From NCBI RefSeq assembly GCF_023072675.1, contig NZ_JALLGL010000013.1, positions 1 to 43,238 of the forward strand: a DNA stretch of 43,238 bases, read 5' to 3'. Made by a program: the position numbers and the translations under genes. A model generated the notes under the pieces. The model searched no databases, was not told the DNA's origin, and saw nothing but the letters and a program-made list of their open reading frames with translations. This DNA comes from Streptomyces sp. XM83C (lineage in GTDB: Bacteria; Actinomycetota; Actinomycetes; Streptomycetales; Streptomycetaceae). Of this stretch, positions 1-43,238 are shown in pieces. Position 1 is the stretch's first letter. Each line of letters opens with the position of its first letter.

Positions 1-108
1 TCACGGAAGGCCGGCGGGGCGGCCGGGCGGGGCGGCAGGGGAACGCGGGACGCGTGAGCCGGGGTGGAGCACAACTCCCGCTTGTGTGTGGGCTGTCCCC
101 GGAAATTT

Positions 109-155
109 TTACCGACGCGTAACTTCACGCTTCCACTACTCGTCCGTAACTTCAC
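109..155 (+). promoter_or_regulatory. Twin operator-like dyads upstream of lipase gene
   Basis: Two related elements lie 27 bases apart: TTAC-N6-GTAA at 109-122 and CTAC-N6-GTAA at 136-149. Each is followed by CTTCAC, so GTAACTTCAC recurs at 119-128 and 146-155. The paired half-sites on a short helical repeat suggest binding of a dimeric regulator, perhaps a lipid-responsive TetR-type protein. That identity is inference; only the repeats are seen. Confidence 0.5.
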
Positions 156-171
156 AAGTGAACAGCATCCC

Positions 172-185
172 GTGATCCGGATCAC
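172..185. promoter_or_regulatory. 14-bp perfect palindrome, Crp-like site
   Basis: GTGATCCGGATCAC is a perfect palindrome that matches the Crp/CAP half-site layout GTGA-N6-TCAC. It lies 49 bases before the lipase start codon and downstream of the twin dyads, so a protein bound here could block or modulate transcription. Streptomyces has a Crp protein with a similar site; the assignment to Crp is inference. Confidence 0.45.
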
Positions 186-233
186 AGGGCGTCCCCACCG
201 TCCAACTCCCGTGAGCCGCAAGGAGATCACCCG

Positions 234-1094
234 ATGCTGCCCTGGAAACGCGTGCTCAGACCCCTGGCGGCCCTGCTGCTGACCGCAGCCGCCCTGGCCG
301 TCCCCGCGGGCTCGGCCCACGCGTCCGCCGCTCCCTCCAGCGGATGGAACGACTACAGCTGCAAGCCGTCCGCCGCCCACCCCCGACCCGTCGTCCTCGT
401 CCACGGCACGCTCGGCAACTCCGTGGACAACTGGCTCGGCCTCGCCCCCTACCTCCAGCACCGCGGCTACTGCGTCTACTCCCTCGACTACGGCCAGCTC
501 CCGAACGTGCCGTTCTTCCACGGCCTCGGCCCCATCGACAAGTCGGCACAGCAACTGTCCGACTTCGTCGACAAAGTGCTCGCCTCGACCGGCGCGGCCA
601 AAGCCGACCTAGTCGGCCACTCCCAGGGCGGCATGATGCCGCGCTGGTACCTCAAGTTCCTCGGCGGCGCCGCCAAGGTGAACGCCCTCGTCGGCATAGC
701 GCCCAGCAACCACGGCACCACCCTCAGCGGACTGACCTCGCTGCTGCCGTACTTCCCCGGCGCGGAGGCACTGCTCGACGCGGCAACCCCCGCACTCGCC
801 CAGCAGATCGTCGGCTCCGACTTCCTCACCAAGCTCAACGCGGGCGGCGACACCGTCCCCGGCGTCCGCTACACCGTCCTCGCCACCCGGTACGACGAGG
901 TCGTCACGCCGTACCGCACCCAGTTCCTCAGCGGATCCGGCGTCAGAAACGTCGTCCTGCAGGACCTGTGTCCCCTGGACCTGTCCGAGCACGTCCTCGT
1001 CGGGCTGATCGACCGCATCGCCTTCCACGAGGTGGCCAACGCGCTCGACCCGGCCCACGCCACGCGGACCACCTGCGCGTCGGTGTTCAGCTGA
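234..1094 (+). CDS. Secreted triacylglycerol lipase/esterase (alpha/beta hydrolase)
   Basis: This 286-residue protein should be exported and hydrolyse acylglycerols or related esters. A signal peptide covers about residues 1-30 (basic start, hydrophobic core, AHA cleavage motif). The mature part has the oxyanion HG at 57-58 and the nucleophile elbow GHSQG with Ser130; Asp221 (RYDEVVTPY) and His253 (SEHV) fit as the rest of the triad. The look and length match the secreted actinobacterial lipase_2/EstA-like group. The ATG is set by AAGGAG at 220-225, six bases upstream. Two dyads and a Crp-like palindrome sit in the upstream region, and a strong hairpin follows the gene, so it is probably monocistronic. 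The exact substrate cannot be told from sequence. Confidence 0.9.
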   Translation: MLPWKRVLRPLAALLLTAAALAVPAGSAHASAAPSSGWNDYSCKPSAAHPRPVVLVHGTLGNSVDNWLGLAPYLQHRGYCVYSLDYGQLPNVPFFHGLGPIDKSAQQLSDFVDKVLASTGAAKADLVGHSQGGMMPRWYLKFLGGAAKVNALVGIAPSNHGTTLSGLTSLLPYFPGAEALLDAATPALAQQIVGSDFLTKLNAGGDTVPGVRYTVLATRYDEVVTPYRTQFLSGSGVRNVVLQDLCPLDLSEHVLVGLIDRIAFHEVANALDPAHATRTTCASVFS

Positions 1095-1099
1095 CCCCA

Positions 1100-1138
1100 C
1101 CGGGGCCCGACCGGCCTGAGCCGCCGGTCGGACCCCGG
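1100..1138. terminator. Bidirectional terminator between lipase and LPMO genes
   Basis: A 16-bp inverted repeat with one mismatch (arms 1100-1115 and 1123-1138, 7-base loop) fills the gap between the convergent lipase and LPMO stop codons. There is no T run, as is usual in high-GC actinobacteria. Confidence 0.8.
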
Positions 1139-1144
1139 CACGAC

Positions 1145-2149
1145 TCACCGGCGGGCCGACGCCGCCTTCCGCCGCACCGACGCGAACAGCGCCGCCGCGC
1201 CCAGCGCCAGCGCGGCAGCCCCGCCCATCGCGACATACGGCGTGTTCCCGTCACCGCCGGTCTCGGCGAGGCTCACGCCCGCGCCCGCCGCCTTCGGCTG
1301 GTTGGGCTCGGTCTCCTCCCTCGGTGCCGCGGCCGGCGAGGAGGCCGCCGCGGAGGGAACCGGGTCGGCGGTCGTGGTGGCGTCCTGGTCGCCGTGCCCG
1401 TGGTGCTCGACCGTCGACTTCTCGAAACCGGCCTCGATCTGCTTCTCCGACGGAGCGGAGGCGGCGGGCGCGGCGGCGGACGCGGGGGTGCCGCCCCCCG
1501 TGGCGGCACCCCCGCCGTAGGTGACGTCCGAGCAGGAGTAGAACGCCTCGGGGCTGTCCGAGCGCTGCCACACCGCGTACAGCAGCTGGCGGCCCGAACG
1601 CTCCGGCAGCGTGCCGGAGAACGTGTAGAAACCGCCCTCGGCGACCGGGTCGGTGGCCGTGGCCACCGGGTGCGCCAGATCCAGGTCGTCCCATCCGAGC
1701 GGCTGCGCGGGGTCGTACCCCGGCTTGGTGATGTACACCGTGAACGTGCCCTTGTGCGGCGCGGTCACCCGGTACTTGAACGTGAACGACCCGCTGCTCA
1801 CGCTCGTCGCCGGCCAGTCCGCGCGGGCCAGGTCGAGGCCCTTGAACTCGTCGTTGTTCGCGCTGCACAGCTTGCCGTCCGGGATCAGCTCCTGGTGGCG
1901 GCCGGCGGCGTCGCCGATGCGGATGCCGTTCCAGTCGTACAGCGCCTGCGTCCCGCCGGCCGCGACCGCCGCCTTGCACGCGTCGGACTTCGGGTTCTCC
2001 GGCCCCTCCGCGTAGCACTGCGCGACCCGGCTGACCGGGTTGCCCATGGAACCGTGCGCGGCGGCGGGCGACGCGGCCAGCGCGGTCAGGGCGAGCGGGG
2101 CGAGGCCGGCGGCGGCCAGCACGGCGACGGCCTTACGGCGTCCAGGCAT
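1145..2149 (-). CDS. Cell-wall-anchored AA10 lytic polysaccharide monooxygenase
   Basis: This 334-residue protein is a copper LPMO (AA10, old name chitin-binding protein) that oxidatively cleaves chitin or cellulose. The signal peptide ends ...AAA, leaving His32 as mature N-terminus; His32 and His132 form the histidine brace and Phe203 sits near the axial site. The catalytic domain runs to about residue 212. It is followed by a Ser/Ala/Pro/Glu-rich linker and an LAETG sortase signal at 295-299, a hydrophobic segment (about 303-325) and an Arg/Lys tail. That is the pattern of streptomycete class E sortase substrates, so the enzyme is probably tethered to the wall. GAGGAG lies nine bases before the ATG. 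From memory, unchecked, the S. coelicolor orthologue is SCO1734 (ScLPMO10D). Chitin versus cellulose preference is not decided here. Confidence 0.92.
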   Translation of the reverse strand: MPGRRKAVAVLAAAGLAPLALTALAASPAAAHGSMGNPVSRVAQCYAEGPENPKSDACKAAVAAGGTQALYDWNGIRIGDAAGRHQELIPDGKLCSANNDEFKGLDLARADWPATSVSSGSFTFKYRVTAPHKGTFTVYITKPGYDPAQPLGWDDLDLAHPVATATDPVAEGGFYTFSGTLPERSGRQLLYAVWQRSDSPEAFYSCSDVTYGGGAATGGGTPASAAAPAASAPSEKQIEAGFEKSTVEHHGHGDQDATTTADPVPSAAASSPAAAPREETEPNQPKAAGAGVSLAETGGDGNTPYVAMGGAAALALGAAALFASVRRKAASARR

Positions 2150-2310
2150 GGGGATGTCTCCTCGGAACCGGTACGTGTGGGGGTGCCGGAACCAAAGAAA
2201 CCGCGTTTTCCCGCCCCGCAGGCCCTTCCCGACGATCTTTAGGCTCCCCTTAAGGATCCCCTCAGCCTGAGATCAGGTCCCCCCACCGGGGCCCCCGGCC
2301 GGCCACATCC

Positions 2311-2448
2311 AGGAGCGCGGGACTCTGTGCGAGACCCCCACCTGCGGGCACCTTCAGGGGCGCGGGGAACTGCGCGAGAACCCCTCACCGGCCCGCAGTC
2401 GAAGACGACGCCAACCACTCTCGAAGGGGCGCGGGGAACTGCGCAAAA
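2311..2448 (+). repeat. Three copies of a dispersed GGGGCGCGGGGAACTGCGC repeat
   Basis: Near-identical units lie at 2311-2335 (degenerate), 2356-2380 and 2424-2448, in the 320-base non-coding gap between the LPMO start and a small gene. The core GGGGCGCGGGGAACTGCGC can fold because GGGGCGCG pairs with the following CGCG..CCCC. I recall this as a widespread intergenic repeat in Streptomyces genomes; its function is unknown. A ready-to-fold CCTTAAGG palindrome lies at 2248-2255 closer to the LPMO gene. Nothing else is seen in the gap. Confidence 0.7.
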
Positions 2449-2471
2449 AGAAAAGTGACCGCAGGCGTCAC

Positions 2472-2606
2472 TCAGCCGTCGGGCCACCACGTCCGGGCGA
2501 TGTCCTCCCGGATCTCCGGCCGCCCCGAGGGACGCTCCTCCGCCTTCTCCCGGGTCTTGCGGGAGTCCGTCTTCTTCAGGGGCTTCTGCACGGTCGTCCG
2601 GCGCAT
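2472..2606 (-). CDS. Small basic protein, 44 residues, function unknown
   Basis: A short frame encodes a 44-residue Arg/Lys/Glu-rich protein starting MRRTTVQKPLKKTDSRKTRE and ending in WWPDG. Support comes from an excellent ribosome site (GAAGGAGG, six bases before the ATG at 2606), a strongly GC-biased third position and isolation from other genes. No domain is recognised. It looks soluble and highly charged. It is divergent from the methyltransferase, and the large inverted repeat at 2650-2693 lies between them. I believe similar small proteins occur in other streptomycetes, but this is from memory. Confidence 0.65.
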   Translation of the reverse strand: MRRTTVQKPLKKTDSRKTREKAEERPSGRPEIREDIARTWWPDG

Positions 2607-2649
2607 GGCTGCCTCCTTCAGGGGTCCGCCGGTCTCCGTGTCCTACGGC

Positions 2650-2693
2650 GACAGACCCGTTCCGCGAGACTTCCTCATCGGAACGGGTCTGTC
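2650..2693. promoter_or_regulatory. 15-bp perfect inverted repeat in divergent promoter region
   Basis: GACAGACCCGTTCCG at 2650-2664 is perfectly repeated in inverse at 2679-2693, separated by 14 bases. A direct repeat CTGTCAGTGGC follows at 2690-2700 and 2719-2729. The block lies between the divergent 44-residue protein gene and the methyltransferase gene (start 2776). It could be an operator or a leader hairpin. Confidence 0.6.
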
Positions 2694-2775
2694 AGTGGCG
2701 GCTGTCACGAATCGGCTGTCAGTGGCGAGTGCCACGCTGGGGGTCACCGCAAACCGCAGTGACGGGAGGACCGCA

Positions 2776-3360
2776 GTGAGTATCGACTGGGACGCGCAGG
2801 CCGCGGAGTTCGACGACGAACCCGATCACGGGCTGCGCGACCCGCGGGTCAGGGCCGCGTGGGCGCGCAGGCTGAAGGACTGGCTGCCGGCCGCCCCGGG
2901 CCACGTCCTCGACCTCGGCTGCGGCACCGGCAGTCTGTCGCTCCTCGCGGCCGAGCGGGGACACCGCGTCACCGGCGTCGATCTCTCCCCGCGCATGCTG
3001 GACCGGGCCCGCGCCAAGCTCACCGGGTACGAGGCGGAGTTGCTGACGGGAGACGCCGCCGCCCCGCCAGTGGGGGACCGGCGCTTCGACACCGTCCTCG
3101 TCCGGCACGTCCTGTGGGCGCTGCCCGACCCGGCCGGCGCGCTGCGCCACTGGCGGGAGCTGCTGCGCCCGCGCGGGCGGCTGGTGCTGGTCGAGGGCGT
3201 GTGGGGCACCCTCACCCCGGTCGGCGTACCGGCGGACCGGCTCGCCGCCCTGCTCGCACCGCTCGCCGCGGACCTCCGCGTGGAGGATCTGTCGGGCGAC
3301 CCGGAGCTGTGGGGCAGAACGGTGGACGACGAGCGGTACGCGGTGATCGCGCAGGTGTGA
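2776..3360 (+). CDS. Class I SAM-dependent methyltransferase
   Basis: A 194-residue soluble enzyme with the Methyltransf_11/25 fold. Motif I is VLDLGCGTG (about 44-52), followed by the acidic strand-2 end GVDLS (67-71) that binds the SAM ribose, and the strand-4 region FDTVLVRHVLWALPDP. The length is near the minimum for this fold, with no extra substrate domain, so the methyl acceptor cannot be guessed. The open frame extends further upstream, but the GTG at 2776 has a perfect GGGAGGA seven bases ahead and matches the family's N-terminus (IDWDAQAAEFD). A convergent terminator follows directly. The neighbours give no pathway hint. Confidence 0.85.
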   Translation: MSIDWDAQAAEFDDEPDHGLRDPRVRAAWARRLKDWLPAAPGHVLDLGCGTGSLSLLAAERGHRVTGVDLSPRMLDRARAKLTGYEAELLTGDAAAPPVGDRRFDTVLVRHVLWALPDPAGALRHWRELLRPRGRLVLVEGVWGTLTPVGVPADRLAALLAPLAADLRVEDLSGDPELWGRTVDDERYAVIAQV

Positions 3361-3416
3361 CGGCAGCGGTCGCAGGCCCGACGGGCACGCCGGGACGGGC
3401 CTTCGGCCGGCTGCCG
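3361..3416. terminator. Nested stem-loop terminator
   Basis: CGGCAGC at 3361-3367 pairs with GCTGCCG at 3410-3416, and inside it AGGCCCG pairs with CGGGCCT. The structure starts right after the methyltransferase stop and ends seven bases before the DUF402 stop, so it can serve both convergent genes. Confidence 0.65.
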
Positions 3417-3422
3417 TTCCGT

Positions 3423-3932
3423 TCACCGCAGCAGGTCCTCGAAGCCGCCCCGCAGGGCGAGCCGCTCGAGGTGGTCCAGGGCGGCCACGGCGGCCGACGC
3501 CGCGGCCGGGTCCCGGTCGGCCAGCCCGCTCCCGGCGAACTCGTCCTCGTCCAGCCGCCGTACGTCCCCGCCGTCGGCGGACCGCCACAGATCCAGGTCG
3601 AGATCCTCCACGACCAGCTCACCGGCCGTGCGCGCGGCGGGCCGGGTGATGTCGCAGTACCAGCCCTTCAGCGTGCCGTCGGCGGCCCGGACCTCCTTCA
3701 CCGAATACCACCGGTCACGCCAGTAGTACTCGGTGAACACGTCCCCCGCCTCGAACCGGACGAACCCGAAGTCGCGCGCCCCCGCACCCGCCCAGGGCGC
3801 CCGCACCACGATGCGGTCGCCGTCGTCGGCGAGCAGCTCTGCCCGGTAACGGATCTTCGTACGGCCCGCCTTGACGAGGACGACGTCCACCTCCGCCGCC
3901 CGCCCGGCGGGTTCAGCCGAGTTCGCGGACAT
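3423..3932 (-). CDS. DUF402 (FomD/Ntdp-like) domain protein
   Basis: A 169-residue protein of the DUF402 family, a barrel fold that includes nucleoside di/triphosphatases and the FomD hydrolase of fosfomycin biosynthesis. Family features visible are RIVVRAPW, EYYWRDRWYSVKEVR, the metal-site GWYCDI and LDLDLW, and the acidic LDEDEF near the C-terminus. A nucleotide or phosphoester hydrolase activity is therefore plausible, but no substrate can be named. The ATG at 3932 has GGAGGTC six bases upstream. The start lies 20 bases inside the upstream GNAT gene, so the pair is probably translationally coupled. Confidence 0.85.
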   Translation of the reverse strand: MSANSAEPAGRAAEVDVVLVKAGRTKIRYRAELLADDGDRIVVRAPWAGAGARDFGFVRFEAGDVFTEYYWRDRWYSVKEVRAADGTLKGWYCDITRPAARTAGELVVEDLDLDLWRSADGGDVRRLDEDEFAGSGLADRDPAAASAAVAALDHLERLALRGGFEDLLR

Positions 3933-4842
3933 GTCCGACCTCCGTCGCGCAGATCTCGTACCCGAACCAGCGGTTGATCGCCAGCATCGGCTCGTTGCCG
4001 GTGTCGTTGCTGGTGAACGCCTCCCGGCAGCCGGCGGCGCGGGCGCGGTGCAGGGAGGCGTTCTTGGCGAGCTTGGCCAGACCCCGGCCGCGCCGGTCGC
4101 GCGCGGTGCCGGTCATCGCCGTGGCGTAGCGCCCCTTGCCGTCGGTGTAGGCGACGCTGTACGAGGCGGGCCGCCCGTCCACGACCGCGACCACCGTCAG
4201 ATCGTGGGCCTGAAGCGGATGCCGCCAGGTCTCCTCCAGCCAGGCCTCGTAGTCGTCGAACGCGTACTCCACGTCGCTCGGCTCGTCCGCGGCCGTCATC
4301 GCGTCCAGCTCGAACAGCGGCCGTGGATCGTCCGCGAAGTCCGCGGCGGTACGCAGCTCCACACCCGGCGGCGGCTCCCGCAACGGCCGCAGCGGACCGT
4401 TCACCAGGTCCGGCCGCTGGAAGTGCGCGGAGCGGCCCGCACGCAGGCCGCGCCGCTCGGCGAAGCCGCGGCTGCCCGGCTCGTCCAGCACCCACGAGAA
4501 CACCTTCCGTGCCCCCACGGCGGCCAGATGCTCATCGCCCGCCCGGGCCAGGAGCGTGCCGGCGCCGCGCCCCCTGCGGTCGGGACGGACATGGACGTTC
4601 AGGAAGCCCCGGCCGGGCTCCGGGCTCTCATGGATCAGACCGACGTACGCCGTGCCCGTGATCTCGCCGTCCTCCTCCGCCAGCAGCACCCGGAAGCGGG
4701 CGGCGGGAGGACTGTGCGTCAGGGTGTGCCGCACGGCGTCGGGCGTGGTCAGGACGAACGGCAGGACCAGGTCCCGGACCCGGGTGAAACCCTCGGTGTC
4801 GGACCGGTCGTCGGGGCGGAGGCCGCGCACGATCACTGTCAC
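3913..4842 (-). CDS. Tandem GNAT-family N-acetyltransferase
   Basis: This 309-residue cytosolic protein holds two GNAT folds. The first has the acetyl-CoA loop RRGRGAG (about 89-95); the second has RRGRGLA (about 250-256) followed by the family ending FTSNDTGNEPMLAINRWFGYE. Such double-GNAT proteins transfer acetyl groups to amines of small molecules, often antibiotics or mycothiol intermediates, but the acceptor is unknown here. The start is uncertain: GTG at 4842 is used, another GTG lies two codons in, and neither has a good ribosome site. The 3' end overlaps the DUF402 gene by 20 bases. It is divergent from the GntR gene. Confidence 0.85.
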   Translation of the reverse strand: MTVIVRGLRPDDRSDTEGFTRVRDLVLPFVLTTPDAVRHTLTHSPPAARFRVLLAEEDGEITGTAYVGLIHESPEPGRGFLNVHVRPDRRGRGAGTLLARAGDEHLAAVGARKVFSWVLDEPGSRGFAERRGLRAGRSAHFQRPDLVNGPLRPLREPPPGVELRTAADFADDPRPLFELDAMTAADEPSDVEYAFDDYEAWLEETWRHPLQAHDLTVVAVVDGRPASYSVAYTDGKGRYATAMTGTARDRRGRGLAKLAKNASLHRARAAGCREAFTSNDTGNEPMLAINRWFGYEICATEVGHVRELG

Positions 4843-4902
4843 CGCCCGCACGCTACGGGGCGCTCCCACCCGGATGCCTCCCATTTTCCGCGGCCGGTGC
4901 GC

Positions 4903-4908
4903 GACAAT
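4903..4908 (+). promoter_or_regulatory. -10 element GACAAT, probable leaderless transcript
   Basis: GACAAT lies six bases before the GTG start of the GntR gene, which has no ribosome site. That distance would start the transcript at or next to the start codon, so the mRNA is probably leaderless. Confidence 0.45.
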
Positions 4909-4914
4909 CGCTGC

Positions 4915-5295
4915 GTGAGCCTGAAGATCGACATCGATGAGGGCGCCTCCGCCGCGCCGCCCTACGAGCAGGTGCGGGCCCAGATCGCCGAGCAGGCGCG
5001 CTCCGGGGCACTGCCCGTGGGATACCGGCTGCCCACCGTGCGCGGACTGGCCGAGCGGCTCGGCCTGGCGACCAACACCGTGGCCAAGGCGTACCGGGCC
5101 CTGGAAGCCGACGGGGTGATCGAGACCCGCGGGCGGCACGGCACCTATGTGGCCGCCGCCGGGTCGGCCGCCGAGCGGGAGCTGGCCGCGGCGGCCCAGG
5201 CGTACGCGCAGCGGGCGCAGCGCCTCGGCTTCCCGCGGGACGCGGCCATGGCCGCCGTACAGGACGCTCTGCGGGCGCTTCACGCCGAGGACTGA
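4915..5295 (+). CDS. Small GntR-family regulator (YtrA-like)
   Basis: A 126-residue DNA-binding protein made of a GntR winged helix (about residues 15-78: PYEQVRAQIAEQ, LPTVRGLAERLGLATNTVAKAYRALEADGVIETR) and a short helical tail. This compact form is the YtrA subgroup, which normally represses adjacent transporter genes; no transporter is next to it here, so its target is unknown. The GTG start is chosen because the protein begins at the usual place for this group and a -10 box lies just before it. The 3' end overlaps the convergent DUF72 gene by 16 bases. Confidence 0.88.
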   Translation: MSLKIDIDEGASAAPPYEQVRAQIAEQARSGALPVGYRLPTVRGLAERLGLATNTVAKAYRALEADGVIETRGRHGTYVAAAGSAAERELAAAAQAYAQRAQRLGFPRDAAMAAVQDALRALHAED

Positions 5296-6071
5296 GCGAG
5301 ACCGGGCACGCCCACATCGGCCGGCGTGCGGGTGACCGTCAGCCCCGCCCGGCGCGCCGCCCGCGCGAACGTGACAGCGTCCGCCGGCGCCGCCGCGCCC
5401 GGGTCGTTGTTGAAGTAGGCGTACACGTCCGCGCCGCCGGTGAACGCCGTCGCCACCCGGTCCACCCAGGTCTCCAGCGCGCGCCGCCCGTAGTGCGGCC
5501 ACGGCGTGGCACGCCCCTCGTGGAAGCGGACGTACCCCCAGCCGGTGGTCCGCCACAGCGGCGTCACCGGGCGGCCCAGCACATCCGCCCAGCACAGCGC
5601 CGCGCCCCGCCCGGTCAGCACCTCGCGCACCTCGGGCGTCCACCACGACGCGTGCCGCGGCTCCACGGCGACCCGCACCCCGGACGGGAAGCAGGCCAGG
5701 CAGGCGTCCAGCAGCCCCGCGTCCGCGCGAAGCGTCGGCGGCAGTTGCAGCAGCACGGGGCCGAGCCGGCCCTCCAGGCCGGCCGCGTGCGCCATCAGCC
5801 GGTGCACCGGCTCCTCGGGGTCCTTGAGCCGTCTGATGTGGGTGAGGTAGCGGCTCGCCTTCACCGCGACGACGAAGTCCGGCGGCACCCGCTGCCGCCA
5901 CGCCTCGAAGGTCTCCTTCGACGGCAGCCGGTAGAAGGCGTTGTTGATCTCGACGGTGGCGAACCGGTCCGCGTACTCCTCCAGCCACCGCCGCATCGGC
6001 ACACCCTCCGGGTACAGGGCGCCCCGCCAGTCCCTGTACTGCCAGCCGGAGGTCCCGACGAACAGCCGCAC
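5280..6071 (-). CDS. DUF72 (YecE-like) family protein
   Basis: A 263-residue soluble TIM-barrel protein of the DUF72/YecE family, whose role is still unclear. Signatures seen are VGTSGWQYRDWRG at the N-terminus, TVEINNAFYRLP, the conserved FVVAVKASRYLTHIRRL, LGPVLLQLPP, VAVEPRHASW, and YAYFNND near the C-terminus. The GTG at 6071 gives the usual family start and has GGGGG upstream; an in-frame ATG at 6101 would add ten residues with a poorer context. It converges with, and overlaps, the GntR gene. Confidence 0.88.
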   Translation of the reverse strand: MRLFVGTSGWQYRDWRGALYPEGVPMRRWLEEYADRFATVEINNAFYRLPSKETFEAWRQRVPPDFVVAVKASRYLTHIRRLKDPEEPVHRLMAHAAGLEGRLGPVLLQLPPTLRADAGLLDACLACFPSGVRVAVEPRHASWWTPEVREVLTGRGAALCWADVLGRPVTPLWRTTGWGYVRFHEGRATPWPHYGRRALETWVDRVATAFTGGADVYAYFNNDPGAAAPADAVTFARAARRAGLTVTRTPADVGVPGLAQSSA

Positions 6072-6128
6072 ACCCCCATGGAAACACCGGCGGGCCGTCA
6101 CCGCCCTGCCCGGCGGGCACCCCGGCCG

Positions 6129-7223
<1,095 letters not shown>

Positions 7224-7355
7224 GCCGCCATGATCGGGCACGGGGCGCGCCCGTGCACCCGGTTTCCCGCGCCGTGTGTCGGCGTGCCGCATCCGGGCCG
7301 CCCTGTTGCAAGCTCGTGCATCTGCGACATCTGCCCCGAACCCCCTGTCCGCCGG

Positions 7356-7361
7356 TACCGT
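7356..7361 (+). promoter_or_regulatory. -10 element TACCGT before hydrolase gene
   Basis: TACCGT fits the TAnnnT consensus and ends eight bases before the ATG at 7370. No ribosome site is present in between, so a leaderless mRNA is likely. Confidence 0.4.
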
Positions 7362-7369
7362 TTCCCTCG

Positions 7370-8794
7370 ATGGGACGTCATGGGTGGGACTCGGGGGCGC
7401 GTCGGTGGCGGTTCACGGCGCTGCTCGGTGTGGGCGCGGCCGTCGTCGCGCTGGTGGTGACGCTGCTCAACACACTGCCCGGCGGCGGCAGTACGGCCGG
7501 CACCACCCCGGACGGTGCAAAGGTGCACGGCACGCCGCTGACGCCGGACGGGCCGCCCGAGCCGGAGGTCGGCTGGGGTTTCACGCACACCCAGTACAGC
7601 GCCGACCACGGCGCAGGCCAGGCCGTACGGCGGGTCGAGGACGCCCTGAGGGCCCGGCCGATGCCGCAGAACCAGGCGATCATGGGCTGGGGCGCCGACA
7701 ACCCCGAACCGGTGAAGGGGCGTTACGATTTCGCGGCGCTGGACCGCCGGGTCGACTTCGTCCGCGCCTCCGGCGGCACCCCGGTGATCACGCTGTGCTG
7801 CGCGCCGGACTGGATGAAGGGCGGCAAGGCGGGGGCGGGCTCCACGGACTGGAGTCGGGCCGCGCTGGAGACCGCGCCGCGGCCCGAGCACTACGCCGAC
7901 TTCGCGGCGCTCGCCGCGACCGTCGCCGAGCGCTACCCCGATGTGCGGCACTTCATCGTGTGGAACGAGTTCAAGGGCTTCTGGAACGACGCCGAGGCCC
8001 GCTGGGACCACGAGGGCTACACGAAGCTGTACAACCTCGTGTACCGGGCGCTGAAGAAGGTGAACCCCGACATCCTCGTCGGCGGCCCCTATCTGGTGAT
8101 GGACAGCCTCGACCCGCGCGCGCCGAACGCGTCCGGCACGTTCAAGGGACCCTGGGGCGCCATGGACCAGCGGGTGCTGGACGCGTTCGCCTACTGGAAC
8201 CGGCACAAGACGGGCGCCGACTTCGTCGTCGTGGACGGCTCCAGCTACACCAACGACGACGAGCTGCTGCCCGACGAGTTCGCCGCCACCGACAAGTTCA
8301 CCGCCGTCAGCCGCTGGGTGCGGCAGCAGACCGGCGGGCTGCCGCTGTGGTGGGCCGAGTACTACGTGGAGCCCGCCGACGGCGACGACGAACGCAAGGG
8401 CTGGTCGGAGGCGCGCCGCGTCGCCGTACAGGCCGCCGGGATGATCGCCCTGGCCAAGGGCGGCACCACCAGCGGCTTCTACTGGAACCCGGAGAAGGAG
8501 ACCGGCACCGGCTGCGCGGGCTGCCTGTGGACGCCCACCGACCGCGCGGGCGGCGGGCGGACCCTGCCCATGTACGACCTGGTGTCCCGGTTCTCGCAGG
8601 CGTTCCCGCCGGGCACCGCGCAGCGGACCGTGCAGATCGCCGCCGACGACGTGCCCAATGTGCGGGTCCTGGCGAGCGACCGGACCGTGCTGGTGGTCAA
8701 CACGCTCGACCGGCCCATCAGCGCACAGGTGGACGGGCAGCGTTTCGACATGCAGGCGTACGAGGTGAAGTGGCTCGACCGGCGCTCCGGGTGA
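7370..8794 (+). CDS. Membrane-anchored GH39-like glycoside hydrolase
   Basis: A 474-residue protein with one N-terminal membrane anchor (about 14-36) and an extracellular TIM-barrel like GH39/GH-A xylosidases and the exopolysaccharide hydrolase PslG. The acid/base is Glu200 in HFIVWNEF, and the nucleophile is likely Glu330 in PLWWAEYY. A short beta-sandwich-like tail follows the barrel. It faces an operon for polysaccharide export and modification, and the two genes' stops are only 15 bases apart. I infer a role in trimming or releasing that polysaccharide, comparable to PslG; the substrate is not known. The start is the ATG just after a -10-like box, giving a short cytosolic tail before the membrane segment. 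Confidence 0.82.
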   Translation: MGRHGWDSGARRWRFTALLGVGAAVVALVVTLLNTLPGGGSTAGTTPDGAKVHGTPLTPDGPPEPEVGWGFTHTQYSADHGAGQAVRRVEDALRARPMPQNQAIMGWGADNPEPVKGRYDFAALDRRVDFVRASGGTPVITLCCAPDWMKGGKAGAGSTDWSRAALETAPRPEHYADFAALAATVAERYPDVRHFIVWNEFKGFWNDAEARWDHEGYTKLYNLVYRALKKVNPDILVGGPYLVMDSLDPRAPNASGTFKGPWGAMDQRVLDAFAYWNRHKTGADFVVVDGSSYTNDDELLPDEFAATDKFTAVSRWVRQQTGGLPLWWAEYYVEPADGDDERKGWSEARRVAVQAAGMIALAKGGTTSGFYWNPEKETGTGCAGCLWTPTDRAGGGRTLPMYDLVSRFSQAFPPGTAQRTVQIAADDVPNVRVLASDRTVLVVNTLDRPISAQVDGQRFDMQAYEVKWLDRRSG

Positions 8795-8809
8795 GCCGCT
8801 TCACGGGAC

Positions 8810-11800
8810 CTACTTCATCGTCAGGAACCGCTGCACCAGCGCCGCGAACACCACCGCGAGCAGCGGCAGCGCGAACCAGAACGAACCCTGTAGCACCCGC
8901 AGCTGCCGCACGCCGGGCCGGACCGCCACCCGCACCGCTTCCCGCACCGCCAGCAGCAGGACCAGCGCGACCGCCGCGATGCCCCCGACGACCGACCACG
9001 GCGTCCAGGTCACCTGCGGCCCGATCGGACCGGGGTCGGCCTTCGCCGGCTTGCCCTCCGGCGGCTGCCTGAGGGCGTACATCGTCACGTCCTCGTTGCT
9101 GAACACCCGCGTCAGCTCCGGACGCCGGTCCAGGTTCTCCAGCAGCCGCGGCTCCCAGGTGTCCGAATAGCCCACGTCCAGCCGGAGATACACGACCTGA
9201 CTGCGGTTGACCATCAGATACGAGTTCGGGCCGGCGTCCTTCAACGCCTTCACCAGCCCCGACACCAGCACCGGGTCGCTCGGCGCGAGCGTCGGCACGT
9301 AGTTCACCTTCTCCATGTCGCGGGCGCCCCACGGCATCGCCGGTGTCACATTGGTGTACGTGTCGTTGCTCAGCCACAGCACCCGCACCGTAGGGTCGTC
9401 GTGCGCGTACACGTACTCCATCGCGGCGACCTCGCCGGGCCGGATCCGCTCGAACGGCTCGTTGCCCCAGCGGGCCACCAGGAACCCGCCGATCAGCAGC
9501 ACACCCGCGAGCAGCGCCGCGAGCGGGGCGAGACTCACCCGGTCCTTGTCGCGTTCCTCCGCGGTGACACCCGAGCGCGGGAACAGGGCGAGACCGGCGA
9601 GCAGCGCGGCGCCGGGCAGCGCGAACATGAACACGCGCAGCGCCATCTCACCGCCGTACGACTGCATCCCGAAACCGAGGAACGGCACGAAGGTGAGCAC
9701 CAGCAGCGACCGCTCCCGGTAGCGGTGCTCGCGCCGCCGCCACCAGCCCCAGCAGGCGAACGCCATCACCCCGCCGGCCAGCGCGACCCGCGTGTACAGC
9801 ACCAGCTTGTGGGAGGAGCTGCCGCCCTCGATCCGGCCGGACACCGACGACGACACGTTGTCGCCGACGCCGCCGACCCCGCCGAACAGCTCGTCGAAGT
9901 GGCCCGACCAGTACGGCTCGGCCATGTACCCGACCCACACCGCGACCAGCACCGCGAACAGCAGCGGCAGCCCGCGCAGTTCGCACTTGCCGAGCACGAC
10001 CAGCGCGGCCAGCACGCCCAGCATCACGAACGGGGTGAGCTGGTGGGCCGGCACGCACGCCGCGTACAGGCCGATCACCACCGCGAGCAGCACCGCCCGC
10101 TGCCGCCGGTCGGTCGGCTCCACCTCCGCCTCGCCGGGGCGGCGGCTGCCCCACAGCACGCGCGGCGGGCGGAACCACACCAGCAGGATCGCCACGAACA
10201 TCAGATACAGCAGATAGGTGAAGCCCTGCGGGGAGAAGTAGTCCTGGCCGACCCAGCCGCCCAGCACGAAGATCCAGACGCCGGTCCACTTGGCGCGCCA
10301 GCTCGCCCGCATCGACCGCACCAGCAGGAACATCGGCACCAGGTAGCAGAGCTGGATCGCCGTCGGCCACCAGCGGATCAGCTCCGAGTGGTCGGAGACC
10401 CCGCACGCCTTCAGCACCATCGCGGCGACCGCGAAGAACCCGGGCCAGCTCCAGCGCGCGTCCAGGTCGGGCACGGCCGCGCCGGTGCGGTCGATGTAGT
10501 CGAGGAAGCCCAGATGCTGCCAGGCCGTCGCGAACCGCGGCTCCGCCTCGATCGCCGCCGGCAGCGCGTGCAGCGACACCACCGTCGCGAGCAGCGTCAC
10601 CAGCAGCAGCGCCCGGTGCTCCCGGCCCAGCCACAGCAGTGACGCGAACACCACCGCCAGCAGCACGGCCCCGGCCAGCGTCGGCAGCGGCAGCACCGAC
10701 ACCAGCCCGAGACCGCCCATGCCGTCCAGGTCCGCCTCGCCGAGCCGCAGCGCGGGCACCCAGTACAGCAGCAGGGCCGCCGCCAGCAGGCAGCCGAGGA
10801 CCACTCCGGCGCGGGTCGGTACCCAGCGAGGGCCCGCCGGCTCCGCGGGCGGCGGGTCCGCCTCCGGGGCCGGCGGCTCGTCCGGCTTCTCGCCGCGCGG
10901 GCCTTCGGCCTCCTCCGGTACGACGATCTCGGCCGTGACGGGATCGACGTACCCGGCGTCGAACACCTCCTCGAACGGGGCGTCGATCTCCGGCTCCCGC
11001 TCCTCGACCGGCAGCCCCAGCTCCGGCACCGCCGGTGTCCCGAGGGGCGGTGTGCCGGGGCCGGGCCGCACGTCGGGGCGGCGCTCCTGATGGTCGAAGT
11101 CGAGGTGCATGCCGAGCGCGAGGGTGTCCTTGTCCAGCGCCCAGGCGGGCCGCCGCGTCCGCGCCCCGGCGGGCTCGGCGGGCGTCCCCAGGTCGGCGAG
11201 GTCACCGTCGGGCGCCGTGTCCTCGACGCGGTCCGCGGGCGCCGCCCGCATCGTCCGGTACAGCTTCGGCGCGGCGATGGCGACGATCACCGCGAGCGCG
11301 GAGATCTCCGCGACGCCCGCGCCGGTGAGGCCCATCCGCGGCAGGAGCAGCAGCGTCAGCCCCAGCACCAGCACGCACAGCAGGCCTTGCAGCCAGGCCA
11401 GTCCGGCGGTGCGGCTCTGCGCGCGCAGCACCGCGAAGTACGTCTCCATCACCACCCGCAGCACCGCGCCGACCGCGAACCAGCGCAGCAGCGGGGTGGC
11501 CGCGTCGGCGTAGCCCGGCCCGAACACACCGAGGATCCAGGGCGCGCCCACGAACAGCGTGCCCGCCACCGGCAGCATGATCCGCGCCATCCGCTTCAGC
11601 GCGGCCCGCGTGTCGGCGGCGAGCCGGCCCGGGGCGTGCGAGCCCTCCACGGTGAGGGAGGCCCCCATGTTGATGGCGAGCAGATTGCACGTGCCGCCGA
11701 TCGTGGTGGTGATGTAGAAGTACGCGTTGTCCTCGGAGCTGACCTGCGAGGCGATGATGACAGGCACCAGGTAGACCACGGCCAGCGAGAACAGCGAGCC

Positions 11801-12583
11801 CGTGTAGTCCCCGGCGAGGAACCGCACCGTCTCCCGCAGCGTCGGCGGTCGGCGCCCCTCGGTCTCCGCCACGTGCCGGGGCACCAGCCGGCGGAAGACC
11901 AGCCAGCCCAGCGGCAGCACGGAGACGGCGATCGCCGCGACCCACGACACGAACACCCCGGTCGTGGGCAGCGCCACCGCGAACGCCACCAGCAGCGCCA
12001 GCTTCACCGCCGAGAACGCGGTGTTGCCGACGGGCACCCACAGCGCGCTGCGCAGCCCGGTCAGCACCCCGTCCTGGAGGGTGAGCAGATTCCACGCGAC
12101 GACGGCCGCGACGAACCCCAGCCCGTTGAGCGGCCCGTGCAGGAACCGGTACGACGGCCCCCACATGTCCAGCGTCAGCAGGAACACCGCCGCGGCCACC
12201 GCCACCATCAGCGAACTTCCCGCATAGGTGCGGAAGATGAACCGCCCGGTGGCGCGGCCGGAGACCGGGATGAACCGGGCCAGGGCACCCGTCAGCGTCA
12301 CCGCGGTCAGCCCCGCGAGGAGCTTCATCGCGGCGATCGCGGCGGAGCCCTGCCCGACCGCCGCCTCGTCGTACCAGCGCGCCGCGGCCAGCCAGAAGCC
12401 GAGGCCGAGCACCGCGGAGATGCCGGTGTTCAGCATCAGCGCGTACGCGTTGCGGAACAGCGGGCTGCCGCCCGGCGGCTTCCCGCTCCGTCGGGGCAGG
12501 CGCAGCAGCCGACGCCGGCCGGGCGGGCCGCTCCCTTCGGCCGCAGGCGACGCTTCGTGGGGTGTGGTCGTCGTGTCAGACAC
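8810..12583 (-). CDS. Wzx-like flippase fused to GT-C/Wzy-like membrane module
   Basis: A 1257-residue inner-membrane protein in three parts. Residues 45-447 form a multi-pass oligosaccharide flippase of the MATE/Wzx (polysaccharide_synt) type. Residues 448-588 are a hydrophilic, acidic and Pro-rich linker. Residues 590-1257 form a second multi-pass module with the motif GQDYFSPQGFTYLLYL and a soluble segment (YTNVTPAMPWGARDMEKVNYVP region) before the last helices, reminiscent of GT-C glycosyltransferases or Wzy polymerases. The joined functions suggest coupled translocation and polymerisation or ligation of a lipid-linked glycan. The GTG start at 12583 overlaps the deacetylase stop by eight bases (GTGTCTGA), indicating translational coupling. 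The activity of the second module is inference. Confidence 0.85.
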   Translation of the reverse strand: MSDTTTTPHEASPAAEGSGPPGRRRLLRLPRRSGKPPGGSPLFRNAYALMLNTGISAVLGLGFWLAAARWYDEAAVGQGSAAIAAMKLLAGLTAVTLTGALARFIPVSGRATGRFIFRTYAGSSLMVAVAAAVFLLTLDMWGPSYRFLHGPLNGLGFVAAVVAWNLLTLQDGVLTGLRSALWVPVGNTAFSAVKLALLVAFAVALPTTGVFVSWVAAIAVSVLPLGWLVFRRLVPRHVAETEGRRPPTLRETVRFLAGDYTGSLFSLAVVYLVPVIIASQVSSEDNAYFYITTTIGGTCNLLAINMGASLTVEGSHAPGRLAADTRAALKRMARIMLPVAGTLFVGAPWILGVFGPGYADAATPLLRWFAVGAVLRVVMETYFAVLRAQSRTAGLAWLQGLLCVLVLGLTLLLLPRMGLTGAGVAEISALAVIVAIAAPKLYRTMRAAPADRVEDTAPDGDLADLGTPAEPAGARTRRPAWALDKDTLALGMHLDFDHQERRPDVRPGPGTPPLGTPAVPELGLPVEEREPEIDAPFEEVFDAGYVDPVTAEIVVPEEAEGPRGEKPDEPPAPEADPPPAEPAGPRWVPTRAGVVLGCLLAAALLLYWVPALRLGEADLDGMGGLGLVSVLPLPTLAGAVLLAVVFASLLWLGREHRALLLVTLLATVVSLHALPAAIEAEPRFATAWQHLGFLDYIDRTGAAVPDLDARWSWPGFFAVAAMVLKACGVSDHSELIRWWPTAIQLCYLVPMFLLVRSMRASWRAKWTGVWIFVLGGWVGQDYFSPQGFTYLLYLMFVAILLVWFRPPRVLWGSRRPGEAEVEPTDRRQRAVLLAVVIGLYAACVPAHQLTPFVMLGVLAALVVLGKCELRGLPLLFAVLVAVWVGYMAEPYWSGHFDELFGGVGGVGDNVSSSVSGRIEGGSSSHKLVLYTRVALAGGVMAFACWGWWRRREHRYRERSLLVLTFVPFLGFGMQSYGGEMALRVFMFALPGAALLAGLALFPRSGVTAEERDKDRVSLAPLAALLAGVLLIGGFLVARWGNEPFERIRPGEVAAMEYVYAHDDPTVRVLWLSNDTYTNVTPAMPWGARDMEKVNYVPTLAPSDPVLVSGLVKALKDAGPNSYLMVNRSQVVYLRLDVGYSDTWEPRLLENLDRRPELTRVFSNEDVTMYALRQPPEGKPAKADPGPIGPQVTWTPWSVVGGIAAVALVLLLAVREAVRVAVRPGVRQLRVLQGSFWFALPLLAVVFAALVQRFLTMK

Positions 12584-13391
12584 GGTCGCGGATGGCCTTC
12601 CGGCGGAGCTGGCGTGTTCTGCGGACCATCGCGTACCCCTTGGTGAGGACGCGGTCCCGGGCGAAGGTGCGGGCGATCGACCGGCCCTCGACGAGCCGGG
12701 CGAACTCGTCGATGGCGGTGCTGCGCCGCACGGTGACACGCCGCAGGGCGTACGGGCCCTGGCGGCGCTGTGCGAGAGCGTTGCCGACGGCCAGGGCCTG
12801 CGCGAACCCGGCCTCCCGCACGGCCTGCCGCACTCGGCGGTCGGAGTAGCCGTACGGGTAGGCGAACGACACCGGCAGCGCGCCGAGCTCCCCGGCGACG
12901 ATGTCCCGGCACAGGGTGAGTTCGCGGCGCAGCCGTGCGTCGTCGAGCTGGTCCAGCTGCGGATGGGTGTGGCTGTGGCCGCCGATCTCGACGCCGGCGT
13001 CGGCGAGGTCCCGTACCTGCTTCCAGTCGAGCATGGTGTCCAGGCCGCCGCCCATGTCGTGGTCGCCGCGCAGCCAGCCGGTGGAGACGAACAGCGTGGC
13101 CGGGAAGCCGTGCTCGGCCAGCACGGGCAGGGCGTGCCGGTGCACGCCCTCGTAGCCGTCGTCGAACGTGATCAGCACCGGACGCCCGGGCAGCGGCGCC
13201 CCGGACCGCCAGCGCGCGGCGAGCGCGGCCGTCGTCAGCGGGGTCATGCCGCGGTCCCCGAGCAGCGCCATCTGCTCGGCGAACGCCTCCGGCGCCACCG
13301 ACAGGGCGCGGGTGGCGTCGTTGGGGCGGGCGGCGACGGCGTGGTACATGAGGATCGGCACGGCCTCGTTCGTCGGTGCGGCCTCACGCAT
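12576..13391 (-). CDS. Polysaccharide deacetylase (NodB/CE4)
   Basis: A 271-residue NodB-fold enzyme that removes acetyl groups from N-acetylated sugars in a glycan. Motif 1 is TFDDGY (75-80, Asp77 base and Asp78 metal ligand) and motif 2 is HSHTHP (139-144, zinc ligands His139 and His143). The later FAYPYGY segment is the catalytic-arginine-region equivalent. No clear signal peptide is seen, so it could act on lipid-linked precursors inside the cell or be exported by another route. It overlaps the upstream GT2 by eight bases (ATGCGTGA) and the downstream flippase by eight, so it belongs firmly to the polysaccharide operon. Confidence 0.9.
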   Translation of the reverse strand: MREAAPTNEAVPILMYHAVAARPNDATRALSVAPEAFAEQMALLGDRGMTPLTTAALAARWRSGAPLPGRPVLITFDDGYEGVHRHALPVLAEHGFPATLFVSTGWLRGDHDMGGGLDTMLDWKQVRDLADAGVEIGGHSHTHPQLDQLDDARLRRELTLCRDIVAGELGALPVSFAYPYGYSDRRVRQAVREAGFAQALAVGNALAQRRQGPYALRRVTVRRSTAIDEFARLVEGRSIARTFARDRVLTKGYAMVRRTRQLRRKAIRDRV

Positions 13392-14502
13392 CGGCGGCCT
13401 CCGCTCTGTCGATCCGCGGCACGGAGAACGCCGTACCGGCCCGGCGTGCCCGCCAGCTCCCCACGGCGTACCCGCCGGCCGCCGCGCACACCCCGGCGAC
13501 GATGGCACCGGCCCGTCCGGCGCCGCCGGGGCGGGCGAGCAGCGCGTCGCGCAGCCCGCGCGCCACCCCGGCGGGCAGCACGCGGGTGGTGTACCGGCGT
13601 TCGGACTCCAGGCCCTTGTCCGCGCCGACGCTGCGCGCGACGAGCGCCTTGGACAGGCCCTCGGCGTAGGCGCGGCTGCGGAAGTAGGCGAAGTACTCAC
13701 GTGCCCGGGGCACCCGGTGGTGGATGACGGCCCGGTCGTCGATCAGCAGCACGGCGTCGGGCCGGGCGCGGCTGAGCCGGATGCACAGTTCCGTCTCCTC
13801 GCAGCCGAGCGGACGCCGGTCGCCGTCCCGGCCGATGCCGGTGGCGAAACCGCCGGCGGCGTCGAAGGCGCTGCGCCGGAAGGAGGCGTTGCCGCCGAGG
13901 ACGTTGCGGACCCGGACCCGGCCGCGGGGCAGACCCTTGTAGGTGCAGCCCACCACCCAGTCGAACTCCTCCGGGAACCAGTCGGGGCGGCGGCCCGACG
14001 CCCACACGGGCAGCGTGCGCCCGCCGACCGCCATCACGCGGGGGTCGGCGTACGCCTCGGCGAACCATCGCAGCCAGTCCCGTTCCGCCACGGCGTCGTC
14101 GTCGAGGAACGCGACGATCTCCCCGCGGGCGGCGGCGATGCCGGTGTTGCGGCCGGCGGACAGTCCGCGCGGCCCGGTGTTGGCGAGGACGCGGACGTCG
14201 TCGGTCTCCTTGTACTCGCGGGTCAGCCGGTCCCGCAGCGCCGGGTTGTGGTCGACGACCAGCAGCGTCTCCAGCGCCGGGTACGACTGTGCCCGTACGG
14301 AGGACACGGCGGCGAGGATGTCCTCCCAGCGGTCCTCGGTGTAGACGCAGACGACGACGGAGACGCCGGGGCCGGGCGGTGCGCCGGGCCGTCCGGCCCC
14401 GCCGCCGGGCCGTCCGGTCTGTGGGCCGGGCCGCCCGGCGGCTGCGTCGGGGTGTCCGGTCGGTGTGCCGGGACCTCCGGTAGGTGTGCCGGGACCTCTC
14501 AA
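13384..14502 (-). CDS. Family 2 glycosyltransferase with Gly/Pro repeat leader
   Basis: A 372-residue GT-A glycosyltransferase. Conserved parts are VSVVVCVYTEDR (47-58), the FLDDD metal/nucleotide motif (132-136), GNASFRRSAFDAAGGF and CEETELCIRL. A hydrophobic C-terminal stretch may touch the membrane. Residues 1-46 are a low-complexity Gly/Pro/Thr leader with PGTPTG repeats. The start is unusual: a TTG at 14502 overlaps the previous gene's stop (TTGA) and has GGAGAGG seven bases ahead, while no better ATG or GTG fits. It should add a sugar to the surface polysaccharide; donor and acceptor are unknown. Confidence 0.85.
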   Translation of the reverse strand: MRGPGTPTGGPGTPTGHPDAAAGRPGPQTGRPGGGAGRPGAPPGPGVSVVVCVYTEDRWEDILAAVSSVRAQSYPALETLLVVDHNPALRDRLTREYKETDDVRVLANTGPRGLSAGRNTGIAAARGEIVAFLDDDAVAERDWLRWFAEAYADPRVMAVGGRTLPVWASGRRPDWFPEEFDWVVGCTYKGLPRGRVRVRNVLGGNASFRRSAFDAAGGFATGIGRDGDRRPLGCEETELCIRLSRARPDAVLLIDDRAVIHHRVPRAREYFAYFRSRAYAEGLSKALVARSVGADKGLESERRYTTRVLPAGVARGLRDALLARPGGAGRAGAIVAGVCAAAGGYAVGSWRARRAGTAFSVPRIDRAEAADA

Positions 14503-15314
14503 CGCACCTCTCCCCGGACCGTGCCGAGCATCGGCGAGCGGCGTTCCTGCCGGCGCAGTTCGCGGCGGTTGGAGCGCTCCTTGAGGATCACCTTGAGCAC
14601 CCGCAGCCCGTCGCGCACGGCCCGCAGATTGCTGGTGCCGTGGATGCGCAGATACTCGTGGCTGGGTATCTCCTGCACTCTCAGTCCGGCCTTGACGACC
14701 CGGATGTTCATCAGGGTCTCCACCTCGAAGCCGGTGCAGTCCAGCTCGATCTTGTCGAGGCAGTGCCGCCAGAACGCGTTGTAGCCGTAGCACAGGTCGG
14801 TGTACCGGGCGCCGAACTTGCGGTTGACGGCCGTGCACAGCGCCCAGTTGCCCAGCTTGCGGATGAAGGTCATGTCGTCGGTGCCGCCGCCGTTGGCGAA
14901 GCGGGAGCCCTTGGCGAAGTCGGCGCCGGAGACGAGGGCGGAGACGTACGACACGATCTCGTTGCCGTCGGCGGAGCCGTCGGCGTCGACCATGACGATG
15001 ATGTCGCCGGTCGCGGCCTCGAAGCCGGTGATCAGGGCGTCCCCCTTGCCCCTGCCCTGCTGGCGCACCACTTTCACACCGGGCCACAGCTCGCGGGCTA
15101 CCTCGACGGTGTTGTCGGTGGAGTTGCCGTCGACGAGGACCACCTCGTGGATCCAGCCGGGCAGGGTCTTGAAGACGTACGGCAGGTTCTCCGCCTCGTT
15201 CATCGCCGGTATGACCACGCTGACCGGCGGGGTGATCGCGAGATGCGAGGAGATCGGCCGGTACTCACCGGCGGTGTGCGGCGTCTGACTGCGCGAAGGC
15301 AGAACTGAGCTCAT
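14499..15314 (-). CDS. DPM1/ArnC-like family 2 glycosyltransferase
   Basis: A 271-residue GT-A enzyme resembling dolichyl-/polyprenyl-phosphate sugar transferases. Visible motifs are PVSVVIPAMNEAENL (30-44), EVVLVDGNSTDNT (57-69), VMVDADGS (107-114, metal binding) and CYGYNAFWR. It has no C-terminal membrane helices, so it is a DPM1-type soluble or peripheral enzyme. It is the first gene of the polysaccharide operon and probably makes a lipid-linked sugar or starts the repeat unit. ATG at 15314 has GAGAGGGA upstream. The stop overlaps the TTG of the next gene by four bases. Confidence 0.88.
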   Translation of the reverse strand: MSSVLPSRSQTPHTAGEYRPISSHLAITPPVSVVIPAMNEAENLPYVFKTLPGWIHEVVLVDGNSTDNTVEVARELWPGVKVVRQQGRGKGDALITGFEAATGDIIVMVDADGSADGNEIVSYVSALVSGADFAKGSRFANGGGTDDMTFIRKLGNWALCTAVNRKFGARYTDLCYGYNAFWRHCLDKIELDCTGFEVETLMNIRVVKAGLRVQEIPSHEYLRIHGTSNLRAVRDGLRVLKVILKERSNRRELRRQERRSPMLGTVRGEVR

Positions 15315-15745
15315 CGATCGGTCCCTCTCGTCCGGTGGACCGCCCGCCCCTGGGCGGCCCGGTTGTGTGTCCGGTTCGAAAGGGGGGTATCTCACCCACA
15401 GTGCGGACGTCTGACGGTCCGTGAGCATGGGTGAGCTGGCAAAGTGGCCGGTCTGCCGCTGGCGGGCAGCCGGTCGCGCGGCACGACTCGGTCACAGAAG
15501 CGGTCACCGAGCACGGCACCCCCCTACCGCGCCCCGCTCCGGAACGTCGCGGTCCTTGAGCCCTCCCCATGAGCCGCTGTGTGACGGACCGTTGCGGGTG
15601 AGATGTAAGACGGTATTGACGATTGAACCATTATGGCAAGACCTGGAACGAGATCTCACATTTTTCGTTGATCCTCGCGCTTTTCGCTGATTTCGAATGG
15701 ATCTGTCCGATCCGCTGGTGCGGCTCGCGCGGCGCGGACGCGCCC
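15315..15745. promoter_or_regulatory. AT-rich promoter region of the polysaccharide operon
   Basis: This 431-base gap holds no gene. From about 15600 to 15712 it is strikingly AT-rich for this genome. On the minus strand a promoter can be drawn: -35 TTGCCA (complement 15634-15639), 18-base spacer, -10 TACCGT (complement 15610-15615), which would leave a leader of about 290 bases. Repeats include ATCTCAC-type elements at 15390-15396 and 15653-15659 with the inverse GTGAGAT at 15598-15604, the inverted pair ACGGTCCGT (15414-15422)/ACGGACCGT (15584-15592), and two TTTTCGyTGAT direct repeats at 15662 and 15681. These suggest regulated transcription. Promoter choice is inference. Confidence 0.5.
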
Positions 15746-16162
15746 TCAGGTGCGGTCGCGCAGCCGCCGCAGCAGGGCCGGCAGGAACACCAGCGCGCTG
15801 ATCACCGTCACGGCCGCGACCCCGCCGCGCACCGACCAGCGGTGCACGGCGAGCATGCCCTGGGCAACCAGCATGTTCACCGCGATCGCGCCCGCAACCG
15901 CGGCGACGGTCCGACCGAACGGATCCAGCCCGCGCAGTGCGTGCGCTATGGCCGTGGCCGGTGCGGTGAGCAGGAAGAACAGGGTGAGCGGGCCGCGCAG
16001 CGGCGAGGCCGAGCCGGTGAACGCGAGCACGGCGCCGACCGCGGCGACGGCTGACGCGGCACCAGCGAGCAGCGGGGACAGATCCCGGCGCGATGGCCGC
16101 GGTTCCGTTTCGGTGCCGTCGGGCGGGCCCGATGAACCTGTCTTGATGCGGATGGTCTGCAT
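15746..16162 (-). CDS. Small integral membrane protein, unknown function
   Basis: A 138-residue protein with a polar 30-residue N-terminus followed by about four hydrophobic segments (starting LLAGAASAVAAVGAVLAF, LTLFFLLTAPATAIAHAL, TVAAVAGAIAVNMLVAQGML and VAAVTVISALVFLPALL) and a basic tail RRLRDRT. No domain is recognised. It lies on the same strand upstream of the glycosyltransferase operon, separated by the AT-rich gap, so a role in the same envelope process is possible but unproven. The ATG at 16162 is chosen as the first start in the coding-like part; a G-rich stretch about 12 bases ahead is a weak ribosome site. Confidence 0.7.
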   Translation of the reverse strand: MQTIRIKTGSSGPPDGTETEPRPSRRDLSPLLAGAASAVAAVGAVLAFTGSASPLRGPLTLFFLLTAPATAIAHALRGLDPFGRTVAAVAGAIAVNMLVAQGMLAVHRWSVRGGVAAVTVISALVFLPALLRRLRDRT

Positions 16163-16530
16163 TGCCGACTTTTCCCCCCGAAGCGCCGGATGCCGGGCTT
16201 CAATGTCGCGCAGCCCGGCTCGGGCCGTCAAGATGCGGAACCGCGCCGGCCCGGCGGGTGTGGCCCGTCCGGCCCTGTGCGGAAGGGAACTGCGGCTCCT
16301 GCGCGGGGGACGTCCGACCCTGTGCGCCGGGGGCTTCCGGCGTTGCTCGCCGGGGTTCACGCCGGGTTGTGCGCCGGGGGCTTTTCGCGGGTGGGCGGAG
16401 TCCTCCCGGCGGTTCGCGCGATGTCTGCCCGGTGGGTGCGGGTGAGTGTCCGTCAGGCGTGCGAGGCCCGTCCGGCCGTCCGGAGCGCCCGCCGCGGCAT
16501 TCCGTATTCGACATGACGTCAGTTAAACTT
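16163..16530. other. Non-coding gap with a 16-bp direct repeat
   Basis: No gene is supported between the membrane protein start and the SGNH lipase promoter. The stretch is very GC-rich and contains TGTGCGCCGGGGGCTT twice, at 16321-16336 and 16368-16383, within a run of related G-rich blocks. Open frames here lack codon bias and ribosome sites. Confidence 0.5.
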
Positions 16531-16553
16531 TTGACATGGACACTTCCTGTCAA
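16531..16553 (+). promoter_or_regulatory. TTGACA-N11-TGTCAA dyad upstream of SGNH lipase
   Basis: TTGACA at 16531-16536 is a perfect -35 sequence, but the inverse TGTCAA lies at 16548-16553, so it can also be read as a 23-base operator. No -10 box sits at ideal distance; TAGCTG at 16560 is 23 bases on. The site lies 54 bases before the lipase ATG. Confidence 0.45.
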
Positions 16554-16606
16554 CACGCGTAGCTGCTACCAAAGTTGTGGCAGAGATCCTGCTAAAGGGA
16601 GGTTCC

Positions 16607-17413
16607 ATGAGACGTTCCCGGCTTGTCGTATTCGTCAGCTCTCTCCTCCTCGCCGTGGGCACCGCACTGACCGGCGCGGCCACGGCGCAGGCCTCGAACA
16701 ACGCCGTCGCGGGCGGCTATGTGGCCCTCGGCGACTCCTATTCCTCGGGCGTCGGCGCGGGCAGCTACATCAGCTCGAGCGGCGACTGCAAACGCAGCAC
16801 CAAGGCGTACCCGTACCTGTGGAACGCCGCGCACGCCCCGTCCTCGTTCACGTTTGCCGCATGCTCGGGCGCCCGAACGGATGAAGTTCTGGCGAATCAG
16901 CTCGGCGGGCTGAGCAGCTCCACCGGACTCGTGTCGATCAGCATCGGCGGCAACGACGCGGGCTTCGCCGACGTCATGACGACCTGTGTCCTCAGCTCCG
17001 ACAGCACCTGCCTGTCCCGCATCAACACCGCCAAGGCGTACGTCGACTCGACCCTCCCCGGGAAGCTCGACGCCGTCTACAACGCGATCCGCAGCAAGGC
17101 ACCCAACGCCCGCGTCGTCGTGCTCGGCTATCCCCGCTTCTACAAGCTGGGCACGACGTGCATCGGCCTGTCCGAGACCAAGCGCTCCGCCATCAACGCC
17201 GCCGCCGACCACCTCGACAACGCCATCGCGCAGCGCGCCGCCGCGCACGGCTTCGTCTTCGGCGACGTCCGCACCACCTTCACCGGCCACGAGATCTGCT
17301 CCAGCAGCTCCTGGCTGCGCAGCGTGAACTGGCTGAACATCGGCGAGTCCTACCACCCCACCGCCGCCGGCCAGTCGGGCGGCTACCTGCCGGTGCTCAC
17401 GAACGCGGCCTGA
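16607..17413 (+). CDS. Secreted SGNH (GDSL) lipase/esterase
   Basis: A 268-residue exported hydrolase. The signal peptide spans about 1-29 (RRSR, hydrophobic core, AQA). Block I is GDSYSSG with nucleophile Ser44; block III is GGND in SIGGNDAGF; and the catalytic His is in SYHPTAAG near the C-terminus. Six cysteines in the mature part fit the three disulfides of the Streptomyces SGNH lipases such as the S. rimosus enzyme, whose length is nearly the same. It should cleave ester bonds in lipids outside the cell. AAAGGGAGG four to five bases before the ATG fixes the start. From memory, unchecked, S. coelicolor SCO1725 is the orthologue. Confidence 0.93.
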   Translation: MRRSRLVVFVSSLLLAVGTALTGAATAQASNNAVAGGYVALGDSYSSGVGAGSYISSSGDCKRSTKAYPYLWNAAHAPSSFTFAACSGARTDEVLANQLGGLSSSTGLVSISIGGNDAGFADVMTTCVLSSDSTCLSRINTAKAYVDSTLPGKLDAVYNAIRSKAPNARVVVLGYPRFYKLGTTCIGLSETKRSAINAAADHLDNAIAQRAAAHGFVFGDVRTTFTGHEICSSSSWLRSVNWLNIGESYHPTAAGQSGGYLPVLTNAA

Positions 17414-17433
17414 TCCCCTACAGGCCGCGCTCG

Positions 17434-17521
17434 CAGCCCCTCACGGGGCACACTCACAGCCCTTCACGGGCCGCGCACCCCACAGCTCCTCACGGGGCAG
17501 CCCCACAGCCCCTCACGGGGT
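17434..17521. terminator. Array of four small hairpins between convergent genes
   Basis: Four near-identical 16-base units with the plan CAG-CCCC-TCAC-GGGG-C start at 17434, 17457, 17483 and 17506. Each can fold into a four- or five-bp hairpin with a TCAC loop. The last unit contains the kinase stop codon. The array fills the gap between the SGNH lipase and the kinase genes, so it probably acts as a bidirectional terminator made by repeat duplication. Confidence 0.6.
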
Positions 17522-19183
17522 CGCGCTCGCGGCAGGAGAGGAGGCCCCGCCCGACGGGGTCTCCTCGACGCACGTCACCGAGAACCCCACCAGCTCCGAG
17601 GTGGCCCGCACCGGCGAACGCACCTCCACACCGATGGCGTTCTCGTACGTCCCGCCCTCCTCGTACGTCGTCACCGTCACCCGGTCCTGCCGGGTGCGCC
17701 CGCCGCCCTCGGGGAACGACAGCGTCCGCCAGCCCGACCCGGTGAGGTTCCCGTGCCGCGCCACCCACCGGTACTCCACCTGCGCCGGCAGCCGCCCCAC
17801 CGTGAACGTCGCCGTGAACACCGGCGCCGCGTCCCGCGCCGGCGGACAACTCCCCGCGTAGTGCGTGTGCTCGCCGGTCACGCTCACGTGCACCGTCTGC
17901 GCCGGGGCACCGGACACGCTGTGACTCGGCGTCGGGGCCGGTGTCGGCGAGTACGACGGCACGCCGGCCGTGTCGTCCTCGTCCGTCGCCGGTGTCGTCG
18001 CCGGGATGGTCGCCGGCGCCCCCTGGCTCGCGGTCGTGCCCGTCGCGCCGCCGCCTCCGCCGCCGTCACGGTCGAGCAGCGCGTACGTCAGCCCGCCGAC
18101 CGCGAGCGCCAGCGCGACCAGCCCCGCGATCAGCACGCCGGACGAACGCCTGCGCCCCCTGCCCCGCCCGTCGTCCGGCCCCCCGTGCCCGGCCCCCGCC
18201 ACCGGCGTCGTCGCGGCCGAAGCCGGGCCGGAGGCCGCGCCCGGCGGCGGCACCGGCACGGGTGTCGGCCCCGGAGGTGTCGGACGCGGACGCTCCGGGT
18301 GCGCGGCGACCGTCGGCGCGTACGGCAGCCCCGACGCCGTGGCACCGCGCGGGGTGCCGCCCGCCGCGACGATCCGCAACTCCCGCTCGGCGGTCTCCGC
18401 CGACATCCGCTCGGCGGGCTCCTTGCGCAGCAGCCCCTCGATGACGGGCCCGAGCGGCCCCGCCCGGTGCGTCGGCGGCAGCTCCTCGTCCACGATCGCG
18501 CGCAGCGTGCTCAGCGGCGTGTCCTGCCGGAACGGGGAGTTGCCCTCGACCGCCGCGTACAGCAGCACGCCCAGCGACCACAGGTCCGACTCGGGGCCCG
18601 GCCTGCGGCCCAGCGCCCGCTCCGGCGCGAGGAACTCCGGCGAACCGATCACCTCGCCGGTCATCGTCAGCGCCGAACTGCCCTCCACCATCGCGATGCC
18701 GAAGTCGGTGAGCACCACCCGGCCGTCGTTGGACAGCAGCACATTGGCCGGCTTCACGTCCCGGTGCAGCACGCCCACCGCGTGCGCCGCCCGCAGCGCG
18801 GCCAGCACCTCCGCGCCGATCTGCGCGGCACGCTGCGGAGTGACGGGACCCTCCGCGTCCAGCAGTTCGGCGAAGGAGACGCCCTTCACCAGCTCCATCA
18901 CGATCCACGGGCGGCCGTCCTGCGTGGCCACGTCGTACACCGTCACCACATTGCGGCTCGCCACCCGGGCCGCCGCCCACGCCTCCCGCTCCAGCCGCGC
19001 GTACATCCGCTCCACGTCGGACGCGGCCAGCCCCGCCGGGGCGCGGACCTCCTTGACGGCGACATCGCGGTGCAGCACCTCGTCACGGGCCCGCCACACC
19101 GTGCCCATCCCGCCCTCGCCCAGCGGCGACAGCAGACGGTAGCGGTCCCCGATCACGCGCTCACGGCCCGGCTCTTCGGACAC
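17513..19183 (-). CDS. Membrane Ser/Thr protein kinase (PknB-like, no PASTA)
   Basis: A 556-residue transmembrane kinase. The cytosolic domain (about 14-275) has the glycine loop GEGGMG (22-27), VAVK Lys44, HRDVKPAN with catalytic Asp142, DFG (160-162), and the activation segment ending SPEFLAPERA. A Pro-rich juxtamembrane region precedes one helix (about 350-370). The extracellular part starts with a Gly/Thr/Pro linker and ends in a domain of about 110 residues with two cysteines (SCPP and VTCVEE) that has no PASTA repeats; it may sense a ligand. The GTG at 19183 has GGGGG just upstream and starts at the usual place. A same-strand gene ends 70 bases upstream. Targets are unknown. Confidence 0.9.
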   Translation of the reverse strand: MSEEPGRERVIGDRYRLLSPLGEGGMGTVWRARDEVLHRDVAVKEVRAPAGLAASDVERMYARLEREAWAAARVASRNVVTVYDVATQDGRPWIVMELVKGVSFAELLDAEGPVTPQRAAQIGAEVLAALRAAHAVGVLHRDVKPANVLLSNDGRVVLTDFGIAMVEGSSALTMTGEVIGSPEFLAPERALGRRPGPESDLWSLGVLLYAAVEGNSPFRQDTPLSTLRAIVDEELPPTHRAGPLGPVIEGLLRKEPAERMSAETAERELRIVAAGGTPRGATASGLPYAPTVAAHPERPRPTPPGPTPVPVPPPGAASGPASAATTPVAGAGHGGPDDGRGRGRRRSSGVLIAGLVALALAVGGLTYALLDRDGGGGGGATGTTASQGAPATIPATTPATDEDDTAGVPSYSPTPAPTPSHSVSGAPAQTVHVSVTGEHTHYAGSCPPARDAAPVFTATFTVGRLPAQVEYRWVARHGNLTGSGWRTLSFPEGGGRTRQDRVTVTTYEEGGTYENAIGVEVRSPVRATSELVGFSVTCVEETPSGGASSPAASATP

Positions 19184-19253
19184 GGTGCCCCCATTTCGCA
19201 TCCGGGCGAACTGTCGGTTTCTCCACGTTCTGCGTCTTCTCCACGAAGGTAGC

Positions 19254-20834
19254 TCAGCCGAGTGCCGATGCCGCCCCCTTGAGCACCAATCCGGCTCCCA
19301 GAGCCACCACCACCGACGCCGACCCCAGCGGTGCGACCCGCCGCGCCAGACCGGCCAGCGGGTGCGCGGTCCACCGAGGGCGCCGCTGAAGCAGCCGGGC
19401 CGTGCCGCTGCCCAGCCGTACGACGGCCACGCCTGCGGCGGTGAGCGTCAGCGCCAGCCCGGCGCCGTACGCGACGACCAGCAGCAGCCCGAACCAGGCG
19501 TGCCCGAGCGCCGCCGCGCCGACCAGCACCACCACCGCGGACGGACTGGGCACCAGCCCGCCGGCGAACCCCAGGAGCAGGGTGCCGCGCAGCGTGGGGG
19601 AGACGGGGTGGGTGTGCGGGATGACGCCGTGGGAGTGCACGTGGGGGTGCGGGTGGTCGTGGTGGTGGGGGTGCGGTTGGGCGCCGTCCGGGTCGGAGGC
19701 GGGGCGGTCGTGGCTGTGGTCGTGCTCGTGTCCGTGTTCGTGCGTGTGGGGGTGCCCGTGGTCGTGGTGATGGCCGTGGCCGTGCGAGTGGCCCTGCCCT
19801 CGCGCCCGGAGGGCCCGCAGCAGCAGGGTCGTGCCCGCCAGCATCACCAGTGCGCCGCTCGCCACGCCCAGCCAGGCGATCACCGAAGGCGCCGCGGCCG
19901 AACCGGCGGTGACGAGGACGCCCAGGGCGACCACGCCGAGGGTGTGGGTGACCGTCACCGACGCGGCCAGCGGCAGGACGTCCTTCAGCCGCGCCCTGCC
20001 CCCGCGCGCGGCGGCCGTCGCCGCCATCAGCGTCTTGCCGTGTCCGGGGGCGAGCGCGTGCATCGCACCCAGGCCGACCGCGATGAGCAGGGCCAGCGCG
20101 GCGAACCCCACGGTCAGGTCGTGCCGGGCCACCAGCGAGTCCAGGGCGCGGGTGAACCGGTCGGCGCCGCGCGGCAGTACGGACGCTGCCGGGGCGTCGC
20201 TCTCCTCCTCCGCCGCCAGCGCGGGGCCGCCGGGCCTGACCCGCAGGGAGGCGGCGGCGGTGCGGGCGGGGGAGGACAGCAGCTCCTCCGGATAGTCCGT
20301 CAGCCGGTGCGAGGCCGACGCCTCCGGCACGTCGGACGCGGTCAGCGTGGTCCGGTCGCCGCGTGCGGTGATCTCCCGCCAGCCCGGCCCGGAGTCGGCG
20401 CCCGCCCCGCGGAACTCCACGGCGACGGAGTCCTCGCGGGGCAGCGGCGCGGTGAGCCGGCACTCCACGCGCAGGGTGTCGAGACCGGCTTGCCCGGGCC
20501 GCACCAGCACCCGGCCGCCCTCCGAGGTCACGGCGACCGTACGGCCGTCCACGGTGAGCGCGCTGTCGAGGGCGGCCTCCTCGCACCGCTGCCGCGCCCA
20601 CGCGTCCCTGCCCAGCCGCTCCAGGGCGGGCTTGGCCTGCGTGGCGGGGATCTCGGCGAGGTCCTCGACATGGTCCACGCGCAGCACACCGGGGGCGGCG
20701 ACGAGACCGTCGTAACGGTTGACGGTGAAGTTGCCCAGCGGGTGCGCCTGCGCGGACGCGGCGGGCAGCAGAACGAGCGCGGCGGCGGCCGTCAGCGCGG
20801 CGGCGCCGGAGACGAGGAACCGACGGGAAGTCAC
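19254..20834 (-). CDS. NicO/RcnA-type metal permease with His-rich loop
   Basis: A 526-residue protein. Residues 1-30 are a signal peptide; 31 to about 235 form an extracytoplasmic domain; the rest is a multi-pass permease. The NicO signature HALAPGHGKT lies at 259-268. Between the third and fourth helices is a loop (about 349-409) in which roughly half of the residues are His, with Asp and Glu between, suiting nickel, cobalt or zinc binding. Export or uptake cannot be settled from sequence. The GTG start overlaps the TPR gene's stop by four bases (GTGA), so it is coupled to the DUF4331-TPR operon. Confidence 0.85.
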   Translation of the reverse strand: MTSRRFLVSGAAALTAAAALVLLPAASAQAHPLGNFTVNRYDGLVAAPGVLRVDHVEDLAEIPATQAKPALERLGRDAWARQRCEEAALDSALTVDGRTVAVTSEGGRVLVRPGQAGLDTLRVECRLTAPLPREDSVAVEFRGAGADSGPGWREITARGDRTTLTASDVPEASASHRLTDYPEELLSSPARTAAASLRVRPGGPALAAEEESDAPAASVLPRGADRFTRALDSLVARHDLTVGFAALALLIAVGLGAMHALAPGHGKTLMAATAAARGGRARLKDVLPLAASVTVTHTLGVVALGVLVTAGSAAAPSVIAWLGVASGALVMLAGTTLLLRALRARGQGHSHGHGHHHDHGHPHTHEHGHEHDHSHDRPASDPDGAQPHPHHHDHPHPHVHSHGVIPHTHPVSPTLRGTLLLGFAGGLVPSPSAVVVLVGAAALGHAWFGLLLVVAYGAGLALTLTAAGVAVVRLGSGTARLLQRRPRWTAHPLAGLARRVAPLGSASVVVALGAGLVLKGAASALG

Positions 20835-22459
20835 CGGGAGGCCTCCAGAGCGCTGCGGGCGGCACGGGCGCCGAGCGGGGAGAAGCCCGCGTTCAGCTTC
20901 AGCGCCGCCGTCAGCGAGGCGCGGCCCTCGCTGCCGTGTCCGGTGGCCAGTTCGATCACGCCGCGGTGGTAGAGGAAGGACGCGTTGCGGTAGCCGGTGG
21001 CGCCGGCCCGCCGCGCGTACGGGAGGGCCTCGGCGTCCCGGCCGTTCACATGCAGCGCCCACGCGAGGGCGTCGGCGGTGTGCACGGTCTGCCGGCGCGC
21101 CCACTCGGCGCGGGCCGCGCGCAGCGCCGCCGCCCGGTCACCGTGGTCGGCGGCGGCGAGCGCCGTGTCCAGGTCGGCGTCGACCCCGTTGGCGCGGGCC
21201 AGCGCCGCCCACGCGTCGACCAGCGCGTACTGCTCCCGCGCCTTCTCCTGCTCGCCGCCCGCCTCGTACAGCTCGCCCAGCGCGACCAGCGGGCCCGGCA
21301 GCGGGGCGCGGCCGACGACCAGTTCCAGGTCGTGCACGGCCGCCTTGCGCTCCCCGAGCGCGGCACGGGCGCGGGCCCGGCCCTCCAGCGCGGGCAGATA
21401 GGTGTCGTCGGCGGCCAGCGCGAGCGCGAAGTACCGCAGCGCGCCCCGGTGGTCGCCCTGCCCGGAAGCGAGCCGGCCGAGCTGCTCGGCGACGTAGGCG
21501 CGGTCGCCGCGGCCCGTCGCCGAGGACAGCGCCTGCTCCAGGACACGGCGCGCGCCGGTCACGTCGCCGCGCAGCTCCAGCACGTACGCGTACCGGGTGA
21601 ACACCGGGATGCCGGGCCGTCGCGCGTCGGCGGTGTCGGCGGCGCGGGCGGCCTCCGCGTAGCGGCCCAGTTCGACGAGCGCGTCGATACGGCTGCACAG
21701 CGCGCGTTCGCTGTACGGGTTGCGGGCCAGGGCCCGGTCGGCGTCGGCGAGGGCGCCGGTGAAGTCGTGGCGGGCGGCGGCGAGCGCGGCCCGCCCGGCG
21801 AGCGCGGCGTCGTCGCCGGGGCGCAGCGTCAGCGCCCGGCGCAGCGCCTGCTCGGCCTGCGGATAGCGGGAGGGGTCGCCCTGGGTGCGGGCCTGCTCGA
21901 CGTAGGCGAGACCGAGCGTGGCCCAGGACGCGGCGTCGCGGGGCTGGGCCCGCAGATGATTCTGGAGTCCGCTGATCCGGGTGTCCAGGTCGTCGCCCGT
22001 GAGCACGCCCGGGTCGGCGGCGGACGCGGCGGACGCCGCGACGGCCGTGCCGCCCCCGCTCTCCCGCACCGACCCCACGGCCAGGGCACCGGCGCTCAGC
22101 GCCACGGCCAGCAGCAGCGCACACGTGGCCGGCCCGCGTGCCCGCCGCGCCGCCTCCCGGAACCGGCGCACGACGGCACCCCGTTCGGCGGCCGGGTCGG
22201 GGCCCGCCCCGCCCGCCGCCGTCCGGCCGTCGGCCGTCCCGCCGGGGGCGGCCTCGGCCGCCCCGTCCGGGTCCGGCCGGGACTCCAGGGCCGGACGCGA
22301 CTCCGCGGCGGGCCGGGACTCTGCGGCGGGCCGGGGCTCCGCGGCGGGCCGGGGCTCCCCGGCCGGGCACGACCCCGGGTCCGGCCGGGACTCCGCGTCC
22401 GTGCCGGGCGTGCGGGTGTGCCGGCGTTGCGGGCCGGTGTCGTGTGTGCGCGGGGCCAT
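20831..22459 (-). CDS. Membrane-anchored TPR-repeat protein
   Basis: A 542-residue protein. The first 100 residues are disordered, with a six-residue repeat of the type ESRPAA/EPRPAA (about 32-63). One membrane helix follows (about 110-130), then about ten TPR-like helical pairs (for example AASWATLGLAYVEQA, ALAGRAALAAARHDFTGALADADRAL, FLYHRGVIELATGHGSEGRASL). TPRs act as scaffolds, here probably outside the membrane. GAGGAGGGG six bases before the ATG supports the start. It lies between DUF4331 and the NicO gene and overlaps the latter; with the SigK/RskA pair these form a conserved-looking set whose biological role is not known to me. Confidence 0.85.
   Translation of the reverse strand: MAPRTHDTGPQRRHTRTPGTDAESRPDPGSCPAGEPRPAAEPRPAAESRPAAESRPALESRPDPDGAAEAAPGGTADGRTAAGGAGPDPAAERGAVVRRFREAARRARGPATCALLLAVALSAGALAVGSVRESGGGTAVAASAASAADPGVLTGDDLDTRISGLQNHLRAQPRDAASWATLGLAYVEQARTQGDPSRYPQAEQALRRALTLRPGDDAALAGRAALAAARHDFTGALADADRALARNPYSERALCSRIDALVELGRYAEAARAADTADARRPGIPVFTRYAYVLELRGDVTGARRVLEQALSSATGRGDRAYVAEQLGRLASGQGDHRGALRYFALALAADDTYLPALEGRARARAALGERKAAVHDLELVVGRAPLPGPLVALGELYEAGGEQEKAREQYALVDAWAALARANGVDADLDTALAAADHGDRAAALRAARAEWARRQTVHTADALAWALHVNGRDAEALPYARRAGATGYRNASFLYHRGVIELATGHGSEGRASLTAALKLNAGFSPLGARAARSALEASR
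22271..22360 (-). repeat. 18-bp coding minisatellite in the TPR gene
   Basis: The DNA encoding the ESRPAA/EPRPAA hexapeptides is a tandem repeat with an 18-base unit, about five copies with small changes. Being a multiple of three it can expand or shrink without frameshift, so repeat number may differ between strains. Confidence 0.7.
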
Positions 22460-22567
22460 GCCCCCTCCTCGTTCGGCGTGCTGTGCGGAGGACGTCGGGT
22501 GGCGCGGCCCGTGCCGTGGGGGACGGAGGGAATTCACGGGCCGCGCCGGTCGATGGGGCGGCGACCG

Positions 22568-24100
22568 TCAGTACGGCCGCCGCACGCGCCGGCGCCACCA
22601 GGCCAGCGCGGTGCCGATCAGCAGCACCCCGGCCGCGCCGGAGGCCGCGGAGGCGGCGATCAGTGTGGTGTCGGTGGAACCGTCCGCGCCGGCCGGTCGC
22701 AGCGCGTCGCCGAGCTGGCTGCGGACGTCCGTGTCACCGCTGGTGCCCTTGGCGAGCGGGCCGCGCGAGCCCTCGGTGGGCAGCGCCACGTACGGGAAGC
22801 TCTTCTCGAACTCCTTGTCGTTCTTGTCGACCGCGTCGCCCAGGTCGTTCTTGGCGCCGACCAGTTCGCCCTCGACGACCTGCAGCGCCGCGTCGATGAC
22901 GTCGTCGGTGAGCCGGCGCCCGTTGGGGAAGCCCGCCTTGTCGCCGTCCAGCACGCCGAGCCGCTTCGGGTGCATCGTCGGCTTGATCGAGGTGTTCAGC
23001 CGGAGTTCCTCCGCGGGGCGCACGTGCGGCGGCTGGTTGAGCCCCTCGACACCCTTCAGGAAGACGTCGACGAGGTCGTTGCGCGGCTCCGCCGGCGCCT
23101 TGATCTTGTAGATCGCCTCGATGAGCTTGGGCAGTTCGGGCTCGGTGACGTTCTTCAGGAACTGCGCGTCGTCCCGCGGGTGGGACGCGTTGAACTTGTC
23201 CTTGTCCTTCTGCGGGTTGACGACCTCGTTCACCAGGGGGTTGCCCAGCCGGGACACCTGCGTCCAGTCGCCGTGCGCGTTCTTGCGCTGCGTCGTCGAC
23301 CAGATGCCCACCACCGGCTGGTGCATCGACTGGGTGATCATGTGGTTGGGCACTTGCAGGGCGATCGTGTTGACGTTGTAGCCCTTGAGGGTGTCGTTGC
23401 CGACCTCGGACAGGTTCCCGCCGTACAGCAGGTCGAAGACCCGCAGGTCGAGGAAGAACGGGTCGTCCGCCTGCCCGGCGAAGGTCTGCGCGCCGCCCGC
23501 CGTCCTGTACACCGCCTGGTGCCGCAGCTTGGCGTAGTCCGGCATGGACGCCTTGCCGACGTTCGACGGGGCGACCGGTACGTCGTCCGCGAGTTTCGTA
23601 CGGGACACCGCGTGCCCCTTCTTCATCTTCACGAGTTCGATGTCGTACGTCTGTGTGACGTTGAGGTCGGGGTCGTCGAGACTGTCGACCGTGCCCGTGT
23701 TGTAGAGGAAGGTGTTCTTGTTCTTCACGTGCGTCTTGAACGTGTAGCGGAAGACCAGGTCGTCCTGGGCGTCCCCGTCGTTGTCGATGTGCAGCTGGTA
23801 CCGCGCGTCCTCGGCGAACGTGTAGAAGTTCGGTCCGCCCGCGGGCTCCTCGAAGGGGATCCAGTTGGCGACGATCGTCGTCGTGTCCGGCTTGTCGGGG
23901 CTGACGAAGGCGTACACGTCGGTGTTGTCGTACTGCGGGGTGCCCGAGATCAGCGGGGCCTCGCGGTGGCTGGAGGCGGACGCCTCCTTCGGTGCCAGCA
24001 CGGCCACGCCGGCGGCCGTGAGCCCTCCGGCGGCCAGCGCAGCGCAGACGAGGGCCGCGACGCTCCTGCGCGCCGCCCCGCTCCTGGAGTCAGATGTCAT
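22568..24100 (-). CDS. DUF4331 surface protein
   Basis: A 510-residue exported protein of the DUF4331 family. A signal peptide (about 1-42) is followed by the family start SSHREAPLISGTPQYDNTD, then VYAFVSPD, FRYTFKT, NMITQSM-type and HPRDDAQFL segments. The C-terminus has a hydrophobic helix (about 478-500) and a WWRRRVRR stop-transfer tail, so the protein is anchored facing outward. No enzyme activity is known to me for the family. It is the first gene of the operon that continues with TPR and NicO genes, and it is divergent from the sigma/anti-sigma pair. A GAGGAC ribosome site lies about ten bases before the ATG. Confidence 0.9.
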   Translation of the reverse strand: MTSDSRSGAARRSVAALVCAALAAGGLTAAGVAVLAPKEASASSHREAPLISGTPQYDNTDVYAFVSPDKPDTTTIVANWIPFEEPAGGPNFYTFAEDARYQLHIDNDGDAQDDLVFRYTFKTHVKNKNTFLYNTGTVDSLDDPDLNVTQTYDIELVKMKKGHAVSRTKLADDVPVAPSNVGKASMPDYAKLRHQAVYRTAGGAQTFAGQADDPFFLDLRVFDLLYGGNLSEVGNDTLKGYNVNTIALQVPNHMITQSMHQPVVGIWSTTQRKNAHGDWTQVSRLGNPLVNEVVNPQKDKDKFNASHPRDDAQFLKNVTEPELPKLIEAIYKIKAPAEPRNDLVDVFLKGVEGLNQPPHVRPAEELRLNTSIKPTMHPKRLGVLDGDKAGFPNGRRLTDDVIDAALQVVEGELVGAKNDLGDAVDKNDKEFEKSFPYVALPTEGSRGPLAKGTSGDTDVRSQLGDALRPAGADGSTDTTLIAASAASGAAGVLLIGTALAWWRRRVRRPY

Positions 24101-24141
24101 GCCGTCCGTCCTCAGTTGCCGACTTGCCTTGGTGACCGGTC

Positions 24142-24169
24142 ATTCGCAGCGGCGGACGGAGCGGATTGG
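24142..24169 (-). promoter_or_regulatory. Possible SigK-type promoter of the DUF4331 operon
   Basis: On the minus strand CCAATC (complement 24164-24169) is followed after 16 bases by GCGAAT (complement 24142-24147), about 40 bases before the DUF4331 ATG. This resembles the CCATCC / CCGAAT type of M. tuberculosis SigK promoters. The same gap has TTTTCCGG twice (24185 and 24198). Recognition by the adjacent sigma factor is inference. Confidence 0.4.
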
Positions 24170-24320
24170 TCGGGGGCGGAAATTTTTTCCGGAGATCTTT
24201 TCCGGTCCCGGACCCGCGTTTTCGGGCCGCCGATCCGTAACACCGTCAGGAGGTGTGCCTGCGGTGCGAATGCCAGGAGTGGCGGGACGGGGCCGATGCG
24301 GCCCGCGGAAGGGGGACGGC

Positions 24321-24863
24321 GTGGAAGCGGACGAGCTTCTGCTGCTGGTGGCGGGAGGTGACCAGAAGGCCTTCGAGCAGCTGTACGGCCTGGTCTCCGG
24401 GCCGGTGTTCGGACTGGTCCGGCGGGTCGTGCGGGACGCCGCGCAGGCGGAGGAGGTCGCCCAGGAGGTGTTGCTCGAACTGTGGCGCTCCGCACCGAAG
24501 TTCGACCCGCGCCGCGGCAGCGCCCTGTCCTGGGTGCTGACCCTCGCCCACCGCCGCGCCGTCGACCGGGTGCGCAGCGCCCGTGCCGCCGGCGAACGCG
24601 AGCAGCGCGAGGCGATGCGCGCCGGCGCGGTCCCCTTCGACCAGGTCTCCGAGGAGGTCGAGGCCGGCCTGGAACGCGAATGGGTGCGCCGCTGCCTGAA
24701 CCGGCTCACCGCGCTGCAACGCCAGTCCGTCACACTCGCCTACTACGACGGCTACACCTACCGTGAGGTGGCAGAACGGCTGAGGCTGCCGCTCGGTACG
24801 GTGAAGACGCGGATGCGGGACGGGCTGACCCGGCTGCGCGAGTGCCTGGGAGGTGCCGTATGA
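24321..24863 (+). CDS. ECF sigma factor, SigK-like (ECF19)
   Basis: A 180-residue extracytoplasmic-function sigma factor. Region 2 spans about 12-80 (AFEQLYGLV, AQAEEVAQEVLLELWRSAPKFDP, SALSWVLTLAHRRAVDRVR) and region 4 about 120-172 (CLNRLTALQRQSVTLAYYDGYTYREVAERLRLPLGTVKTRMRDGL). Its partner RskA gene starts within its stop codon (ATGA), which marks it as SigK-like. The GTG at 24321 with AAGGGGG five bases ahead is preferred; a GTG at 24264 has a stronger AGGAGG upstream, but the added codons have weaker GC bias. The DUF4331 gene across the divergent gap is the obvious target. The start is uncertain, the identity is not. Confidence 0.9.
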   Translation: MEADELLLLVAGGDQKAFEQLYGLVSGPVFGLVRRVVRDAAQAEEVAQEVLLELWRSAPKFDPRRGSALSWVLTLAHRRAVDRVRSARAAGEREQREAMRAGAVPFDQVSEEVEAGLEREWVRRCLNRLTALQRQSVTLAYYDGYTYREVAERLRLPLGTVKTRMRDGLTRLRECLGGAV

Positions 24864-25666
24864 GCCTGATCGGCCGGCTCCTGCGCCGCGACGACCCCCA
24901 CTCGCTGGCCGCGCCCTACGCCCTCGACGCGCTCGAACCCGGCGAACGGGAACGCTTCGAGAAGCACCTCGCCCGCTGCGAGCGCTGCGCCGAGGAGGTC
25001 CGCGCCCTCGCCGAGGACGCGGTACGGCTCGCCTGGTCCACCGCCGCGCCCGCCCCGCCCGCGCTGCGCGACCGGGTGCTCGCCGCCGTCCGCGCCACCC
25101 CGCAGGAACCGGCGCGTGAACACACGCCGCAACTGCCCCCGCACGTCTGGGGCACACAGCCACCGCCCCGACGCTTCCGTGCGCCCCGCCCGCGCCCCTT
25201 GCTGGCGCCGTTCGCGACGGCGACCGCCGCCGCGGCGCTCGTCGTCGCCGCCCTGTTCGCCGTGCAGGCGGGCCGGACCCAGGACCAGCTGAACGCCGAA
25301 CGCGACCGGGCACGTGAGATCGCCCACGTTCTCGCCGCGCCCGACGCACGGGCGACGACCGGCACCGACGCCGAGGGACACTCCATTGGAGTGATCGCTT
25401 CCGTTTCGTCCGGTCGCGCGGTCGTCACCTTGCGGGGCTACACCGCCCCGCCGGCCGGCCGCGTACGGCAGCTGTGGCTCATGCGCCCCGGCGCACAGCC
25501 GCGCTCCCTCGGCCTCTTCGACGGCGACACGCCCCTGCTCGCCGACGGCCTCGACAAGTCGGCGACGTCACTCGCAGTGACCGTCGAACCCGACGGAGGG
25601 TCACCCCAGCCCACCAGTCAGCCCATTGTCCAACTCGCCCTGGAATCGGTCGGATTCGGAGAGTAA
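24860..25666 (+). CDS. rskA: Anti-sigma factor RskA family
   Basis: A 268-residue membrane anti-sigma factor. The cytosolic N-terminus has the zinc anti-sigma motif His36-x3-Cys40-x2-Cys43 in KHLARCERC. A Pro-rich stretch leads to one helix (about 115-137). The outer part is the RskA C-terminal domain (GVIASVSSGRAVVTLRGYTAPPAGRVRQLWLMR). It holds the sigma factor until signal-driven proteolysis releases it. The ATG overlaps the sigma stop by four bases, assuring equal synthesis. A weak hairpin (GGGGT/ACCCC, 25674-25688) follows the stop. Confidence 0.92.
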   Translation: MSLIGRLLRRDDPHSLAAPYALDALEPGERERFEKHLARCERCAEEVRALAEDAVRLAWSTAAPAPPALRDRVLAAVRATPQEPAREHTPQLPPHVWGTQPPPRRFRAPRPRPLLAPFATATAAAALVVAALFAVQAGRTQDQLNAERDRAREIAHVLAAPDARATTGTDAEGHSIGVIASVSSGRAVVTLRGYTAPPAGRVRQLWLMRPGAQPRSLGLFDGDTPLLADGLDKSATSLAVTVEPDGGSPQPTSQPIVQLALESVGFGE

Positions 25667-25728
25667 TCGAAGAGGGGTCGTCAACCCCCTTGCAGGGAAG
25701 GTGAATCCTGCGACCGCGATACACGAGT

Positions 25729-25749
25729 GCCCCAACGGGGCGATAGGGT
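25729..25749 (+). promoter_or_regulatory. Hairpin and -10-like box before a small gene
   Basis: GCCCC-AAC-GGGGC at 25729-25741 forms a five-bp hairpin, and TAGGGT at 25744-25749 fits TAnnnT. They lie 44 bases before the next ATG. A -35 box is not clear. Confidence 0.3.
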
Positions 25750-25792
25750 TACTCTGCCCGGGCCGGGCGGACTCGTACGGGTGGGGAGTGAC

Positions 25793-26068
25793 ATGGAACA
25801 GATAACAGTGCGCAGCAGGGCGAGGGTCCCTGCGATCACCTGCGGCAGCAGCGCGACCAGTTCGCGCCTCGACCGTCATCTGTCGGTGCTGGCGGGCCCC
25901 GCCATACCGCAGCGCGAGGCGGTCGAGGCCATCACGCTCATGCGCGAACTGACCACACGTGACACCACTCCGCGCGCCACCGGCAGCCGGGCCCGCGTCA
26001 GCCGGGTCTCGCTCTTCGCGCCCCTGCGGCGCCTGCGCCGCTCCCTGTTCGGCGGCCACCGGCACTGA
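25793..26068 (+). CDS. Small Arg-rich conserved-looking protein, unknown function
   Basis: A 91-residue protein with no membrane segment or signal peptide. It begins MEQITVRSRARVPAITCGSS, contains a central helix (IPQREAVEAITLMRELT) and ends with a basic amphipathic segment (VSLFAPLRRLRRSLFGGHRH). A GGGGAG ribosome site lies four to five bases before the ATG, and the codon bias is normal, so it is a real gene. No family is recognised; I believe it is found in other streptomycetes, unchecked. Its stop is 16 bases from that of the convergent CoA-transferase gene. Confidence 0.7.
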   Translation: MEQITVRSRARVPAITCGSSATSSRLDRHLSVLAGPAIPQREAVEAITLMRELTTRDTTPRATGSRARVSRVSLFAPLRRLRRSLFGGHRH

Positions 26069-26084
26069 CGTCCGGGCCCCGCGC

Positions 26085-27293
26085 TCAGGCGGCCACACCG
26101 TCCCGGCGCAGCGCTGCGATCTCGTCGTCCGTCATCCCCACGGCGCGCAGCACCGCCCCGGTGTGCTCACCGAGCGCGGGCACGTCCCCCATGCGCGGCT
26201 CCTCCCCGCCCGGCAGCGTGATCGGAGGCAGCAGCGCCCGCAGAGGCCCCACCGGGGAGCCCACCTCCCGCCACCGCTCCCGCGCCGCGAGCTGCGGATG
26301 TCCGGCCAGCTCACGCACGCCCCGCAGGCGCGCGCAGGCGATGCCCGCCGCCTCCAGCCGCCGTACCGCCTCGTCGGTGTTGAGCGCGCCCAGCGCCCGC
26401 CCGACGAGGGCGTCGGTGCGGGCCCGGTTCGCCACCCGCGCGGCGTTCGTCGCGAACGCCGGGTCGGTGCCCGACTCCGGGCTGCCCAGCACCTGTTCGG
26501 CCAGCCGCCGCCACTCGCGGTCGTTCTGCACCGACAGCAGCACCCGCCCGCCGTCCGCGGTCGCGTAGGCGTCGTACGGCGCGATCACGGCGTGCGCGAG
26601 CCCGGTGCGCTCCACCTCCGTCCCGCCGTGCAGCACGTGGTGCAGCGGATGCCCCATCCACTCGGCGAGCGCCTCCAGCATCGACACCTCCACCGGCCCG
26701 CCCCGCCCCGTCGTGCCGCGCCGCACCAGCGCCGCCAGCACCCCGGAGAACGCGTACATGCCGGCCGCGATGTCCGCCGCCGGGATGCCCGCCTTCACCG
26801 GCTGCTCGGGGGTGCCGGTCACCGACACCAGCCCGGCCTCGCACTGCACGAGCATGTCGTACGCCTTCTTGTCGGCGTACGGGCCGCCCGCGCCGTACCC
26901 GGAGATGTCCACCGCCACCAGCCGCGGATGCGCCGCGCACAGCGTGGCCGCGTCCAGCCCGAGCCGGGCCGCGGCCCCGTGCGCCAGGTTCTGCACGAAC
27001 ACGTCCGCGTCCGCGACCATCCGGCGTACGACGTCCAGCCCGCGCGGGTCCTTCAGGTTCAGCGCGACGGACTCCTTGCCCCGGTTGCACCACACGAAGT
27101 GCGAGGCGAGCCCGCGGGCGGCGGTGTCGTAACCGCGGGCGAAGTCCCCGCCGTCCACCCGCTCGACCTTGATCACGCGGGCTCCCAGATCGGCCAGCTG
27201 CCGGGTGGCGAACGGCGCGGCGACGGCCTGCTCGACGGCGACGACGGTGATGCCCTCCAGGGGCAGCGGGTCAAGATCCATGGTCCGGATCAT
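26085..27293 (-). CDS. Class III (CaiB/BaiF/Frc) CoA-transferase
   Basis: A 402-residue enzyme that moves CoA between carboxylic acids through an aspartyl-CoA intermediate. The N-terminal part has GITVVAVEQAVAAPFATRQLADLGARVIKVE and the NRGKESVALNLK segment. The catalytic Asp corresponds to Asp174 in IPAADIAAGMYAFSG. The C-terminal part has EALAEWMGHPLHH and the usual domain-closing CARLRGVRELAGHPQL. The acid substrates are unknown, and no acyl-CoA enzyme is adjacent. The ATG at 27293 has GGAGGG nine bases upstream; an in-frame ATG four codons later is possible. It reads away from the hmgA operon with 219 bases of non-coding DNA in between. Confidence 0.9.
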   Translation of the reverse strand: MIRTMDLDPLPLEGITVVAVEQAVAAPFATRQLADLGARVIKVERVDGGDFARGYDTAARGLASHFVWCNRGKESVALNLKDPRGLDVVRRMVADADVFVQNLAHGAAARLGLDAATLCAAHPRLVAVDISGYGAGGPYADKKAYDMLVQCEAGLVSVTGTPEQPVKAGIPAADIAAGMYAFSGVLAALVRRGTTGRGGPVEVSMLEALAEWMGHPLHHVLHGGTEVERTGLAHAVIAPYDAYATADGGRVLLSVQNDREWRRLAEQVLGSPESGTDPAFATNAARVANRARTDALVGRALGALNTDEAVRRLEAAGIACARLRGVRELAGHPQLAARERWREVGSPVGPLRALLPPITLPGGEEPRMGDVPALGEHTGAVLRAVGMTDDEIAALRRDGVAA

Positions 27294-27512
27294 GGCCTGC
27301 CGCCCTCCGTTTGTCAGCAGTGCGCCGGCCCGCCCGGCGGGTGATTCAGCTCTCCCCGCGTGCGTACCGGCGCACGGCGAGCGGCAGATCCTCGCCCGGG
27401 CGCAGGCGAAGCGGACGCGTGCGAGCCGAAGGGGCGGCGGCGGCCGGCGTGCGGACGCCGTGTCCGGGGTCATGGGGGCGGCGCGGCCGGCAGGCGGGCA
27501 CCGGGGCAGGGG

Positions 27513-28661
27513 TCACAGCAACGCGAGCTGCCCCTCCGGACCCTCCTCCCGTACGTCCAGCACCGACGCCGGGCGGCGGGCCGTGTCCGGGACCGGCAGG
27601 ACGCCCTGCGTGCGCAGGTCGGATGCCGTGAGCGGGGCCGTGACCTCCCAGGCAAAGCGTTCCTCGCGCACCTCGGCCAGCAGGGCCAGGACCGTGATGA
27701 GCTCCAGCAGTTCCGACGTCCATGCCTGCGGCCAGGCCGCCGGGCGGATCGCCGAGAGGGTGCCCGGGGCGGGCTCGGCGACGCGCGCCGCGAACCACTG
27801 CTCCAGCACCCGCACCCCGTCCGCCTCGAAGTCCCACGCCTCCGGCGGCACCGGCGCGACACGGCCCCCGTCGAGGTGCAGGGTCTCCTCGGCACGGTCG
27901 TACCGCAGGGTCAGCGGGCGGCGCGGCAGCGGGGCGCGCACATAGGGGCGGCGCCCGCCGGGCAGCTTCGGGCGCTCACCGTCCCGGCGCATCAGCCACA
28001 GCGCGCGGCGCCCCAGCGCCACCCCGCGCTCCCACAGCGCCGGGTCGGCGGTGAGCGGCACGGTCAGGTCAGGTCGTACGGCCGTCAGGATCCAGGCGAG
28101 GACGTCCGGGGCGGACACCTCCCGGCCGAGGCGCGCCCCCAGAACGTCCAGCAGACCCGGCGCCAGGTTGGGTTCCGTGCCGCCCGGGCGCCGGTACAGC
28201 GGGCGTACACGGGCGGGGCGCAGCAGCGGGAAGCAGGAGGTGGCCAGCACACCGGCCGCCGGGGTCTCCAGCACGAACACCTGCCGTTCGTCCGCCACCC
28301 GCCACAGCTCGGGCCGGGCCGCGTCGATCAGCCGGTGGTCGGGGATCAGCCACTGCTCGTCGAACGGGGCGTGCAGCACCCGCACCGGCTCCGGGCAGGG
28401 ACCCGAGGCGCGCGTCAGGCGCTCCGTGCCGCCGCGCTGCCCCGGGAGCTGCGGCACCGCCGAGTGCGGGGTGCGGGCGCGGGTCGGCTCGAACAGCGCC
28501 TCCCGGTGCGGGCCGTCCGCCGACAGAAGGGCGGCCCAGCGGTCCCTGAGGGCGGCCGGGTCGGGGGCCACGGGCCAGGCCCGGCCGATGCGCGGCGGTG
28601 CGACGGACCACGGCATGAGGTCCGCCAGCCGCGGAGCGTCGTCGTGCGTCACGCCCGGCAT
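27513..28661 (-). CDS. Free-standing type ISP-like specificity-domain protein
   Basis: A 382-residue protein that, from memory, resembles what is annotated in Streptomyces as 'type ISP restriction/modification enzyme', that is the C-terminal target-recognition part of single-chain type I-like enzymes. Typical segments are EALFEPTRARTPHSAVPQLPG, VRVLHAPFDEQWLIPDHRLID, RPELWRV, RALWLMRRDG and the ending AWTSELLELITVLALLAEV. No nuclease, helicase or methyltransferase motif (for example NPPY) is present, and no partner gene is nearby. It therefore is either an orphan remnant with a new use or a DNA-binding protein. It is last in the hmgA-GntR operon, 15 bases after the GntR stop. The start lacks a clear ribosome site. 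Confidence 0.65.
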   Translation of the reverse strand: MPGVTHDDAPRLADLMPWSVAPPRIGRAWPVAPDPAALRDRWAALLSADGPHREALFEPTRARTPHSAVPQLPGQRGGTERLTRASGPCPEPVRVLHAPFDEQWLIPDHRLIDAARPELWRVADERQVFVLETPAAGVLATSCFPLLRPARVRPLYRRPGGTEPNLAPGLLDVLGARLGREVSAPDVLAWILTAVRPDLTVPLTADPALWERGVALGRRALWLMRRDGERPKLPGGRRPYVRAPLPRRPLTLRYDRAEETLHLDGGRVAPVPPEAWDFEADGVRVLEQWFAARVAEPAPGTLSAIRPAAWPQAWTSELLELITVLALLAEVREERFAWEVTAPLTASDLRTQGVLPVPDTARRPASVLDVREEGPEGQLALL

Positions 28662-28676
28662 CGTACGACGGCCCCG

Positions 28677-29435
28677 TCAGTGGGCGTCGAGCGTGACCGT
28701 GAAGGAGAAACGGTCGCCCCGGTAGTGGATGACCGCCACGTCCAGCACCCGGCCCCGCGTGTCGTAGGTGATGCCCGTGTAGTGCAGGATCGGGCTGAGC
28801 AGCGGCACTTCGAGCAGCCGGGCCGTCTCCGGGTCGGCGAGGCGTGCCTCCACCGTGTCGGTGATCCGGCTGATGTCCACGCCGAGCACGTCCCGCAGCA
28901 CCTTCGTCATCGGCTGGCGCACCAGGTCGTCCGGGTCGATCCGGGCGGCCAGTTCGGGGCGCACCCAGTTGCGGGCGTGGTTCGTCGGCTCGCCGGTCGT
29001 CTCGTCGCAGCGCAGCCGGTGGTACGCGCCGACCTCGGCGACGTCCGGGAAGTGCTCGGCGAGCGGCACCGGCACGGGCACGGGGCCGTGCTCCAGCAGC
29101 TCGCTCGTCATGCCGGACTGCTGGGCCACGATCGCGTCCACCGAGCCGAGCAGCCGCACCGGGGCGCCCCGGCGCGCGTCCGGCTCGATGAACGTGCCGC
29201 GCCTGCGGTGCCGGGAGATGAGCCCCTCGTCCTCCAGCTCCTTCAGCGCCTGCCGCATCGTCAGCACGCTCACCCCGTAGTGCCCGGCCAGCTGCTCCTC
29301 GGTGGGCAGCCGCAGCGGGTCCTCGGGGGAGCGGCCGAGTATCGAGGCGCGCAGCGACTGCGACACCTGGTACCACAGGGGCAGTTTGCGGTTCAGGACG
29401 ACGGAGTCCGGGGCGAAGGAGGTCACGGGGCCCAT
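28677..29435 (-). CDS. GntR-family regulator with UTRA domain (HutC type)
   Basis: A 252-residue regulator. The winged helix occupies about 14-82 (LPLWYQVSQSLRASIL, LPTEEQLAGHYGVSVLTMRQALKELEDEGLISRHRRRGTFI), followed by the UTRA ligand-binding domain (about 100-245). UTRA proteins sense small metabolites. It lies 34 bases after hmgA on the same strand and probably controls that operon in response to a tyrosine-catabolite such as homogentisate; the ligand is inference. ATG at 29435 is followed by a GTG three codons later; neither has a strong ribosome site. Confidence 0.88.
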   Translation of the reverse strand: MGPVTSFAPDSVVLNRKLPLWYQVSQSLRASILGRSPEDPLRLPTEEQLAGHYGVSVLTMRQALKELEDEGLISRHRRRGTFIEPDARRGAPVRLLGSVDAIVAQQSGMTSELLEHGPVPVPVPLAEHFPDVAEVGAYHRLRCDETTGEPTNHARNWVRPELAARIDPDDLVRQPMTKVLRDVLGVDISRITDTVEARLADPETARLLEVPLLSPILHYTGITYDTRGRVLDVAVIHYRGDRFSFTVTLDAH

Positions 29436-29469
29436 CCGTACCGGTCGGGGGTGTTTCAGTGCAAGGGGC

Positions 29470-30822
29470 TCACCGCTCGGCGCGGAAGTGCCGCTCCAGG
29501 CCGCGCCACACGTCGTCGTAGCGCTGCTGGAGATGGTCGGCGGAGGCAGCCCGCTCGGTGAGCGCGACCGGCCAGCGGGTCTCGAACATGAACGCGAGGC
29601 CGTCGTCCAGCTTCTGCGGCTTCAGCTCGGCGCTGCTCGCCTTGTCGAAGGTCTCCCTGTCCGGGCCGTGCGCCGACATCATGTTGTGCAGCGAGCCGCC
29701 GCCCGGCACGAACCCCTCGGCCTTCGCGTCGTACGCGCCCTCGATCAGGCCCATGTACTCGCTCATCACATTGCGGTGGAAGTACGGCGGCCGGAACGTG
29801 TCCTCGCCGACCAGCCAGCGCGGAGCGAACACCACGAAGTCCACGTTGGCCAGGCCGGGGGAGTCCGACGGCGACGTCAGCACGGTGAAGATCGACGGGT
29901 CGGGGTGGTCGTAGGAGATCGTGCCGATGACGTTGAAGCGGCGCAGGTCGTACACGTACGGCGTGTAGTTGCCGTGCCAGGCCACCACGTCCAGCGGCGA
30001 ATGGTCGTACGTGGCGGTCCACAGGTTGCCGCAGTACTTGTTCACCACCTCCACCGGGCCCTCCACGTCCTCGTACGCGGCGACCGGCGCGCGGAAGTCA
30101 CGCGGGTTCGCGAGGCCGTTGGCGCCGATCGGGCCGAGGTCGGGCAGCCGGAACGGGGCGCCGTAGTTCTCGCAGACATAGCCGCGGGCCGACCCGTCCA
30201 GCAGCTCCACCCGGAACCGCACCCCGCGCGGGATCAGCGCCACATGCCCCGGCTCGGCGTGCAGCAGACCGAACTCGGTGCGCAGCAGCAGCCCGCCCCG
30301 CTCCGGGACGATCAGCAGCTCGCCGTCGGCGTCGCTGAAGACACGGTCCATGGAGGCGTTGGCGTGGTAGAGGTGCACGGCGATGCCGGTGCGCTGCGAG
30401 GCGTCGCCGTTGCCGCCCAGCGTCCACAGCCCGGCGAGGAAGTCCGTGCCGGGCGCCGGCTCCGGCAGCGGGTTCCAGCGCAGCCGGTTCGGGTCCGGGA
30501 CGGTCTCGGTGAACGGGGCGGTGCGCAGCGCGCCGTTGTCGGTGCGGGTGAACGCCGGGTGGGCGGCCGACGGGCGGATCCGGTACAGCCAGGAGCGGCG
30601 GTTGCGGTCGCGCGGCTCGGTGAACGCCGTACCGCTCAGCTGCTCCGCGTACAGGCCGAGCGGTGCCCGCTGCGGAGAGTTCCGGCCCTCCGGGAGGGCA
30701 CCCGGCACCGCCTCCGAGCTGTGCTCGTTGCCGAAGCCCGAGAGGTACGTCAGCCCCTCCGCCGTCTTGCGCGCGTCCCCGTGCCCGGAAACGCCCGTAC
30801 GGGAGGTGCCCCCATCGCTCAT
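29470..30822 (-). CDS. hmgA: Homogentisate 1,2-dioxygenase
   Basis: A 450-residue non-heme iron enzyme that opens the ring of homogentisate to maleylacetoacetate in tyrosine and phenylalanine breakdown. Iron ligands His349 and Glu355 ([12 protein letters not shown]) and His385 (SAHGPD) show the same spacing as in the human enzyme (335, 341, 371). Other family hallmarks are [13 protein letters not shown] near the N-terminus, [12 protein letters not shown] and [13 protein letters not shown]. The ATG at 30822 is nine bases after AAGGAG; a GTG two codons upstream is too close to it. The next same-strand genes are a UTRA regulator and a type ISP-like protein. Loss of this enzyme gives brown pigment in bacteria. 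Confidence 0.97.
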
Positions 30823-30891
30823 GATCACTCGCTCCTTCGCGGTGCCTATTCCTATGCATCACCGTAGGATTGCGTTTGCCGTCGGCGCAAG

Positions 30892-30929
30892 GGGTCCGGC
30901 GGTGTCCTCCGGGAGGACGGCCGGAACCC
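30892..30929. promoter_or_regulatory. Interrupted dyad between hmgA and lipoprotein gene
   Basis: GTCCTCC (30904-30910) and GGAGGAC (30912-30918) flank a single G. Outside them CCGGC/GCCGG and GGG/CCC also pair, giving 15 complementary pairs with small bulges. It lies 70 bases before the hmgA start and 50 before the lipoprotein start. It could be an operator for either gene. Confidence 0.45.
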
Positions 30930-30965
30930 GACCTCGGACGGATCCGCGATGTCAGACCCGTGTTC

Positions 30966-30971
30966 TAGGCT
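30966..30971 (+). promoter_or_regulatory. -10 element TAGGCT, probable leaderless transcript
   Basis: TAGGCT fits TAnnnT and ends seven bases before the ATG of the lipoprotein gene, with no ribosome site in between. Confidence 0.45.
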
Positions 30972-30978
30972 CCCCGCC

Positions 30979-31563
30979 ATGTCGTGGACGCGCGGATCTC
31001 TCGCTGCGCTCGCGGTCTGTGTCCTGCTCCTGGCCGGCCCGGCAGGCTGCGGCACCGGCGATGCGCACGAACAGCGGACGAGTGCCTCACCCTCGCCGGT
31101 GGGCAAGCTCCTGGACCGCACCGACGAGGCCGGCCGGCGCTACCGCCAGGTGGACGGCGCGCACGCCCCCACGGTCCGCGTCGAGGTGAAGCCCGCCGAC
31201 GGCGGTGCCTGGGACGTGACGCTGACCGTGCACCGCTTCCGCTTCTCGCCGCCCGGCACGAAGCCCGAGGCGGCGGAGGGCCGCGGCACCGCCCTGCTCT
31301 TCGTCGACGACATGCCCGTCGCCGAGCTGCGCACCCCCGTACACCGCCTCACCGCCGACCACCTCCCGCAGGGCACCCACGAGGTCACCGCCCGCCTGTA
31401 CGCCGACGACGGCACCGTCTGGGCGGTCCACGGCGACCCTGTCGAGTCCACCGCCGCCATCACCGCCTCCGGCACCGAGTCGACGGCCGCGCTGAGCAGC
31501 CGGGGCGCCGCGGCGCGTACTCAGGACCGAGGTTCACCGGTCCCCGGCGGAGAGGCATCATGA
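30979..31563 (+). CDS. Putative secreted lipoprotein, unknown function
   Basis: A 194-residue protein with a lipoprotein-like signal (MSWTRG, hydrophobic LAALAVCVLLLAG, then PAGC with Cys24). Proline at -3 is unusual for a lipobox, so lipidation is likely but not certain. The body is a beta-rich domain of about 110 residues (VRVEVKPADGGAWDVTLTVHRFRFSPPGT, TALLFVDDMPVAEL, GTHEVTARLYADDGTVWAVHGDPVES) that looks immunoglobulin-like, then a disordered tail. The start follows a -10-like box directly. The stop overlaps the TetR start (ATGA), so the two genes are coupled. Confidence 0.75.
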   Translation: MSWTRGSLAALAVCVLLLAGPAGCGTGDAHEQRTSASPSPVGKLLDRTDEAGRRYRQVDGAHAPTVRVEVKPADGGAWDVTLTVHRFRFSPPGTKPEAAEGRGTALLFVDDMPVAELRTPVHRLTADHLPQGTHEVTARLYADDGTVWAVHGDPVESTAAITASGTESTAALSSRGAAARTQDRGSPVPGGEAS

Positions 31564-32177
31564 AGCCCGTGCCCCACGCGACATCGCTACGCCGAGCGCC
31601 CGTCCAGCGGCGCAGCGCCGAACGGCTCAGCAGGATTCTCGACGCCTGCGCCGACCTCCTCGACGAGGTCGGCTACGACGCCCTGAGCACCCGCGCCGTC
31701 GCCGTGCGCGCCGGCGTGCCCATCGGCTCGGTCTACCGCTTCTTCGGCAACAAGCGGCAGATGGCCGACGCGCTCGCCCAGCGCAATCTGGAGCGCTGGT
31801 CGGAGCGGGTCGCCGAACGGCTCGCCGCGAGCGGCGCCCAGGACTGGCGCGCCGCCCTGGACGCCGTGCTCGACGAGTACCTCGCGATGAAACGCACCGC
31901 GCCCGGCTTCTCCCTCGTCGACTTCGGCAACCAGATCCCGGTCGGCACCCGGCAGGGCGAACCCAACCACCGTGTCGCCGACCGGCTCACCGCCCTGCTC
32001 GCCGGCCATCTCGGCCGCCCCGCCGACGAGGACATGCGCCGCACCTTCCTCGTCGCGGTCGAGGCCGCGGACACCCTGGTGCAGCTCGCCTTCCGGGTGG
32101 ACCCCGACGGCGACGAGAAGATCATCGCCGAGATACGGCACCTGCTGCGCGCCTATCTGGGGCGGGTGCTGGACTGA
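31560..32177 (+). CDS. TetR-family regulator
   Basis: A 205-residue repressor-type protein. The helix-turn-helix lies at about 42-62 (STRAVAVRAGVPIGSVYRFFGNKRQMADAL), preceded by a basic arm, and the ligand domain follows. It overlaps the lipoprotein gene by four bases (ATGA) with GGAGAGG ahead. A perfect palindrome sits over the promoter of the next gene, 43 bases after its stop, and is the best candidate for its operator. From memory, unchecked, it resembles S. coelicolor SCO1712, a TetR protein reported to affect antibiotic production. Confidence 0.88.
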   Translation: MKPVPHATSLRRAPVQRRSAERLSRILDACADLLDEVGYDALSTRAVAVRAGVPIGSVYRFFGNKRQMADALAQRNLERWSERVAERLAASGAQDWRAALDAVLDEYLAMKRTAPGFSLVDFGNQIPVGTRQGEPNHRVADRLTALLAGHLGRPADEDMRRTFLVAVEAADTLVQLAFRVDPDGDEKIIAEIRHLLRAYLGRVLD

Positions 32178-32210
32178 CGGCACTCCCCGGCCCGGCACCG
32201 CCGGGAGACC

Positions 32211-32238
32211 TGGGCAGGATGCATACCGGTCGGTATGC
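32211..32238 (+). promoter_or_regulatory. Promoter with overlapping TetR-type palindrome
   Basis: GCATACCGGTCGGTATGC (32221-32238) is a perfect 18-base palindrome of the TetR type. A promoter overlaps it: -35-like TGGGCA at 32211-32216, 16-base spacer, -10 TATGCT at 32233-32238. A bound repressor would cover the spacer and -10. It controls the molybdopterin oxidoreductase gene that starts at 32282. Confidence 0.7.
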
Positions 32239-32281
32239 TCACGCGTGTCGTGCGCCACCGCCGCCGTACCCGGGAGGACCC

Positions 32282-34585
32282 GTGTCCCGCACCGCCCTGC
32301 GAATCTGCCCCCTGTGCGAGGCCACCTGCGGGCTGACCCTGAGCATCGACGACGGCCGCGTCACCGGCGCCCGCGGCGACCGCGACGACGTCTTCAGCAA
32401 GGGCTTCATCTGCCCCAAGGGCGCCGCGTTCGCCGCCGTCGACAACGACCCCGACCGGCTGCGCACCCCCCTCGTCCGCCGCGACGGAGAGCTGCGCGAG
32501 GCCACCTGGGACGAGGCCTTCGACGCCGTCGCCGAAGCCATTCGCCCCCTCGTCGAACGGTACGGTCCGCACACCGTCGGCATCGTCCTCGGCAACCCCA
32601 ACGTGCACACCATGGCCGGAGCCCTCTACCCGCCGGTCCTCATCGCGGGCCTCGGCACCCGCAGCCTGTTCACCGCGTCCACCGTCGACCAGATGCCCAA
32701 GCACGTCTCCAGCGGCCTGCTCTACGGCGACGCCTACGCCATCCCGGTCCCCGACCTCGACCGCACCGGCCATCTGCTGCTCATCGGCGCCAACCCGCTG
32801 GAGTCCAACGGCAGCCTGTGCACCGCCCCCGACTTCCCCGGCAGGCTCCGCGCCCTCAAGGCCCGCGGCGGCACCCTCACCGTCATCGACCCGCGCCGCA
32901 CCCGCACCGCACGCCTCGCCGACCGCCACGTGGCCATCCGGCCCGGCACCGACGCGCTGCTCCTCGCCGCCATGGCGACCGTCCTCTTCGAAGAGGACCT
33001 CGTCGAACTCGGCGACCTCGCCCCGCACGTCCAGGGCCTCGACGAACTCCGCACCGCCCTCCACGGGTTCACCCCCGACGCCGTCGCCCCCGCCTGCGAT
33101 GTCGAACCCGGCACGATCCGCACCCTCGCCCGCGAGCTGGCCGCCGCCGACTCCGCCGCCGTCTACGCCCGCATCGGCAGCTGCACCGTCCCGCACGGCA
33201 CCCTCGCCGGCTGGCTCGTCGACGTACTGAACATCCTCACCGGCAACCTCGACCGGCCCGGCGGCGCCCTCTTCCCGCAGGCCGCCACCGACCGCACCCC
33301 CAGGCCCGCCGGACCCGGCCACGGCTTCGCCCTCGGCCGCTGGCACTCACGCGTCTCCCGGCACCCCGAGGCCAAAGGCGAACTGCCGCTCTCCGCGCTC
33401 GCCGAGGAGATCGACACCGCCACCGACGACGGCGAACCGATCCGCGCCGTCATCACCGTCGCCGCCAACCCGGTCCTGTCCGCACCCGACGGCGAACGGC
33501 TCGACAAGGCCCTCGCCTCCCTGGACTTCATGGTCAGCGTCGACCCCTACCTCAACGAGACCAGCCGCCACGCCCACGTCGTGCTGCCCCCGCCGCCGCC
33601 CTCCCGCAGCCCGCACCACGACTTCGCGTTCAACACCCTCGCCGTGCGCAACCAGGTCCGCTACACCCGGCCCGCGCTCCCGCTCGAAGCGGACCGCATG
33701 GCCGAGACGGAGATCATGGCACGGCTCGTCCTCGCCGTCACCGGACAGCACGGCGCCGACCCGTCCGCCGTCGACGACCTCGTCATCGGGCGGACCCTCG
33801 CCAGGGCCGTCCGCGAACCGCACTCCCCGGTCCACGGCCAGGACCCCCGCGCCCTCGCCGCCCGGCTCACCGGCGACAACGGCCCCGAACGCCGCCTCGA
33901 CCTGATGCTCCGTCTCGGCCCCTACGGCGACGGCTTCGGCGCCCGCCCCGACGGACTCACCCTGGAGAAACTCCTCGCCCACCCGCACGGCATCGGCCTC
34001 GGCCCGCTGCGCCCCCGCCTGCCGCAGCCGCTGAAGACCGTCAGCGGCAAGGTGGAGCTGCTGCCCGAGCCCATCGCCGGCGACCTGCCCCGGCTGCGGC
34101 AGGCCATCGCCGAACGCCCCGCCGGACTGCTCCTCGTCGGCCGCCGCCATCTGCGGTCCAACAACAGCTGGATGCACAACATCCCCGCCCTCACCGGCGG
34201 CACCAACCGCTGCACGCTGCACCTCCACCCGGCCGACGCCGAACGCCTCGGCGTGCGCGACGGCACCCCCGTACGCGTCAAGGGCGCCGGGGGAGAGGTG
34301 ACCGTTCCCGCCGAGGTCACCGACGCCGTACGGCCCGGCGTGGTCAGCCTGCCGCACGGCTGGGGCCACGACCGGCCCGGCACCCGGCTCCGGCACGCCG
34401 CGGGCAACCCCGGCGTCAACGTCAACCAGCTCCTCGACGGCAGCCTCCTCGACCCGCTCAGCGGCAACGCCGTCCTCAACGGCGTGCCCGTCGAGGTGTC
34501 CCCGGCGGACACCGGCCCGGCCCCGGCGGCGACCGCCGCCGCCCCGACCGCGTCCGCGACAGGCCCGAGCGGCACAGGCGCGTGA
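32282..34585 (+). CDS. Molybdopterin oxidoreductase (formate dehydrogenase/nitrate reductase-like)
   Basis: A 767-residue catalytic subunit of the DMSO-reductase superfamily. One [4Fe-4S] cluster is bound by Cys9-x2-Cys12-x3-Cys16-x27-Cys44 (CPLCEATC...CPKG). The Mo-bis-MGD domains follow (LLLIGANPLESNGSL, VIDPRRTRTARLAD, NILTGNLDRPGGALF), then the C-terminal molydopterin-dinucleotide-binding barrel (NNSWMHNIP, VSLPHGWGHDRPGTRL). The protein has no Tat signal, so it is cytosolic. The substrate is uncertain: the usual Sec/Cys/Ser Mo ligand is not plain to me. No electron-transfer subunit lies nearby. GTG at 32282 is 44 bases after a TetR-type operator. An Ala/Pro/Thr tail ends the protein. Confidence 0.85.
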   Translation: MSRTALRICPLCEATCGLTLSIDDGRVTGARGDRDDVFSKGFICPKGAAFAAVDNDPDRLRTPLVRRDGELREATWDEAFDAVAEAIRPLVERYGPHTVGIVLGNPNVHTMAGALYPPVLIAGLGTRSLFTASTVDQMPKHVSSGLLYGDAYAIPVPDLDRTGHLLLIGANPLESNGSLCTAPDFPGRLRALKARGGTLTVIDPRRTRTARLADRHVAIRPGTDALLLAAMATVLFEEDLVELGDLAPHVQGLDELRTALHGFTPDAVAPACDVEPGTIRTLARELAAADSAAVYARIGSCTVPHGTLAGWLVDVLNILTGNLDRPGGALFPQAATDRTPRPAGPGHGFALGRWHSRVSRHPEAKGELPLSALAEEIDTATDDGEPIRAVITVAANPVLSAPDGERLDKALASLDFMVSVDPYLNETSRHAHVVLPPPPPSRSPHHDFAFNTLAVRNQVRYTRPALPLEADRMAETEIMARLVLAVTGQHGADPSAVDDLVIGRTLARAVREPHSPVHGQDPRALAARLTGDNGPERRLDLMLRLGPYGDGFGARPDGLTLEKLLAHPHGIGLGPLRPRLPQPLKTVSGKVELLPEPIAGDLPRLRQAIAERPAGLLLVGRRHLRSNNSWMHNIPALTGGTNRCTLHLHPADAERLGVRDGTPVRVKGAGGEVTVPAEVTDAVRPGVVSLPHGWGHDRPGTRLRHAAGNPGVNVNQLLDGSLLDPLSGNAVLNGVPVEVSPADTGPAPAATAAAPTASATGPSGTGA

Positions 34586-34870
34586 GCCGCGCCCGGGGCG
34601 AGGACCGACCGGCGGCACCGCTCGCCGCTCGCGCCGCGCCCGGGGCGGGGCCGTCGCACGCACCGCCACGCCCTCAAGGCCGACACCGGTCCCGGGTGCC
34701 TGAATCCGGACGTCCGCTTTCTCACACTGTGGACGCAACTTTTCGATGACGCCCGGTGTCTTCCCCCCGGTGCGCACATTCCGTTAACTTCCGTGACTCA
34801 CGAGCCCCCTGCGTCCGCCGGGGGTGATCCGTACGCGCCGCACCATGCCCAGTGAGCCCCGGGACGACCC
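34586..34870. other. Non-coding gap with 15-bp direct repeat
   Basis: No gene is supported here. GCCGCGCCCGGGGCG occurs at 34586-34600 and 34633-34647. The second half (34720-34800) is richer in A and T and should hold the promoter of the ABC ATPase gene; TTAACT at about 34793 could be a -10 box, but no convincing -35 is seen. Confidence 0.4.
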
Positions 34871-36232
34871 ATGACACGTGCCATCTCCCTGCAGGACGTG
34901 AGCAAGACGTACACCAAAGGCGTCCGGGTGGTGGACCGGCTCAGCCTCGACATCGCACCCGGCGAGTTCCTCGTCCTGCTCGGGCCCTCCGGCTGCGGCA
35001 AATCCACCGTGCTCCGCATGATCGCCGGTCTCGAGGACATCACCGAGGGCTCGCTGCTGCTGGACGGCGAATGGGCCAACGATCTGCCGCCGTCCGGCCG
35101 GGACATGGCGATGGTGTTCCAGAACTTCGCCCTCTACCCGAGCATGACCAGCGGCGACAACATCGGCTTCCCGCTGCGCATCGAGAACCCCGGCGCCGAT
35201 CCGCGCGACCGGGTGGACGCCACCGCCCGCATGCTCGGCATCGAGGACCTCCTCGACCGCTACCCGAGCCAGCTGTCCGGCGGTGAACGCCAGCGCGTCG
35301 CCATGGGCCGGGCCATCGCCCGCCACCCCTCGGCGTTCCTCATGGACGAGCCGCTGTCCAACCTGGACGCCAAGCTCCGCAACCATCTGCGCGCCGAGAT
35401 ATCCAAGCTGACCCGCGAACTCGGGGTGACCACCGTCTACGTCACCCACGACCAGTCCGAGGCCATGTCCCTCGGTGACCGGGTCGCCGTCCTGCGCGGC
35501 GGCGTCCTCCAGCAGGTCGGCACACCACGCGAGGTGTACGGGCTGCCCCGCAATGTGTTCGTCGCCGCGTTCGTCGGCACCCCGCGCATCAATCTGCTGC
35601 GCGGCATGGTCCGCGCCCCGCTGGGCGGCGCGATGACCATCAGCCTCGGCAAGCAGTTCCTGCGGCTGCCCGAACCGCTCTCCCTGGACCACCAGTTGCT
35701 CCGCGTCCAGCAGGGCCGCGAGGTGATCGTCGGGCTGCGCTCGGAGGCCGTGCGCATCGCCAAGCACTCCTCCGCCCGGCCCGGCGAAGTGCCGCTCACC
35801 GGGCTCGTCGACCATGTCGAGTACCAGGGCCACGAGGTGCTCGTCCACTTCAACACCGGCTCGCACCCCGCCGTCGTACCCGATCTGGAGGCACCCCGGC
35901 CGGCCGCCCGGCCCGCGCGGCGCCGACGCCGCGACGGCTCCGTCATCGACCGGCTGCGCGAGCGCGCCGTCGCCCTGCGCGCCGGGGTCGGGTCCGGGTC
36001 CGGGGCCGGGCCCGTGGCCGTCCTGGACGAGCCCGAGGCGGAGGCGCCCGCCCCGGCGCCGGGCATCCCCCGCATCCCCGGCGACCTGGTCGTCCGTACC
36101 ACTCCCGACATCGACCTCAGACACGGCATGCAGGTGCCCCTCCTCGTCGACCTCGCCCACCTGTTCGTCTTCGACCAGCACGGCGAACGCATCTGCCCGG
36201 CGCCCGCGCGCCTGCCCGACCTCGACGAGTGA
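34871..36232 (+). CDS. MalK/MsiK/UgpC-like ABC transporter ATPase
   Basis: A 453-residue ATPase. Walker A GPSGCGKST (38-46), Q-loop Gln84, signature LSGGERQ (135-141), Walker B FLMDEP (156-161) and H-loop His193 are all intact. The C-terminal TOBE regulatory region is the MalK kind, but it is split by an insert of about 65 residues (about 340-405) rich in Arg, Pro, Ala, Gly and Glu. No permease or binding protein is nearby, so it may serve several sugar importers as MsiK does, or another transporter; this is inference. ATG at 34871 has a weak ribosome site. Length exceeds MsiK (about 380) by the insert. Confidence 0.88.
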   Translation: MTRAISLQDVSKTYTKGVRVVDRLSLDIAPGEFLVLLGPSGCGKSTVLRMIAGLEDITEGSLLLDGEWANDLPPSGRDMAMVFQNFALYPSMTSGDNIGFPLRIENPGADPRDRVDATARMLGIEDLLDRYPSQLSGGERQRVAMGRAIARHPSAFLMDEPLSNLDAKLRNHLRAEISKLTRELGVTTVYVTHDQSEAMSLGDRVAVLRGGVLQQVGTPREVYGLPRNVFVAAFVGTPRINLLRGMVRAPLGGAMTISLGKQFLRLPEPLSLDHQLLRVQQGREVIVGLRSEAVRIAKHSSARPGEVPLTGLVDHVEYQGHEVLVHFNTGSHPAVVPDLEAPRPAARPARRRRRDGSVIDRLRERAVALRAGVGSGSGAGPVAVLDEPEAEAPAPAPGIPRIPGDLVVRTTPDIDLRHGMQVPLLVDLAHLFVFDQHGERICPAPARLPDLDE

Positions 36233-36345
36233 GGAAGCACACCCGCCCTCCCGGCCCGTGAGTGGGACCATCGAGCGGCACACCGGCGGTCCGGCACCCA
36301 CGTGAGGGGTCACGCCCACGGTCGTGTCCGGTCGCCGGTGACCCC

Positions 36346-36374
36346 TGGCGCCCGAAAACTAACGCCGCTAGTTT
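36346..36374 (+). promoter_or_regulatory. Promoter and 19-bp TetR-like operator of aldehyde dehydrogenase operon
   Basis: AAACTAACGCCGCTAGTTT (36356-36374) has perfect six-base arms. TAGTTT (36369-36374) doubles as a -10 box, with TGGCGC 17 bases upstream as a weak -35. Nearly the same 19-mer lies at 40797-40815 in front of the acyl-CoA dehydrogenase and TetR genes. Confidence 0.72.
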
Positions 36375-36413
36375 ATGTGCCGGGACGACCCACACCGGTC
36401 CGGGAGGAGCACG

Positions 36414-37802
36414 ATGAAGGCACACGACGCGATCTACATCGACGGCGCCTGGCGCCCCGCCGCGGGCCAGGACGTGATCGAGGTCGTCGACCCGGCCGAG
36501 GAACGGGTCATCGCCACCGTCCCCGCCGGCACCGCGCTCGACATCGACACCGCCGTACGCGCCGCCCGCGCCGCGCTGCCCGGCTGGGCCGCGACCCCGC
36601 CCGCCGAGCGGGCCGCCCGCCTCACCGCACTGCGGGACTCCCTGGAGGCCCGCAAGGACGAGATCGCCGAGACCGTCACCGCCGAACTCGGCTCACCACT
36701 GCCCTTCTCCCAGGCCGTCCACGCGGCCGTCCCCGTCGCCGTCGCCGGCTCCTACGCCGAACTGGCCGCGTCGTACTCCTTCGAGGAGAAGGTCGGCAAC
36801 TCCACCGTCCTCCTCGAACCCGTCGGCGTGGTCGGCGCCATCACCCCCTGGAACTACCCGCTCCACCAGGTCGTCGCCAAGGTCGCCCCCGCCCTCGCGG
36901 CCGGCTGCACCATCGTGCTGAAGCCCGCCGAGGACACCCCGCTCGTCGCCCAGCTCTTCGCGGAGGCCGTGCACGACGCCGGTGTCCCGGCCGGCGTGTT
37001 CAACCTGGTCACCGGCCTCGGCCCGGTCGCCGGACAGGCCCTCGCCGAGCACCCCGGCGTCGACCTGGTCTCCTTCACCGGCTCCACCGCAGTCGGCCGG
37101 CAGATCGGCGCGGTCGCCGGCGCCGCCGTCAAGAAGGTCGCCCTCGAACTGGGCGGCAAGTCCGCCAACGTCATCCTGCCCGGCGCCGACCTCGCCCGCG
37201 CCGTGGCCGTCGGCGTCGCCAACGTGATGTCCAACTCCGGCCAGACATGCAGCGCCTGGACCCGCATGCTCGTCCACCGCGAACAGTACGACGAGGCCGT
37301 CTCCCTCGCCGCGACCGCCGCCGCCAAATACACCGACCGCATCGGCCCGCTCGTCAGCGACAAGCAGCGCCGGCGCGTCCGCGCCTACATCGAGCAGGGC
37401 ATCACCGAGGGTGCCCGCCTCGTCGCGGGCGGCCCCGACTACCCGCGCGAGCGCGGCTACTGGGTCAGCCCCACCGTCTTCGCCGACGTCACCCCCGAGA
37501 TGACCATCGCCCAGGAGGAGATCTTCGGCCCCGTCCTCACGATCCTGCGCTACGAGGACGAGGAGGACGCCCTGCGCATCGCCAACGGCACGGTGTACGG
37601 TCTCGCGGGCGCCGTCTGGGCCGCCGACGAGGCCGAGGCGGTGGCCTTCGCCCGGCGCATGGAGACCGGCCAGGTCGACATCAACGGCGGACGCTTCAAC
37701 CCCCGCGCCCCGTTCGGTGGCTACAAGCAGTCCGGCATCGGCCGCGAACTCGGCGCCCACGGACTCGCCGAGTACCTCCAGACCAAGTCCCTCCAGTTCT
37801 AG
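36414..37802 (+). CDS. NAD(P)-dependent aldehyde dehydrogenase
   Basis: A 462-residue ALDH-superfamily enzyme that oxidises an aldehyde to the acid. Asn147 in TPWNYP, Lys170 in VLKPAE, the general base Glu245 in LELGGKS and nucleophile Cys279 in GQTCSA are present, and the PFGGYKQSGIGRELG ending is typical. GGGAGGAGC just before the ATG fixes the start. The alcohol dehydrogenase gene begins 16 bases after its stop, so the two can turn an alcohol into an acid through the aldehyde. The promoter bears the operator shared with the acyl-CoA dehydrogenase gene. From memory, unchecked, S. coelicolor has this pair at SCO1706-SCO1705. Confidence 0.94.
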   Translation: MKAHDAIYIDGAWRPAAGQDVIEVVDPAEERVIATVPAGTALDIDTAVRAARAALPGWAATPPAERAARLTALRDSLEARKDEIAETVTAELGSPLPFSQAVHAAVPVAVAGSYAELAASYSFEEKVGNSTVLLEPVGVVGAITPWNYPLHQVVAKVAPALAAGCTIVLKPAEDTPLVAQLFAEAVHDAGVPAGVFNLVTGLGPVAGQALAEHPGVDLVSFTGSTAVGRQIGAVAGAAVKKVALELGGKSANVILPGADLARAVAVGVANVMSNSGQTCSAWTRMLVHREQYDEAVSLAATAAAKYTDRIGPLVSDKQRRRVRAYIEQGITEGARLVAGGPDYPRERGYWVSPTVFADVTPEMTIAQEEIFGPVLTILRYEDEEDALRIANGTVYGLAGAVWAADEAEAVAFARRMETGQVDINGGRFNPRAPFGGYKQSGIGRELGAHGLAEYLQTKSLQF

Positions 37803-37818
37803 GAGCGTTGCGACCATC

Positions 37819-38901
37819 ATGGCCGTCCGAGCCGCCGTACTCCCCGCCGTCGGTGCCCCCCTGGAGATCACCGAGATCGAGCTGCCCGACCCCGGACCCG
37901 GCCAGGTCCGCGTCCGGCTGGCCGCCGCCGGCGTCTGCCACTCCGACCTGTCCCTGTCCAACGGCACCATGCGCGTCCCCGTCCCCGCCGTCCTCGGCCA
38001 CGAGGGCGCCGGCACCGTCGTCGCCGTCGGCGAGGGCGTCACACATCTCGCACCCGGCGACCCCGTCGTCCTCAACTGGGCACCGTCCTGCGGCACCTGC
38101 CTCGCCTGCACGCTCGGCGAGGTCTGGCTGTGCGCCGACGCCCTCACCGGCTCCGGGAACGTGTACGCCCGCACCGCCGACGGCACCGATCTGCACCCCG
38201 GACTCAACGTGGCCGCGTTCGCCGAGGAGACCGTCGTCCCCGCCTCCTGCGCCCTGCCGCTGCCCGACGGCGTGCCGCTCACCGACGCGGCCCTCCTCGG
38301 CTGCGCCGTCCTCACCGGGTACGGCGCCGTCCACCACTCCGCCCGCGTCCGCGCCGGCGAGAGCGTCGCCGTGTTCGGAGTCGGCGGCGTCGGCCTCGCC
38401 ACCCTCCAGGCGGCGCGCATCGCCGGGGCCTGCACGATTGTCGCCGTCGACGTGTCGCCCGAGAAGGAGGAACTCGCCCGCGCCGCGGGAGCCACCGAGT
38501 ACGTCCTCGCCTCCGAGAACACCGCCCGCGAGATCCGCGCCCTCACCGGCAGGCAGGGCGTGGACGTGGCCGTGGAGTGCGTCGGCCGCGCCGTGTCCAT
38601 CCGTGCCGCCTGGGACTCCACCCGACGCGGCGGACGCACCACCGTCGTCGGCATCGGCGGCAAGGACCAGCAGGTCACCTTCAACGCCCTGGAGATCTTC
38701 CACTGGGGCCGCACCCTGAGCGGCTGCGTCTACGGCAACTGCGACCCGGCCGCCGACCTGCCCGTCCTCGCCGAGCACGTCCGCGCGGGCCGGCTCGACC
38801 TCGGCGCCCTGGTCACCGAGCGGATCGCCCTCGACGGCATCCCGGCCGCCTTCGACAACATGCTCGCCGGCAAGGGCGGACGGGCGCTCGTCGTCTTCTG
38901 A
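37819..38901 (+). CDS. Zinc-dependent alcohol dehydrogenase (MDR family)
   Basis: A 360-residue medium-chain dehydrogenase. Catalytic zinc ligands are Cys40, His61 (with Glu62) and Cys162; the structural zinc lobe has Cys91, Cys94, Cys97 and Cys105. The nucleotide-binding turn is GVGGVG (187-192). The sequence is of the class III/NDMA-type outline, oxidising primary alcohols or reducing aldehydes. It is in one operon with the aldehyde dehydrogenase (AGGAGCG between the genes) and is followed by a strong terminator. Together with the TetR-linked acyl-CoA dehydrogenase, a role in oxidation of branched or aliphatic alcohols is inferred. Confidence 0.93.
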   Translation: MAVRAAVLPAVGAPLEITEIELPDPGPGQVRVRLAAAGVCHSDLSLSNGTMRVPVPAVLGHEGAGTVVAVGEGVTHLAPGDPVVLNWAPSCGTCLACTLGEVWLCADALTGSGNVYARTADGTDLHPGLNVAAFAEETVVPASCALPLPDGVPLTDAALLGCAVLTGYGAVHHSARVRAGESVAVFGVGGVGLATLQAARIAGACTIVAVDVSPEKEELARAAGATEYVLASENTAREIRALTGRQGVDVAVECVGRAVSIRAAWDSTRRGGRTTVVGIGGKDQQVTFNALEIFHWGRTLSGCVYGNCDPAADLPVLAEHVRAGRLDLGALVTERIALDGIPAAFDNMLAGKGGRALVVF

Positions 38902-38930
38902 CGGGCGGGATCAGCACGGGGCGGAGGCGG

Positions 38931-38969
38931 CGCGCGCCCGTCCGGACGAGGGCGCGCGTCCGGCCGGAC
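38931..38969. terminator. Terminator after alcohol dehydrogenase gene
   Basis: CGCGCGCCC (38931-38939) pairs perfectly with GGGCGCGCG (38950-38958) across a ten-base loop; a second palindrome GTCCGGCCGGAC (38958-38969) follows at once. It can end transcription of the dehydrogenase operon. Confidence 0.7.
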
Positions 38970-38985
38970 GAGAGGCGTGCCGTGT

Positions 38986-39165
38986 TCACCGGGGACAGCC
39001 CCTTCGCCGACTCGCCGTGGCGCCGTACGAAGGGCTGGCAGCCGGCGCGCCCGGCGAGCAGGCGTCGCCCGCACTGCGGATCGACACGAAGGCCGACGCC
39101 ATCGGCACGACGGTGACGGCGGCGGCACCCGTGGCGAGGAACCGGGGGCGGGGGGAGGCGTTCAT
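38986..39165 (-). CDS. Doubtful 59-residue protein or remnant
   Basis: A short frame starts at an ATG with AGGAG six bases upstream. It encodes MNASPRPRFLATGAAAVTVV, a signal-like stretch, then a Ser/Ala/Pro/Arg-rich end without known motifs. It might be a small exported peptide or the decayed front part of a secreted protein. The surrounding 425-base gap (38902-39327) otherwise has only a terminator and the 7-bp repeat. Confidence 0.3.
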   Translation of the reverse strand: MNASPRPRFLATGAAAVTVVPMASAFVSIRSAGDACSPGAPAASPSYGATASRRRGCPR

Positions 39166-39190
39166 GCGTGCTCCTGATCCGACGAGGACT

Positions 39191-39267
39191 GCCGTGCGCC
39201 GTGCGCCGTGCGCCGTGCGCCGTGCGTCGTGCGTCGTGCGCCGTGTGGCCTGCACCGTGCGCCGTGT
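39191..39267 (+). repeat. Heptanucleotide tandem repeat (GCCGTGC)n
   Basis: Five perfect GCCGTGC units (39191-39225) are followed by two GTCGTGC units and about four degenerate ones. The unit length of seven is not a multiple of three, so the block is not coding; it lies 61 bases past the stop (39328) of the minus-strand ArsR-like gene. Copy number probably varies between strains. Confidence 0.85.
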
Positions 39268-39327
39268 GCGTGCGCCCGGTCGCCGTGACGCGGGACCGGC
39301 GGGCCGGGGGGCCGAGGGACGGCCGTG

Positions 39328-40077
39328 TCACCGCAGGGCTTCCGGTGCGATGCCGAGCAGCTCCGTCAGGGCCCGTTCACCGGACGGTGTCACCTTCACG
39401 GCCCGCTCGGACCCCACCCGCACGCACCAGCCGGCCTCGAAGGCGTGCCGGCACAGCGCCGCCCCCGCGGCCCCCGCGAGATGCGGTCGCCGCTCGGTCC
39501 AGTCGAGGCAGGCCCGGACCAGCGGGCGCCGGCCGCCGCGCGGCAGCCCGATACCGACGGCCTCGAACCACGCCACGCCCGCGTCCGTCAGCGCGAACCC
39601 CGTGTCCTGCCGCAGCAGGCCCCGGTCGGTCAGCGCGTCCGTCACGGCGATGCCGAGCCGCCCGGCGAGATGGTCGTAACACGTCCTGCCGCGCGCCATC
39701 GCCGACCCGGCGCTCACCTCCCGCAGGCTCCGCGGCCGGGCCGGTGCCTGCGGCGCGACCTGCGCGGCGAGGTCCTCCACCAGCTGGGCGATCCGCGCGT
39801 CGGCGAGGCGGACGTAGCGGTGCCGGCCCTGCCGCTCCTCGGTGAGCAGCCCGCCCGCGACGAGTCTGCCGAGGTGCTCGCTGATGGTGGAGGCGGCCAC
39901 CCCGGCGTACCGGGCCAGCTCGCCCGCGGTCCACGCCCGCCCGTCCAGCAGCGCGAGCAGGCACGCGGCGCGCGTCTCGTCGGCCATCAGCCCGGCCAGC
40001 CGGGCGAGCCCGGCGGCCTGCCCGGCGGTGGTCCTCCCGCCGGTCTTCCTGCTGTTGCTCGGGGCGCTCGCGGTCAT
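39328..40077 (-). CDS. ArsR-like winged-helix regulator
   Basis: A 249-residue regulator. The N-terminal winged helix (about 25-95) reads LARLAGLMADETRAACLLALLDGRAWTAGELARYAGVAASTISEHLGRLVAGGLLTEERQGRHRYVRLAD, as in ArsR proteins. The family's metal-binding cysteines are not in place. The long C-terminal part (about 120-249) has a second helical domain (TCYDHLAGRLGIAVTDALTDRGLL, WFEAVGIGLP, CLDWTERRPHLAGAAGAALC) found in ArsR-like proteins of actinobacteria. The ATG at 40077 is chosen for the family's usual start. Neighbours do not reveal the target. Confidence 0.82.
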   Translation of the reverse strand: MTASAPSNSRKTGGRTTAGQAAGLARLAGLMADETRAACLLALLDGRAWTAGELARYAGVAASTISEHLGRLVAGGLLTEERQGRHRYVRLADARIAQLVEDLAAQVAPQAPARPRSLREVSAGSAMARGRTCYDHLAGRLGIAVTDALTDRGLLRQDTGFALTDAGVAWFEAVGIGLPRGGRRPLVRACLDWTERRPHLAGAAGAALCRHAFEAGWCVRVGSERAVKVTPSGERALTELLGIAPEALR

Positions 40078-40137
40078 GCCGTCAAGGATGCGGCACGGAC
40101 GTTTCGGCGTCCGCCGGATCATCGGCGGCGGGCGGCG

Positions 40138-40770
40138 TCAGCGCAGTCGCTCGTACTGCTGGGCCAGCCCGTCCAGCAGCGCGGTCAGCCCCGTCTCGAA
40201 GGCCCGTTCGTCGATCTTCTCCTGCTGTTCGGCGAGGAGATGGGCCTGCCCGAGGTGCGGATAGTCGGCCGGGTCGTACGCGGCCGGGTCCTCCACGAAG
40301 CCCCCGGCGAACGAGCCGAGGGCGGAGCCCATGATGAAGTACCGCATCAGCGCGCCGATCGAGGTGGCCTGTGCCGGCGGCCAGCCCGCGTCCACCATCG
40401 CGCCGTACACCGCGTCGGCGAGCCGCAGTGCGGCCGGGCGGCGTCCGGGGCCGCGGGCGAGGACCGGCACGATGTTCGGATGGTCGCGCAGCGCGGCCCG
40501 GTAGGAGACGGCCCAGTCGTGCAGCGCGGTCCGCCAGTCCCGGCCGTCCTCGAACATCGACAGATCGACCTGCGCGCTCACCGAGTCCGCGACCGCCTCG
40601 AGGATCTCGTCCTTGGTGCGGAAGTGGTTGTAGAGGGAGGGCCCGCTCACTCCCAGTTCGGCGGCGAGGCGGCGCGTGGAGACGGCCGCGAGGCCCTCCG
40701 CGTCCACGAGTTCCCGAGCCGTCTCGACGATCCGGTCGGTGCTGAGCAGGGGCTTGCGCGGTCGGGCCAT
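40138..40770 (-). CDS. TetR-family regulator of dehydrogenase genes
   Basis: A 210-residue TetR protein. The N-terminal helix-turn-helix is RRLAAELGVSGPSLYNHFRTKDEILEAV (about 34-61). The rest is the ligand domain with a TetR_C-like end. It is divergent from the acyl-CoA dehydrogenase gene; between them lies a 19-bp dyad (40797-40815) whose near-copy lies before the aldehyde dehydrogenase gene. I infer autoregulation and control of both operons, with an acyl-CoA or related ligand. The ATG at 40770 is used; another lies three codons upstream. Confidence 0.88.
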   Translation of the reverse strand: MARPRKPLLSTDRIVETARELVDAEGLAAVSTRRLAAELGVSGPSLYNHFRTKDEILEAVADSVSAQVDLSMFEDGRDWRTALHDWAVSYRAALRDHPNIVPVLARGPGRRPAALRLADAVYGAMVDAGWPPAQATSIGALMRYFIMGSALGSFAGGFVEDPAAYDPADYPHLGQAHLLAEQQEKIDERAFETGLTALLDGLAQQYERLR

Positions 40771-40796
40771 GGCGCACATAGTAGGGCTGCGATCAG

Positions 40797-40815
40797 AAAC
40801 TAGCAGTGCTAATTT
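40797..40815. promoter_or_regulatory. 19-bp TetR-like operator in divergent promoter
   Basis: AAACTAGCAGTGCTAATTT matches 14 of 19 bases with the site at 36356-36374, including both outer arms (AAACTA and GCTAnTTT). It lies 26 bases from the TetR start and 33 from the acyl-CoA dehydrogenase start, where it could control both. Confidence 0.72.
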
Positions 40816-40848
40816 AAATGTACGGCTTTCAAGATATGGGGTGGTGGC

Positions 40849-42003
40849 GTGGTGAACCTGGAGCTGAGCGAGGAGCAGACCGCCGTACGGCAGCTCGCCC
40901 GGGACTTCGTGGAACGCGAGATCACCCCGCATGTCGTCGCCTGGGACCGGGCGGAGGAGATCGACCGGTCGATCGTGAAGAAGCTCGGCGAGGTCGGCTT
41001 CCTCGGTCTGACCGTCGACGAGGAGTACGGCGGCTCCGGCGGCGACCACCTCGCCTACTGCCTCGTCACGGAGGAACTCGGCCGCGGCGACTCGTCCGTG
41101 CGCGGCATCGTCTCCGTCTCCCTCGGCCTGGTCGCCAAGACGATCGCCGCCTGGGGGAGCGAGGAGCAGAAGCGGCGCTGGCTGCCCGGTCTGACGGCGG
41201 GTGAACTCGTCGGCTGCTTCGGGCTGACCGAGCCCGGCACCGGCTCCGACGCCGGCAACCTCGCCACCCGCGCCCGTCGGGACGGCGACGACTACGTCAT
41301 CAACGGCAGCAAGATGTTCATCACCAACGGCACCTGGGCCGATGTCGTGCTGCTCTTCGCCCGCTCCACCGACGCCCCCGGCCACCGCGGCGTGACCGCC
41401 TTCCTCGTGCCCGCCGACACCCCCGGCCTGACCCGCCGTACCGTCCACGGCAAGCTCGGCCTGCGCGGCCAGGCCACCGCCGAACTCGTCCTGGAGGACG
41501 TCCGCGTCCCCGCCTCCGCGATCCTGGGGGAGGAGGGGCAGGGCTTCAGGATCGCCATGTCGGCCCTCGCCAAGGGACGCATGTCGGTCGCCGCCGGCTG
41601 CGTCGGCATCGCCCAGGCCGCCCTCGACGCGGCCGTACGGTACGCGGGCGAGCGCGAGCAGTTCGGCAAGACCATCGCCCACCACCAGCTCGTGCAGGAG
41701 CTGATCAGCGACATAGCGGTCGACGTGGACGCCGCCCGCCTGCTCACCTGGCGCGTCGCCGACCTCGTCGACCGGGGCGAGCCGTTCGCCGTGGAGTCCT
41801 CCAAGGCCAAGCTGTTCGCCTCCGAGGCCGCGGTGCGCGCCGCCAACAACGCCCTCCAGGTGCACGGCGGTTACGGCTACATCGACGAGTACCCGGCGGG
41901 CAAACTGCTGCGCGACGCGCGCGTGATGACGCTGTACGAGGGCACGAGCCAGATCCAGAAACTCGTCATCGGCCGTGCGCTGACAGGGGTCTCGGCGTTC
42001 TGA
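40849..42003 (+). CDS. Acyl-CoA dehydrogenase
   Basis: A 384-residue FAD enzyme that forms the alpha,beta double bond in acyl-CoA. Signatures are CFGLTEPGTGSDAGN (FAD/substrate loop), GSKMFITNGTWADV, GREQFGK-like EREQFGKTIAHHQ, and catalytic Glu364 in LYEGTSQIQ. The position of the base near the C-terminus is the short/medium/short-branched-chain arrangement, so fatty or branched acyl-CoAs are possible. GTG at 40849 is followed at once by a second GTG; GGGGTGG lies ahead. The upstream dyad links it to the aldehyde and alcohol dehydrogenase operon. Confidence 0.94.
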   Translation: MVNLELSEEQTAVRQLARDFVEREITPHVVAWDRAEEIDRSIVKKLGEVGFLGLTVDEEYGGSGGDHLAYCLVTEELGRGDSSVRGIVSVSLGLVAKTIAAWGSEEQKRRWLPGLTAGELVGCFGLTEPGTGSDAGNLATRARRDGDDYVINGSKMFITNGTWADVVLLFARSTDAPGHRGVTAFLVPADTPGLTRRTVHGKLGLRGQATAELVLEDVRVPASAILGEEGQGFRIAMSALAKGRMSVAAGCVGIAQAALDAAVRYAGEREQFGKTIAHHQLVQELISDIAVDVDAARLLTWRVADLVDRGEPFAVESSKAKLFASEAAVRAANNALQVHGGYGYIDEYPAGKLLRDARVMTLYEGTSQIQKLVIGRALTGVSAF

Positions 42004-42019
42004 GCGCCGGGCGCGTTCC

Positions 42020-42045
42020 GCGTACTCAGTGCCTTCTGAGTACGC
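42020..42045. promoter_or_regulatory. 10-bp perfect inverted repeat before YiaA-like gene
   Basis: GCGTACTCAG (42020-42029) and CTGAGTACGC (42036-42045) flank a six-base loop. It lies 18 bases after the acyl-CoA dehydrogenase stop and 43 before the next ATG. It may end the former's transcript, but the absence of a T run and the site just upstream of a gene also fit an operator. Confidence 0.55.
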
Positions 42046-42087
42046 CGACGGATGTGGCGCGCCTCACGCCCGGAGCACGCTTGGCGC

Positions 42088-42375
42088 ATGAGTGACACAC
42101 CGGTCAAGCAGCAGAGCACGGCCGCCTTCTACGGTCAGGCCGTCGCCTCCTTCGCCGTGGCGATGGCCGCCACGGCCGTCGGCATCTGGCGGCTGAACGC
42201 CGACGCCTGGGTGCGCGGCTTCCTCGCCATCGCGGTGCTCTATCTCGTCACCTCCGCGTTCACCCTCGCCAAGGTGATCCGCGACCGGCAGGAGGCCGGG
42301 CAGATCATCAGCCGGGTGGACCAGGCCCGGCTGGAGAAACTCCTCGCCGAGCACGACCCGTTCGAGAAGCTCTGA
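42088..42375 (+). CDS. YiaA/YiaB-type two-helix membrane protein
   Basis: A 95-residue protein with two membrane helices (about 18-36 AVASFAVAMAATAVGIW and 44-62 GFLAIAVLYLVTSAFTLAK), matching the YiaA/B two-helix domain, then a charged tail RDRQEAGQIISRVDQARLEKLLAEHDPF. The family is found across bacteria, and no clear biochemical role is known to me. The ATG has only a distant GGAG. A perfect 10-bp dyad lies upstream. Its stop is 19 bases from that of the convergent esterase gene. Confidence 0.85.
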   Translation: MSDTPVKQQSTAAFYGQAVASFAVAMAATAVGIWRLNADAWVRGFLAIAVLYLVTSAFTLAKVIRDRQEAGQIISRVDQARLEKLLAEHDPFEKL

Positions 42376-42394
42376 CACCACCGCCGCCCGCCGC

Positions 42395-43238
42395 TCACGA
42401 CCGGGCGGGACGCCCCGCGCGGTCGCCCGGCAGACGGAAGAAGGCGGCGGTCGCCGCGACCGTGTCGAAGCCCAGGTCCGTACGGCCCATGAGGAACGGG
42501 GCCCTGCGGGTGCCGGGGACGGTGTGGCCGCCGCCGTGGACCGTGTACAGCACGACGGGTGCGCGGCCGGGCTCGCCGTACCGGGTCGCCTCCACCGAGG
42601 TCCGCGCCCGGCGGCCGGCGGGCGTGCCGGTCGGGACCGTCTCCGTGGCGGGTGGCGCGGTGATGCCGTTGCGGCGCGCGTAGTAGCGGGCGGTCTCCGG
42701 CGCGGACAGGCCGAGGCCGCGCGGCCGGAACCCCCACATGCTCGCCATGCCGCCCGCGTAGGGCACCAGTGGATCCTTCGTGCCGTGCACGAACATCACC
42801 GGCACCGGACGGTCCCGGGTCTCGTGCGGGGCGAAGTTCTCCGGCGCCGGCTGTGTCGCGGACAGGACCGCCGCCCCGGCCAGCAGGTCCGGGATCTCAT
42901 GGACGAGCCGGATCACCATCTGCCCGCCGTTGGAGTACCCGACGGCGTGGACCCGGGCCGGATCACCGCCGTACCGCTCCACCAGCCGCTCGACCGCGGC
43001 GCGTACGAACGCGACGTCGTCGTACCCCTCCGTGCGGGCCGCGAACGCGTTGGAGACACGGGCGTCGTTCCAGTGCCCCTTGTGGCCGTCGAGGTACGCC
43101 ACGACGGCTCCGTGCGCGGTGGCGAGCCGGTCGAAGGCACGGCCGGTGAAGGCGCGCAGCTTCTCACCGGTCTGGTTCGAACCGTGCAGCAGGAGCACGA
43201 CGGGGGCGGGGGCGGCGGTGCCGGGGCCTGCGTCCGGG
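42395..43238 (-). CDS. PHB-depolymerase-family esterase (LpqC-like), 5' end outside window
   Basis: At least 281 residues of an alpha/beta hydrolase close to PHB depolymerase/LpqC esterases. The oxyanion region is LLLHGSNQTG, the nucleophile elbow GYSNGG, the acid likely Asp in HGTKDPLVPY and the base His in GGGHTVPG. The frame runs to the window edge through a Pro/Ala-rich stretch, so the start, and probably a signal peptide, lie beyond. Natural substrates of the family are esters of hydroxy acids, feruloyl or acetyl groups on polysaccharides; which applies is not visible. Confidence 0.85.
   Translation of the reverse strand, partial: PDAGPGTAAPAPVVLLLHGSNQTGEKLRAFTGRAFDRLATAHGAVVAYLDGHKGHWNDARVSNAFAARTEGYDDVAFVRAAVERLVERYGGDPARVHAVGYSNGGQMVIRLVHEIPDLLAGAAVLSATQPAPENFAPHETRDRPVPVMFVHGTKDPLVPYAGGMASMWGFRPRGLGLSAPETARYYARRNGITAPPATETVPTGTPAGRRARTSVEATRYGEPGRAPVVLYTVHGGGHTVPGTRRAPFLMGRTDLGFDTVAATAAFFRLPGDRAGRPARS

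Follow-up and report, generated by a model that had tools for sequence, protein, structure and literature searches.

A Streptomyces polysaccharide locus encodes a predicted single-chain fusion of a Wzx/MurJ-type flippase and a GT-C glycosyltransferase

In many Streptomyces one protein appears both to flip a lipid-bound sugar chain across the membrane and to transfer it on the outside, while many related bacteria appear to use separate, adjacent genes for these steps. The representative analysed here lies in a window of 43,238 nucleotides (the whole stretch of DNA examined) from Streptomyces sp. XM83C, which corresponds to contig C44, one of 720 in the assembly; genes on other contigs might therefore still lie close to it. 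As originally predicted, the gene encodes 1257 residues in a single minus-strand frame, with a GTG start at 12583, an end at 8810 and no internal stops. Third-position GC is uniformly 0.92-0.99 across residues 1-1200, linker included, and thus gives no sign of a frame break. The gene is the last of a tightly coupled operon encoding two family 2 glycosyltransferases (GT2A and GT2B), a NodB-type deacetylase and the fusion protein, with overlaps of 4 bases (GT2A/GT2B), 8 bases (GT2B/NodB) and 8 bases (NodB/fusion), and it converges on a gene for a GH39-like hydrolase with a stop-to-stop gap of 15 bases. This layout was also as predicted, the GT2 and NodB enzymes scoring well over their Pfam cut-offs and the hydrolase above that for GH39 (31.4 versus 26 bits).

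6129..7292, minus strand: DUF5925 plus AAA ATPase, a constant neighbour of the Streptomyces fused type (Pfam search and locus survey)
7370..8794, plus strand: GH39-like hydrolase with an N-terminal membrane anchor, judged by eye
8810..12583, minus strand: fusion gene, 1257 aa; MOP/Wzx-type flippase, linker expected to be cytosolic, and predicted GT-C glycosyltransferase
12576..13391, minus strand: NodB-type polysaccharide deacetylase, Pfam 100 bits; PDB matches are polysaccharide deacetylases
13384..14502, minus strand: GT2B, 372 aa, TTG start; likeness to AglG; Pfam GT2 84.9 bits
14499..15314, minus strand: GT2A, 271 aa; likeness to polyprenyl-phosphate sugar synthases; Pfam GT2 88 bits

The DUF5925 plus AAA ATPase gene occurs near the C-terminal module of the fusion (module 2) in 12 of 74 places surveyed, every one of them belonging to the Streptomyces fused type, and it may stand outside the pathway. 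Within the fusion protein the following segments were recognised, all on the minus strand.

11243..12469: flippase module of some 12 helices, residues 39-447, modelled with a MOP fold; among solved structures MurJ and WzxE come nearest
10814..11242: linker, residues 448-590, rich in Pro and in acidic residues
11186..11212: PDGDLADLG, residues 458-466, a conserved block within the linker
11033..11149: second block conserved in the linker, residues 479-517, PAWALDKDTLALG...GTP
8813..10843: module 2, residues 581-1257; two extra helices, a predicted GT-C core plus soluble C-terminal domain (652-1177), and a C-terminal two-helix hairpin
10433..10447: motif WPGFF, residues 713-717, at a helix start in outer loop 1 of the model; W713 in 75/75
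10226..10249: motif GQDYFSPQ, residues 779-786, outer loop 2; Y782 and Q786 in 75/75, Q780 in 70/75, D781 in 61/75
10031..10045: motif HQLTP, residues 847-851, outer side; H847 and P851 in 75/75
9647..9658: motif YGGE, residues 976-979, followed by R983, outer side; Y976 and R983 in 75/75, E979 in 73/75

The N-terminal half had been described as a Wzx/MATE-like flippase, and its predicted fold bears this out. An AlphaFold (AF2) model of residues 26-480, built on a shallow alignment restricted to closely related Streptomyces sequences (57 rows, from the window and from 56 of the 77 loci that could have been used), has a MOP/Wzx-MurJ flippase fold with a pLDDT of 76.8. It matches WzxE in Foldseek (E 6.6e-7, TM 0.67/0.73) and, by structure comparison, MurJ (Z 28.4, rmsd 3.2 over 384) and WzxE (Z 27.8). 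The Pfam family Polysacc_synt stays under its cut-off for the whole fusion protein (E 0.89) and for the module by itself (18.3 versus 28.2 bits); among 14 rows, six match Polysacc_synt at E <= 0.01 (best 2.8e-8) and one matches MatE (4.5e-6). By its modelled fold the N-terminal half is clearly a MOP superfamily flippase of the Wzx/MurJ type, with flipping as its predicted function.

The claim of an acidic, Pro-rich linker is borne out (28 Pro, 33 Asp+Glu and 12 Lys+Arg in 143 residues), and the linker is expected on the cytosolic side. Its length ranges from 84 to 418 residues (median 166) in the 74 loci from which it could be extracted, out of 80 sought. The block at residues 479-517, in which the majority of columns are at least 80% identical to the window across 75 linkers, is flanked by variable stretches, and we speculate that it might serve as a docking segment. 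Such strong conservation in parts of the linker is an addition to the original prediction.

Module 2 had been proposed as polymerase-like from its topology and the GQDYFSPQ motif, which does begin at residue 779. Searches of Pfam, NCBIfam and PDB sequences identified no family for the fusion protein or for module 2. The best AlphaFold model of residues 652-1177, the one good model of five (pLDDT 71.7 versus 52.5-57.9) and built on a shallow alignment of near Streptomyces relatives, has a GT-C glycosyltransferase fold, so that the suggested fold check placed the module in a glycan family. Structure comparison returned 39 rows at Z 16.8 to 9.6, in a setting where helical models can score 13-14 from common arrangement alone; by title, 38 of these are GT-C enzymes or oligosaccharyltransferase (OST) complexes, including STT3 (16.8), AglB (15.5), PglB (13.7), ArnT (14.3), ALG12 (13.5) and other ALG, PMT, Emb/Aft and DPY19 proteins, and the 39th is a translocon-complex chain that we take to be its OST subunit. 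Below the GT-C rows Z falls to 7.3, with unrelated proteins. Wzy and ligase folds were absent from the matches listed, an absence that leaves such a fold possible. Foldseek gave a single GT-C row below E 0.001 (6.1e-4), with low GT-C TM-scores of 0.2-0.4. A viral structure library had no match below E 0.001; a scan of viral contigs for relatives yielded 20 pattern matches and no relatives. In profile comparison with hhalign, module 2 scored 83.8% over 149 columns against PMT_2 (GT-C) proteins, 28.5% over 58 columns against Wzy_C proteins and 0.2% against the flippase, next to controls of 79.1% over 40 columns for PMT_2 versus Wzy_C, 0.3% for flippase versus Wzy_C and 2.3% for PMT_2 versus flippase (profiles from 25 of 30 PMT_2 and 27 of 30 Wzy_C loci). 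A search for STT3 proteins from which to build a further comparison profile gave matches in 3 of 40 genomes, none over the cut-off.

The invariant residues of module 2 map to the outside face, as assigned by the model and by the charge pattern: inner loops carry 17 Lys+Arg versus 12 Asp+Glu, and outer loops, C-terminal domain excluded, 6 versus 16. The first outer loop of GT-C enzymes as a rule carries an acidic residue that is invariant, whereas the acidic candidates in module 2 vary, D708 being kept in 51/75 and D781 in loop 2 in 61/75. By predicted fold module 2 is a GT-C glycosyltransferase, and GT2A is the one pointer to a polyprenyl-phosphate sugar as its donor. The possibility that the C-terminal hairpin exists elsewhere as a separate small gene was set aside, since its support is fair in no more than a single genome (L063 and L190, which are the same place, at E 3.9e-6; L191 at 0.0035; all others above 0.4).

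GT2A has dolichol-phosphate-mannose synthase (DPMS) as its top match in the PDB sequence search (1.9e-23) and is also similar to ArnC; DPMS and ArnC produce lipid-phosphate sugars consumed by GT-C enzymes. GT2B has only distant PDB matches, the best at 3.4e-7. Against NCBIfam profiles, GT2A scores 143 bits for AglJ (cut-off 325) and GT2B 234 bits for AglG (cut-off 440); with both far under these equivalog thresholds, a monophosphate carrier is a tentative suggestion. The NodB-type enzyme has no obvious signal peptide as judged by eye. A profile search of the genome's contigs for phosphoglycosyltransferases of the Bac_transf type found none on the window contig and two matches elsewhere (contigs C180 and C85); other contigs also carry one Polysacc_synt flippase and three Wzy_C matches.

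In 78 of 80 named Streptomyces loci the flippase and GT-C modules are encoded in a single frame, and the remaining two loci are interrupted by contig ends; with such recurrence the fusion is not due to chance. A wider survey drew on 80 sources (79 loci and the window), of which 74 places were kept for counts; L054-L057 and L063 were dropped in favour of longer copies (L208-L211 and L190), and L153 since its reading frames were in pieces. All 74 were chosen for holding module 2, and the counts are therefore uninformative on genomes lacking it. Around module 2 a flippase lies near in 66 places (a weak match in two, L162 and L186), sharing one frame with it in 17, and was not detected in the stretch read in the remaining 8; GT2B is present in 70, GT2A in 50 and NodB in 43. 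The suggested search for split versions found separate-gene cassettes in Nonomuraea, Pseudonocardia, Sinorhizobium, Ensifer, Shinella and Deinococcus, and some fusions carry GT2B between the flippase and GT-C modules. On a tree of 75 module-2 rows from the 74 places (two copies each from L160 and L177; L183 too short), the state changed between split and fused several times, the minimum number of changes being at least three for flippase-GT-C, at least two for flippase-GT2B-GT-C and at least two for GT2B-GT-C. Three annotated records, from Deinococcus, Pseudonocardia and a broken Rhizobium copy, name their module-2 family members only 'hypothetical protein'.

We posit, with moderate confidence, that the fusion is a flip-and-transfer machine acting on a short lipid-linked glycan, in which a GT-C enzyme probably takes the place of Wzy for the assembly of exopolysaccharide. 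GT2A would place the first sugar on polyprenyl phosphate and GT2B would extend it, after which the NodB enzyme would remove acetyl groups in the cytosol; the N-terminal flippase would then carry the lipid-linked glycan across the membrane, the fused GT-C module would pick it up on the outer face and transfer it, most likely building an exopolysaccharide from units of this kind, and the membrane-anchored GH39-like hydrolase would trim or clear the product. The original prediction of a single export-and-polymerise chain is supported in part, by the predicted folds of the two halves, and finds no support as a strict Wzx plus Wzy pairing, given the lack of a Wzy Pfam match and an hhalign result nearer PMT_2; polymerase activity, like the carrier chemistry, step order, donor, acceptor and product, is what we infer. 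More tentatively, and possible rather than probable, these loci may follow an undescribed assembly route in which AglJ/AglG-like enzymes build repeats on polyprenyl monophosphate, a Wzx-like domain flips them and a GT-C enzyme replaces Wzy as polymerase, the substrate passing between the two within a single chain; some lineages would combine glycosyltransferase, flippase and polymerase in the same polypeptide.

The GT-C module could also have another role, in polymer decoration or protein glycosylation. In the former, GT2A would make a polyprenyl-phosphate monosaccharide, the flippase half would flip it and the GT-C half would attach it, as single sugars or in short branches, to a wall polymer of separate origin. 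A DPMS/ArnC-like GT2 with a flippase and a GT-C enzyme is indeed the parts list of such three-component systems (PMC11127046, PMC13390465). Those known use the small GtrA flippase, however, whereas the MOP type found here serves larger lipid-linked glycans, and the frequency of GT2B (sometimes within the fusion itself), the NodB enzyme and the hydrolase point to a unit of several sugars and to a polymer specific to the locus; we regard decoration as rather unlikely. Transfer of the flipped glycan to secreted proteins, after the manner of AglB or PglB, would fit the presence of STT3, AglB and PglB among the top structural rows and the reminiscence of archaeal N-glycosylation in GT2A and GT2B. 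Yet ArnT and ALG12 follow closely, so the fold does not single out an OST; OSTs carry WWDxG, and WWD is absent from all 1257 residues of the fusion protein; and the hydrolase and NodB enzyme indicate polysaccharide. We consider this role improbable.

We give very little credence to a strict Wzx-Wzy fusion with module 2 inside the Wzy/O-antigen ligase family, although module 2 has many membrane helices, is joined to a Wzx-type flippase and is the sole candidate for a Wzy seen in the operon. Against it, Wzy Pfam models matched neither the fusion protein at E <= 1 nor any of 23 rows at E <= 0.1, the best structural rows were GT-C enzymes, and the profile score against Wzy_C proteins was low. It is just as hard to credit that the chain is not one working protein, being cleaved or joining halves of unrelated pathways by accident: a long linker of variable length would allow this, but the near-universal retention of the fusion in the named Streptomyces loci, the repeated switches on the tree and the strongly conserved linker blocks speak against it.

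The preferred reading, a flip-and-transfer machine, bears on what is to our knowledge an open question, namely the way in which a lipid-linked glycan, once flipped, gets to the enzyme on the outer face in Wzx-type pathways. That flippase-GT-C fusions occur more than once, sometimes with a glycosyltransferase between, argues that the steps are coupled, and the fusions offer one-chain objects for structure work and reconstitution. A function class can also be offered for a large membrane-protein family, and the loci suggest that a polysaccharide yet to be characterised is common in Streptomyces; relatives of the cassette occur in rhizobia and Deinococcus.

No natural flippase-GT-C or Wzx-Wzy fusion was named in the titles and abstract openings of the literature searched, in which few subscription journals were covered; a search by fixed phrases gave a single paper, which deals with a Wzx protein of P. 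aeruginosa. The original prediction had likened the hydrolase to PslG; a GH39 match in a membrane-anchored hydrolase within a polysaccharide locus agrees with this at family level, while the specific resemblance is weak (E 0.0012 over 62 residues, with GH39 xylosidases better at 1.4e-5). Haloarchaeal AglJ/AglG and AepG are described in PMC9943897 as GT2 enzymes of dolichyl monophosphate pathways, AepG serving exopolysaccharide; GT2A and GT2B fall well under the AglJ and AglG equivalog cut-offs. In the imp cluster of Actinoplanes missouriensis, the authors of PMC12691653 propose that ImpC is the Wzx and that ImpE, which has an Alg6_Alg8 domain, is the Wzy, and report squashed sporangia with few spores released in an impE mutant. 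That cluster differs in having separate genes with three GT4 and one GT2 enzymes, and its ImpE could be a relative of module 2; a comparison of the cluster with four flippase-less loci of our survey (L166, L168, L171 and L182, Micromonospora-like at a guess) yielded nothing firm. Three-component extracytoplasmic glycosylation combines GT2, a GtrA flippase and GT-C (PMC11127046) and is matched here by a GT2 similar to polyprenyl-phosphate sugar synthases, a flippase and a predicted GT-C enzyme; our locus departs from it in its MOP flippase, second GT2, deacetylase and hydrolase, and in joining flippase and GT-C in one chain. Compared with the Wzx/Wzy pathway, the outer-face enzyme is here a predicted GT-C without a Wzy family match and the window contig has no Bac_transf phosphoglycosyltransferase, but the overall plan is alike: a Wzx-type MOP flippase beside, and here fused to, a polytopic outer-face enzyme, served by cytosolic glycosyltransferases and a modifying enzyme.

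Re-reading the window sequence bore out the open reading frame, strand, length and operon overlaps of the original prediction: a 1257-residue protein (8810–12583, minus strand; the fusion) joins a flippase module through a linker to a second membrane module (module 2, residues 581–1257), and lies downstream of genes for two GT2 glycosyltransferases (GT2A, GT2B) and a polysaccharide deacetylase (NodB) and convergent with a GH39-like hydrolase gene (7370–8794, plus strand). The coding frame of the fusion is unbroken, linker included. The four neighbouring proteins each scored over the Pfam cut-off, and the whole fusion found no significant match in Pfam (Polysacc_synt, E 0.89) and none in NCBIfam. 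Its closest named relative by module 2, among the matches listed, is from Streptomyces griseosporeus (93% identity). Loci of the Streptomyces fused type consistently have a DUF5925-AAA ATPase alongside (window 6129–7292; seen at 12 of 74 places), and a DUF4331 protein (22571–24100, E 3e-165) lies elsewhere in the window.

An AlphaFold model of the flippase (residues 26–480, alignment of 57 Streptomyces rows, pLDDT 76.8) matched WzxE in one structure search (E 6.6e-7, TM 0.67/0.73) and MurJ in a second (Z 28.4, rmsd 3.2 over 384 residues), and all 50 rows of each search were MOP proteins by title, bar 5c6n, titled 'protein A' in both. Against Pfam Polysacc_synt the window module fell under the cut-off, and 6 of 14 diverse rows matched at E ≤ 0.01. 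Some relatives carry further domains. In three loci, two rhizobial and the third from a different genome within the phylum, the flippase has a C-terminal extension matching the APH phosphotransferase family (L148 10213–11304, L154 10204–11406, L189 7624–8694; E 3.6e-9 to 1.3e-12), recalling the kinase-like domain borne by mycobacterial MurJ. One frame (L174 58–2676, minus strand) joins a member of this flippase family to AMP-binding, carrier and thioesterase domains.

Module 2 gave no significant sequence match in Pfam, nor did any of 23 module-2 rows, and a PDB sequence search gave none. The original prediction had proposed comparing its predicted structure with glycan-enzyme folds, and the AlphaFold model used here (81 Streptomyces rows, pLDDT 71.7, pTM 0.72; the remaining four models 52.5–57.9) matched GT-C enzymes. 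More specifically, the top 15 Foldseek rows were AglB, ArnT, AftA, AftD, STT3 and PglB (E 6e-4 to 0.18), with only the first below E 0.001 and low TM-scores. In a second search, the titles of 38 of 39 rows at Z 16.8 to 9.6 name GT-C enzymes or OST complexes; the one exception is a chain of a translocon complex. Below these, rows dropped to Z 7.3 and unrelated proteins. As helical models may reach Z 13–14 without kinship, this gap and the uniform make-up of the rows weigh more than single Z values. Profile comparison gave 83.8% over 149 columns with PMT_2 proteins, colinear with the WPGFF, GQDYFSPQ and HQLTP motifs. Wzy_C proteins scored 28.5% and the flippase 0.2%; since a PMT_2 versus Wzy_C control reached 79.1% over 40 columns, the comparison is supporting evidence only. 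A small separate frame in L190 (6253–6618; E 3.9e-6) resembles the two-helix hairpin at the C-terminus of module 2.

Seven residues (W713, Y782, Q786, H847, P851, Y976 and R983) are invariant in all 75 module-2 relatives, window included, and E979 (73/75), H690 (72/75) and Q780 (70/75) nearly so. With 15 membrane helices picked by us from the model, the conserved motifs fall in or beside loops of one side, which hold 6 Lys+Arg versus 16 Asp+Glu, leaving out the large C-terminal domain. The opposite loops are more positive (17 versus 12), and we thus take the motif side to be outside, as expected for GT-C enzymes. Loop 1 has no invariant acidic residue (D708 in 51/75), which counts against a textbook GT-C mechanism.

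The linker spans 84–418 residues (median 166) across 74 named loci, with 16% proline and a mean net charge of −12. Two blocks, PDGDLADLG and PAWALDKDTLALG...GTP (window 11033–11149), are strongly conserved, at 80% or above in most columns, and the remainder is variable. The linker should be cytosolic, because the inside is where both modules should meet it, and we speculate that a partner in the cytosol, for instance GT2A, GT2B or NodB, docks on it.

Scanning genome contigs for the signature [GND]QDY[FL][SA]PQ[AGS] yielded at least 584 confirmed module-2 relatives, the best 80 of which are all from Streptomyces. One frame holds both modules in 78 of these 80 loci; L106 and L114 start at contig ends. 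An even draw from the class found a relative in 52 of 296 genomes and a draw from the phylum in 12 of 296; among the matches listed for the class draw, 17 of 28 same-genus genomes had one, 10 of them of the close fused type. Across 74 places read, all of them carrying module 2 (the window itself, six named records from the plasmid collection and otherwise contigs of surveyed genomes), a flippase accompanied module 2 at 66 (matches weak in L162 and L186), in the same frame at 17; GT2B was present at 70, GT2A at 50, NodB at 43 and a GH at 20. Among the eight flippase-less places, the contig ends right at the gene in L170 and L210 and 4.6 kb past it in L182, while L166, L168, L171, L188 and L190 are not cut by contig ends. 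The split versions sought by the original prediction do exist: tblastn of 72,556 plasmid-collection records matched seven, none over more than 80% of the query. In six of them the flippase and module 2 occupy frames of their own, accompanied by GT2A and GT2B.

Plasmid-collection records with separate flippase and module 2, and neighbouring genes
Nonomuraea gerenzanensis: GT2A, GT2B, NodB, GH
Pseudonocardia autotrophica: GT2A, GT2B, NodB, GH; flippase 4.8 kb away
Sinorhizobium fredii: GT2A, GT2B, NodB
Ensifer adhaerens: GT2A, GT2B, NodB
Shinella zoogloeoides: GT2A, GT2B, NodB
Deinococcus aetherius: GT2A, GT2B; no NodB seen

In the Deinococcus record module 2 is annotated as 'hypothetical protein', and a gene close by as 'oligosaccharide flippase family protein'. 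The seventh record, a Rhizobium sp. RCAM05350 plasmid (L153 6355–10450), has both genes in broken frames, reflecting either decay or sequencing error, and was excluded from the counts. A second Streptomyces type (L058, L059, L193, L194, L198) has a flippase with a C-terminal extension, in several cases with YGTxWA-like stretches, and a partial, diverged module-2 match, alongside a complete separate module 2.

Counting only changes forced by well-supported branches, a 75-row module-2 tree requires at least three for flippase-GT-C, two for flippase-GT2B-GT-C and two for GT2B-GT-C, which may include losses. The two rarest labels occur too seldom for clustering to be firmly demonstrated (15 and 500 of 500 shuffles were as low), and long branches, including L161 and L156, leave parts of the tree unsure. 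The order flippase, GT2B, GT-C occurs in single frames of 1322 residues (L156) and, stop to stop, 1928 and 1909 residues (L208, L209); as the flippase starts near residue 514 of the latter two, their proteins are probably about 1400 residues long. L161 runs from a GT2 domain through flippase to GT-C, and L179 and L211 join GT2B to GT-C.

Among proteins of solved structure, the best match to GT2A is dolichol-phosphate mannose synthase (1.9e-23); the Und-P-Ara4FN transferase ArnC comes next (4e-10), and both enzymes produce lipid-phosphate sugars. The best NCBIfam profiles were AglJ for GT2A and AglG for GT2B, both under cut-off; haloarchaeal enzymes of these types assemble glycans on dolichyl monophosphate. 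Haloarchaeal AepG is described as producing DolP-GlcA for exopolysaccharide (PMC9943897). Other contigs of this genome encode two Bac_transf enzymes, one Polysacc_synt flippase and three Wzy_C matches, so the cassette seems to be a second system of its own, with the reservation that the assembly is broken into 720 contigs. Its GH39-like hydrolase and NodB fit an amino-sugar-containing polysaccharide. Based on the likeness of GT2A, this apparent separateness and these two enzymes, we favour a reading in which the predicted GT-C enzyme would fill the place of Wzy.

In the literature searched we found neither a natural fusion of a Wzx-type flippase with a GT-C enzyme nor this cassette described as a system. 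Wzx-type flippases, GT-C enzymes, three-component systems and a GT-C protein proposed as Wzy are already known. The nearest published idea concerns the Actinoplanes missouriensis imp cluster, in which ImpE, a protein with an Alg6_Alg8 domain, has been put forward as the Wzy and ImpC as the Wzx; the impE mutant formed squashed sporangia and released few spores (PMC12691653).
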